Assembly (NCBI GenBank): GCA_035236585.1
Contig: CP141132.1
Coordinates: 26,495,445 to 26,559,444, forward strand
From: Warburgia ugandensis
Lineage: Eukaryota; Streptophyta; Magnoliopsida; Canellales; Canellaceae
Reading direction: 5' to 3'
Length of the DNA: 64,000 bases
The notes beneath the pieces were generated by a model. The model had not been told where the DNA came from. It was given only the letters and a program-made list of their open reading frames with translations, and made no database searches. Position numbers and translations under genes: made by a program. The stretch's first letter is position 1, and each line of letters opens with the position of its first letter. Shown piece by piece: positions 1 to 64,000 of the stretch.

Positions 1-1930
1 GGGTGTCCTGAGGATGCCCTGGTCCCCCAGTCGATGAGACATTCCAGTCGGAACGTGACGCGTCGAACGCGTCTGAAGAAAACCAACGGGCGCGTCTGGG
101 GACGCGCTCGCAAAAGGGAAAACGGGAAGAAAAGTTCAGCGTGTCTGCAGATGCACCCATTGAGGCGCACGCTGCAAATGCGCAGCGCACTAACGACACC
201 GAGTTTTCTAGTTTCTTAAGGAAGCCGGTGCGCATGTCGCTGGCGTGCAGCACACTAGCATTCCGGATTTTTATCCTTAAAGGCTTATGTACATGCGACA
301 CTAAAACGCTTATAACTTGAGATCTAGAGCTCCGATTGAGGCGCCGCAAAAGGCGTTGTGTCCATGTCGACGACGCAGATACACCCAAACTATAAAATCG
401 ATGATCAAGGCCCAAAAAAGGTAGGAATGACCCTTAGAATAGGATGGTGGCTCGTGGCCAATAGACCTTTGGAAAACTAATGATACCAAGGCCCAATTAG
501 GACCTTAGGACACCCATAGGCATAGGGATGGACCCCTAATGCCTAAGTAATAAGACCCAACTACTCTAAACCCATAAAAGATAGGCTAAACTAACCTTGA
601 GTACCCAAACCATGTTCAGGAGCGTACGAGGACAAAGGGGTTAGCGCGACCTAGTCAGGTAGGTGCTCTATCGCTACTAGATTCTTTTAAAAAGAATTAT
701 GATTGTTTTACAAATACATGATTCAAGTATATAACTTGTTTAGCATGCATGTGACAAATGCTTTATGCATAGACATGTTTTGTATGTACATTATGCATAG
801 ATATGTTTTGCAAACTATTGCATGATCTATGAGCATTAAGTTCTTACAAAGATTGCATGTCCTTGAGGGTTGAGAAAAGACGCTGGAGTGTCGAAGGCCA
901 GGCAGTTGTGAGGGACCCAAAGAGGACCGGTTTTGAACAGAGGTTTTTGGCTTATTTGATCGTACATTATTTGGGCTAGTAAGCTCGTGGGTGCTATGCC
1001 GAGGGGTGTGGGTTGGCCACCCAACCTCAACCACTATTAGGTGGATGGGTATCACGCCCAAAAAGGGCATGTCCCTGCTTCGACTGCATGTGGTACAAGG
1101 GGCTACCACTGGTATCACGGCACTGGGTCGAAGTGTCATATGCCCCGTGGAGATATATGATCCTGTGTCCCTAGGTACCCGGGGACCACACGACGATGAG
1201 GTCGTGGGCATAGTGGGACCCTATGGTTTTGTGGATTTATGTGCATTGCATATGACATGATATAAGGTTGGTCGGCCATAGCATGACGGATATCCATGAG
1301 TTGGATTCAATGAGGCATCTTATGCATATCATAATGTTATGATATATATATATATATATATATATGATACTTTCAATTTTGGATTATGTGATCCTTTAAG
1401 TCGTCAGTATTCCAGTTTGACAGTGGTTTTTAATATCGATATTGAATGTGATTATTCAAACATGCATGTGTTTTTATGAACACATGATTTTAAATATAGC
1501 ATGCATTGCAAAACTAGTAGTGATAGACTCCTACTGAGTATAGTATATACTCACCCTATCCTTAACATTTTTCAGGATAATTCCATCCACGAGTAGAGGA
1601 CATCTATGTTAGTGCTACAAGCAAGTGAATCAAAAAGGAAACAATTATGCATGTAAGTAAATTCTTAACCCTTTGGACATGTATTTATATTTAATTACAG
1701 TTGGGATGTGTGCTGTGACTGGATAGACCTGGGGAAAAACGTTTATGATTTCTTAAGATTTTTCAAAAACTACCTTGGTTGTTGTGAAAGCAAATGACAC
1801 TCGGGGTTTTCAAATTGAATTTCAAATAAAAGATTTTTCCGCTGCATTGCACTGTTTTTCAAATCGGGATCCCACCTTAGGAATTTAGATTTTTCATTTA
1901 AAAATGCATGAGAAAACCCGGGTCATCACA
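1..1930 (+). repeat. 5' LTR of element P1 (left end cut by window)
   Basis: This block is repeated almost base for base at 4430-6357, and it ends just before a tRNA-iMet-type primer site, so it is the 5' LTR of an LTR retrotransposon on the + strand. Window base 1 matches base 4430, so about 680 bp of the LTR start lies outside the window. The end reads GGGTCATCACA, the imperfect inverse of the LTR start TGTAATGACCC seen at 3746. Such ends resemble Tekay/Del-type Ty3/gypsy LTRs (family knowledge, not proven here). A (TA)n tract lies at 1342-1365. ORFs in this block (for example 723-1211 on -) recur in the other LTR copy and are not genes. Confidence 0.9.
1342..1365. repeat. (TA)n microsatellite in P1 5' LTR
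   Basis: About 12 TA units inside the LTR. The same tract, slightly shorter, is at 5771-5792 in the 3' LTR, so it was present before the two LTRs diverged. Confidence 0.9.
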
Positions 1931-1932
1931 GT

Positions 1933-1944
1933 TGGTATCAGAGC
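1933..1944 (+). promoter_or_regulatory. Primer-binding site (tRNA-iMet type) of P1
   Basis: TGGTATCAGAGC starts two bases after the LTR end at 1930. It is the standard plant primer site complementary to the 3' end of initiator Met tRNA, used to start minus-strand cDNA. It fixes the element on the + strand and marks the LTR/internal border. Confidence 0.93.
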
Positions 1945-3728
1945 CCAGGTTTTATCCTTTCACAGCCAGTCTAGCATGTCCAAGGGTCATGAACAATAGA
2001 GAAAAATCAAGAATAAGTAGTATAAATAGGAGTAGTAGAGATGACTACTTCTATTTGTGGATTACAATATTAATGACTCAAGACATTTCACCATAAACAC
2101 ATAGGTGAAAAAGGAGATAGTCCTAGCAAATACTTAGATATTGGATTGCTTGAATCCTATCAAAATCATAGGAAATAAGGATTGTTGTGCAGTGGTGCAA
2201 AGATGAAATCTCATATAAGGATCAGATTATGATGAAAATGAATGAATGAAGATGATTATTGGGCTTGTTAGTAGATAGTGTTGACCTGCAAAGGTGAGAA
2301 AATCAAAGAACCTAGATGGTTAAAGAATACCAGAATATGAGTACACTATCACAAGGGATATGATATGAGTATGATAAGAGATATAAAAGAAAGACTTTGA
2401 GGAAATTTTGATGATAATAGGGATAAGCATACAAGATGATACTAAGGGATAACTGTGACTTGTACTAGATTACAAAGGTATGAATCTTGAAAGACTTAGC
2501 TCAATTTTGGATACCTTAATTAGAGTCTTATGAAGAGTGAAATGCTATCGAATAATAACTACTTGAGTATTATGGAGCAAATCAAGTGACAAATTATGAG
2601 ATTAAGAGAAACATAACATGAATATGATAGGGAAATGAATTCGACCAAGTTATCAAAAGAATTTTTGACGACAATATTGGGGATAATAGATCTATGATAA
2701 TAGATTGATCCTAACATGAACTTGTGAGAAAAGTATAGCATGACCAAAATGCCAATAACATTATAAAGACATTGTATAAATTTTATTGAGGCTATAGGAA
2801 ATTGAGAATTTGAATGATCTTAAGATAGTTCAGAATTTCTGAGAAGCATTCAGTTTATCATATATGTTACTTAAAGAAATAGATGAAGTATCAAATATAT
2901 GCAACCACGCATATAGAGACATTGATCCAGGTAGACCAAATGGATATTGAAGAAAAGAGAGAAAGAGATAGAGATGTAATTATAAGTATTTGATGAATAT
3001 CGAATATTCAAAAGAAAAAGGTCATGACTTTATTGAGGAAAGAATAAATCCATAGAAATCTTTCATCTTGAATCATCTAGGAAGATAAACCAATCAACTT
3101 CAAAGGAATAATGATAGATGAGTTGGTGATCTTATTGTAAAAAAGTATAAAAGAGAGAAAGCATATGGGATTTAAGACTTTGAATAGAGCATTGAATAAA
3201 AGGACATTATGCTGCACAAAAATTTTCAAAGAAGAATGGCGACCAACTAGAAATAAAACTTCTACAAATGGTTTGATATCAATTAGATTCTTATTAGATC
3301 CATTAGCTTATGAGGAACACCAATGGATATAGTCCATAAAAAGAAAAATTTGGTGATATCCTACCTTGCCGCTACATGAGTAAATAAAGGAATTAAGCAG
3401 GAAGGATACCATCAAGGATCAAATTGAGGACTTATTATCATAAATTTGGAAGACCAAAAATCCTAAGACCATTATTTAGTCATTACCTTTAGAGTACTGT
3501 TGACTAAATAAAAGGTATCCCACCCTAATTAATCAAGTATGAGAGTATGCATCAGGGTACGCAGGAAAATGGCCCTTATAGGTGAGGCCTTATAGGAGGA
3601 ACAATAGAAATGATAAATTGAGGATGAACTTAGATTTGATTCTTAAGGGGGAATGCATTCGCCAAGAAATCATCTGAGAGACAAATACCTAGAAGATGAT
3701 AATTTATGGAATTTTGAGGAGGAAATTA
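1945..3728 (+). mobile_element. Internal region of P1, decayed gypsy deletion derivative
   Basis: Only about 1.8 kb separates primer site and polypurine tract, far shorter than the 4.5 kb or more needed for gag-pol. No long ORF exists. The sequence is collinear with the minus-strand internal region of P2 (52791-55490), with gaps. Near 3270-3415 a broken reverse-transcriptase scrap can be read. No RNase H, integrase or chromodomain is seen, so the element is non-autonomous and would need help from a full relative. Confidence 0.8.
3240..3500 (+). pseudogene. Reverse transcriptase remnant of P1
   Basis: One frame reads IRSISL-stop-GTPMDIVHKKKN around 3290-3350, matching the conserved IRPSxSPWGxPVxxVKKKD stretch at the start of Ty3/gypsy RT; the usual Trp is a TGA stop. 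Downstream, codons for GYHQ at 3404-3415 match the conserved SGYHQ motif that precedes the catalytic part of RT. The YxDD catalytic block, RNase H and integrase that should follow are missing. The same scrap is present in P2 on the opposite strand (54000-54320), there with the Trp intact. Confidence 0.6.
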
Positions 3729-3742
3729 TTTTAAGGGGGTAA
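3729..3742 (+). promoter_or_regulatory. Polypurine tract of P1
   Basis: A purine-rich stretch containing AAGGGGG directly precedes the 3' LTR start at 3746. It is the plus-strand primer site for reverse transcription. P2 has the equivalent AAGGGAG on - at 52773-52790. Confidence 0.7.
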
Positions 3743-4110
3743 TAATGTAATGACCCCAATTTTTGTAATATTAAAATACCATGAAAAGTTCAGTTTTGAA
3801 GATAAGGGCATTTTGGTCATTTCACTTGTTTCCTTGACTGAACCCAGAAACTTGGTCCTGAAAATGGTACCATTAGATGCATCTCGGAAAAAGAAATCCA
3901 ACAAGACCAAAATCACCCAAAACGGAGTTAAAATGAGCAAGTTATGGCCCTTTGAAGTTTAGAGGCAAAACTATAATTTTAACAAAAACGGATTTAGCTG
4001 CAAAACACAGGGGCCTGTTTTGATACGGGCACCCTTCATCTTCAACCTCTAGAGGGTTCTAGAATGGCAGTGATTGGAGGTGAAATCACTGCCATTTTGG
4101 AGGTTTCTCC

Positions 4111-4129
4111 ACCGCCATTCAAAGGCGGT
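4111..4129 (+). promoter_or_regulatory. GC inverted repeat upstream of LTR TATA box
   Basis: ACCGCC and GGCGGT form 6-bp inverted arms around a 7-nt spacer, about 30 bp upstream of the TATA box. A similar inverted repeat (CCGCCA/TGGCGG) sits at the matching place in the right LTR of P2 (57883-57900, minus strand). It may be a binding site or hairpin in the LTR promoter; function is inferred from position only. Confidence 0.45.
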
Positions 4130-4160
4130 GAGAGCCCCCTCCAAAACCCTCTCTTAGCTC

Positions 4161-4169
4161 TATAAATAG
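4161..4169 (+). promoter_or_regulatory. TATA box of P1 3' LTR
   Basis: TATAAATAG lies 415 bp into the LTR and inside a perfect inverted repeat, AGCTCTA-TAAA-TAGAGCT (4156-4173). The P2 LTR has a TATA box 403 bp from its own start, so position supports a real LTR promoter. Confidence 0.6.
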
Positions 4170-5770
4170 AGCTCTTGGGCGCCTCTAATGGCAGCCCAAA
4201 ACGTTGAAAAAAACCCATTGTGGAGGAGTGACCTAGAGGGGAAAATGTGGAGAAAAACCCAGCAACGAGCCAGGTATGCACAAGATCCCTCAAAACCCAT
4301 CTCCACTGTAGTTCTAGGATCAATTTCCCTAGGTTTTTGCATGAAAAACCATGCAAAATGGAGCCCGAAAGAGCCACCAAGGACCCGGGAACATTCCTTG
4401 GACCGCACTGGTTTGACAGGGTTGAACCAGGGTGTCTTGAGGATGCCCTGGTCCCCCAGTCGATGAGACATTCCAGTCGGAATGTGACGCGTTGAACGCG
4501 TCTGAAGAAAACCAACGGGTGCGTCTGGGGACGCGCTCGCAAAAGGGAAAACGGGCAGAAAAGTTCAGCGTGTCTGCAGATGCACCCATTGAGGTGCACG
4601 CTGCAAATGCACAGTGCACTAACGACACCAAGTTTTCTAGTTTCTTAAAGAAGCCGGTGCGCATGTCGCTGGCGTGCAGCACACTAGCATTCCGGATTTT
4701 TATCCTTAAAGGCTTATGTACATGCGACACTAAAACGCTTATAACTTGAGATCTAGAGCTCCGATTGAGGCGCCGCAAAAGGCGTTGTGTCCATGTCGAC
4801 GACGCGGATACACCCAAACTATAAAATCCCTGATCAAGGACCAAAAAAGGTAGGAATGACCCTTAGAATAGGATGGTGGCTCGTGGCCAATAGACCTTTG
4901 GAAAACTAATGATACCAAGGCCCAATTAGGACCTTAGGACACCCATAGGCATAGGGATGGACCCCTAATGCCTAAGTAATAAGACCCAACTACTCTAAAC
5001 CCATAAAAGATAGGCTAAACTAACCTTGAGTCCCCAAACCATGTTCAGGAGCGTACGAGGACAAAGGGGTTAGCGCGACCTAGTCAGGTAGGTGCTCTAT
5101 CGCTACTAGATTCTTTTAAAAAGAATTATGATTGTTTTACAAATACATGATTCAAGTATATAACTTGTTTAGCATGCATGTGACAAATGCTTTATGCATA
5201 GACATGTTTTGTATGTACATTATGCATAGATATGTTTTGCAAACTATTGCATGATCTATGAGCATTAAGTTCTTGCAAAGATTGCATGTCCTTGAGGGTT
5301 GACAAAAGACGCTGGAGTGTCGAAGGCCAGGTAGTTGTGAGGGACCCAAAGAGGACCGGTTTTGAATAGAGGTTTTTGGCTTATTTGATCGTACATTATT
5401 TGGGCTAGTAAGCTCGTGGGTGCTATGCCGAGGGGTGTGGGTTGGCCACCCAGCCTCTACCGCTATTAGGTGGATGGGTACCACGCCCAAAAAGGGCATG
5501 TCCCTGCTTCGACTGCATGTGGTACAAGGGGCTACCACTGGTATCATGGCACTGGGTCGAAGTGTCATATGCCCTGTGGAGATATATGATCCTGTGTCCC
5601 TAGGTACCCGGGGACCACACGACGATGAGGTCGTGGGCATAGTGGGACCCTATGGTTTTGTGGATTTATGTGCATTGCATATGACATGATATAAGGTTGG
5701 TCGGCCATAGCATGACGGATATCCATGAGTTGGATTCAATGAGGCATCTTATGCAGATCATAATGTTATG

Positions 5771-5792
5771 ATATATATATATATATATATAT
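5771..5792. repeat. (TA)n microsatellite in P1 3' LTR
   Basis: About 11 TA units, the counterpart of 1342-1365 in the 5' LTR. Confidence 0.85.
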
Positions 5793-6355
5793 GATACTTT
5801 CGATTTTGGATTATGTGATCCTTTAAGTCGTCAGTATTCCAGTTTGACAGTGGTTTTTAATATCGATATTGAATGTGATTATTCAAACATGCATGTGTTT
5901 TTATGAACACATGATTTTAAACATAGCATGCATTGCAAAACTAGTAGTGATAGACTCCTACTGAGTATAGTATATACTCACCCTATCCTTAACATTTTTC
6001 AGGATAATTCCATCCACGAGTAGAGGACATCTATGTTAGTGCTACAAGCAAGTGAATCAAAAAGGAAACAATTATACATGTAAGTAAATTCTCAACCCTT
6101 TGGACATGTATTTGTATTTAATTACAGTTGGGCTGTGTGCTGTGACTGGATAGACCTGGGGAAAAACATTTATGATTTCTAAAGCTTTTTCAAAAACTAC
6201 CTTGGTTGTTGTGAAAGGAAATGACACTCGGCGTTTTCAAATTGAATTTCAAATAAAAGATTTTTCCGCTGCATTGCACTGTTTTTGAAATCGGGATCCC
6301 ACCTTAGGATTTTAGAATTTTCATTTAAAAATGCATGAGAAAACTCGGGTCGTCA

Positions 6356-9300
6356 GAAGATCAAATATGCAGATTGCATTGTATAAAATTTCCTACCATA
6401 CCTTAGCTACAAAACACCGAAAGAAATTTCAAGATTCAATGGCTCAAACAACAAAAAGCACAAGGCAAGTGGATCTTGGGCTATTTTATCGTCAAACTGG
6501 TATTCTCTTAATTTGGACTATATAACTGACATTTTTCTCCAATCAGGTAGGTGGAACTACTTCCTAGACATATTTATTGTTGTTTAATGAAAATTTTATT
6601 TTACTATAATTTGATTTGGGTGAAAAATTGTAAAAATGAAGTAAAGATCATAGCCTTAAATTCATGATGATTTAGGGTTCAGATGGAAAATTTGACCCTT
6701 CCAATTGATCCAAAAGGGTCTAAAACCCCTAGGGTAAAAGTTTCACGAAATTATATTAAGTTTTGGACCCTCAATTGAGAGGGATTAATTGGACGGTCCA
6801 GAATGGACTGTCCAATCTCCCGATTGGATTAGGTTCTCCCGGATGGCGTGTGAAATGCCGCACAAAAATGCAACACGTGGTAACATTTCCATGATAGAGG
6901 CGCTGCCCGACCAGTTCCACCCAAATGATTTGGGCCGTCCGTTCCGATGGGCCCAGATCATATCGAGATCCTAGGAATGGATTGTGAACTTTCAGACAAA
7001 ATTCAGGAGTCATATGAACTCCAAATTGAGATAAAAAAGAAGCTATGAAAATCTTACAACTTCTAGTTTCTTATGAAATAATAAAATAGAGAAAATATCC
7101 TATGAAACTTTCTGTATTTAGGAAATAAGTTTCTAATTTCCAAGATCTTCAAGATCTGAGGTGATAAGATTTTGAGAATCTATTTTAATAATGATATACT
7201 ATTCAAATAAAGTGATATCTATGGTTTATTTGGACATATCTAAGATATATTAAGGGAATCTACCCGTTATGGTAGAAAAACCCTAAAAATACAATGGGAC
7301 CCACTTGATCAATGAGATCAAGTGTGATCAGATCCTTGGGATGGATTGAATGAATGTTAATATGATGAAATCTATGGAGATCATGGATTGAATATGACAA
7401 AAACAAAGCAATATGATCCTTGGACCTTAATGAAGAAAAACCCCTAAATGTAATTAGAACCCTTGATTAAAAGGAAAAGATCTAAGATCAAATGGTTGGA
7501 TCATAAGTAAAGGTTTCTAAAAATATTAATGTAATTAGTTTCATTTTCTATTAATTGATAAGAGCATTTTAAATATGATTTATGTTATAAAGCATTCTAG
7601 TGCAACTTTTAGACTTTAACATGATATGTGATTAGATTTTTATAATAGGTTGCTAGATTTAATTATCTTAGGGGCATGTTAGTGTGATTTTATGTAAGTG
7701 TAACTTAGGACCAAGTTAGTATGATTTTAGGCCATTGTAACCTAGGACCATGCTAGGATTTCATGAAAGATTATACTATAGTGTGAGATTGTACCTTAGG
7801 TCTATGCTAGTTTAAATTGAGTTATTAAGGTATATTAGTTGAAAATCATGCTAGTGTCATTTTAAGTACCTTATATTATTATCATTAAGTTGTTCAATTA
7901 TGTAGTTTTATGCTTTGAATTTATAATTCATTTATGGTTAAATTTCATTAGTAGATCTACTTGTTATGAGATAAAGAGCATAAAACACCAAAAATGAAAT
8001 CTAATGAGAAAGTAGAGTTTCATGACACAAATAAGAGTGGATTATTTTGGACTTAATTAGTAAGGGCTATAGTTAGTAGGGCAATATAAGGATTATCAAA
8101 TCCTTGGCCCAAACTAGGAGAATAATAAACCCCATGAATCATATTGTAAATGTTCATGGACTTAATTAAAATCAATTAGAAAGAGTACTTAGAGTCAACA
8201 TGCTTATAGGAACCTTATGAAAAGTTGAGCTAAGGTCACTCTAGTGAATGCTGAACATAGTGGTTAAGGGGGGTTGTCTAATAGAGCCTCGTTCTTTCCC
8301 TACCTTTTGTTGATGTTTGTGAGGTCTAAACGCCTCCTTACATGAGGATTGAAGTAACCACTTGGTGTTTACCCATTTAGCTACTAAGCCTTAGCCAATT
8401 GGAAATAAGAGGAGCAATCTAGACTTAGGCTGAAATAAGTTACCTTCAATCAGGAAAATATTAACTGGTTGAATAATAATAGTAAAAGCATAAAAGGTTA
8501 GTAAATTATCTAACCCTAATAAAAGCTATAAGTAAGATAAGGATGATCAAACAAGATCCATTAGATCTTGAATGATCAAGAACAATAAGAATAAGAATAT
8601 TGTATTGTATTTAGTATGCATGTTATATATCAAATCTAGTTCATTAGATTAGATAATCCAAACCCTTGATCAAAGATGATTCAAGGAAGAAAACCAAGAT
8701 CATCCTCCTTAGGGATGATCTAATAACTGAACTTAGATCAAAGAAGAACTAGATGATAAAAGATCTAGGACCTTGATCTTTATCAACAAGTGTAGATTGT
8801 AGATTAAAGGATCTATGAAAGATCAAGATCAAGGAGATGGACACACAAAGACTTAGAGATAAAAAATACTTAGATATGAATGATTTAAAGATCATTCTAA
8901 ATATCAGATTTAGTGATCAATAGAATTGTTCATAATTTATATATTGACAATATGTATGGATGTACAGATTACATACATTAGTCAGGATCGTGGAAGATCT
9001 GGGAAAAGGGATCACTACTTGAAGGTAGGAGGATTTGATGAATGCATTTACATGGGATGTACATGATTGAACCCATGACCTTATGTTGACAAGAGTAATG
9101 TTAATACTTGTATTAAATCCCCTGAAACCCTTATGATCCAACCAAACACATATAAAATGGTTAAGGACTATACTCTAAGTGAATAGGGAACTAGAATATA
9201 TTTTAGCCCTAAGTAAACAAACATATTGTCTCATATGTATGAAATCTATTTTACATGCAAGCTTGGAGTCTTGTGATTTTGTTTTAATAGGCATAAGCCT

Positions 9301-10380
9301 GGGGGATGCTATGCTAGAGGAGTTATGAGGGTTTGGCCACCTGCTTCTTGAAATTTGTTGATTTGATGATACCTTGCCCTATGAGAGGCTAAAAGTCGGG
9401 TGGGGCAATTATGGGAAGGCCACCACTATGAAAGTCTTATCTCCCCATATGGGCAATGACATAATATTTTTCACCGTGGTATCAGTGGTGAACAGGGCAG
9501 TTATCCAAGTGCGTTAGTATGGATAAGACTGCAGCATGGTAGCCCTTTGATTATTTTGCACTATGATGCATATGAGAGTACGCATAGTGAAATGCCTTAT
9601 GTTTTAGCATAATGAAATGCTAGGTAATTGTATATTACCAATATTTTCCAAGAAGGAAAATTCCCAGTGTAGGATTAGCTAAAATACTGAATTCTCATAA
9701 TGGAGAGAATTGATCAGCTTAGTTGGGAATGATATTTGACTACTTTCATAAATTTAACTGATTTACCCATGTATAGTATGTATGTATATGGGTGTGCACA
9801 TGTTACAAAGTAAAGAGTAGAGACATGAATATGTTTAGGGATAATGGGATTATGAAGTATTAGAATTATATTGGCAATTATTATGCTTCTTGAATTCCCT
9901 ACTAAGCATTGCTTGATAAGATATTGTAAATGTTGCAATGTTTACAATATCTCAAATACAGGGAAGGAGAGTTAGGAGCTCAAGACAATAGAAGACTTGA
10001 AGAGAATAATCTTCAAGGTGTACCCCTTGAAGACATGTATTTTTCTTTGTTTGAGAGTATTGTATTGTAATGAGAGTTTCATTGTATGGTGAACTTTGAG
10101 TTTTGGATTATGTAATTTGAACAAGTATTGTAATGGATTTGGCTGTATTGTGAACCACTGGATGGATTCTGAAATTTAATAAAAGTATATTCCTTCAACG
10201 GAATTTTATCTTGTACAAAATTCTACTTATGTTATGTATGAAGTGATGACTTGGGTTTTACAAAACAAGTTCTAAAGAAAAGAATTTTCGTTGCTTTGTT
10301 TTGCAAATTTTTTTACTATTAAGGGCCCTGCCGTTCAAAAATATATTACAAAACATATTACAAAAACCTAGGTCGTTACA
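6356..10380 (+). repeat. Right part of a family S LTR, interrupted by P1
   Basis: From about 6520 to 10380 this is collinear with 25360-29006, the right four fifths of the solo LTR at 24462. It ends AACCTAGGTCGTTACA, like that LTR. Its left part lies beyond P1, outside the window. The following bases ATATT are the likely target duplication, because the second copy of the flanking backbone (59720) reads through there. No reading frame of note occurs, and I see no primer site after it, so solo LTR or 3' LTR are both possible. The segment 8150-8480 belongs to a module also found in A1 and A2. Confidence 0.75.
8100..8480 (+). repeat. Shared module, copy 1 (in family S LTR)
   Basis: A stretch running from an ATTAAAATCAATTAGAAAG-like start through GAGGTCTAAACGCCTCC and ATGAGGATTGAAGTAACCAC. 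Clear relatives occur in the other S LTR (26800-27220) and in the internal leader of the Athila elements A1 (17230-17720) and A2 (24140-24461 continuing at 29012-29150). Its function is unknown. Confidence 0.6.
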
Positions 10381-10580
10381 ATATTAAATTGTTTTATGCA
10401 CTCTAATCTCACATACTTCAGGATTGCTTGAAATAAAGGCATATGGAATAAAGTAAGAAAGAGTGTCTATATGAGAACATTTGATAGTTAGGCCCTAAGA
10501 AGATTAGCTATATTTTGAATATGTATAATGCCTAAGACACTAGTATTAAGAAAATATTTAAAGGGAGCTTTAGAAAGATG
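10381..10580. repeat. Backbone segment shared with 59720-59940
   Basis: The 200 bp after the S LTR match 59720-59940 with many substitutions, including the CATACTTC..GATTGCTTGAAATAAA stretch. It is the flank into which the S element inserted. No coding sequence. It ends where an inverted Athila LTR fragment begins. Confidence 0.6.
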
Positions 10581-11375
10581 CAACTCTACAATGGAAATTG
10601 GTAATGCATCTTAAGGGTGAGGTGGAAATTGAAGAAATAATGGAGAAAAGTGAGAAAAACACAAAAAATAGAATGCTCTTATCCATTGGTCCACATGCCA
10701 TCTTATTCTAATAGATTTTCCTTAATTATCTTCAAAATATCTCATGGATAACTCTCTTAAATTTCCTCCAATCCTAATCCTCCATTTACCTTAGCTTGAT
10801 AGCTTAGTGGTTAACTTTCAAGGCTCCATTGGCTAAGCTTTATCACTTTCTCGGCTCCATCCATTGGCTTGAATGGGTTGAATTGTTTCGCTTGAATTCT
10901 TTAGCTTGCCACCTTCTCTCATGGCTTATATAGCTAAGGTGACTTAAGTGGCTTCCATGCAAAGGTGGTGGGAATGCATGGCTTACTTCATGGGCCCACT
11001 TTGGCCCTCTGTAGCTCCTTTAATCGCATCCATTACTGGTCCATAAGATGATCTTAGCCTTTGGTTTATGTTGAAGTGATGATTTTAAGGCTTTGACTCG
11101 ATCTTCAATTTCGTCTTGATTTATCTTGGCCATTTGATCACCATCTTACTTCCTACAAAAAAGGTGAAAAATCCTAATTAAAACTTAGAAAAACATGATT
11201 AATCACATAATTACCTTGGATTAGCTTCTGTACCTACAAAATAATAACTTTTGCTTCATTAGGTAAAACATGCATGTGTTATGAATTTTGGTCTAAAAAT
11301 CATAATTTACCCTTATAAGTTGTAATACACAGGTAACTAATTGGGTGCTTTTTATGAAAAATTAAACACTTATCA
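10580..11375 (-). repeat. Athila-type LTR 5' fragment, inverted
   Basis: Read on the minus strand from 11375 this starts TGATAAGTGTTTAATTTT and follows the first 800 bp of the A1 LTR (13961 onward), including the block around TGGACCAATGGATAAGAGC and the purine/pyrimidine-rich stretch. The rest of the LTR is missing. It forms an inverted pair with the A1 5' LTR 2.6 kb away. Confidence 0.75.
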
Positions 11376-12184
11376 CATATCATCAAACTAAGACTATAGC
11401 TATAAAGAACATTTTATAGCTTCATGTTCAACTAAGTCCAATTTGGATGAATAGAGAACTATGTAGATTTCTTCCTTAAGCCCATGAAGAGATAATATAA
11501 TAATATTTATAAAAGCTTTAGACAAATATCATCAAACTAGAGCTACAGCTGCAATGAACATTTTAGAGTTTCATGTTCAAAGTGAATCAAACTTGTATGC
11601 ATGAAGAAACAAACCTTACATTTACGTGAAAGAGTAGATACCATTTGAAGAAGAAAAATAGATAGTGTAAGAGGAGCGAGAACACTACAACCACTTTATG
11701 AGGTTGAACATGAGTGAATAAGATTGCAGCTTTTGAGATTGAAACACAAGCAGAAATGTGACCAATTATGTAGAAGAAAGCTAATCCAAGGAGAACCAAG
11801 GAAAATCAAATAAATTCTACTTATCTTTGGTTGTTGCCTCACATCTCCTAGCTAGCTTGCATGATGGTTAAGCGTTTCTCTCTTGAAAATGACAAAACAT
11901 TAATTATTCCAAGTCTTACTAACAAAATGATATTCCTTACTAGAGGGAATGATGGTTCCAAGTAACAACCATTTACAAGTCCAACTGGTGATATATTAAT
12001 CATGTAATAGATGCAACTAGAACAATTTAGAGAATGATAGTCCTCACTTGTGAAAACCCTATTTTTCGGATACATTTTTGCAGAATCATAAGCAATGCAA
12101 CAGAATTCCTTTCTAAGTGTGTATCAAATGAAGTATAGAAAACTATAGGTATATACGTAATTTAGCAATCCACACAACAAGCAA

Positions 12185-12223
<39 letters not shown>

Positions 12224-13960
12224 CTAACTAATACATATAAGTAGGAGTATAGAAAAATAAGACTAGCGCATGCATTTTAAATGGAGTAAGCTTAACAATT
12301 TAACATCATGAAATTCTTTAGTATGAGGAGTACTTGTATCATCATGTTCCTTATGTTTACATTTAGCAAAATTTATGCATGAGTATGTATACAAATGCTT
12401 TAATGACATCAACTCAGTTAAACTACGTCAATGGAAATGTTGTTGATTAATAAAACATCATCACAACTATCACATTAAAACATCTATAATAGATCAGAAG
12501 GTTCACTCTAAGGAGTTCCCCTATGTAAAAATAACTAACATCACCCTAGCTCAACTGATTAGTCGATAACCGAATCAAGTACTATTCACTAATGTGGCAA
12601 TACCATCTTGGCATTGGATCTAGTCTAATTCTCGAGAATGATTGACTTGTCAACCCATGTACAAAAACATCATATCAAAGCAGCTATGCATATTGAGTGG
12701 GGCGACTATTGACTAATGCGACTACTGCTACCCACCACGATAGCTGTGGATGCTTAGCATAGTCCTACTAGAGGTTGGCCATCATGGGGTTACTGAATCT
12801 TCCTAAGAGTAGAACCTTGATGTATACTCCTAAAACAAAACCCTGGATAAGGGTTGTATCTAGTCAAACGTCAAGGGCTAGTTTAAACTCCTAGCATAGT
12901 GCTATGGGTCTTATAAATGCCTTGTGTGTTAGGGACTTACAAATGCCCATACCATTACTAAATCACATAAGCTAAAGCTTGAAAACAAAATAGAGATGTG
13001 ACTTACTTCATCAAATCATGTAAGATCCATATCAGAACTCCTTTCTATGACAGAGATGAAAGGATTTTCATCCTCCATACCAAAAACTAGGTTGATATGT
13101 GTCATATTTTCTTTCACATTTCTTTTCAGTTCAAAACCTGAGTCATCTAAGATGCTTCGTTTTTCTAAGGAATTTCAATGCAAATCCTTGAAAAGCTTTT
13201 CAAAGCATTTCTTTTCAAATACTTTTCTATGCAATTCATTTTAAGGCATTTCAAGGGCAAATCCTTCAATGACATAGTCTACTCTAGTAAAACTATAGTT
13301 TTGAACGAGTTTGCACACAATGGATCTATCAATCCTTAGCTAGTCATGCTAGGTGCATCATGAGCATTTTTTCTTACTAGTTCATGTCTTATGATGGTTA
13401 TGTAATCAACCATGTTCATTTAATTTCTACTTTCATATTCATTGTCATGATGTTTCATAATTAATACATTGGTCTCTAATGTAAAACCTAGGCATTATCA
13501 CACTATGCCATGACTTATCTCATTGTTAAATGATTCTTACATAGCATTTCTATCTCTTATTTCATTTTCATCTCCATGTCACATTAATAGTCAATGTGTA
13601 TTATTTTATGGAATTTTTCGTTCTTTTAAGCACTATGAATAGTGTTATTTTCCCTTTTCCATATGCATGTTCTTCTCTATGGTACTCAATGGTATCCATA
13701 GGTCATACTTAGCATTCAAGTAGAATTTACATGATGTACACAATGTTACTAACCATGGTATTCCATTTCAGTCTTGAAGCATTAACATAATATGTCAAAT
13801 GCTTTTACATAGCATAAATCAAATAGCATAACATGTAACATACACATGGAGTAAATAGAGCATTCCATTGTATCACCATGGCTTAACATTACCATGGTTT
13901 CATCATAGCCTTCAAGTACATATGCACACATGAGCATATTGTCGCATTTCATTTCTATCT
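11376..13960. repeat. Backbone repeat X, copy 1 (left part)
   Basis: About 2.3 kb of this stretch (to about 13690) is repeated at 60292-62821 in the same order, with indels: a 40-bp block near 11970-12010 is absent from copy 2, and about 370 bp at 61010-61382 is absent here. It includes an internal duplication (AACTAGAGCTACAGCT-like, 11389 and 11531). I find no coding potential. It may be LTR or internal sequence of an older element. Element A1 is inserted at 13961. Confidence 0.6.
12186..12221. repeat. (TA)n microsatellite
   Basis: About 18 TA units in repeat X. The second copy of X has only a short broken TATATATACATTTATATA there (61395-61415), so the tract expanded in this copy. Confidence 0.92.
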
Positions 13961-15429
13961 TGGTAAGTGTCTAATTTTGCATAAAACCCACCCAATTAGT
14001 CACCCATGTGTTACAACTTAAAGGGGTAAATTAGGATTTTTAGATCAAAATTAGTAACACACGAATTTTTGAAATAATGAAGCAAAAGTTTGATATTTTG
14101 TAGGTCCAAAGTCTAATCCAAGGTAATTATGTGATTAATCATATTTTTTATGATTTAATTAGAGCTTTTTACTTTTTGTAGAAAGTGAGATGGTGACCCG
14201 ATAGCCAAGATCAATAGGGATGAAATTGAAGATCAAGATCAAAAGATCCAAAGCTTAAAAGTCATCAATCCAAAGGTCTAGATCATCTTCTGGACTAGAA
14301 ATGGATACAATTAAAGGAGCTAAAGGTGACCAAGTGGGTCTATGAAGTAAGCCATGCATTTTCATCACCTTTGCATGGATGCCACTTAAGCCACCTTGGC
14401 CAAATTCAAGCCATAGACAAGGTGATAAGCTAAGGAGTCAAGCCAACCACCAAGCCAAGTCAAGGAAGCTTCCAAAGCCAACCATGAATCCTAGCTAATG
14501 TAGCATTCAAAGTTAGCTATCTAAGCCATCAAGCTAAGCTAAATGGAAGGCTAGGATTGGAGCAAGTTTAAGCGGATTACCCAATAAGATGTCTTGAAGA
14601 TAATCAAGGGAAATCTTATTATGATAAGATGGCATGTGGACCAATAGGATGAGAGCCTTCTATTTTTGGTGTTTTTCTCGCTTTTCTCCACTTTTTTTTT
14701 TTTTATCACTTTCTTAGCATGTGGACCAACAGGATGAGAGCCTTCTATTTTTGGTTTTTTTCTCACTTTTTTCCACTTTTTTTTCTCACTTTCCACCTCA
14801 TCATCAAATAACACCACGAATTTGACTTTCATTCAAAGTCCTACCATTCTAAGACTCCTCCACCTTCCTAAACTCCCATCCCAACCACCCAACCAATCCC
14901 CATTTCTTAGAAAATCATTTAGCCAATCAAAATTTCCCACCAAACCTCACTTTCCTATCTTTTTCTTACCCATATCTTTCCTCCCACTTTCCTCTCTCTT
15001 TCCAACCTTATCCCAGGCACCTACCTACCTTGTTTCCTCTTCTAAAAACCTAGATCCCTACTCATCTTAACCACACAATTTCACACTTTTCATCCCCACT
15101 GTGCGTTCATCTTAGGCTACCTTGGAAAATATAGGAGAAAAAGTACAAAAGTCAAACAATAACCAAGGCTTAGGGACAACTCTCCATTGGAAGGAAAGAG
15201 ATGTCTCCTTCACTTGGGTGGATTGTTACTCCTTCCAAGTATTCCAATCCTAGGGTTGGGTTTTACTTTGAAAGGTTGGTTAAGTCTCCTTGACCCTTCT
15301 TTTCTTTGCTTATTCTCTTTGTTTCCATTGTTATCTTGTTTGGTTTTGATTCCATGCTTAGTTGTTAGTTTTATTTCCTCCCTTTTTAGCTTTGGGTTTA
15401 GTTTCATAGTCCATTGATTTAAAAGGTAT

Positions 15430-15459
15430 AACTCTTTGGTAGTGACAACCAAAAGAGTT
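15430..15459 (+). promoter_or_regulatory. LTR stem-loop 1 (A1)
   Basis: AACTCTTTGG pairs with CCAAAAGAGTT (one bulge) around a TAGTGACAA loop. The A2 LTRs have a loop AAGTGACAGC at the matching place with different but still paired arms, which suggests a conserved RNA fold in the transcribed leader. Confidence 0.55.
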
Positions 15460-15588
15460 AGTGATTAGATCAAAGTCCTTTTTCCTTGAACTTCCTTGTT
15501 TTCTTTGTTGATTGTTCCTTGTTTCCATTGTTGAATTGCCTTAAAAATTCTATGTTTTTCTCACTTATTCCTCAAAGAAACAAGTTAG

Positions 15589-15617
15589 TTCTTCCCTGGT
15601 AGTGATAGCCAAGAGAA
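15589..15617 (+). promoter_or_regulatory. LTR stem-loop 2 (A1)
   Basis: A second, weaker hairpin 160 bp on: TTCTTCCCTGG and CCAAGAGAA flank a TAGTGATAG loop almost the same as that of stem-loop 1. It looks like an old tandem copy. Confidence 0.4.
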
Positions 15618-16710
15618 TAAGTGACTTGGTTCTTTAATTTCCCTCTTTGCATTCTATGCTTTCATCTTAGAGATAGACATAGTTTTAGGTGTTCCTTTCC
15701 TTAAGTTCCTTCATTAGTCGAGCCATTTTTTCTTTTGTTTCTCTTTTGGAAACTTCTTATATATAAGAGGGAATCAATTTGAGGGTTTTGGAATGTGTTT
15801 TAGAATTGATTTGAATCAAGTTTCATGTCTTGAATTGAACACAATTTCCAGCATTATGTATATGTTTAATGCATTCAACTTTTTGGATGTAATTGGTACT
15901 GTTTCAATGAAATCACTTATAGTTCTTGTTTACATTTGTTTCTAGCAGTGAATAACTATTGAATTGAATGTTTTAATGCATATAAAGTCATGCTTTTATT
16001 TGTTGATTGCTTGGAAATTGGAAATAGCATGGTGCTAGAATTTCTAGCAACATAGAAATATCACCTTGTTTATGATTAATTCTTCACATTATTTACTACT
16101 GGTCTGAGTTATTCTTTAGGAAATTAATTAAACTTTTAAGTTGTGTGTTTAGTTCTTAGATTAGATTGCATGATTGTTAGTTAGAGGTCCATTGATTTTA
16201 GTCTATGTTTACCCCATAAATCATGCACTTAAACCCATGGTTCTTGTGCAAGGTTTGCAAGTTGTTTTCCCTTAGAAAAATTGCTTAATTTAGACTAGAT
16301 TCTCATGCTCAAATTCTAGTTCTATTCATGCATTCCATTTTAAATTAGTTTTGCATCATAGTTCATGCATATTATCATGACCATCCATGCATCTTAAAAC
16401 TTTGTTTCATGCATTCTTTCTAGTTTAATTCCATGCATACCACTTATTTAGTTGTTTCCATATGTATTATATGTTTTGATTTATTAGTTAGATCATTGTT
16501 TTAAGTTTAGTTTACATGTTAGGATAGTTAAGATAGTTTCCATGTTTAGGTTTGGAAAGTTTCTAAGTTCATGCAATTTTCTAATTTCCATCATTAATTT
16601 AGGTTTAGAATCTCATGACTTTTGGCTAGGTTAAGTAATTTAAAGTAGGGACCACTAGTATAATGTTAGTTCAACTCCTCACAGGATCGACCTAAGTAGT
16701 GCGTTATATT

Positions 16711-17867
16711 GGCAAAGGAGCTGTGATGATCCTGTGGGCCATGGCTTCATCATCTTAGATTAGGTTTTTTATTGCTTTCCTAGATTAAGATTTGAGTGAA
16801 ATTGTAGTAAGGCCCATTTGTAGTTTTAATTTCTTTATTTTTTAATTTTTAAATGGGTTGTAATAATACAAACAAGTGTGGGGTATGGTCGCCCACATTT
16901 GATCATCATCGGTACCCTCACTATGAGCATCCCTCACTCAAATTTTAATTTTTAGGATAATTTTCATTTAGTATAATTTTGCAATTGGATGGCAGAATAA
17001 ATCATATAAATTAGGATCATTCATCAATAATTGTTGAGTCTTTATTTAGGATTATTGCATTAGTAGTGCACCTATTTAACAAAGGTTAGCCTATGCTTGG
17101 CTATAACCAAAGCATAGGCTGCATGGCTATAGTGTCTTATCTGTTAAAGTGCCTGACCTTTTGTTAAAAAGCATATAGGTAGGCATTAGTTTGCTTTCTA
17201 TTCTATATTGCACATTTATAGCTTTATGGTGAAATGAAATTAATGTTGGTAAGGGCTCATAAGAACCCTCATAACCGAAGGATTGGATTTCATCACCAGC
17301 TCCTTGGCTCACCTAGGAATCAATCAACATCCTTGTATGTCAAGATCCCAACCCTTGAACATTAATTAAAATTAAGTAGAAAGAGACTTAGGGTATTGAG
17401 TTGATAGGACCCTTTTAGAAAGATGCAATCTATTGTCACTCCAGTGGTTTATGAGCACTATATTTATAGTGGGTGCCTTAAAATCCAAGTGATTTTCTTA
17501 TGCCTTTTGTTGATGCTAGTTGAGGTCTAAATGCCTCCTAACACAAGGATTGTATTAACCACTTTCGAACAGAACCCAACTAGTAAGTAGTAGTCAAATC
17601 TAGATAGGAGAAGGAGCTGTCTAGATTTAGGTCTAAGAAGCTACCACCTATGCACTAAGCAAAGATAATTAAGACACTGCTCAATTAGTGAATATTAGGA
17701 TTTGGTTGTGCGTTATTTATCTTAGGACTAGTATTTGGGGTACATCATATAGTTAGGGTTTCCATTAAAAGAAAAACATTCATTGTATGTAATGATTTGT
17801 TTTGCAGCATATGGTGTTGAGAACAAAGGCCTAGTAAGAAGGTGATAGATTTCATACATTAAATACA
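16711..17867 (+). mobile_element. A1 internal leader, non-coding
   Basis: Leader of A1 between the damaged LTR and the first ORF remnant. It begins inside a block (GTGGGCCATGGCTTCATCATC) also found in A2 at 23710-23760, then carries a TGGGGTATGGTCGCCCACA stretch also in A2 (23862). From about 17230 to 17720 it contains the shared module. No ORF of interest. Confidence 0.7.
17230..17720 (+). repeat. Shared module, copy 2 (in A1 leader)
   Basis: Collinear with A2 24140-24461 + 29012-29150 and, less closely, with the S LTRs at 8100-8480 and 26800-27220. Landmarks are AATTAAAATTAAGTAGAAAG, GAGGTCTAAATGCCTCC and AAGGATTGTATTAACCAC. Confidence 0.6.
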
Positions 17868-18578
17868 TTGATGGATATGTTAGATATTATGGAAAGTCAA
17901 TTACTTAGGATAATAACTTCTAGGAAAGTTGCTTCACAACCTCCCTACCATAATGACTATAACTCTCCTGAACCTCAATATCCCATTTCTTCATGGCCAT
18001 CAAGCTTCATATACAATGAATTCTATCAGGAGCTTGTGGATGCTTTGAATGCATTCACATACTATAACAATTTTTGTCATAAGATAAATTACCATGACTA
18101 TAATGGATAGGCTAGGCATCACGAACAACCTTGGTCTCAAAATTACCAATATTAGGAAGAACCATAATGGTCCCACCCTAATCAATACTATCATGATTAT
18201 CAAGAATATTAGGGCCAACCATCATGTCTTCAACCTACTCAGCCCTTTATCAACACCTAAATGCCATAGAAAGACCAACCCTATGAGTTGTTTCCTCCAC
18301 AACATGAAGAACAACTATTAGAAGAAAATATGCATCAATTTTGTGAGAAAATGGAACAAATCATGGCTGCCTTTGAAAAGGGAAATGAGGAAATGAAACA
18401 AGAATGGGAGGAATGGGAAGAGAAAATGAAACCAATATGGGAAAATAGTGATAGAAACATTGCTAAAATTATAAAAAGAACTAAGGAAATGAAACAGATT
18501 GGGGATAATAAAGAGCCATTTATTACTGATAAGAGGATGGAAATCATTCTAAGCCACAAAGTCCATAACCATAAATAA
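17868..18578 (+). pseudogene. A1-specific ORF remnant: aromatic-rich N-part, coiled-coil C-part
   Basis: One frame can be followed from MMDMLDIMESQLL through 18578, interrupted by about six in-frame stops between 18108 and 18270. The first part is rich in Tyr, Asn and Pro (YYNNFCHK, NYQY, NQYYHDYQEY). The last 90 residues, open from 18288, are highly charged and look like a coiled coil (ENMHQFCEKMEQIMAAFEKG followed by a Glu/Lys/Trp-rich stretch). This is not the standard Athila Gag seen in A2. It lies where gag should be, 5' of an Athila-type linker remnant. It may be a structural protein of a non-autonomous Athila lineage; function unknown. Most stops are TAG or TAA replacing likely Gln or Trp codons, as expected from C-to-T decay. 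Confidence 0.55.
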
Positions 18579-18599
18579 AAATGTCCTAGTCAGATGTAC

Positions 18600-19370
18600 T
18601 TGAGCCATGTAGAAATGAAATTGTAGAAAGATCCAACCCAAATCCTATAAAATTGTGTCTTGCTTATTTTTATGAATTTGATGAAGACGCATCCATTGAG
18701 GAGGTGAATGACTTGTTGGATACTATGCCTTTGATGGACACTTCTCAATGGCAAGCTAGAGTAGATACCCCTATAAAGCCCAAAATTTAAATTGAGCCTT
18801 GCAATGTAGAAGATATACTCGATTAGGACCTGCCAACCTTATTTGAACTAACATCAGATAGTCATGTTGGCCCATTTGAAGCCTTATCTGTGATAGCTAA
18901 ACAATAAGGAAAACAGTTATTTAATGTACTCACCTTACACCAACCAACTCTAGGGTACACATTAGAAGATACACAGGGTTTAAGCAAAACCATGTCCCTG
19001 CCTCTACTACAAGAACCACCTTTTAGGGAAGGGTAGAGTTAGCTTATACCCCTATTTTAGGATATGTGAGGGAAAAGATACATTGAATACAATGGTCAAT
19101 GTTATCCCTCAGTTTGATCAAGAAGAGGACCATTCATCTCTATATGGTCTAACAAAATGCACAGTAGTACACAAAGTCATCATGTTAACACCATCTCAAA
19201 ATACAAGGTGGAGGAATTATATTGACTATTGTGAAATAGTGAAAATGGGGGATCATCAATATGGTCCCACAACATTCAAAATCATGGTGGTCTACTGTGT
19301 CATATTGTTACCACCAGCTAAAATTTCAGGATGGCAAAAAATATAAACTACTGGAGGTTCTGAAGTGGCG
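18600..19370 (+). pseudogene. Athila linker-region remnant in A1 (no pol)
   Basis: Around 18660-18780 one frame reads FDEDASIEEVNDLLDTMPLM followed by DTSQWQARVDTP. It matches in pattern the A2 segment FDIEKSIKEVNNLLEDARIM that lies between protease and RT in Athila polyproteins. Further on, 19150-19370 encodes RWRNYIDYCEIVKMGDHQYG and LLPPAKISGWQKI. No RT, RNase H or integrase follows, so A1 is a deletion derivative lacking pol. Confidence 0.5.
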
Positions 19371-20825
19371 TGAGAAATCTTGCCATTTCATTCTTAGGCT
19401 TAGGAATAGGAAAAATTAGTTTAACTAGCTAGGTCTAGGTTTAGATGGTTAGATTAGTTATAGCCCATGTTTAGATAAAGACATTATACTTAGCACTCAC
19501 TAGGAGGCAACTTGGGACTTTTTAGAAAGTCTCATTATTTTGCATTAACCTCTCATCATTTAGATGCCCTATATTTCAAAACATTCAGGACAATGTTTAG
19601 TTCAAGTTGGGAGGTGTAGATATACATGAGATTTTTAACTTATAGTTTTGAAAAATTCAAAAAAAAAATATTGATGTTCCTTTATAAAGGTGAGAATAAT
19701 TTTTTTGAATATTTAGTTAAAATTTTGAACTTAGCTTATTAATATAATTGCATACAATTAGTTCACTATTTTATGATTTTTCTAATGGATTTATCAAAAA
19801 ATAAACACAAAAAATTAATTGGACAAAATAGTTATACATGGTTTAAGTTGAAGAGAAAAATAAAGCTTAGAGATCCTAAAGAAGATTTGTGGAGACTTAT
19901 AATCCAAGCATGTTTTGAGCTATTTTTCCTTTTCTGAGAGTTATACATAAATTTAAAAAGATTTTCTTCAGCGGATATTATTTCTTAGTTGGTCTCTTAA
20001 GTTTATGATCAATTTTTAAGTCATATGAAGCCTAGGAAATGATAGAAGCCATTCTTGGCAAACCTAGAGCCTTTAGCCTTCTATATATTATTTTCCACTT
20101 GTTAGACCATTGAGCCTTTAAAATATTAGCCTTTTCATTACTAGTTAAACAAACCTGTACCTATATTGAACCCCAATAATATATCCATCACGCATTTGTT
20201 TTGGAAAAATGTAGAGAATATTAAAGAATATCTTGGAAAAGGTATGAATAATACAATTCAAGAGATGGACATTAAAAAGGTAAAAAAGGATAACAAAGTT
20301 CAAAAAGGCTATATATAAAGACAAATGAAAAGTTAAAAGAAAATGATAGCCAATGAAAAAGAAGAATGTTCACTCTTGCAAGGAAAAATGGAAAAATTGA
20401 GAATACATTGATAGAAGACCTTTACATATTTTACAATGAACCTTTGTTTACCTTTATATCTATTCTTTTGATAACCCTTACATAAGCCTACATTTTGTCC
20501 TAATAGAAGTCTTAACTTGATCTTAGGAAAAGTATGGTTGGGCATGGTTAAGAATGAGCAGGGAGTTTGATAAAATGCAACATTCTTAGAAGTTGATATC
20601 CTTTCATGAGATCACTACTATTCCTTCTAAGTTATTGTTCTTTGGTATGAAATATGTGAGACCTTTGAACTTGATGAACATTCTAATCACATAATAATGA
20701 GCGATTTACATCTTTCAGAGTGACTTCTTTTTAAGTGTCAAGTATATTCTGTGAGAATTAAAGTCAAAGCCTATATTTGGATGGTAATTTAGGTAATACT
20801 GGAATTATGCAGTAGCTATAGCACA
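19371..20825 (+). mobile_element. A1 3' internal region, left of A2 insertion
   Basis: AT-rich, no ORF. At 19590-19620 it has an AGGACAATG..AAGTTGGGAGGTGTAG stretch of the kind found after the last ORF in Athila elements. The sequence breaks at 20825 where A2 begins and resumes at about 35087. Confidence 0.6.
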
Positions 20826-23519
20826 TGATATGTACTTAATTTTGCATAAAATCCACCTAATTAGTACCCATATGTTACAACTTATAGATGTAAATTAGAG
20901 TTTTCAGACCAAAATTTGTAACACATGCATTTTTTACCTAATAATAAATTTTTTTATTATTTTATAGGTGTAGAAGCTAGTCCATGGTAATTATGTGGTT
21001 AATCATGTTTTTTAGGATTTAATTAGAATTTTTGCACTATTTTGTAGGAAGTAAGATGGTGATCTAATAGTCGAGATCGATTGGGATAAAATTGAAGATC
21101 AACATCAAAAGATCAATTCAAAGCCTCAAAATCATCACTTCAACATAAACCAAAATCCAAGATCTTCTTGTAGACTAGTAATGGATGTGATTAAAGGAGC
21201 TAAACATGACCAAAGTGGGCCCATGAAATAAGCCATGCATTCCCACTACCTTTGCATGGAAGACACTTAAACCACCTTAGCCATATAAGCCATGAAAGAA
21301 GGTGACAAGCTACAGAATTCAAGCCAAACCATACAAGCCACTTAAGCCAAGAGATGGAGCCAAGAAAACAAGCCAATGAAGCTTCCAAAGCCAGCCATAA
21401 AGCTTAGCCAATGGAGCCTTCAAAGTTAGTCATCTAAGCCATCAAGTTAAGCTAAATGGAAGGTTAGGATTGGAGGAGATTCAAGAGAGTTATCCATGAG
21501 TTATTTAGAAGATAATTAAGGGAAAATCTATTAAAATAAGATGGCATGTGGACCAATGGGATAAGAGCAACTAATTTTTAGAGTTTTTCTCACTTATCAC
21601 CACCTTTTTCCTTAATTTGCACCTCACCCTTAAGATGCACTACGAATTTCCAAAACTTTATCTCATTCCACCTCTTAGGAAACTTTCCAACCAATCAAAT
21701 TTCTCCACCTAACATCTCCCACCTCTTTCCTAACCTATTCCCACTCACTTTCCTACAAAAACAAGCTTCAATGGTTTTGGAAGGGGGGAGATGCCCATTC
21801 CTAAAAAGGTGGCATCTCCCACTTTTTCTCCTTCTTAAGACAACCACTTCCCCAAATTCCTGTGTTGTCCACCCCTTTCCCCCATCATAACCATTCAAAT
21901 TGACACTCTAATCCCCACCACACCTTAGTACTAGGTTACCCAAGGAAAAATAGGATGTCTTATAAAACCAGCCCAAAACCCAAGCAAAATTAAGACTCTT
22001 TTCTCACAAGGGAAAGGATGTCTCGTCCATAGGAAGGAGATGCCCACTTCCTTCCAGCCCAATTGCTTCCTTCTTGTTGTTTTGCAATGTCTTTGGGTGA
22101 TGCTACAAAATTCCAAGGTTTATGCTTCTTTCTCGAGTGTTCAACCTAGGATTTTTGGAGCTTTGATTCATCTTTGAAGGTTGGTTGCCTTTGCTAGAAT
22201 TTCTTTTTTTTCATGTTAGTTTGCCTTGTTTTTCCTTTAGCTTTCCATTGCTTTTAAACTAAGATTCAAGTTCAGTTTTTCCTTGAAGTGACAGCTAAGG
22301 AAAGTCATCTTGAATCTAATTTTGTTCTTTATCTTTCATTGCATCTTTATTCTCTTTTAACCCTCTTGATTTTCCAGCTTTGGTTGCTTAAGTTCCATTG
22401 GATTGTTGCCTTAGTTTTGCATAGGATTCTCCCTTGATTTCAAGCATACTTGCTCATGAGTGAATATTGGAACAATTGAAGAAGAGTTTGGTTTGTAATT
22501 GAGGAGTGATTGAAATTAAGTGAACATCATTGTAATAGCATTTAAGTTTCAGATTTGGTTTACATGTATGAAATGTTATGTTGATGAATTTTTGGATGTG
22601 ACTCAATGAGATTAGTGGGAATTTTCAACTAATGTTTGTGTCTAGCAGCAAATTAACTTTTTTCTTGAATGTTTGAACACAATAGAAGTGATTAAATTCA
22701 TGTTTTACATGTTATGCTAATTGAATTGTTCAATTACCTTACTATTGGAATTTCTTTGCATGAATGGTGTATGTTAATTTCCAGCACTATACAATCATGT
22801 TCACTTGACTTTTCAAGTTGTTAGATAACTTAGTTAATTTTAGAAATAGAGAGCATGCTTAGGTTTCCAAAGTAGTTGATTAAATTCACTCCTATCCAAT
22901 GAATCATGCATACTATTCGATGGTTACATGTAGTTAATTGGGTAGTTTTCCTTTCATTGTTGTTAGTAATTGTTTTCATTTATTTTTCTAGTTTAGTTGT
23001 AGTCAGATTCTATTATTTTGCATCTTAGTTAGTTAGAAAGTAATTAAAGTTGTTATACTTGTTAAAATAGTTGATTTGGTTGCTTACTTTGTATGGTTAG
23101 GAAAATATTTTGTTAAAGTATGTTTCCATTAGATTAGTTGTTAATTTAATGTTTTGGAAAGATAGTTTTGGAAAGTTGATAAATTGCATTTTAGGAAAGT
23201 TTCACTTTAGGAAAGTTGTTAATTAAGAAAGTCATAAAATTAAATGTTTTTAATTTAGGAAAATTTTAATTTTAGAAAGTGCATGTTTTAAGAAAAATTT
23301 CCATTTAACATGTTTCTTGTTCTTTCTTAGTTTCCAATTTCATGTTTTAATTTCCATTCTTAATTTGGAACAAAAATCACTTGAATTTTGGCTACGTTAG
23401 ATAGTTTAATGTAGGGACCACCAACATCACAATAGTTCAATCCTCACGGGATCGACCTAACTAGCATACTATATTGCAAACGATTTGTGCGCTTGCAATT
23501 TTTAATTAAAACAGCAATA
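20826..23519 (+). repeat. 5' LTR of Athila element A2
   Basis: It starts TGATATGTACTTAATTTTGC and is collinear with the A1 LTRs. Its last 1.5 kb matches 33609-35086, the truncated 3' LTR. It ends with GGGACCACC..GGGATCGACC..GTGCGCTTGC and AAAACAGCAATA, followed by a tRNA-Asp-type primer site. It is in the same orientation as A1, so A2 inserted into A1. The preceding GCACA matches AAACA after the 3' LTR at only three of five positions, so the target duplication is not certain. Confidence 0.85.
22262..22318 (+). promoter_or_regulatory. LTR stem-loop (A2, 5' LTR)
   Basis: An outer stem AGATTCAAG/CTTGAATCT (perfect 9 bp) encloses an inner stem TTTCCTT/AAGGAAA with an AAGTGACAGC loop. The same arms and loop are kept at 33841-33896 in the 3' LTR. 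The loop matches that of A1 (15430) although the arms differ. Confidence 0.6.
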
Positions 23520-23525
23520 AGTTTT

Positions 23526-23544
23526 TGGCATTGTTGCTAAGGAG
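23526..23544 (+). promoter_or_regulatory. Decayed primer-binding site (tRNA-Asp type) of A2
   Basis: TGGCATTGTTGCTAAGGAG follows GTTTT after the LTR. Athila elements have TGGCGCCGTTGCCGGGGA here, complementary to tRNA-Asp. The changes (CGCC to CATT, CCGG to CTAA) are mostly C-to-T and G-to-A, so this site would no longer prime well. Confidence 0.75.
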
Positions 23545-24461
23545 TTGCAACAAATTATGTAGTATTCCATACTTTAGGTTATTTTCCTCTAATCTGGGTT
23601 TAGGGTGCATTAGATTAAGGGTTTTGCTTTATTTTTGCATATATTTGCTATTTTCCTCATATTGACCATATTTTTTTTTATTTTTGTGCTAGGAAAATTG
23701 GCAAAGAAGTGGTGACGATCTTGTGGGCCACAGCCTCATCATCTTAGATTAGGTTTTATTGGTTTCCTAGATTAAGATTGAATGAAACTTGAAGTGAGGC
23801 CCATTGTAAATTGTAATTTCTTTATTATTTAATTTTAAATGGGTTGTAATAATGCAGTTTAAGTGTGGGGTATGGTGTCCCACACTTGATCATCATCAGA
23901 CCCCTCACTGTGACTATCTCTCACTTAATTTTTAGGATAATTTGCATTTAGTATAATTTTCATTCAATTGTTAGTATTATTCATATATATTAGGATCATT
24001 CATTGATAATTGTTGAATCTTTAATTAGGATTATTGAATTAGAGCACCTATCTACCCTTGGTTGGATAGAATATAGATTGCATTAGTTTGCTTTTGTATT
24101 GCATTGCATTTTTACAGTTTTATAGTGGAATGAAATTAATGTTATTAAGGGCTCCACAAGAACCCTTATAAGATTTGGATTGGATTTCATCACCAATTCC
24201 TTGGCCTGCCTAGCAATCAATCAATATCCTCGTATGCCATGATCCCAACCCTTGAATATTAAATTTAAAATCAAGTATAAAGAGACTTAGGGTATGGAGC
24301 TCCTTGTAGAAGGATGCGATCTATTGTCACTTCAATGGCTTCTGAGCATAGTGGTTATAGTGGGTGTCTTAAAATCTAAGTAATTTCCTATGCCTTTCAT
24401 TGACATTAGTTGAGGCCTAAATTCCTCATAACATGAGGATTGTATTAACCACTTTTGAGCA
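23545..24461 (+). mobile_element. A2 internal leader up to the solo LTR
   Basis: Non-coding leader with the same landmarks as the A1 leader (GTGGGCCACAGCCTCATCATC, TGGGGTATGGTGTCCCACA). From 24140 to the break at 24461 it holds the shared module. The last five bases, GAGCA (24457-24461), are the left target duplication of the solo LTR. Confidence 0.75.
24140..24461 (+). repeat. Shared module, copy 3 (in A2, split by solo LTR)
   Basis: Collinear with A1 17230-17560; the remainder continues at 29012-29150 after the solo LTR. The solo LTR, itself a carrier of the module, has inserted inside this copy. Confidence 0.6.
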
Positions 24462-24946
24462 TGTAACAGCCCTAACTTTTTGTAATAAAATAAATAGTGA
24501 AATTGAGAATTTCAAGAAAAAATCAGGTTTAGCAAAAACGTACTTCTTATAGAAGTACAAGTGAAGCATAAGACATGCATAACTAAAAACATATCCCACG
24601 AATCCTTCATAAAAGCATAAGACAAGCCAAGGCCTAATACATAAAAAATAAAATAAAAAATGGAATGTACTAAAAAATACAAGTCCAACACCACTAAGTA
24701 CACTCAATTCTGAGATCGTGGAGTAAACCCTAAAATTTATAAAGGGCAAAATGGTCTTTTAATGCATGTAGGGCCCACGTGGGGCCCACAAGGGAAGCCA
24801 ATGACTAGACCATGTGTAATCATCAGTCAAACCACTACCACCAACTAGTGGAGAAGGAGGTGGTAGTGGGAATCCAATGTATATTGAATAATAAAAAGAA
24901 ATAAACATAATTAATACATGTCATCATGAAAAATACTCAAAACACC

Positions 24947-24954
24947 TATAAATA
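24947..24954 (+). promoter_or_regulatory. TATA box of solo LTR
   Basis: TATAAATA lies 485 bp into the LTR and is followed 90 bp on by a CT-rich leader (25035-25090), the usual order in plant LTR promoters. Confidence 0.5.
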
Positions 24955-26799
24955 CCCTTCAAAAACATTCCCAAAAATGTTCATAAAATTTCTCACGAAA
25001 TTCCCCAGACTATACCAAAATTTCAGCTAAAAAATCCTCCCCTTTCTCTCTCTTTCATTCTCTCTTTCCGTACATTTTTTTCTCTTCTCAGAGCATCTAC
25101 TGAAGCACCTAGGGGAATATTCCTCCTCGAGTTATCTATAGTGTCTGTAGATGCATCATCCCTGAAGAGTAGGGTTTTCATCCTACTACGGTTTTTGAAC
25201 TAGGCATCATTATTCAGTAGTTCAAACATCATCTTAACCATTGGATCTTTGAGGAATATGGATATATTCAAAAGACCTTTAGTTTTACGGAGATCAGTGG
25301 AGCATTTATCTTAAGGAGTGAATTTTCTGGTTTTTCTAGCCAAGTTCCAAAATATTGTCTCTCCAGGTAGGTGAGTCTCCCTCATTTAGTTAGTTTCCAG
25401 TAGTTTGTACTGATTTCCGACCTCAGAAAGATCTCCCCGGCCATTGATCCGTTGGAGACGATGGATCTGGCTACAGGGTGAGATCCATCATCCTGGACGG
25501 CTCAGATGAGACTTCTGAGCCATTGGATGTATTCCTGGGGCCCAAAAACCATAGGGAACGAAATCTGACCATGTGAATCTAACGAACGGAGGAGATCTAG
25601 CCATGGGCGATCTGACGGTTTAGATATGGACGTCTCACCCATAGCCGGTCAGCTCTGCCCAACTAGCCGCTATGGATGGTAATGGACACGGGCCGTTGGA
25701 TGTCCCGGACCCACAAACCTAGATTTGATCTGGGCCATCCAATTTTGAACTGAAGATTTAGATCTTCAATTTAGAGCTTGATATAGCTCTGATTTTAGAT
25801 ATGGAAACTTCTGTGGATTCCTTATAACTTTATCTAGGTAATGAAACTATGAAATGCATGTTTTAAATAGTATTAATTTGTCATAATTATTAAAATTCGT
25901 AGGGGTACCCTTGGATTATGATCAGGATGATCCTAAAATGAAAATCTAAATCGATAGATGTGTTTAGAGGGTCCCCAAATCCTTAATATGATTATCACAA
26001 TAAAATTTATACGTTTATAGGTTGATTAAATCGATCAAAAGAGTAAGAGTAAAATTCAGCCCTTAAAATGGGTTGAGAACTTAGAAACTCAATTTCGATC
26101 TCAATTTAACTCCAAATTAAGATCAAAAAGTTGAGTTGGACTCCTTGTAATTATCATAATCTACTGAACCAATAAAAAACAAAGTTTTAATTCATTAAAT
26201 ATGCTGTGATTTAGTAGATAAGCACACTAATGTCCTTAATCTACAAGATCTGGGATGATCAGATCGATCATAACATGGTGGATAATGATCTAATAATGTA
26301 TTATCTTAAATCAATGGATTTGATGTAACTAAAATTGCATATCTTAAGTGATCTACCCTTAAAAGTAATAAAAACCATTGAAATGATGTAAATCTCCTTG
26401 ATCAAGTAGATCAAGGATGAATTGATAGTATAAATGGGGTTTGATGATAACATGAAGATGATATCACATGGAATTATGGATTGGATGGTGATAATTTGAA
26501 AGGATCAAGATCTAAACCTTAAAAAGAAGAAACATGAATAAGGATCATTTAAGACCATTGGATCATGATAGGTGTTAAAGTATGTTAGATTTTCATTTAA
26601 TTATTGAGCATTATGATAATTGTATTTTGTTTCTTTGTAGAGTAAATTGTAGATTATTTATTTAATTGTTTAATTATGCTTTTTATTGATGCTTTAGTAT
26701 GTATGAAATGGAAATTACCTTGAAAATGTAATTAATGAAATTAGAATTGATGAACACACTACATGGAATGGGTGTCATGAACTTAATATTAGTAAGGAC

Positions 26800-27220
26800 T
26801 ATAGTTAGTAGGATAATATAAGGAATGAATATTCCTTGGTCCAAATTAGGAGAATAATAAAACTCCATGAATGACATTTTAGTTCATGGATTTAATTAAA
26901 ATCAATTAGAAATAGTACTTAGGGTTAAATGCTCATAAGAACCTTATGAAAGGTTGAGTTAGGGTCAAACTAGTGAATGATGGACATAGTGGTTAAGGGG
27001 GTTATCTAATAGAGCCTCGCTCTCCCCCCACCTTCTGTTGACATTTATGAGGTTTAAACGCCTCCTTACATGAGGATTGAAGTAGCCACTTTGTGTTCAA
27101 CCATTCAACTAGTAAACCTTAACCAATTTGACATAAGAGGATCTGTTTAGACTTAGGATGAAATAAACTACCATTAACCAATAAAACATTAACTGATTGA
27201 GAAATAATAATAAGAGCATA
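26800..27220 (+). repeat. Shared module, copy 4 (in solo LTR)
   Basis: Nearly collinear with 8100-8480. It shares AATTAAAATCAATTAGAAA, GAGGTTTAAACGCCTCC and ATGAGGATTGAAGTAGCCAC with the other copies. Confidence 0.6.
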
Positions 27221-29006
27221 AAAGGTTAGTAAATTATCTAACCTTAATAAAAATTGTAAATAAGATAAGGAAGATCAAACAAGATCCAAGAAGAGATCTT
27301 AAAAGATCACAAATGAAAAGAAAAGAAATATTATGTAGATTATAGTATTTTCTAGGGTTTACTTATAGTGTAGATTATGAACCTAGAAGGTTTGAAACCT
27401 CGATCATATATATGATCTAAGGAAAATTAGGGTATCACTTACAGGAATACAATACTTAACTTGATACGTATGATTGGCAGATTTATGAATCAAGTTCAAG
27501 ATGGACAATATGGAATGAATATCCCTTGAATCAAGATCGTTATACCACTTTGAGGTAGGTGGATATACAAAGACGTATTAGAGACTCATGTGTATACATA
27601 CATGATTATCTGTCTAGAATTATAAACCCTCACTGAATAAGTATGCTTAGTACCTTAGCATAGTCATGATCCAAACACATGATCCAAATAAATGATCCAA
27701 AAACAAATGATCAAACTAAGTGATCCAACCTCTTAATCCAATCCACTTGATCTAATATGGCGATCAAGTCTAATGAGGTGAAAGTAATGAGATGTGGAGA
27801 CTAAGGAAGCCCTAAGAATAGGGTATAGAAAATATTTTAGCCTTGGTTAAACAGACATATCATTTGATACGTACAATGTATTTTACATACAAGTATGGAG
27901 GCTTGTGATTTTGTTTTACATAGAGTTAGAGACTGGGGATGCTATGCTAGGGAAGTTATGAGGGTTTGGTCACCCGCTTCTTGAAACTTATATGATAGAT
28001 ACAATGCTCAAAGATAGGCTAAATGTTGGGTGGGGCAATAATAGGAAGGCCCCACTATGACAGCTATGGTCCACCCCATGAGGACATGGATTGATTATTC
28101 CACAATTGGTATTAGTGGAGGATTATACAGTTATCTGGGCGCACTGTACGGGTTGAGATTGTAAGCATAGTAGTCTTAATGTATTTTGCATTATGATGCA
28201 CATATGATAGGCATAAGGTAATGCCATGGCATGATGAGATGCCACTACATGAGTTCCTAGAAATCCCTGTATAAAGGTTGGTTGAGTACTGAATTTCTAA
28301 ATGGAAGTATAGCCAAGGGAAGGAACAAGTTTTGAGCAATCTTCAATATGTTAACTAGTTTGTCACATACTAAATAAATAGACTCTATGTATGAGAATGA
28401 GAAAATTCATGAATGGACACCATGATGAATAATGACTTAGGTATGTATTCTTATATTGATGAGGTAGTATATTTTTGTATCCCCTACCAAGCATAGCTTG
28501 CTGAGGTATTGTAAATGTTTCTATGTTTACAATACCTTAAGTACAATGAAGGAGGGTTAGAAGCTCAAGATCATAAAAGACTTAAGGAATTAAAGCTTGA
28601 AGACTTAGGAGCAAGACGGTAGAAGACTTGAAGAAAATAAGAGATCAGGGTATGCCCTTCAAGATATGTAATTTTCTTTATTTGAGAGAGTATTGTATTG
28701 AGTGTTTTTAATGTAAGGTGAGGATTGAATTTTGGATTATGTAATTTGGACAATGGATTGTAATCTAATACAGGGCTGTGTAAGAGTGAACTACTAGATG
28801 ATTCCTGGTATTCAATGAAATGTTATTTTATACAAAATGGCTATGTGTATTATGTATCTTCAAGTGAGACTTGGGTTTTGTTATAAATGAATTTAAATGA
28901 AAAGAATTTCCATTGTATTGTTTACAAATTTTTTTTTTACCATTTAAGGGCCCTTCCTTTGAACAAATGTATTACAAAATGTGTTTCAAAAACCTAGGTC
29001 GTCACA

Positions 29007-29299
29007 GAGCATAACCTAACTGATAAGTAGTAGTCAAATCTGGAAAAAAGGAACTATCTATATTTAGGTCTAAGAAGCTACCACATATGTACTAAGCAAA
29101 GATAATCAAAACACTGCTTAGTTAGTGCTTATTAGGATTTGATTACTCATCATGTAGAGTTAGAGTTAGCATTTAGATTAGGGCATTTAGTATATGATAG
29201 TTTATGCAAGGGTATTGATATCAGATCTCAGAGCTAAGACCTTTCAACCTAGAGATTCAATGCAACCTAAGACAAAGGGAAAGAAACCAAGTTCCTATC
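29007..29299 (+). mobile_element. A2 leader, right of solo LTR
   Basis: Begins with the right GAGCA duplication, then AACCTAACTGATAAGTAGTA, matching A1 at 17575-17590. It completes the shared module to about 29150 and then runs into the gag remnant. No ORF. Confidence 0.7.
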
Positions 29300-30290
29300 C
29301 CAATGGCTAAACCACTAGCAGAAGTTGAGTGCAAGGCCATTAGAGATTTCTATGGGTCACTATAACTCAACACCCCATCCGTCATAGCTTTAACTCTTAC
29401 AAATGTAGACCATTTTGAGTTAAAGCTAAGAGTTATGCAATTGCTTCCCACTTTTTATGGTCAAGACTGAGAAGACCCCTACCTACATATTAAGGATTTC
29501 CTTGATATTTGTACCACATTCAAGTTTTAATTTTTTTTAGATAATTCTATTAGGCTGAGGTCATTCTCATTCTCTCTCAAGGACAAAGCTAAGTCATGGT
29601 TGAATTCCTTAAAGGTAGGTTCCTTCAATATCTAAGAGCAATTGTCTAGAAAGTTTTTAAAAAGTTCTTCCCTATTCACAAAACAAATGCCCTATGTCAT
29701 GGAATTATTAATTTCCAACAAAGGGATGATGAACAATACTATGAGTGTTGGGAATGGTGGAATGAACTACTACAAAAGTCCCCACATCATGGATTTGAAA
29801 AATGACAACAAGTTCAATACTTCTACTAGGCATTGATGCCTCAAAATAGAAAAATGATAGATGCAACAAGTGGAGGGACCTCATGCTAAAGGATGAGAGT
29901 GAGGCTTGGGTGCTCTTTCATACTCTAGTAAGAATTCCCAGCAATGGGATTATTCAAATAGAAGAGAAAGAAACAACCAACCTACCAAGAGAGGGGTGAT
30001 CTATCCCATAAACTCGATTCTGAATTAGCAAGATTGGACAAGTCCAATAGTAGAGTAGACAAACTTGAAACTACGTTTCAATCCTTTATAGCTACCTCAT
30101 CCCTTAAACCTCTAAAAGAGGTTTGTGCTATATGTTTTAGCCTAGCCCATATAACCACATCTTGTCCATCACATAGAGTGCTGAATGACTATGATGTTGA
30201 TCAAGCTAATGCATTGAATGTATATTACCATCCTAACAACAACGCATATTATGAGACCTACAACCCTTGATGAGCTAGGCATCCCAACTT
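29300..30290 (+). pseudogene. gag: Athila gag pseudogene (A2)
   Basis: Retroelement structural protein that would form the particle and bind RNA. With frame changes and stops one reads FELKLRVMQLLPTFYGQ, EDPYLHIKDFLDICTTFK, then IRLRSFSFSLKDKAKSWLNS, the hallmark of Athila Gag (IRLRLFPFSLRDKAKAWLxS). At 30120-30180 CAICFSLAHITTSCPSH gives a CxxC..H..C zinc knuckle of changed spacing, and AYYETYNP followed by HPNFSW matches the Athila C-terminal YNPGWRxHPNFSW motif. At least six stops and frame changes break it. It continues into protease. Confidence 0.85.
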
Positions 30291-30559
30291 TTCCTGGTCA
30301 AAGAATAACTACCAAGGGGGACCATCTGTGAATCCCCCTACCCAACTTTTCCTCAGTTATTGAACAAGGCTAGAAAGGGAATAAACTTCAACTAGTTGAT
30401 GGAGGTAGTCAAACATATCCTAATCAATATTCCATTGCTCAATGCAATTAAATACATCCCTGCCTATGCTAAGTTCTTAAAAGGGCTTTGCATAAGAGAA
30501 AGAAAACTAAATGTACAAAAGAAAGCTTTCCTCACCAAGTAGGTAAGCTCTTTAATTCA

Positions 30560-30955
30560 ACACAAGACCACCCCACCAAAGTTTAGAGACCCAGGGTATC
30601 CTACTATTTCTTACATTATTGGAGATCATGTCATAGATAGGGAATTACTTGACCTAGGGGTGAGTATTAACTTGTTGCCATACACTATCTATGAGGAACT
30701 AAGACTTGGTGAGTTAAAACTAATCTCTACATGCTATAATTAACAGATAGATCAAGATATCCTGTGGTTTGGTTGAAGATGTCTTGATAGAGGTGGACCA
30801 GTTTTATTACCCAATTGATTTCATTGTACTAGACACCCAACCTGTGTCTGAACTCGATAGTCAGATTTCGGTCATCCTTGGACATCCATTCTCGGTGACA
30901 TCCAACACCATTATTAATTGTAGGAATAGTGTAACGAAATTGTCATTTGACACAT
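30560..30955 (+). pseudogene. Athila aspartic protease pseudogene (A2)
   Basis: Retropepsin-like domain that would cut the polyprotein. One reads TPPKFRDPGYPTISYIIGDH, then LDLGVSINLLPYTIYEEL, where families usually have DLGASVNLMP, so the catalytic-type Asp-Leu-Gly is kept with Ala changed to Val. After a stop it continues with VEDVLIEVDQFYYPIDFIVL, ILGHPFSVTSNTIINCRNS and KLSF, a close match in pattern to Athila. A frame break near 30745 and a terminal stop before the next open stretch show it is dead. Confidence 0.85.
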
Positions 30956-31354
30956 GACGTGAAACTAAACGTCTTTAACACTGATCAACAGCATTTAGAC
31001 CTTGATGATTCTTGCTATGTCATTTTGATCGAGAGCCTAATTAATGACATTCATCCACCATTGTTCAACTCTACCCCACTAGAGGCTTGTCTCATGGACT
31101 TTAATGGAGAATTTGATATAGAAAAGTCTATTAAAGAGGTAAACAACCTTCTTGAAGATGCTCGAATCATGGATACCTCCAAGTGGGGTTCTTATGTGGA
31201 ACTACTCCCACCTTTTGAATCTATCCCAATACCCTTGATGGAGCAACCACCACATCTGGACCTAAACCTCTTGCGTGACAACTTCAAATATTCATACCTA
31301 GTCCTAGATGAAACCTTACCTATGATAACATCATCATACTTAGATAATGAATAG
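30947..31354 (+). pseudogene. Athila linker between protease and RT (A2)
   Basis: An open stretch of about 135 codons with ACLMDFNGEFDIEKSIKEVN, MDTSKWGSYVELLPP and HLDLNLLRDNFKYSYLVLDE. This acidic, proline-containing linker precedes RT in Athila polyproteins. It is the longest undamaged coding stretch in A2. The ATG at 30947 is not a natural start; the region belongs to a gag-pol fusion. The homologous part in A1 is at 18660-18780. Confidence 0.75.
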
Positions 31355-32235
31355 GAGGGTAAGCTTTTAGATGTCCTTAAGGAACATAATAGTGCTCTAG
31401 GGTGGACGATAATAGACATAAAAGGGATTAGTGCAGCCATATGCATGCATAGGAAACACCTTGAAGAAAATTCAAAACCTTCTAGGGAAACTCAAAGACG
31501 ACTTAATCCCCACATGAAGGACATGTCAAAGATGAAGTCCTAAGGCTTTTAGATGTTAGTGTTACATATCTTATCTCTGACAATACTTGGGTCAGCCTTG
31601 TTCTGGTTGTACCTAAGAAATTCGGGATCACGGTAGTAAAAAATGAGAATACTGAGTTAGTACCCATCCACATGACCATCGGGTGGAGAGTTTGCATTGA
31701 GTATTGAAATTTGAATGCAGTCACAAGGAAAGATCACTTTCCTCTACCCTTCATTGACCAAATGCTACAATAGCTGAACATAGCTATTACTAGTTTCTGG
31801 ATGGATATTTTGGTTATAACCACATTCCTATAGCACCAGAGGATTAGGAGAAGACCACCTTCATCTGCCCCTTTAGAACCTTTGCTTATCGACGTATGCC
31901 TTTTGGGCATTGTAATGCTCCAGCTACATTTCAAAGGTGTATGTTGAGCATTTTGTATGATATGGTAGAAAGGTTTCTTGAGGTATTTAGGGATGACTTC
32001 TCAGTATTCGGCTCATCGTTTGATGAGTGCTTGCACCACTTAAATTTAGTTCTAACAAGGTGTCAAGAGAAAAATCTTTTTTTAAAATGGAAAAAGTGCC
32101 ATTTTATGGTACAAAGTGGGATAGTTTTAGGCCACACAATGCCTAATAGGATAGAAGTTGAAAAGGCAATAGTGGATTTAATACCCAACCTTTCTCCACC
32201 AAGGACAATGTAAGAAATTCACTCCTTTTAGGACA
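31355..32235 (+). pseudogene. pol: Athila reverse transcriptase pseudogene (A2)
   Basis: Would copy element RNA to DNA. Readable blocks across frames: GWTIIDIKGISAAICMHR-like start (31400-31450), LVVPKKFGITVVKNENTELV (31610), GWRVCIEY (31685), KDHFPLPFIDQML (31730), then the clean stretch 31896-32213 with MPFGHCNAPATFQRCM, VERFLEVFRDDFSVFGSSFD and KWKKCHFMVQSGIVLGH. The catalytic box reads FRDD where Athila has FMDD; both Asp remain. The usual MPFGLCNAP is changed to MPFGHCNAP. Several stops and frameshifts before 31896. Confidence 0.9.
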
Positions 32236-32830
32236 TGCTAGCTTTTACATATGCTTCATCAAGGATTTTAGAAAAATTGCCAAGCCCATCTGTAATTTAC
32301 TTACATAGTAGGCCATTTTTGACTTTGATGAGGACTATAAGAAAATATTTGAGTGACTCAAGGTCGAGTTTACTTCTGAACCCATTATCTGACCACCACA
32401 TTGGAATGCACCTTTTGAGATATGTGTGATGCGTCGAATTACGCCATTGGAGCTATTTTGGGGCAGCTCATTGATAAACTTCTCCATGTAATATATTACA
32501 TTAGTAAAACATGAAATGACACAAACTCAATTATTTGACCATAGAAAAAGAGTTGTTAGTTGAAGTTTTTGCTTTGGATAAGTTTAAATCTTACTTGTTG
32601 AGGTCTAAAGTTATAGTGTACTTGGAACATGCGTCTTTAAAGTACCTCCTTTCTAAAAATGATGCAAAATTTATATTGATCCATTGGATACTACTGCTAT
32701 AAGAGTTTGACTAAAAAATTCGGGACAAAAAAGGTGCATAAAATGTTGTAGTAGTCCACTTATCCAAACTCGTGGTGGAGAATACTAATGATCACATGCG
32801 TATAACTAAATCCTTCTTGGATGAACAGTT
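32236..32830 (+). pseudogene. Athila RNase H remnant (A2)
   Basis: Downstream of RT, broken frames read FYICFIKDFRKIAKPICNLL, FDEDYKKIFE, NAPFEICV, ITPLELFWGSSL and LTIEKELLVEVFALDKF-like, the order of RT connection and RNase H in Athila pol. It would remove the RNA strand of the hybrid. The expected CDASDxxxGAxLGQ motif is only partly readable and split by stops. Confidence 0.7.
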
Positions 32831-32929
32831 ATTGCATGTTTCCCAGTTGCCTTGGTATGGTAATATTGTTATTTATCTTGTTACAGGATAAATGTCTGAT
32901 CATTGGACGAAACAAGATAAAAGAGATTT

Positions 32930-33603
32930 TTGACTAAGATTAGATATTTTACTTGGGACAACCTATGCTTATTCAAGTACTATCTAGATCAGGTGATTAA
33001 GAGATGCATCCCAGATAGTGAAAATAATCAAATAATCTCATTTTGTTATGATCATGCATGTGGGGCCATTTTAACTTGACAAACATAGCTAAAAATATTT
33101 TACAGCATGGTTTTTATTGGCCTACCATATTTAAAGATGCACATGCTTACTGCATAGCATTTGTGAGGCGTCAAGGATTAGGTAGTCTAGGAAGGAGACA
33201 TATGATGCCCTTAAACCCAATACTTATTGTAAAGCCTTTCAATGTTTGGGGCATAGATTTCATGGGACCCTTCCCTAATTTTTTTGGAAACCTTTACATG
33301 TTAGTGAGAGTGGATTACATGTCCAAGTGGGTGGAAGTTATACCATGCCAAACCAATGACCATAAAGTGGTGGTAAAGTTCTTAAAATAAAATATCTTTA
33401 GAAGGTTTGGTACTTCAATAGTGATAATAAGTGATGGGGGAAGACACTTTTGTAATAAAGTATTTGAGAATTTAATGAAAAAGTATGGTGTCAACCATAT
33501 AATAGCTATCCCATAACACCCCCAGATTAGTGGCCAAGTAGAGGTATCCAATAGGGAGATAAAGTGGATTCTAGAGAAGTTAGTTAATCCAAGTAGGAAA
33601 GAC
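32930..33603 (+). pseudogene. Athila integrase pseudogene, C-end deleted (A2)
   Basis: Would insert the cDNA into the genome. Near 33060-33390 one reads MWGHFNLTNIAKNILQHGFY, WPTIFKDAHAYC, VWGIDFMGPFPNFFGNLYML and YMSKWVEVIPCQTNDHKVVV. The first catalytic Asp lies in GIDFMGPF. After a stop comes GTSIVIISDGGRHFCNKVFE with the second Asp, then HPQISGQVEVSNREIKWILE with the catalytic Glu. The zinc HHCC part is partly lost (IAFVRRQG where CDxCQ is expected). At 33603, within NPSRKDxS, the coding sequence joins directly to the middle of the 3' LTR, so the integrase C-terminus, 3' UTR and LTR start are deleted. Confidence 0.9.
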
Positions 33604-35086
33604 TAGTCTATGAGATGCCCACTTCCTTACAACCCAATTGTTTCCTTTTGCTTGCCATTTTGTGATGTCTTTGGGTGCTGCTACAAACTTCCAAGGCTAA
33701 TGCTTCTTCCTCAAGTATTCAACCTAGGATTTTTGGAGTTTTGATTCATCTTTCAAGGTTGGTTAGCCTTTGCTGGAATTTCTTTCTTTCCATGTTATTT
33801 TGCCTTGTTTTTCCTTTAGCTTTCCATTGCTTTTAAACTAAGATTCAAGTACAGTTTTCCCTTGAAGTGACAGCCAAGGAAATTCATCTTGAATCTAATT
33901 TTCTTCTTTATATTTCACTGCATCTTTATTCTCCTTTAGTGCTCTTGATTTTCCAGCTTTGGTTGCTTAAGTTCCATTGGATTGTTGCCTTAGTTTTGCA
34001 TCAGATTCTCCCTTGATTTCAAGCATACTTGTTCATCAATGAATGTTGGAACAATTGAAGAAGAGTTTGGCTTTAATTGAGGAGTGATTGGGATTAAGTG
34101 AACATCATTGTAATATCATTTAAGTTTCAGATTTGGATTACATGTATGGAATGTTATGTTGATGACTTTTTGGATGTAATTCAATGAGATTAGTTGGAAT
34201 TTTCAACTCATGTTTGTGTCTAGCAGTAAATTAACTTTGTTCTTGAATGTTTGAATGCATTAGAAGTGAATGAATTCATATTTTATGTGTTATGCTCATT
34301 GAATGTGTCAATTACCTTACTATTGAAATTTCTTTGCATGAATTGTGTATGTTAATTTCCAACACTATACAATCATGTTAACTTAGTTTTCAAGAGTCCT
34401 ATTAGGTTGTTTGATAGTTAGCTAATGCTAGAAATAGAGTGCATGCTTAGGTTTCCAAAGTAGTTGATTAAATCCACTCCTATCTAATGAATCATGCATA
34501 CCATTCCATGGTTACATGTATGTTAATTGGGTAGTTTTCCTTTCATTTTTGTTAGTAATTGCATTCATTTATTTTTCTAGTTTAGTTATAGTTAGATTCT
34601 ATGCATCTTAGCTAGTTGGAAAGTAATCAAAGTTGTGATACTTGTTAAAATAGTTGATTTGGTTGCTTACTTTACATGATTAGGATAGTAGTTTGTTAAA
34701 GTATGCTTCCATTAAATTAGTTGTTAATTTCATGTTGTGTAAAGTTGCTAAATTGCATTTTAGGAAAGTTTCACTTAAGGAAAGTTGTTAATTATGAAAG
34801 TCATAAAATTATAAGTTTTTAATTTAGGAAATTTTTAATTTTAAAAAGCACATGTTTTAGGATATTTCCATTTAGCATGTTTCTTGTTTTTGCTTAGCTT
34901 CCAATTTCATGTTTTAATTTTCATTCTTAATTTAGGAAAAAAATCACTTGAATTTTGGCTAGGTTAGATAGTTTAAAGTAGGGACCACTCTCATCACAAT
35001 AGTTCACTCCTCGTGGGATCAACCTGACTAGCATACTATATTGTAAATGATTTGTGTGCTTGTGAGCTTTAATTAAAACAATAACA
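33604..35086 (+). repeat. 3' LTR of A2, 5' part deleted
   Basis: From about 33609 the sequence matches the A2 5' LTR from about 22040 (GAGATGCCCACTTCC) to its end. Roughly the first 1.2 kb of the LTR is missing and joins integrase sequence directly. It ends AAAACAATAACA and is followed by AAACA. It keeps the stem-loop at 33841-33896. Confidence 0.85.
33841..33896 (+). promoter_or_regulatory. LTR stem-loop (A2, 3' LTR)
   Basis: Outer stem AGATTCAAG/CTTGAATCT and inner TTTCCCTT/AAGGAAA around the AAGTGACAGCC loop; counterpart of 22262-22318. Confidence 0.55.
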
Positions 35087-35436
35087 AAACACATTCACCT
35101 TCCAAAGTTTAATGAAATAATGGGATATCTTTATCATAAGGGTAGGGGTTTGAACCTTTTCGTGTATCTTCATTAGTAGGCTAAAGTTACGATGAGCTAA
35201 ATAAGAGAGAATTTTCTCAAATGAATAAAGGACTTTTACAAATAAATTTGAGAATTTTGTTGCTATATTCATTGTAAATCGTCACAGGACATAACTTGTC
35301 CACTAAGGGTAACCTAGGAGTTCAAGGGCTTATTGCATCTACTAAATGCAATCCTGAGTACCTACAAAAGTGGCACTTTGTACTTGTTTTTGAAACATGA
35401 TTTTTTTGCATATTTTTCTTAGGACTAGTAAAATGA
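35087..35436 (+). mobile_element. A1 3' internal region, right of A2
   Basis: Resumes A1 after A2 and runs to the polypurine tract. The last 170 bp (35275-35440, GACATAACTTGTCCACTAAGGG) are homologous to 49115-49275, showing another element with the same 3' end there. No ORF. Confidence 0.6.
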
Positions 35437-35449
35437 TGGTTAGGGGGTG
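35437..35449 (+). promoter_or_regulatory. Polypurine tract of A1
   Basis: A purine-rich stretch containing TTAGGGGGTG directly precedes the LTR start TGATAAGTGTC at 35450. Confidence 0.75.
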
Positions 35450-38188
35450 TGATAAGTGTCTAATTTTAAATAAAAACCACGCAATTAGTCACCCATTTGT
35501 CACAACTTATAGGGGTAAATTAGGGTCCTCAGATCAAAATTCGTAACACATGAAGTTTTTAACTAATGAAGCAAAATTTTAATATTTTGGAGGTGTAGTG
35601 GTTGATCTAAGGTATGTATGTGATTAATCATATTTTTTTAGGATTTAATTAGAGTTTTTTTCCTTTTTGTAGGAAGTGAGATGGTGATCCGAAGGCTGAA
35701 ATCGATTGGGATGAAATTGAAGATCAAGTCAAAGCTTAAAAGTCATCAATTCAAAGGTCAAGATTATCTTTTGGACCATAATGGATGCAATTAAAGGATC
35801 CAAAGGTAAAAAAAGTGGTCCTATGAAGTAAGCCATGCATTTCCATTTCCTTTGCATGGATGCTACTTAAGCCATCATAAGGTGACAAGCTAAGGAGTCA
35901 AGCCAACCACCAAGACAAGTAAAGGAAGCATCCATAGCTAGTGATGAAGCCTAGCTAATGGAGCAATCAAAGTTAGCCATCTAAGCCATCAAGCTAATCT
36001 AAATGAAAGGCTAGGATTTGAGGAAATTCAAGAGGATTATCCATGAGAAATCTTGAAGATTATTAAGGGAAATCTTATTAGGATAAGATGGCATGTGGAC
36101 CAATAGGATGCGAGCCATCTATTTTTTATGTTTTTCTCACTTTTGTCCACTTTTTTATCACTTTCCACCTCATCACCAAATAGCACAAGGAATTCAGCTT
36201 TCCATTCAAGAGTCCTACCATTTTAAGATTCCTCCAACTTCCTAAACTCCCATCCTAACCAACCAACCAATCTCAATTTCTTAGAAAATTACCTAGCCAA
36301 TCAAATTTCCTCACCTAACCTCACTTTCCTATCTTTTTCTTACCCATCTCTTCCCTCCCACTTGCCTCTCTCTTTCCTACCTTGTTCCATCCACCTACCT
36401 ACCTACCTACCTTGTTTCCTCTTTTAAAACCCTAGTTCCTCACTCATCTTAACCACACAAGTTCACACTTTTCATCCTCACCATATGTCCATCTTAGGCT
36501 ACCCTAGAAAATATAATAGGAAAAGTACAAAATCCAACAAAAATCAAGGCTTAGGGAGAACTCTACATTGGGAGGAAGAAGACAACTCCACTTGGAGGAG
36601 GACTTCCTCTTTCTCCACTCTCTCTTTTCACCATTTTGCCTTAAGCTTTCATATATTTTGGATGGCTCCTAAATCTTCCAATGTGGATTGCTACTCTTCC
36701 AAGTACTCCATGCATAGAGTTGGGTTTTACTTTGAAAGGTTGGTTAAGTCTCCATGATCCTTCTTTTCTTTTCTTATTCTCTTTACTTACATTGTTACCT
36801 TGTTTGCTTTTGATTCCATGCTTAGTTCTTAGTTTGATTTCCTTGATTGTTATCTTTGACTTTAGTTTCATAATCTATTGATTTAAAACCGATTACTCTT
36901 TGGTAGTGACAACCAAAATAGTTAGATCAAAGCCCTTTTTCCTTGAACTTCCTTGTTTTCTTTGTTGATTGTTCCTTATTTCCCTTGTTGAATTGCCTTC
37001 AACTTTTAAGTTTTCCTTGCTTATTCTGCAAAGAATAAATTTCTTCCCTGGTAGTTCCATCCATGAGAAGAAATGACTTGAGTCTTTGATTTCCCTCTTT
37101 ACATTCTATGCTTTCTTCTTAGAGATAAACATAGTTTTAGGTGTTCCTTTCCTTGAGTTCCTTCATTATCGAGTCATTTTTTCTTTTATTTCTCTCTTGG
37201 AAACCACTTCCATATTAGAGGAGATCAGTTTGAGGGTCTTGAAAGGTCCCATAGAATTGATTTGAATCAAGTTTCATGTCTTGAATTGGATGCAATTTCC
37301 AGCATTATGTATATGTTTTATGCATTCAACTTTTTGGAGGTAATTGGTACTATTTCAATGAAATCACTTGAAGTTCTTGTTTAAACTTGTTTCCAGTAGT
37401 GAATAATTATTGAATTGAATTTTTTAATGCATATAAATTCATGCTTTTATGTGTTGATTACTTGGAAATTTGAAATAGCATGGTGCTGGAATTTCTAGCA
37501 GCATAGAAATATCAACTTGTTTATGCTTAATTCTTCACATTATTTACTATTCGTCTAAGTTACTATTCTTTAGGAAATTAATTAAGATTTTAAATTGCGT
37601 GTTTATTTCTTAGATTAGTTTGCATGATAATTAGTTAGAGGTCCATTAATTTTAGTCTATGTTTACTCCAATGGTTCATGCGCATGGTTTCGAGGTGTTT
37701 TCCCTTTGAAAAATTGCTTAATTTAGATTAGATTTTCATGCTTAAATTCTAGTTATGTTCATGCATTCCATGTTAGATTAGTTTTGCATCTTAGTTCATG
37801 CATATTTCATTATCATCAATGCATCTTACTACTTTGTTACATGCATTCTTTTTATTTGAATTCCATGCATACCACTTATTTAGTTGTTTCCATAAGTATT
37901 ACATGTTTTGATTTATAAGTTAGATCATTATTTTAGATTTAGTTTGCATGTTAAGATAGTTAAAAAAAATTTCCATGTTTACATTTAGAATGTTTCTAAT
38001 TTCATACAATTTTTTAGTTTCTACCATTGGTTTATGTTTAAAATCTCAAGATCTTTGCCTAGGTTCAGTAATGTAAAGTAGGGACCACTAGTATTATATC
38101 TGTTCAATTCCTCATGGGATTGACCTCCTCACGTGAGAACACTATAATTGATTAGTGCACTTGCAAGCTTAACTTTAAAATCACAACA
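35450..38188 (+). repeat. 3' LTR of Athila-like element A1
   Basis: Complete 2.7 kb LTR starting TGATAAGTGTCTAATTTT and ending ATCACAACA; collinear with 13961-16710. It shows the intact LTR end (GTGCACTTGCAAGC) that the 5' copy has lost. A weakened stem-loop with the TAGTGACAA loop is at 36894-36923. ORFs at 36485-36757 and 36681-36881 fall in its CT-rich leader and are not genes. CATCT follows, matching TATCT before the 5' LTR at four of five bases. Confidence 0.88.
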
Positions 38189-41100
38189 CATCTCATTCCC
38201 ATGGTTCCTTATAGAACATTTAGACAACACAACATGTTAATGTATATGTTACTCTCTAGGATTTTCCATAACCCATACCATGGTATCAAGCAAGATTCCA
38301 TACCTACTCACAGTATTTCAAATAGCCCACTCATGACTAGTGTTTAGAATCATTTAGGCTTTCCTAACCTCATTATGTCATTAACATGCCCTTCCCAAGG
38401 CTTCTTAGGTGTGTATGCTCACTTGTTTACATTAAATTGCCATTCTTTAGTTCTATGCCCTACTTAGGGCATTTTGGTTCATTTTCTTTGGAGTTATTAT
38501 TCTTAATCTTATATCTTCATTTGTAGTCATTATAAAATGGTTTACAATCATGTTTCTAAGGTCTGATCCAATCATCAAGGGTCCATAAGATACACATGTC
38601 ACCAAGGCTCCAACTCACCACAGAGTGGCCTAGGGTCCTAAGTCCATTTCAATCTCGTTTGTGTGAGATATTCATGCCTTATCAAGCCTCCTAAGTCTAT
38701 TTCTACCTGGTTTGGGTGGACACTCCAATTGATACCATGGCAGTGAACTACACCAATTCCATACTTAGAGGTTTTCTAGCTCACATCCATAGCACTTATG
38801 GGTTCACCTTTCACTTAGTGCCCTAGGCAACATTGTATGGTACAACATCTCATATTATATCTTTACTTGTTAAGCTTTCTTTAAATCATAATGCCAATCA
38901 GTAACTTTGACAACCTAAATGGCATTTCATATGGTTCTTTCATCCATGGGCATATGGCAGCTCATATGTCCCTAAAGGTTTCCATTAGGTTCCACCTCAC
39001 AAATGTCATCATTTTAGGGGTTTTAAGTTAGAAATCTTAAGTGCTCAATTATTTTAATTTGATTGTGCTGAAGTTTAGCCAAATTTCCAACTCTTAAACA
39101 CCTTTAACCATTGCCTAAAATAGTGGACTTACTGGTATCATTTTCTGTACTGAATGAAGAAAACATTCCAATAAAAGTGGGCTCAAAACCTATTGATTCC
39201 ATACTATTTTAATCATCCAACCATATGTTCTTAAATTAAATAGACACTAATAATTTCCAATGAGAAATCCCCCAAAATAAAAGAGGTTTAATTAACTAAT
39301 CATTGTCATAGATCATGTCCACTTTCCTTGATTTAAATCTTGCTTATGGTTCAAACTTCTACACTTTTCGTTAGAGTGAGTTTGATATATGTTATTCAAA
39401 GATGTTTTCACTCCATGTTTCTAACTGATGGTAACCTCCTTAATTTCATAAATATAATGACAACTTGCCCTCTAAAGTCATACCATGGTAGCATGCTACT
39501 GATCCCATACTTATGTTTCTAACACACTTCCATGGCACACTTTGGTGTGCAAACTATTCAACCATTTATATCATATAGGATTTTCATTCTTCTCACTAGT
39601 TCTTGCACATAATTAGTTCAAAATTCTGTTTATGGCCTGATTTTAGTGCACTTTTCTTCAAGTCATGTAGTGCCTTAGGCACTTTTAGTCATTCATGACG
39701 CTATTATCACCTCTTACTATTATACTTCAAAAGTGTAGAAATAAAGTGGGTTCTAGGTGACAATTTGAATGTATGTGTTACTGATTTATGAAGTGCAATC
39801 AAGGTGTAAAATCCTGGTTTATCTTTCCCAAATATTTTTTAATTTTATGTCCTCATTTCTAGAATTTTTCCACTACTATTTTCTGCATGGTATGCAAAAA
39901 ACAAATTCCATTCATGGTGATATTTCAAGATCTATTCACATATGTTTATATAAAAAAAACTATTCATTTTCAAGCCAACACATTAAGGATTCTAAATATA
40001 GAAAAGATTCTAGAAGACTCATTCAATTGATTATTCAACTCAAAGCCTGATTCACATAGATTTCCATCATCTGGCTCATTCATTTTTAAGCTAACTCATT
40101 AAGGATTGGAAATATACGAAAATTTCCAGAAAATCATTCATTTGATTGTCCAATTCAAAGCATGATCTAAGCTAATTTCCTATTCCCAAAAACCAAGCCT
40201 AGGAACTATACCTCTTCATGCATCTTTTAGTGGGTTTTCTCCTTTTGCTGATTTCCATTAATCATCAGCCATGCTTCAGTAAAATAATACATTATTGAAG
40301 CCCAAATAAAATACCATATACAGTCCCAAATCTGGTCATTAACTTCCCAAACTTATGCAAGTAAAATAGTCCAACAAGGTTTGGAAACTAGCCGTACATG
40401 TGTCCAGTTTTTATAGCTTTCTCCAACTGAAATCTATTATCTTGTTATTCCAATATAAAGATCATTCATGCTCAACAAAATCATGCCATAACATGCTAAG
40501 ATATTTATCTAGAATCTTAATTAAGAAGGAAGTAGCTTTCAGCCATTCATGCATCAATCATCCACAAGTTCAATAGTCTATGGAAAACATGTTCTTTGAA
40601 TCCTTTTCTATACAAAGTAAAGCATGGTCTAGATAAGTAAGGCCCAAGTTCCCACTACTTGATGAGATTCCTTGAAAATTCATTATTTTTGGGAGGAGTT
40701 TTCAGATGCCAACCTACTAGATTCTTCACCTTCTTTGAACTCTTCAACAGTCCTATGTCTCCTTTCTTGCAATGGCTTCCTCTCACTCCAGTTCTCTCTT
40801 CCTTCTCCTATTTTTCTCCCCTCCTTCCTTCCTCAGGCCCTTCCTTTTTCCTTTGGTCCTTGTTCTTCTACCTCAATCGTTTCTGTCAAATCTTCCTTGG
40901 TTGTATGCATGACACATTCCATCCTAGGAGAACTCCTCAATGTCTCTTCTATTCTCTTTTAATTAACCATACAAGGCAGTCTATCATGATCTAGAATAGT
41001 TTCCCCTTGCATGGCTTTCTTGTGCCATTTGTTGCTTTTCCTTTCATGCAATGGGTGGCTCTCCCATGCATGCTCCAGCCCCCATATGAATTTCAGCTTA

Positions 41101-42850
41101 TAAGTAAAAACCATCAACTTATTTTAAGTGGTTTTCTAGGTTTCCCTAGGCTGCAAAGGAACTCCCCCCTACACTCAATTGCCTTACCATTTCCTTCCAT
41201 GCTAAGTAATGGTTGCAAATCATGGCTTGGGTCAGATGCTCCTCGTACAAGCTAGCCTTACACGTTATCACTTTGCCTGGTTTTCAATCAAGCCCTTTTA
41301 ATATCCTTTACTTAAGAAGTATGTTTAGGCTCATGGTCCATGCATTTTTGTAGTATTCTAGCTTATATCCCCTTTCTAATACTATGCTATGGGCCTTACA
41401 CTATATACACCTTCCCATCATACTTATGCATAGTATGAAAATAAATATATATGTATACTTAGGTATCCATTCTCCTTAAAATTAGATGGCTCACATTGAT
41501 CTTTCCATTACATTAAGTCCAATTATCAATAGGTCCAATTAACACCTTAGATCTACACATCATATTGAATAACTACCCATCCTTACTAAGTTAGTCATGC
41601 TATTCAATCTTAATCTTTACATTATATTCAAGTAATTTACAACCTATGTGTCCTCCTAGCTTTTCCTAATTGAATCAAGTTATTGGTCTTCCACTTGATG
41701 TCATGATGGATAATTTATCATTTGACCTCAATTGACCCTATAAAATGTATCAACGAAAAAGATAAAACTACCCCAACTTTTAAGTAATATAATTGGATTA
41801 TTAAATTGACTATATTATATCACTAGAGGGAACTCCACATTCTTGCAAAGTCTTTTACCAACAAATCCTAAAGGTAACGTTTGTTTTGTACAAAAAACTA
41901 GCTCTCAAGTTAAAGAGAAATCCAAAATATCATCCTCTTTGAATAACACGTTGCAATCATGTCAATGGATATAGCAAAATGTAATATTTATCTAATTTCT
42001 ACAATCACTAGAGAGAATATTAGCTATAGAATTTGAAGAAACATAAAGTGGCACTAGGAGAATATAGTGGAGCACTCTGGTGAATAGGACCTAGAGGTCT
42101 GATGGGAAGAAATCTAATCAGCCAAGGAACGAGCAACAAAGACACATGCTTGTACGAAAAGGATATCTGTAATGATCAATTGTTATGAAAAAGCAAAGAG
42201 AAGTGATGTAATAAATTTTTATTGAAATCATTAGCTTTATTTACTACAAGCCAATATAAATTAAAGCAACCTCATTTGTAATATCAATAGGGTATAATAT
42301 CAAAAAGGTGCTATACCTACATTAATTTGATTCAAGTGAATAAAATAATCTCAAACAGGTAGACAATTAATCTAAACTAAAGATATCAATATCATGAGTA
42401 ATTGCAATACATGTGCCTCGTACTATTATTTTCCTGAAATAGTCAGACTAGTAAATTTAACCAGATAGACAAATAATGAGTTATAAGGCATAGGTAAGTT
42501 GTAAAACAACTATACATGCCTATAGAATCTATTAAAAAGAATATGAGTGCATAAAAAATATGTCAAATATATCAATATTATGTCAAATTAGCAAGCAAAA
42601 ATAGCTTCCATCCTCTTTGCAAATCTTCACCATCTATGACTTTATTTGCTCTAGGTTGGCTCCATCTTACAAAATTCCAAGCTCCTAAGTAAAAAGAAAA
42701 GAAAAAAGCTTCAACATTTATGTTTTCCCATTAAGGACTAAGACATACATGGAATATAATGGATACAAGAAGAAAGCAAGAGAAGTCCTTGGTTCTTTTC
42801 CTCTATGTGTGTGTGTGTGTCTCTCTCTCCCCCCCCCCCTCTAAAATCTT
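38189..42850. other. Backbone without recognisable gene
   Basis: Continues the sequence interrupted by A1 at 13960. AT-rich, with a CT-rich stretch at 40740-40870 and short ORFs (40659-40994, 40672-40962, 41007-41255) that overlap each other and encode low-complexity Ser/Phe/Leu runs; I see no protein family. A TG/CT/C compound microsatellite lies at 42805-42839. Probably old LTR-type sequence of repeat X. Confidence 0.45.
42805..42839. repeat. Compound (TG)n(CT)nC11 microsatellite
   Basis: Eight TG units, four CT units, then a run of eleven C, next to the 3' flank of the hAT remnant. Confidence 0.9.
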
Positions 42851-43194
42851 CAAAAATTAAAACTTGTCCAAATTTTCTCTAAAGGAACACAAAGATATAC
42901 AAACATTACTTACCAAACTAGTAATTACATCATAGGTTCTAATCTCATCTCTCGTAGCAGTACTTCCTTCAAATAATAAGAAGAGGTCTGATAGCAACAT
43001 AATACCTTCAATATTCCACAAAGAAATGGTTGTCACTTTAGTGGGTCCCAATCCACTAATCTTTATAAACAAATCAAAACAAGTGAAGTTAGAATAAAAT
43101 ACAAAGAAAGTGAAGTAGTTTTTGTGAACAAAATAATTGTCTATGCATGCATATTACTTGATTCCAACTTCATGCACTTCTCAAACTCACTCAT

Positions 43195-43484
43195 ATCATC
43201 TAAAGGATCACCTAAACCTATAGATCAAAGCCAATTTTGAGCACAAATTAGGGCCTCCACATTCATAAATGCAAAGAACTTTGAAAAGGATCAAATGCAC
43301 ATCCTCTATTGCTAAATGTAGATGCAAAGGCAACTGTAGACACTGGAATTGATAGTAATTATGTGCTAATTGTGAGAATGTGGTATATTTTGTTGAATTG
43401 GTCTTCTATCACCCTACAATATCAAAAGATGGATTGTTCTACTCACCTAAGTCAGCTTCCTCTACCAAATACCTCTCAAGTTCA
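43195..43484 (-). pseudogene. hAT transposase pseudogene, C-terminal (dimerisation) part
   Basis: On the minus strand, with a frameshift, one reads FELERYLVEEADLGE, NSTKYTTFSQLA, LSIPVSTVAFASTFSNRGCA, FDPFQSS and VEALICAQNWL. This is the hATC dimerisation region of plant Ac-like RICESLEEPER transposases (SELDRYL, NSTKY, IPVSTVASESAFS, LDPFRSSL, VEALICTQNWL). It directly continues the part at 45446-46281 once the TRIM array and one AATAT copy are removed (TIF-ELERYL joins in frame). Stops and frameshifts show it is dead. Confidence 0.85.
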
Positions 43485-43752
43485 AATATTCTCACACACC
43501 CCCCGCACCATGAGGTACAATGGCCTTGTGAGGGGGGGTGAAGCGGAGAAGGCCGAGGGGGTGACGGTTGAGAGTTAGTCCCATACCGCTTGGAGAGGGG
43601 AGCTGGGCTGGGTGATAAGGAGTGGGAACACTCCTCACAGTAACAACGCGTTTTACCCTGGGAAGCTAGGGTGAGAACAAAGCTGTGCGGGCCCCGGCCC
43701 AAAGCGGACAATATCGCCACTGTGGACCCCCTCCGGGGGGTGTGTGACAAAA

Positions 43753-43764
43753 TGGTATCAGAGC
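43753..43764 (+). promoter_or_regulatory. TRIM primer-binding site 1
   Basis: TGGTATCAGAGC after GTGTGTGACAAAA, ending the first (type A) unit. Confidence 0.88.
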
Positions 43765-44104
43765 CAAACCCCGACCCCGAGGGTGGGTGGCTAGCCGCAC
43801 CGTCGCTCGTGTGGTGACACACGAGGGCGTGTGTCCCGTAGGCGGGAGATGACTACCGTGCCAAGATGGCCTGAGGCTTGGCCTTGTGAGGGGAGCCAAG
43901 ATGGTCTGAGGGCGGGACGCAGGAGAGTTAGTCCCACATCGGCTAGGGGGGTTGATGGGCCTGAGTTATAAGGGGCGGGAACGCCTCTCACAGTGTCGAC
44001 GCGTTTTCCCCTGAAAGGGGGAGAAGCAAAACCCATGGGTCCCACCGGGCCTGTACGGGACAATATCGCCACTGTGGACCCCCTCTGGGGGGTGTGTGTC
44101 AAAA

Positions 44105-44116
44105 TGGTATCAGAGC
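44105..44116 (+). promoter_or_regulatory. TRIM primer-binding site 2
   Basis: TGGTATCAGAGC after GTGTGTGTCAAAA, 352 bp from site 1, ending a type B unit. Confidence 0.88.
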
Positions 44117-44463
44117 CAGTCTCCTTGTGGTGATGGGTGGCTAACCGCATGCGTGCCTCGGTCACACGAGGGCGTGTGTCCCCTAAGGGGGAGAGATCTA
44201 GCCTTGCCGGCTGAGGCACTGTGAGGTACCATGGCCTTGTGAGGGGTGGCGAAGCGGAGAAGGTCGAGGGGGTGACGGTTGAGAGTTAGTCCCATACCGC
44301 TTGGAGAGGGGAGCTGGGCTGGGTGATAAGGAGTGGGAACACTCCTCACAGTAACAACGCGTTTTACCCTGGGAAGCCAGGGTGAGAACAAAGCCGTGCG
44401 GGCCCTGGCCCAAAGCGGACAATATTGTTACTGTGGACCCCACGGTGGGTGGGGTGTGTTAAA

Positions 44464-44475
44464 TGGTATCAGAGC
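44464..44475 (+). promoter_or_regulatory. TRIM primer-binding site 3
   Basis: TGGTATCAGAGC after GGGGTGTGTTAAA, 359 bp from site 2, ending a type A unit. Confidence 0.85.
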
Positions 44476-44731
44476 TGGAGTCCGACATGGCGAACTGTGC
44501 CAAGATGGCTTGCGGGTTGGCCTTGTGAGGGGACCCAAGATAGTCTGAGGAGGAACACGGGAGGTATCGCTAGGGGGACGGTGATGGGCCAGGAGTGCCC
44601 GAGACTTCGGTCTCTCACAGTGTCGACGCGTTTTCCCCTGCGAGGGGGAGAAGCAAAACCCGTGGGTCCCACCAGGCCTGTATGGGACAATATCGCCACT
44701 GTGGACCCCCTCCGGGGGGTGTGTGACAAAA

Positions 44732-44743
44732 TGGTATCAGAGC
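44732..44743 (+). promoter_or_regulatory. TRIM primer-binding site 4
   Basis: TGGTATCAGAGC 268 bp from site 3, ending the short degenerate B' unit, which has lost about 80 bp. Confidence 0.85.
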
Positions 44744-45083
44744 CAAACCCCGACCCCAAGGGTGGATGGCTAGCCACACCGTCGCTCGTGTGGTGACACA
44801 CGGGGGTGTGTGTCCCGTAGGCGGGAGATGGCTATCGTGCCAAGATGTCCTGAGGCTTGGCCTTGTGAGGGAAGCTAAGATGGTCTGAGGGTGGGATGCA
44901 GGAGAGTTAGTCCCATACCGGCTAGGGGGGGTGATGGGCCTGAGTGATAAGGGGCGGGAATGCCTCTCACAGTGTCGACACATTTTCCCCTGCGAGGGGG
45001 AGAAGCAAAACCCGTGGGTCCCACCGGGCCTGTACGAGAAAATATTGCCACTGTGGACCCCCTCCGGGGGGTGTGTGACAAAA

Positions 45084-45095
45084 TGGTATCAGAGC
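45084..45095 (+). promoter_or_regulatory. TRIM primer-binding site 5
   Basis: TGGTATCAGAGC 352 bp from site 4, ending a type B unit. The last A unit after it ends at the target duplication without a primer site, as a 3' LTR should. Confidence 0.88.
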
Positions 45096-45445
45096 CAGTC
45101 TCCTCGTGGTGATGGGTGGCTAACCGCATGCGTGCCTCGGTCACACGAGGGCGTGTGTCCCCTAAGGGGGAGAGATCTAGCCTTGCCGGCTGAGGCACCA
45201 TGAGGTACCATGGCCTTATGAGGGGTGGCAAAGTGGAGAAGGCCGAGGGGGTGACGGTTGAGAGTTAGTCCCATACCGCCTGGAGAGGGGAGCTGGGCTG
45301 GGTGATAAGGAGTGGGAACACTCCTCACAATAACAATGCATTTTACCCTGGGAAGCCAGGGTGAGAACAAAGCCGTGCGGGCCCCAGCCCAAAGCGGACA
45401 ATATTGTTATTATGGACCCCATGATGGGTGGGGTGTGTCAAATAT

Positions 45446-46281
45446 GGTACTTGTACCACTTTGTTTCTAAACCATAAGTCTTACAAACTCATACCCAAGA
45501 AACAAGTTAAACTTTCCTCTTCATCCTCATCCTCATCATCAACTTCAACAAAACTTTTGCTTAAAACTTAACTAGCCTTTGCAAGAACATTCCCATCAAC
45601 ATCATGTTTAATGTACCATACAAGTAAGTGTATGATAGTCTCTCTCATTGCTCTTATTGAGTTCTCTACTACTAAAGCATCATAAACTTTTCAAAGACAA
45701 AACTACAAAAAAGGAAACTTGTACCTAGGATCAAGTACAACCAACAACATATTCAAATTATCAAACTTGACCCAATACTTGTTAAACTTTGGCTACATAC
45801 AATCAAATATTACATAAAAGATTATCTCTATATTTGTACAAGCTAGGGATAGCGATATGAATAGTTATAATCTCCTCAAATATTGCCACGAAAGAGACAA
45901 ACTTAGTGCCTAAAAACCGCAACGTAGCCTCACAAATTTTTTTCAAAAGCTTCACAAACAACTTTGCCCTGGTCCAATCATCAAGTAGTGGAGGCCCCAC
46001 CACTTTCTTTGCTACTTTCCCTCTCCCACTAACATCACCCTTTTCCTCATTATTGAACCCATCTTTGTCTATAAATGCTTTTTATATGAGTTGTCATCTT
46101 CATTTAGATGTGCAAATGCTTTTTGAAACTATACAGCTCTCTCCAACATATGATATGTCTAGTTCTATCTAGTACACACATCTAAACACATTGTACTTTT
46201 ACAAGTAATGCTTTCCCTCTGAACATAAGTCTTGAAAATAGTTATCCTAGATAGTGAAGATCCCACATTTCTCATATTTTT
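45446..46281 (-). pseudogene. hAT transposase pseudogene, middle part
   Basis: On the minus strand broken frames read RESITCKSTMCLDVCTR, TYHMLERAV, KAFAHLNEDDNSYKK, LFVKLLKKICEATLRFLGTK, KFNKYWVKFDNLNMLLVVLD and PRYKF, then a Glu/Asp-rich EVDDEDEDEEES stretch. These follow the plant hAT order LDVPTRWNSTYLML, FVKFLKxFYEATLRFSG, KFDKYWG and VLDPRYK. The Trp in TRWNST is a stop. The part ends at the AATAT where the TRIM array inserted. Confidence 0.85.
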
Positions 46282-47150
46282 TCAAAACTTTAAGATAGAC
46301 TCATCCATCTCTTTCAAACCCTCACAAATAATAAGATTTAAGATGTGAGCACAGCATCTCATATATAGAAACTCGTGCTTTGAGATGGTAGTCTTCCTCT
46401 TCAAATAATTGTTTACACCATTATTTGAACTTGCATTATCCACCATACTAGTGAGTAGCTTCTCTCGCCCCACCCTATCAAACAATCCACAAATTTTTTT
46501 CCCCATTGACTCACCCTTGGGATTGGAAATTGAGCAAATGTTTAAAATTTTCTTTTGAAGTTTCCATTCACTATCAATGTAATGGGCTATGAGGCACATG
46601 AAGTTTAAATTTTGTATAAATTTTTGTGCATCAGTGGTTAGGCAAGTTCTTTTACCTTTGAGTAAATGCTTCAAAATTTTCTTCTCTGATAAGTATATTT
46701 GCAAGCAATCTCTAGTCACAAAAGTGCCACTATGAATATTAAACTTAGATTGCATCACGTGCACAAAATCTCTGAAGCCTTCATTTCCAAGCACACTAAA
46801 TATCAACTCACTAATAAATCTTAGCAAGGGCTCTTCTACAAGCTTCAACATTAAAAGCCCTAGTGACGAGCTAGCTCCTAAATTCTGCCTCACTAGATAC
46901 TGCTACTTGTTTAAAACCAAAACTGCTTTGGACCTTATCTTGTATTCTATTTGGGAACGTCTTACACTTTGATATGTGTAAAATCAAAATCTTAGTCCTA
47001 TTGCATATTGGATCACTTGACTAATCCTTACTGTAATAATTACATGCACACCTAGGATTTGGGTTACCATTCATTGTTAGTTTTGTAAAATGGTCCCATG
47101 CCTATGATTACTTTCTTTTGTTTTTAACACTTTGTGCCTCATTAGAGTAT
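46282..47150 (-). pseudogene. hAT transposase pseudogene, BED finger and catalytic core
   Basis: The longest open piece (46282-46893, 203 codons) reads EGFRDFVHVMQSKFNIHS, FVTRDCLQIYLSEKKILKHL, TCLTTDAQKF (first catalytic Asp), HYIDSEWKLQKKI, SMVDNASSNN (second Asp) and MRCCAHILNLIICEGLKEMD (conserved RCxAH). Upstream, 46920-47140 in another frame encodes a BED zinc finger: HFTKLTMNGNPNPRCACNYY and ILHISKCK; the expected CNYC has become CNYY, so the finger is broken. Family: Ac/Tam3-type, RICESLEEPER-like, about 650-700 residues when whole. I could not find terminal inverted repeats or an 8-bp target duplication. Confidence 0.9.
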
Positions 47151-48059
47151 AAGCGGGGGCATGGACATCCTGAAATAATATTGCTATCAACCACTCAATC
47201 ACAATGTTCATTCATCTGGGAACACAATATGTAGACAAAATTATAAAGATGAATGCAAAAGATCCTAAAATGTTATGCACCAAGTAAGATGAATGCAATC
47301 TACATGTAATTATACTACCAAACAATTGTGCAAATCCAAATTAACAATGCAAGCCATTAAGAAATTAAATAAAAATCACAATTGTAAAGAGTATAATTTA
47401 GATTACTATCATAAGAATAGAATTTAGATTTCCATATGACTACAAGTATTTATATGAGTAAATACCTTCCAACTTATGAAAGAACACAAACATAATGAAA
47501 TAATGGAACTGCAATGAAGGAGAATTACAAAATAATTGTAAATGGAACTGCACAATAGCATGCAAGGGAGAAGATTTTAGTCTGTAGAAAGGAAACCTTT
47601 CTATAAATTAAGTACCTGGTCAACAACCAAATAATGGAAGTGAAATTATGTAAAACTAGAAATAATGAAAAAATAGTAAAATAAACAAGATGGGAAGGGT
47701 AGAGCATTTTATTGTGAGTAAAGGTCCTATAAATATTAGTCAATGTTCATCTAGGAATGCCACCACTATAAAAAAACAAAAGGTAGTAGAACATAGATTA
47801 GCCTTGGTGAATTGATAGTAGAGAACAACAAGGCTACTACATGACAAAACATGCATCCCATCATGCACAACCAACAAGACAAAAGTATTCTCCATCTATA
47901 GACTTGCATTAGAATGCACCTATATGGTAGACAACAAACTATAGATCCAAGCACTAACACAAAATTTTGTATTCTTATTCTGGACTCTAAGAAGGACAAG
48001 ATGAAAAAGATGAACAACTTGGATCTTAGATCTGAGCTACCATCACCTCTATATTAGAT
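47151..48059. other. Intergenic, no gene seen
   Basis: AT-rich, short chance ORFs only (47525-47743 and 47766-48017 on -, hydrophobic but with no family match). It may contain the 5' flank of the hAT element and the far end of the family D LTR, but I find no border. Confidence 0.35.
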
Positions 48060-48523
48060 GGGAATCGATGGCTAGCTTTCATAGTTACAGAGCTTTGTTG
48101 GTGGCATAGAGAGGATGGATGGAAGAGAAAAAGGGTAGAGGAAGAAACAGAAGGTACAGAAAGTTGCATCTTTAAGGGATATCCAATCAGTAGCATGTGG
48201 CAACAAAATCACGTGGTTTTTTATGGTGTCCCAACAAGGAGAAAGCTAGGGTGAGATGGTCAAGTGCTAGATGATCACCTATGGATGGTCTTAGCTACCT
48301 TGATAGTGAACTCTGGTGAAATTCCATGATTGGAATGAGAGGGAGAGATGAGATTTGTGAGGGAGAGCTTGATTAGAAGAAAGAGGGAGATGAGGGGAAA
48401 AGTTAAGGTATTTTAATCAGTTCCTTGTTGCTATTCTAGTTGGACGACACACTTGACTGTGGTAGGCGCTATCACGCAGCTGTCAACTTTTCCACTAATG
48501 ACAGAGACTAAAGGGGAAAACAA

Positions 48524-48620
<97 letters not shown>

Positions 48621-48953
48621 AGGTTTTTGCATTTGGGGGGTGCTATTAACAAAAATGGCCCCTATGTTTTAAGAATATTCTTCATCTTCATGTTTGATCT
48701 TATTTTTATTAAAGTGCCCTCAGTATGTAAAGTATTCTAACTTTTTCCTTCAAACTCCATTTTCAATGTTCTTAGTGCCATTGGAAAGATTTTTTCAAGT
48801 ACATTTCAAATATTGATGTTTTGAGAGTTACCTATGTGTCTTTCAAAAGTTTTTTTTCCATAAAACCTTAAGCCTATAAAACCAAATTTGAATTTTTATT
48901 GCATATTGGATAGGAGTTACATTGAATGTAATTTAGAAATTTGGGATATTACA
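48060..48953 (-). repeat. Family D LTR, minus strand (3' limit uncertain)
   Basis: Read on - from 48953 it starts TGTAATATCCCAAATTTCTAA, like TGTAATATCCTCAATTTTAA at 62868. It has the same order of features: a CTCCATTTTC/GGCACT region, a GGGGCCATTTTTGTTAATAGCACCCC block, then a CT tract 337 bp from the start in both copies. The CT tract has grown into the (GA)n microsatellite. The left end is not defined. Confidence 0.6.
48525..48616. repeat. (GA)n microsatellite, about 46 units
   Basis: A perfect AG run of about 92 bp. It sits at the position of the CT-rich leader of the family D LTR (compare 63205 on +). The ORFs with Arg/Glu or Ser/Leu runs at 48431-48740 are artefacts of it. Confidence 0.97.
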
Positions 48954-49280
48954 TCTTTAGCATATGGGTAGGATTTAAAAAAAAAAATTCCATCTTGATT
49001 AGCAATCTAAAGTTAGGTACTTAATATGAGTTGAATAGAAGAAAATTATTTGAGATAAATGAAGGAACTTCCATATTTGTTTCAAAAATATGTTTGTCGG
49101 TGTCACCTCTAGAAATCCTTATGAGACTATAACTCGCCCATTAAGGGTAACCTTTAAGTTTAAAGGCTTTCTGCATATGCTAAACTTAGACAATGGCACC
49201 TGTGAAAGTTAGGAATTTTTAGATTTTTCATTTTAGTGGTTTTTCTTGAGCACTAGCAAAATTTAAGCCTAGGGGTATTC
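48954..49280 (+). repeat. Athila-like 3' internal fragment
   Basis: From about 49115 to 49275 it matches the last 170 bp of A1 before its polypurine tract (TAACTCGCCCATTAAGGGTAACC and a CTAGCAAAAT..CCTAGGGGTA ending). A degenerate polypurine tract (AAGCCTAGGGG) lies at 49268-49278. No TG-starting LTR follows clearly. Confidence 0.5.
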
Positions 49281-50533
49281 AATCGGCATAGAAATACTAC
49301 ATAGAACATCTCTATTTTTAATAGATTTTAACCATATTCTATCATAAAGATCACTAATTAAGGTTATTTTCACATTTTGAAGGATTATGGTACAATTATA
49401 AACAAAGGTATTCTTGGTATTTCAAAACCTAAAAGATAGATAATCAAGAGTTTGAGCATTAACATGTTCGACCTATCAAATTTATAAACTCCTAAAGTTT
49501 AGAATGCATAACGGTGCCATTATAGTTTTCAGCATAGTCAAAAACCCTAGAAGCATTGACAAACCTTATCCATGCAAAAGATGTTGTAAATATCAAAAAA
49601 TAAGGTGGAAGAACTTCCATACATGCATACAAAATTTTCACACTTTAGGGAGCTTCTAAGTGTAGTTTGAGAGCCACATACATCAAAGGAAGCTCACATA
49701 TGAAGTACACTCTAATCAGGGCATGCGTAGAGACCAAAAACCCTAGCTTTCTCTCTCTACACTTTAGAATGGGGACCACCTGCATGTTTGCCACGAATTT
49801 TTCATGCAAAGATGGTGCATCCCACTTAAATCCACATTGAATACATAAATGGATGAGAAAGATTGGTGGAGAAAAATAAGGAGAGACACAAAAGATGGAA
49901 AATTGATGGTAAATTTACATCTCAAAAATTAAAGAAATAGTGGCTAAGATGATTTAACATCCAAGAACATCCTAAAGCAATCAATGGGAATCCATTTGAA
50001 ATAGGCTTGACTAATAGAAAGCAACCATGTAAGAAAGAGAAGACTAAACCATCATTGGTGGAGAAAATTTCAATGTGCTGCCCACTAGTTTTTTAGGAAA
50101 TCTAACATTTTCTCCTTGGAAAAAAATGTGTTTTTGCTTTAATCTCATTGGTTGGAAATAAAAATGTTGGGATATGGAGAAAATAAAAAAGGGAAATCAC
50201 TTTGGATGAGAAAATCTCCATGGAATGCTATCCATCCATCTTAAGGCTTACTAATTAAACAGATAAGAAGGAATAATGCCCTTTTAGATAGGAGACTTCA
50301 AGGAAATCTCAACCATCCATCCAAGGGCTCAAGCATGATCCAATGAGGGAGAGAAAGAGCATGAAAATATGAAACCATAGCCACCTTGCCCTTGTTAAAA
50401 AGTCGAATCAAAACTGTAAGTAGGAAAGATCTTCACCAATCATTTCAATCCAATGGCTTACATTCATCTTAGATTTTTGAACTCCAACATAAGAAAAATC
50501 TATTTTCTATGCCTCATACATCTTGTCATTTCC
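49281..50533 (+). repeat. Possible Athila-type 3' LTR, left part
   Basis: Follows an Athila-like 3' internal scrap and is interrupted by P2. The matching right part would be 58259-60264, whose end has the ATGGATCGACCC..CACTTGCGG block of Athila LTR ends. Joined length would be about 3.3 kb. I cannot align it to the A1 LTR with confidence. The last five bases, TTTCC, are the left target duplication of P2. No gene. Confidence 0.35.
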
Positions 50534-52772
50534 TGTCACGACCCAGGTTTTTTCATGCATTTTTAAATGCAATATCTAATTCCTAAGGCGAGATGCATCC
50601 CTATTTGAAAACCATTTTATAAAAACCATGCAATGCAATGGAAAACCTTTTAGTTTTAAACTCATTTTGAAAACCACGAGTGTCATTTGCTTTCACAACA
50701 ACCAAGGTAGTTTTTGAAAAGCTTTAGAAATCATAAGTGTTTTTCCCCAGATGTATCCGATCCAAAGACACAGCCCAACTGTAATTAAATACAAATACAT
50801 GTCCAAAGGGTTGAGAGTTTACTTACATGTATAACTGTCTCCTTTTTAATTCACTTGCTCGTAGCACTAATATCTCCTGAGGTGTCGTCTATTTGTGAGT
50901 GGAACTATCCTGAAAAATGTTAAGGATAGGGTGAGTATATACTATACTCAGTAGGAGTCTATCACTACTAGTTTTGCAATGCATGCTATGTTTAAAATCA
51001 TGTGCTCTTAAAAACATGTGTATGTTCGAATAATCATGTTCAATATATCAAAAACCATTGTCAAATTGAAATACTAACGACTTAAAGGATCACATAATCC
51101 AAATCAAAAGTATCATATACATATATATCATAACATTATGATATGCATAAGATGCTCCATTGAATCCAACACATTGATATCTAGTATGGTATGGTTGACC
51201 AACCTCATATCGTGCCATATGCAATGCAAATAAGTCCACAAAATCATAGGGTCCAACTATGCCCACGACCTCCTCGCCGTGTGGTCCCCGAGTACCTGAG
51301 GACACTTGGTCATAGCCTCAACGGGGCCTATGACACGTCGACCCAGTGCCGTGACACCAGTGGTAGCCCCCTGTACCACATGCAGTCGACGTAGGGACGT
51401 TGCCCTTTTTGGGTGTGGTACCCATCGACCTAATAGTGGTAGAGGCTGGAGGCCAACCCAAACCTCTTGGCATAGCATCCATGAGCTTGTTAACCCAAAT
51501 CATAATCGGATCAAATAAGTGAAAACCTCTCTTTCTTCAAAACCTGTCCTTTTCGGGTTCCTCACAATTGCCTGGCCCTCAGCACTCCAGCGTCTTTTGG
51601 TAACCCTCAAGGACATGCAATTTTTACAAGAACTTAATGCTCACAAATCATGCAATGTATGCAATTGTTTGCAAAGCATATCTATGCATAACGTATATGC
51701 AATTATTTACAAAACATGTCTATACATAAAGCATTTATCACATGTATGCTAAATTAAGTCATGCTAAAGAAGTTATATACTTAAAACATGTATTCTCAAA
51801 ACAATCATAGTTCTTTTAAAAGAATCTAGTAGTGATAGAGCACCTACCTCAAAGTCTCTTGGAGTAGTGTCCTTTATCACTCAACCAGTCCCTGGGTCTC
51901 ATTTATAAACTCTTGGGTATAAATGGATACAAGGAGTTCTAATTAATTTTAGTCTATTTAGACATTAGACCGCTAGCCCTACCTATTGGGTCCCTGGTTC
52001 TTGCCTCATTCATTGTCAGGCTGGATCCTATGATGCGGACCTACTATTCCATAGCTAACTCTGTAAATTGTCCTTTAAGGAGTGCCCTGGATAGCCTAAT
52101 GCCCTTTTCCCGATGGGTGCTCCTGCTCGCCAAATTTTTTGTGTTGTTCAAAATCCATGAAGAAGGGGAAACCTCAACGTCGAGCAAGTTTGTAAAAGGG
52201 AAGAGAGGGGAAATGGGGAGATGGGAATGGCATGGCTGGCCTGAATTTGGCCTGGCCATTGCCGAAAAATACAGAGGAGATGGGTTTTCGATCTTGCCAG
52301 AAACCCTAGTCTTAAACGGTTGGAAAAACGCCGAAAAACTTGGGTTTTTAGACAGGGGAGATGGGGCTTTTATAGACCGGCTATGGCGGTGCCCCTCAAT
52401 GGCTGTGCCAGATCCCTCTAAAAAAATCAGGATTGAGGGTTTCTAGGAGAGTCTAGAGGTTGAAGACGACGGGGGGTGCCGTTATCAAAATGGCTCCCTG
52501 CGTTTTTCGTCCTTTTTTGTTTTTTTCGTTTTTCTGTTTAATTTCTAGAAATACCCCTCTCTTTAAATGGTTGTAACTTCTTCATACGAACTCTGTTTTG
52601 GGTGATTTTTGAGGCGTTGGATTCCATTTTTTGAGTAGAATCTAATGGTACTAAGTTTCCTCACAAATTCCACCATTTACTATTTTAAATAAAATCAAAC
52701 ATTCAACACAGTTTATTTCCTATAGAACGTTCAATTTTCGTTAAAAATAGTGTAAATTGCTCGGGCATTACA
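50534..52772 (-). repeat. 3' LTR of element P2 (minus strand)
   Basis: On the minus strand it starts TGTAATGCCCG at 52772 and ends GGGTCGTGACA at 50534. It is flanked by TTTCC at 50529-50533, and the same TTTCC follows the other LTR at 58254. It is related to the P1 LTR (shared GGCATAGC and TTGGCCACCC-type blocks, ACTCAGTAGGAGTCTATCAC). It is about 510 bp shorter than its partner because the block 57051-57558 is absent (junction near 52079). TATA box at 52367-52374. Confidence 0.93.
52367..52374 (-). promoter_or_regulatory. TATA box of P2 left LTR
   Basis: TATAAAAG on the minus strand, about 400 bp from the LTR start, matching 57843-57850 in the other LTR. The GC inverted repeat found upstream in the other LTR is deleted here. 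Confidence 0.5.
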
Positions 52773-52790
52773 TTATTACTCCCTTAAAAG
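52773..52790 (-). promoter_or_regulatory. Polypurine tract of P2
   Basis: On the minus strand CTTTTAAGGGAGTAATAA precedes the LTR start, as in P1 (TTTTAAGGGGGTAATAA). Confidence 0.75.
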
Positions 52791-55490
52791 AATTTCGTCC
52801 TCAAAATTCCATAAATTATCATCTTCCAGGTATTTATCACTTAGATGATTTCTTGGTGAATGCATTCTCCCCCTTAGGAATCAAATATAGGCTCATCCTC
52901 AATTTATCATTTCTATTGTTCTTTCTACAAGGCCTTACTTATAAGGGCCGCTTTACCATCATTAGGATTTTTACTAATGTTCCTATTCCTGCAAAGAAAA
53001 AAGTCTCTTATTCATAACTGAGTACCCTTACTAGGTCATGATTGAATCCTTTGTCATCATCCTCTTTGTCCTTTCTTTGCTTGATGGTTTTCTTCGTAAC
53101 TTTTCAGTCCAAAAGTTCTATACTTAATCCAGTAGGGTTAGTCCTTAAGAAATTCCTTCAATTGATTTTTCGTACTTGGTATATGTTCATAACAACTAAC
53201 TTTTTGTCTAAAGGCACGTAACATTGCATCTTCACCTTATAGTGTGCTAGCCACCTCAACTTTCCTTCCATCCCCTATATCAATATATTGTTCAATCTTT
53301 TATTAAGGCTTTATCGTCAACCATGCAGTCTGTATTGTCAGGAGGTATCCTCATAAGTAGTGATTTTCTCAATTCCTCAAATTTTATCCTTCAAGTGCCT
53401 CCTCATACTTAGCTTATAATAGCAATTCTCGTTCCATAACTACTTCATCAAGTTATGCTAAAGCTATTAAATCATCAAATTTGAAAAACACTCAGGTAAG
53501 CATGGAACATTTTTGTAGACATATAGAAAGACTTTATTTGATTACCTATTGATCTCTTTCCAGATATATCTTTGTCATAAGCTCAGGGGTCTTCATAGTG
53601 ATCAATACTTATCTACCTTTCTTTTCAATCTATGTCATCAGCATCTTTCAGACTCACAGTGATTTCTATGGTTTGTCATGGTATCTATTAAGGTTTGAAA
53701 AATGTTTCCCATTGGTTTAGATCACTTCTTATTTTTGCAATTGTCTCAGTTGTTTCTATATTTATTGTACTTGTAGCTCTTCCACGATGTGGCCTAATCA
53801 ACTGGCCTTATACCCTCGAATGACTTAGCCTAACAAGTACTCAAGTTTAAAGACTTATAACATCCTTCTGAGTATGTAACTTCAACTACTAACTCATAGA
53901 CACTAACATACCTGATTAATTAGGGCAGGATACCTTTATTTAGTCAACAACACTCAATAATGGTCTTAAGATATTTGGTCTTCCAATTTATGATATCAAG
54001 ACCTTCATTTGATCCTTGATGGTACCCTTCTTGCTGAAGATAGATAGATGGACAAGTTACTGTCCTGGCCTAATTCCTTTTTCAATATAACTTTATTTAC
54101 TCATGTAGTGGCTAGGTGAGATATCACCAAATTTTTCTTTTTATGGATTATATCCATTGGTGTTCCCCATAAGCTAATGGATCTGATAAGAATCTCATTG
54201 ATATCAAACCATTTGTAGAATTTAATTTCTAGTTGGTCACCATTCTTCTTTGAAAATTTCTTGTCACATATTCTCCTGAAATTCGATACTCTACTTAAAG
54301 TCTTAAACCCCATATGCTTTCTCTTTTTTGTACTCTTTTACAATAAGATCACCAACTCACCTAGTATTATTCCTTTGCATTTGTTTGATCTACCTTCCTA
54401 TAGGATTCAAGATGATAGAATTGTATGTATCTCCATAGAGTCATGATCTTCTTCTTTTGAATATTCAATATTCATTGAATACTTGGTAGTTACATCTTTA
54501 TCTCTCTCTCTTTTCTTCAAAATCCTCATTTGGTCTACCTAGATCAATGTCTTCATGTGCTTTGTTGCATATAATCGATACTGCATCTAGTCCTTTACTT
54601 ATTTGAATGCTTCTTAGAAAGTCTAAACTATCTTAAGATCATTGGAATCCTCAGTTGCCTACAGCCTCAATAAAATTCATACAATGTCTTAATAATAGTA
54701 TTGATGTTTTGATCATGCTATACTTTTCTTACAAGTTCATGTTAGGATCGATCTATTATTCACAGATCTATCATCCCCAATAATATTGTCAAAATCTTTT
54801 GGTAACACTGGCGAATATAGTTCCTTATCATATTTGTGTTATATTCCTCATAATATGTCACTTGTATACATCTTCTGATTTGCTCCATAATACTCAAGTA
54901 GTTATTATTCGATATCACTTCACTTTTTAGGAGACTCCAATTAAGGTATCCAAAATTTAGCTAAGTCTTTCAGGATCTATTCCTTTGTGACCTAGTTCGA
55001 GTCATACTCATCTCCTAATATTATCTTGGATTCTCATCCTTCTTAGATTCTCATTAAAATCTTCAAAGTCTGTCTTTTACATCCCCTATCATACTTATAT
55101 CATATCCTTGTGATAGTGTACTCATATTCTGATATTCTTTATAATGGTAAGATAGCCATCTAGGTTCTTTGATTTTCTTACCTTTAGTGAGATTAATCTA
55201 CTAACAAGTCCACTAACATCTTCATTCATCATTCTCATCATAATCTAATTTATATATGAGTTTCCCTGTTTGCACTATTGCACAACAATCCTTAAGATTT
55301 AAGCCATTCGATATCTAAGTATTTGCTAGAACCATCTCCTTTTTCACCTATTTGTTTATGGTGAAATGCCTTGAGCATTAATATTGTAATCCTAAAATAG
55401 AAGTAGTCATTTCTACTACTTCTTCTTGATTTTCTCTATTGTCTATGACCCTTGGACATGCTGGATTGGCTCTGAAAGGATAAAACCTGG
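52791..55490 (-). mobile_element. Internal region of P2, decayed gypsy deletion derivative
   Basis: About 2.7 kb, collinear on the minus strand with the P1 internal region but with about 0.9 kb more near its 3' end. No ORF over 80 codons. Only an RT scrap is recognisable. gag, protease, RNase H and integrase cannot be read, so the element is non-autonomous. Confidence 0.8.
54000..54320 (-). pseudogene. Reverse transcriptase remnant of P2
   Basis: The minus-strand open stretch 54101-54313 ends with EILIRSISLWGTPMDIIHKK, which fits the conserved IRPSxSPWGxPVxxVKKKD stretch of Ty3/gypsy RT, with one residue missing. Downstream, GGGTACCATCAA at 54016-54027 (minus) gives GYHQ. The YxDD block is gone. 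P1 has the same scrap with a stop at the Trp. Confidence 0.6.
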
Positions 55491-55502
55491 GCTCTGATAC
55501 CA
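55491..55502 (-). promoter_or_regulatory. Primer-binding site (tRNA-iMet type) of P2
   Basis: TGGTATCAGAGC on the minus strand, two bases from the LTR at 55505. Fixes the minus orientation. Confidence 0.93.
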
Positions 55503-57050
55503 ACTGTGGCGACCCGGGTTTTACCATGCATTTTTAAATGTAATATCTAATTCCTAAGGCGAGATGCATCCCTATTTGAAAACCATTTTATAAAAACCAT
55601 GCAATGCAACGGAAAACCTTTTAGTTTTAAACTCATTTTGGAAACCACGAGTGTCATTTGCTTTCACAACAACCAAGGTAGATTTTGAAAAGCTTTAGAA
55701 ATCATAAGTGTTTTCCCCGCATCTATCCAAATACAAAGACACAGCCCAACTGTAATTAAATACAAATACATGTCCAAAGGGTTGAGAGTTTACTTACGTG
55801 TATAACTGTCTCCTTTTTAATTCACTTTCTCGTAGTACTAATATCTCCTGAGGCATCATCTATTTGTGAGTGGAACTATCCTGAAAAATGTTAAGGATAG
55901 GGTGAGTATATACTATACTCAATAGGAGTCTATCACTACTAGTTTTACAATGCATGCTATGTTTAAAATCATGTGCTCTTAAAAACATGAGTATGTTCAA
56001 ATAATCATGTTCAATATATCAAAAACCATTGTCAAATTGAAATACTAACGACTTAAAGGATCACATAATCCAAATCGAAAGTATCATATACATATATATC
56101 GTAACATTATGATATGCATAAGATGCTTCATTGAATCAAACTCATGGATATCTAGTATGGTATGGTCGACCAACCTCATATCATGCCATATGTAATGCAA
56201 ATAAGTCTACAAAATCATAGGGTCCAACTATGCCCACGACCTCCTCGCCGTGTGGTCCTCGAGTACCTGAGGACACTTGGTCATAGCCTCAACGGGGCCT
56301 ATGACATGTCGACCCAGTGCCGTGACACCAGTGGTAGCCCCCCTGTACGACATGCAGTCGATGTAGGGACGTTGCCCTTTTTGGGTGTGGTACCCATCTA
56401 CCTAATAGTGGTAGAGGTTGGAGGCCAACCCAAACCTCTCGGCATAGCGCCCATGCGCTTATCAGCCCAAATCATAATCTGATCAAACAAGCAAAAACCT
56501 CTCTTTCTTCAAAACCTATCCTCTTCGAGTCCCTCACAACTGCCTGGCCCTCGGCACTCCAGCGTCTTTTGGTAACCCTCAAGGACATGTAATTTTTACA
56601 AGAACTTAATGCTCACAAATCATGCAATGTATGCAATTGTTTGCAAAACATATCTATGCATAACATATATGCAATTATTTACAAAACATGTCTATGTATA
56701 AAGCATTTATCACATGTATGCTGAATTAAGTCATGCTAAACATGTTATATACTTAAAACATGTATTCTCAAAACAATCATAGTTCTTTTAAAAGAATCTA
56801 GTAGTGATAGAGCACCTACCTCAAAGTCTCCTAGAGTCGCGTCCTTTACCACTCAACCCGTCCCTGGGTCTCATTTATAAACTCTTGGGTATAAATGGAT
56901 ACAAGGAGTCCTAATTAATTTCAGTCTATTTAGACATTAGACCGCTAGCCCTGCCTATTGGGTCCCTGGTTCTTGCCTAATTCATTGTCAGGCTGGATCC
57001 TTTGATGCAGACCTACTATTCCATAGCTAACTCTGTAAATTGTCCTTTAA

Positions 57051-57558
57051 TCTTAGCTTTAAAGTCTTGTTGGGTCCACGTGTCCCAGTTCCTTCACGTG
57101 CGTGCGCGCCTAAAGGCCGTGTCAGGGACCGCGTTTTTGCACGTGCACATGCATGTTCAGGTGACCCGCTATGACGCGCATCATCGCACGGGCGCACCTT
57201 GTATCATGGAGCATCTCAACTCCCAGGGCACCCCGTGCACCTTGGTCGAGCCAGGACCCGTGCCCTATGTTACGCGCGCACCCGAGGGCCGCTCCTGGGA
57301 TAGTGTACGAACTATCGTACACCCGGAGCCCATCCCTGGGACCTTATCCAGGGCGCACATGGAGCAAGGCATCCCTGGGATGCCTGGCTCGTGCAAGGTT
57401 GTTTGGACCTGGCTTTGGGGAGCTGTGTTCGTGCAGGGCCGTCTGAACGGCTTGGGAACGTTCTCCAGCCCAGAAATCTGGCAGGAAAAAGGTCAGATCT
57501 GGCATGGATCTTGGCCTAGGTGAAGTGAAGCAGAGGAAAGGGAAGGAGGATGGCTTAC
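57051..57558. repeat. GC-rich block present in only one P2 LTR
   Basis: CpG-rich, in contrast to the AT-rich LTR. P1 LTRs also have a CpG-rich block in the same part (about 40-380), which suggests the block is ancestral and the other P2 LTR lost it. It contains a perfect hairpin GTGTACGA-ACTA-TCGTACAC at 57303-57322. Confidence 0.7.
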
Positions 57559-57842
57559 CTGGGTAGCCTGAGGAGTGCCCTTTTCCCGATGGGTGCTCTT
57601 GCTCGCTGGATTTTTTGTGTTGTCCGAAATCCATGAAGAAGGGGAAACCTCAACATCGAGCAAGTTTGTAAAAGGGAAGAGAGAGGAAATGGGGAGATGG
57701 GAACGGCATGGCTGGCCTGACTTTGGTCTGGCCGTTGCCAAAAAATGCAGAGGAGACGAGTTTCCAATCTTGCTGGAAACCCCAATCTCAAACGGCTGGA
57801 AAAACGCTAGAAAACTTGGGTTTTTGGAGAGGGGAGATGGGG

Positions 57843-57850
57843 CTTTTATA
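57843..57850 (-). promoter_or_regulatory. TATA box of P2 right LTR
   Basis: TATAAAAG on the minus strand, 403 bp from the LTR start, close to the 415 bp of P1. About 35-50 bp upstream on - is a GC inverted repeat (57883-57900). Confidence 0.6.
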
Positions 57851-58253
57851 GACCGGCTATGGCGGTGCCCCTCAATGGCATTGCCGCCATTGGCGGTGGC
57901 AGATTCCTCTGGAAAAATCAGGATCGAGGGTTTCTGGGAGAGTCTAGAGGTTGAAGATGACAGGGGGTGCCGTTATCAAAATGGTCCCTGCATTTTTCGT
58001 CCTTTTTCGTTTTTTTGTTTAATTTTCAGAAATACCCCTATCTTTAAATGGCTGTAACTTCTTCATACGAACTCCGTTTTGGGTGATTTTTGAGGCGTTG
58101 GATTCCATTTTTTGAGTAGAATCTAATGGTATTAAGTTTCCTCACAAATTCCTTTGTTTAATATTTTAAATAAAATCAAACATTCAATACAGTTTATTTC
58201 CTATAGAACGTTCAATTTTTGATAAAAATAGTGTAAATTGCTTGGGCATTACA

Positions 58254-60264
58254 TTTCCATTCCCAATTATTTACCTAGATTTTTTCCCTTCCTTCTTATC
58301 CCCTTTACTCCCCTAGCCTATCCTCCTTCCCATCTTCCCATATTTCCTTCCCTTTGCACCTTATCCAATTCCTTCGCACCCACATCCATATCCCTATGGA
58401 TTCCATGCCTTACCCACTTTTTATCCTCTTTTCCTTACTTAATTTCCCACCATCTATCCTTCCTTTAACCCATATGATCTCCACCCTGAGTTCCCTAAGG
58501 TTTCCACATCAAAAATCTAAATATAGGGGATTATTCATTCCATTCTTGACTTATGTATTCAATTGCTCCATAGATTGGAAGAGATGAATAAGAGGGGAAA
58601 ACCCAAAGGACCACATGAAGTTATTAAACACTGGGGGAGAGCATGCTAAAGGGAGGAACATCCAAGGAGAAGAGAAGATGTAGGACAAGATTGTTTCATT
58701 ATTCTTTCGAACCTCAATCCATTCCATCTTTTTATTCCATTTTTTTACATTTCATCTCATATTCAAAATCACTCCCCTATCCCTATATTACATCCTCTAT
58801 AAATCACCAAAATATTCACCTAAGACTCATTCCCTAACCCTTTTATGCATCTATCCCTTCATAATATATATTTTTAGTCTTTTCTACCCATTTTCTAACC
58901 TTTATCCAATATTTTGTTTTTTGATTTTTTAATACTTATCCTTTTACTCTAAAATTCATATATTAATCTCTCCACCTAATAAGAATCTATCTACAAAGTT
59001 TCAGAAAAAGAAAAAAAATTCCATCTCAAACCCCCCTCTTCCATTTACCCATTTTTACACAAAATTTTAGTTTTGTTATCATGCCTTAATCTTTGTCTAT
59101 CTTGTTTTATTTTTAAAATTTTTATCTTCATCTTCTAGATCTAAAATCCACATACGTTTACTTCCATCTTATCAATCATTTCATCTATTCTTCTCTTCAA
59201 GATTTTTTCATTTTCAAGCCTTTACGAATCTCTTTCTCTCCCTTGGTATTACATTCATAAAGTAGATTTTTGGGTGTAAACACTTCTCCCAAGGGCTGTG
59301 GCATGAGTGGTTGGTGATCCATGGCTATGTTGAGTGACACAACATGAGTTATATAATAAGCAAATAACAAGAAAGAAAGGTAGTAGTGTGTGGGTTAATG
59401 TGATTCAGCGGAAGATCTCTTGAGTGACCATTGAAAATTCAAGGTGAATATGTTCTAACTCATGAGGGATTAGTTTTATTTGCTTTTTTTATTCTTATCC
59501 TTGTAATCAATTGATGTAACTTCCATTTTAATAGAATAAAATTTCTTTTCTCTTTACTTTAAGTGTTATTTCCTTTATGTTATGATTACTTGTTTTCATT
59601 AGTTGTTAGATGTAGCTCATTTCTCATTGCTTATGTTCCATTAGGTTTCCCTAGCCATGAGAATGGAAAGTATATAAGAAGAAAATAGTTTTAAGATTAG
59701 GTTGTTCTAGGTTAAATTAGAGCACAATATTAATATTGGTTTATAGCACTCTAAAGTCACATACTCCATGATTGCTTAAAATAAAGAGATACAAAGTATT
59801 GTAAGAAAGAATGTCTACATGAAAATCATTGATAGTCAGTGTCCTAAGAAGATTGACTATGTTTTGAATAAGTATAGTTTCACGCTAAGAAAATAGTATT
59901 AAGAAAATATTTAAAGAGAGTTTTAAAAAGAAACATTTTTCGTATATTAGGACTTCGTGCTTCTAATTACATGAGTAAAATAAACTAGCTAGCTTAGTTA
60001 TTAAAAGTATTAATGCCTGATGCATTTGAGTTTTGATTCCTAGGCTTAGTTTTATTTTCTAGTATTTTATGTAATTTTTATGATTTTTAGCATTTTAGGT
60101 AATTAATTTAGCTAAATAAATTATTTGGCCAGGTTAAAATAATTAAAATAGATTTTTTATTAAAATTTACTAATTATAGAGTTCCCATGGATCGACCCAT
60201 ACTTGCTGTGTCTATGCTATAGTGAGCCCATACACTTGCGGTTATTTTTAATACACATCACACA
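58254..60264 (+). repeat. Possible Athila-type LTR, right part
   Basis: Starts with the right TTTCC duplication of P2. A CT-rich stretch (58260-58500, 58690-59000) resembles the leader region of Athila LTRs, and the end (CCCATGGATCGACCCATAC..CACTTGCGG..ACACATCACA) resembles their 3' ends. The segment 59720-59940 is also found at 10381-10580. ORFs 58238-58837 are low-complexity frames of the CT-rich part. Confidence 0.4.
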
Positions 60265-60291
60265 CTGTTATATAATCACAATAGTTGATAC

Positions 60292-62821
60292 AATAAATTA
60301 AAACTATAGCTATAAAGAACATTTTAGATTTTCTTATTCAACTAAGTCCAAGTTGGATGAATAGAGAACTAGGAAAATTTCTTCCTTATGACCATGAAGA
60401 GATAATAGGATATTATTTATAAAAGCTTTAGATTAATATCACCAAACTAGAGATATAGCTACAAAGAACATTTTGGAGTTTCAAATTCAAATGAATCAAA
60501 CCTATATGAATGAAGAAATAAACCTTACACTTACATGAAAGAGAAAATAGCATTTGAAGAAGAAAAAGAGATAATGCAAGAGGAGAACAAACACTACAAC
60601 CACTTTATGAGGTTGAACATGAGTGAATGAGATTACAACTTTTGAGAATGAAACATAAGTAGAAATGTGACCAACTGTGTAGAAGAAAGCTAATCCAAGG
60701 AGAGCTAAGGAAAGTAAAACAAATTCTACTTATCTTTGGTTGTTGCCTCACATCTTCTAGCTAGTTTGCAAGATGGTTAAACGTTTCTCTCTTGAAAATG
60801 ACAAAACATTAATTGTTCCAAGTCATACAAACAAAATGATATTCCTCACTAGAGGGAATGATGGTTCCAAGTAATAGATGCAATTAGAACAATTCAGACA
60901 ATGATAGTCCTCACATGTGAACAATGCAATGGAATTCCTTTCTAAGTGTGTATCGAATGAAGTATAGAAAACTATAGGTATATAGCTAATTTAGCAATTC
61001 ACACTCCTTATTGACGCCACTTAATAAACCTTCATACATATTGAAATAGATTAAAAATCAAAAGCATTTGCATAGGGAGATCATGTGACAGGATCCACTA
61101 GTCATAGCTCTATCATATCATCTAAAATACAGTCTTGTCTAGATATTACAATCCCAAGTATAGGTGTCAACATAAAGTATTTACTACAATCATCCATAAG
61201 ACTAGTAAAAGTCTAAAAACCAAACTAGATAGTTCTGCTTGAACCTACATTCGTATCAAGTAGATGTAGCTTTTGCCTTTCCCTTCTCTTCAACACATAG
61301 CCTCCTTGAACTTTCACTTAAAATTGTTTTTGGGGGGTGAGTATGATCTCTTGGTTGGAACAACCTAATAAGGCTAGGTTTCGAAACACAATAAGCAAGT
61401 ATATATACATTTATATAGGCTAAACTAATACATATAAGTAGGAGTATAGCAAAATAAAACTAGCACTTGCATTTTAAATGGAGTACACTTAACAATTTAA
61501 CAGCATTAAAGTCATTAGTATTAGGAGTACTTATATCATCATGTTCCTTTCATGTTTATAATTAGCAAAATTTATGTATGAGTATGAATATGAATGCTTT
61601 AATGGCATCAACTCGGTTAAATTGTGTCAGTGGAAGTGCTGTCAATCGATAAAACATCTTCACAAATTCCCCTATGTAAAAATAACATTTACCCTGGCTC
61701 AACTTGTCAATCGATAACAAAATTAAGTACTACTCACTAATGTGTTAACACCATACTATCACTAGATCCAGTCTAATTCTCAGGAATGATGGACATGTCA
61801 ACCCATGTAAAAAAAATATATCAAAGTAGCTATGCATGCTGAGTGGGGCCACTATCAACCAACACAACTGTCGACAAGCATGACTACTGCTAACCATCGC
61901 AATGATTGTGGATGCCTATCATAGTACTCCTTGATGCCTACTCCTAAAACAGAACCTTGGACAAGGGTGATATCTAGTTAAAGGTCAGGGGCTTGCCCAT
62001 ACCTCCTAGCATAGTGCTATGGGTCTTACAAATGCCCCGTGAGTTAGGGACTTACAAATGCCCATATTGTTACAAATCACATAAGCCAAAACTCAAAAAT
62101 AAAATAGAGATGCAACTTACTAACATAGGCATCAAATCACATAAGATCCATACCAAAACTCATTTCTATCACCAAGATAAAAGGATTTTCATGTCCATGT
62201 CAAAAACGAGGTCGATACATGCTGTATTGCCTTTCACATTTCTTTTTAGTTCAAAACAAGAGTCATCTTAGATACTTCCCTTTTCCATGGCATTTCAATG
62301 CAAATCCTTGCGAAGCTTTTCAATGCATTTCTTTTCTTTACTTTTCTTTGCAATTCATTTCAAGAGTTTTCAATGGCATGGATAATTAATGACATAGTCA
62401 ACTCTAGTAAAACTGTAGGTTTGAATGAGCTTGAACACAATGGATCTATCAATCCTTAGCTTAGTCATGCGAGGTGCATCATGAGCATGTTTTCTTACTA
62501 GTTCAAGTTCAAGTTCATGTCTTATGATGATTATGTAATCAGCTATATTTATTTAATGTCTACTTTAATATTCATTGTCATGATGTTTCATATTTAACAT
62601 TTTGGTCTCTAATGTAAAACCTAGGCATTATCACATGATATCATGGCTTATCTCATTGTTAAATGATTCTTACATAGCATTTCCATATCTTATTTCATTT
62701 TCATATATATGTCACATTCATAGTCAATGTACATTATTTTATGACATTTTCATTCTTTTAAACACAATGATAAGTGTTATTTTCCCTATGCCATGTACAT
62801 GTTCTCCTCTATGGTACTCAA
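60292..62821. repeat. Backbone repeat X, copy 2
   Basis: Collinear with 11380-13690 (AAACTATAGCTATAAAGAACATTTTAG at the start, CTCTATGGTACTCAA at the end). It has a 370-bp block (about 61010-61382) absent from copy 1 and lacks the TA expansion. No gene. Interrupted at 62822 by an inverted Athila LTR end. Confidence 0.65.
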
Positions 62822-62867
62822 TGTAGTGATTTTAAAGTTAACTTGCAAGTGCATGAATCAATGTAGT
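62822..62867 (-). repeat. Athila LTR 3' end, inverted scrap
   Basis: TGTAGTGATTTTAAAGTTAA followed by CTTGCAAGTGCA is the reverse complement of the A1 LTR end (TGCACTTGCAAGCTTAACTT then TAAAATCACAACA). Only 46 bp are seen before a family D LTR interrupts it; the rest would lie beyond the window. Confidence 0.7.
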
Positions 62868-64000
62868 TGTAATATCCTCAATTTTAATTTTAAATTAGTG
62901 ATAAAATAAATAAATTAAATTAAAAATTTTATGCATAGAATTTGGTCTTGAAAACTAGGAAGTACACGTTGATAGAATTCCAACGACATAAAGAATGCAG
63001 AAAAGGGAGCTCAAACGAAGAAGTTATGGGCCATTGAACTTGTAAGGGCAGTTTGGTAATTTGAAGGGGCCAAATTGCAAGGGCTGTTTTGATAATGGCA
63101 CCCCTTCCATCCCCCCTTATCAGATCTGACAATTTTGCAGAAAAAAATTGTCAGAGGGAAAGGCGTATAAGGGAAGAGTTTCCCTTCCTCCTCCCCAACA
63201 TGATCTCTCTCTCTCCCTCAGTCTGCTCCTCTCATCATCTTCTCCATCGGCCCTTTCCTTAAACCCTAACCTTTACAAAATTGTGTTTTTCTAACAACTA
63301 GGGATCCGGCAGTGTCAACAACCACCCAACTGATTGAGGTAAGCCCCAACCCTCTAATCCCCCTTTACGTGTGTGGTAAATACATCAATGGCGTGCATGA
63401 AAGTCGAAAAAAATGATGAGGGTTCGTTGTTTTTCCTAAAAATTTGTACACACTACTATTGGAATGCAAATCGATTGATAAAACATCATTAAATAGATAT
63501 TGGACCATCCATCTAGTGCATAAGGAACCCAAGAACAAACCCTTTAAGTTTGAGGAAAATTCGACGGTGGACGATGCCGAAAAGAGCGAAGAACAGTACG
63601 TAGGAAAATTTCAGGAACATGAGAAAAATTTAGTAAAAACCTTAGTTTTTGGAAAAATCAAGCCAAAAGAGTGTTCAAAATGGATTTTCATGTATTAAAA
63701 CAAATAGAAAATATATGATACTAAAGAAGGGCAAGAGGAGTAAATTAGATGTAATTATTGTATAAATTGATCTAACCAAGATCTTGAAAAATTGTTGATC
63801 TGAGGATGATCTGACCATCAGATTTATGAATAAACATTAAATACACACAAAAATAAACAGATGAATATGAGATGGGACTAAAGTTAAGAATCAAATCATA
63901 ATTAAAGATCTTAGAGGATGATCCAATGGTTGGATCACCATAAATTCCCTTATGATGAAATAAATAACATCAAATATTATTGTGGTATTGGCAAGTACAT
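62868..64000 (+). repeat. Family D LTR, plus strand (cut by window end)
   Basis: Starts TGTAATATCCTCAATTTTAA. It contains the CAAACGAAGAAGTTATGGGCC and GGGCTGTTTTGATAATGGCACCCC blocks common in plant gypsy LTRs, a TATA box (63166) and a CT-rich leader at 63200-63250. The ORF 63444-63698 lies in the LTR and has no family match. Related to the minus LTR at 48953. Confidence 0.65.
63166..63172 (+). promoter_or_regulatory. TATA box of family D LTR
   Basis: TATAAGG 298 bp into the LTR and about 35 bp before the CT-rich leader, the usual spacing in these LTRs. Confidence 0.4.

Follow-up and report, generated by a model that had tools for sequence, protein, structure and literature searches.

Layout of the array

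The window, i.e. the whole stretch of 64,000 nucleotides analysed here (C7:26495445-26559444 of the host genome), contains a block of six LTR-like units at 43490-45440, arranged in the order A1 B1 A2 B' B2 A3. Exact copies of the primer site TGGTATCAGAGC, which we take to be of the tRNA-Met type, start at 43753, 44105, 44464, 44732 and 45084 and are spaced by 352, 359, 268 and 352 bp. The block has a G+C content of 60%, compared to 36% for the window. It is inserted in a decayed hAT element, and the features of the locus are as follows.

43240..43489, strand -: decayed hAT dimerisation part, the other flank of the target; weak PF05699 matches
43485..43489, no strand: left target-site duplication AATAT; chance 0.0017
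43490..43505, strand -: inverted U5 stub TCTCACACACCCCCCG; identical at 15 of 16 bases to a B-type U5 end in inverted orientation
43505..43749, strand +: unit A1; A-type U3/R and B-type U5 from about 43706-43717, by diagnostic sites
43753..43764, strand +: primer-binding site 1
43765..43849, strand +: internal segment iX
43850..44101, strand +: unit B1
44105..44116, strand +: primer-binding site 2
44117..44195, strand +: internal segment iY
44196..44460, strand +: unit A2
44464..44475, strand +: primer-binding site 3
44476..44488, strand +: internal segment iZ, short
44489..44728, strand +: unit B'; foreign U3, B-type R-U5 from TCTCACAG onward
44732..44743, strand +: primer-binding site 4
44744..44828, strand +: internal segment iX, copy 2
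44829..45080, strand +: unit B2
45084..45095, strand +: primer-binding site 5
45096..45174, strand +: internal segment iY, copy 2
45175..45440, strand +: unit A3; the insertion ends on the right with its U5 end GGTGTGTCA
45441..45445, no strand: right target-site duplication AATAT
45446..46902, strand -: decayed hAT transposase, RNase-H part, the interrupted target; PF14372, E 5e-11

The LTR-like units measure 240-266 bp and the internal segments 13-85 bp, the latter being too small for retroelement proteins, as is characteristic of TRIM elements. The duplication AATAT falls in the 4-6 bp range of TRIM target duplications, as do those of eight of the ten clusters in the prediction test described below. 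A further TRIM character, like direct LTRs at both ends (U3...U5), is absent from the window array. The six LTR-like units counted in the first-pass annotation are indeed present, but they are not six LTRs in the normal sense, the block having on its left an inverted U5 stub and no LTR start. Short hairpins of the type CACACGAGGGCGTGTG, including variants, occur in every long internal segment (43818-43833, 44163-44178, 44797-44812 and 45142-45157). This hairpin is kept by both iX and iY, several strand switches elsewhere in the genome fall just beyond it, and it could be a packaging or dimer signal.

At up to two mismatches TGGTATCAGAGC has 13 matches in the window, with 3.85 expected from shuffling; seven of the 13 are exact, and five of these seven lie inside the block. 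The exact copies outside the block, at 1933-1944 (+) and 55491-55502 (-), are possibly primer sites of other LTR elements. The window holds no further match to the block at E 0.01. In viral and bacterial sequence collections the exact patterns found no match, and the stretches retrieved with a 14-base pattern had no similarity to the block.

The target site

AATAT directly flanks the block on both sides, and a chance 5-mer match in the local background has a probability of 0.0017, in agreement with the single outer duplication reported in the first-pass annotation. The same annotation had the hAT frame rejoining upon removal of the block. The frame is open across the rejoined site, and the right-hand part is recognised by PF14372 with the E value given above, but the left side is weak: one Pfam search assigned it to no family, two fragments match the dimerisation region at E 0.14 and 0.0013, below the cut-off, and the hAT fragment joined across the insertion site matched no Pfam family. 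The rejoined frame is consequently treated as fair, not strong, evidence.

Subtype anatomy and the internal repeat

The array had been described as A-B-A-B'-B-A with six units and five primer sites. Counts, order and spacing hold, but A1 is a hybrid, half of B' is foreign and the very start of A1 contains no A sequence. Unit A1 is A-type at its diagnostic positions between 43642 and 43705 and B-type at all six from 43717 onward; its first 15-16 bases are non-A and match the inverted U5 end. Comparison with A3 gives 13 differences over 210 sites in the body, 11 over 35 in the tail (body versus tail, p = 7e-5) and 12 over 15 in the head. The overall identity of the two outer units is 86%; the bodies are 94% alike and the subtypes differ at both tips. 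The first half of B' differs from B1 at 41 of 124 bases and from B2 at 46 of 124, and the B-type second half differs from either at 7 of 116.

A normal reverse-transcription cycle results in two identical outer LTRs. The dissimilarity of A1 and A3 thus shows that the array is not the product of one such cycle, and an ordinary insertion with two A-type LTRs was rejected, given that neither tip of unit 1 has the subtype of the corresponding tip of unit 6. The two tips of A1 match each other at 15 of 16 bases, as would be expected of an ordinary LTR insertion with long inverted tips native to its first LTR (TGTCACACACCCCCC...GGGGGGTGTGTGACA). Such a start should however be common to the 3' LTR, where it is absent. 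A2, A3 and other A copies at inner U3 starts begin with ATCTAGC instead, and among the matches listed no other A match reaches the first 15 bases of A1, making natural inverted tips a highly improbable explanation.

A 749-bp run is present twice in the block (43711-44459 and 44690-45438), gapless, with 44 differences and 94% identity. C-to-T or G-to-A changes number 27 in the second copy and 11 in the first (p = 0.014), for which a different age or a different methylation of the two halves are candidate readings. The repeat leaves room for one later tandem duplication in the window. It is also a sequence feature in favour of growth in place, according to which the AATAT site first received a simple TRIM, and unequal crossing over or gene conversion with other copies added further units afterwards; in the excerpted text of the Wukong report (PMC4528315), multi-LTR TRIMs are explained in this manner. 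The differing subtypes at both tips of outer units with bodies 94% alike argue against such a history, and so do the relationships of the units. Ranked by similarity among 96 A units, A2 is 7th and A3 57th as seen from A1; from A2, the ranks of A1 and A3 are 53rd and 77th; and from A3, those of A1 and A2 are 22nd and 34th. Of the nine B units, none is farther from B1 than B2 is, and B1 takes fourth place among the nearest relatives of B2. The units of the window are nearer to copies elsewhere than to each other and do not appear to be recent local duplicates, albeit this comparison is weak for old events in a star-like family.

Related clusters in the host genome

The host genome (1.12 Gb, 14 contigs) was searched with the block, giving at least 128 matches (30 candidates scored of 2414), and with A1, giving at least 119 (40 of 1046). 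The resulting sample consists of 42 distinct clusters including the window, which represent the best matches to the window rather than a random draw, and which were typed against A, B, B' and C-type units. A-type sequence is mixed with other types in 32 of the 42 clusters (30 when only pieces of at least 60 bp are counted), and 31 hold both orientations (28 by the same size limit). Alternation of LTR types is typical of the 42 clusters and no peculiarity of the window locus. The first-pass annotation had regarded this alternation as unusual, and had named a genome in which all other copies are simple elements as the outcome that would count against its reading; the 32 mixed clusters contradict the former and do not show the latter. 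One pair, A followed by B', recurs at nine loci, the window being one of them.

A B-type array at G000:C6:73157584-73164990 comprises at least 28 units on one strand, many at a period of about 250 bp, is far longer than most and could be turning into a satellite. At G000:C1:105790487-105795425, at least 13 A-type units on one strand with a period of about 355 bp are followed, on the opposite strand, by two more units, the first of them incomplete. The central spacers of L139, L149 and L169 contain a fragment of another LTR-like type (CAATATTGTC...GCTCTGGGGCTCC...), and the arrays may thus involve one additional subfamily or more.

Two outward U5 ends and their target duplications

The arrays start with an inverted U5 and finish with a direct one. 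U5 being the 3' end of the LTR, it faces outward on both sides. This arrangement, with an exact 5-bp duplication outside the two outward U5 ends, is found in 26 of the 42 clusters: 24 were identified by a motif scan, and to these are added L126, the right end of which lies in L180, and the window itself, scored separately as its mutated left tip was missed by the scan motif. L177 has a duplication at four of five bases. The duplicated sequences vary from site to site (TTTCT, TGTTA, GAACC, CTTTG, AGAAA, CGAGG, CATGA, GAACT and others), displacing the two flanks by 7 or by 13 bases as a control left 0 and 1 matches, respectively, and none of the 24 scanned pairs has a primer site just outside the duplication. 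One outer duplication, two integrase-type ends and like structures at many sites with different duplications support the suggestion of the first-pass annotation that the array itself was mobilised. Growth in place does not produce, at dozens of sites, arrays whose U5 faces outward at either end. A crossover of circular cDNA into a resident element, considered for A1/A2, was dropped given the two-U5 ends at other loci.

A two-U5 duplication is absent from 15 of the 42 clusters. A short flank explains six of these (L128, L134, L140, L142, L146 and L154); in L132, L163, L164 and L173 the 5' side is cut or unclear and no duplication was seen, and the ends of L135, L160, L162, L165 and L171 are not clear-cut. 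L135 includes, from 1491 to about 2122, a simple A-internal-A copy with exact AGCGT on both sides; one of its ends is a U5 tip, and the other precedes the A-type U3 start by 9 bases. This copy could have inserted in a near-normal U3...U5 fashion, or else carry a tiny stub (GACA). Our confidence in a two-U5 composite is slightly reduced as L135 is perhaps a normal-type copy. No clear U3...U5 copy with a duplication was present among the loci read, in a scan covering -3 to +6 bases around the motif, a range that L135 falls outside. The scan gave 230 U3-start-like motifs, 110 of them without a preceding polypurine tract and, with three mismatches allowed, many by chance. Three U3-start rows matching a 5-mer (CAAAA and AAATG, AGGTG, CAAAA) are internal U5/primer-site or U5/U3 joins and were rejected as duplications.

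The exact 40-base A-type U5 end has 199 copies genome-wide, 100 forward and 99 reverse. Among the 100 of these 199 copies listed, 12 opposite-strand neighbours within 3 kb point outward, against 0 that point inward (p = 0.0005). Excluding L126 and L177, already in the sample, the 12 outward clusters left ten for a prediction test, in which the first and last U5 copy were chosen by coordinates alone and 24 bases were taken at each. A perfect 5-bp duplication was found in eight of the ten. Outside the right end of the two misses stands the primer site AATGGTATCAGA in one case and its start (AATGGTA) in the other, and both are probably inner units. The test is less biased than the set of 42 best matches, but requires an A-type U5 end on both sides.

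The left stub of the window, located where full inverted arms stand at other loci, is best read as the left tip of a two-U5 insertion. It is either the remnant of an inverted left arm or the whole original extent of that arm. A long arm present at insertion and mostly deleted afterwards, leaving the 16-bp stub, is a plausible history to which we give somewhat less than even odds. Long arms are common, as reflected by the 28 to 31 of 42 clusters with both orientations, and long palindromes are generally unstable. On the other hand, like stubs exist at L127 (about 13 bp, duplication GAACC) and at L124 (about 31 bp, duplication GACCC), where the stub runs straight into the U3 start. Short arms of about 57 bp in L139 and about 93 bp in L145 likewise weigh against a deletion, as short arms may arise at birth.

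Joins at the primer site

The composition of 118 primer-site junctions was compared on both sides. The internal segment has the type of the downstream unit in 115 of the 118, and Cramer's V of the internal type is 0.96 with the downstream unit and 0.40 with the upstream one. Restricted to the 45 mixed-type junctions, the internal segment matches downstream in 42 and upstream in three. For LTRs with an A, B or C body, 32 mixed junctions are informative on U5, which matches the body of its own LTR in 29 of them, the three exceptions being A1 of the window and two poorly scoring L122 units; both rules hold in 26 of the 32. These counts are not independent, as recurring joins such as A to B' may descend from one event. 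Since the internal segment follows the downstream LTR and U5 follows its own LTR, the units are mostly joined at the primer-binding site. The switch in type falls mostly within about 20 bases around it, and on these junction counts the array units behave as modules of primer site, internal segment and LTR chained at the primer site. Joins of other kinds exist as well: U5 is joined to U3 without internal segment or primer site in L125, L126, L141, L142, L146, L162 and L174, and the join of A1 to iX in the window lies inside the LTR, off the primer site.

The position of the joins bears on two of the alternatives. Growth by recombination between subfamilies had been proposed in the first-pass annotation. 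Crossing over between LTRs would be expected to fall inside them; the joins of mixed arrays are instead mostly at the primer site, with about 12-20 shared bases. Together with the finding that the units of the window are not mutual nearest relatives among the 96 A and nine B units, this leaves the proposal unsupported, and we regard growth in place as unlikely. Alternatively, the family could now move as a DNA element, in the form of foldback units with inverted U5 tips on which an integrase-like transposase acts by cut-and-paste or by copying, with no reverse transcription involved. The tips are inverted repeats, TG...CA, with 5-bp duplications, and some composite pairs do recur, such as A then B'. 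However, the primer-site joins point to reverse transcription, several LTR breakpoints are near the expected RNA start as inferred from a TATA-like motif, and the larger mixed arrays, to judge from their listing, appear to differ in unit order. A DNA-element mode is therefore given little weight, albeit marginally more than growth in place.

Head-to-head joins

Strand changes between neighbouring units are head-to-head in 34 of 37 cases and tail-to-tail in three; for pieces of at least 60 bp the numbers are 29 and two. U3 start is joined near-exactly to U3 start in L131 and L168, as well as in L138 with 2 and L141 with 4 extra bases, and an overlap of 8-17 bp is seen at the head-to-head joins of L125, L161, L166 and L170. 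In L130, L140, L162 and L166, the polypurine tract is crossed into the internal hairpin before the strand switches. L145, which is the same site as L159 (463 bp, AGAAA), turns strand at a natural LTR hairpin, ACCCTGGGAAGCCAGGGT. Such joins may reflect strand switching by nascent cDNA, partly self-primed.

Proposed origin

The window array arrived in one piece, yet it is no ordinary LTR-internal-LTR cDNA, as units 1 and 6 belong to different subtypes. Our preferred reading, with a probability of roughly 0.7, is that the block represents one insertion of a composite TRIM cDNA with a U5 end at both tips. For the molecule to form, LTR-retrotransposon machinery would act in trans to reverse transcribe TRIM RNAs. 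Strands ending in a copy of the primer site could anneal to the primer site of another molecule, and this annealing would chain modules from different subfamilies. Two such strands would then be joined, or switch, head-to-head at their upstream tips, in many cases where they share a short match. The product would carry U5 at both tips, and integrase would insert this two-U5 molecule with a 5-bp stagger. The RNA and cDNA intermediates of array formation are what we infer from the joins and ends described above.

The usual TG is missing from the U3 start of A-type units (ATCTAGCC), and the U3 tip may on this account be a poor integrase substrate, which would explain the absence of clear U3...U5 insertions. 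A stronger formulation is that the family no longer integrates by its U3 end and has two-U5 foldback molecules as its sole means of spread, its arrays being assembled inside the particle when strands transfer at the primer site between RNAs of different subfamilies. We hold this to be nearly, but not quite, an even bet.

Relation to known arrays

DIRS elements are retroelements with inverted terminal repeats that use a recombinase and are not known to leave target duplications. Unlike these, the family in the window has TG...CA tips and 5-bp duplications. The window array, with six LTR-like units and five internal segments, falls within the definition of TA-TRIMs (at least three LTRs and two internals). 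As far as the excerpted text of Gao et al. 2016 goes (PMC4717578), TA-TRIMs occur in 129 subfamilies in 35 of 43 genomes, some arrays having five LTRs; they share with the window array several LTRs and internals in a row and one outer 5-bp duplication. The arrays are there described within TRIM subfamilies, and in the same excerpts outward U5 and primer-site joins, both found here, are not stated. A figure legend in that paper presents one maize case of two inverted TRIMs with the duplication CTTCA. Wukong of maize, as covered by the excerpts of PMC4528315, is similar in having up to seven LTRs and, in most copies, duplications, but its LTRs are usually in one orientation and its arrays are ascribed to recombination of adjacent intact elements.

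Cassandra likewise forms long LTR-internal arrays, and template switching is one route discussed for it in the consulted sections of PMC7215508; its units are however reported to be uniform and contain 5S sequence. A Cassandra identity was rejected, as no 5S match exists in 43000-46000; one microRNA match in that search scored far below the gathering score and was judged a chance match. Template switching is the mechanism proposed by Sabot and Schulman 2007 (PMC1950507), whose three-LTR composites with an outer 5-bp duplication are, in the portion of the text at hand, attributed to one reverse-transcription cycle. Their model has near-identical outer LTRs and switching at R, whereas in the window array the outer ends differ (A1/A3, 86%) and the joins are mostly at the primer site. 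To the extent of their excerpts, PMC12312487 and PMC4558846 have little bearing on two-U5 TRIM arrays. Among titles and opening lines of abstracts in the open-access literature, no report was recognised of TRIMs that insert by a pair of U5 ends, nor of arrays joined at the primer site. The unusual points of the window array are its paired outward U5 tips and its primer-site joins.

In the excerpts cited above, two origins are proposed for multi-LTR TRIM arrays, recombination after insertion and events during reverse transcription (PMC4528315, PMC7215508, PMC1950507). The family in the window carries readable marks of the reverse-transcription route, namely the primer-site joins between its modules and its integration by way of paired U5 tips, and provides a test bed for array formation within one sequenced genome. 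Its ends suggest that a plant integrase may use paired U5 tips in nature. If the family does spread only in this form, a two-U5 foldback family would stand midway between LTR retroelements and inverted-repeat transposons.
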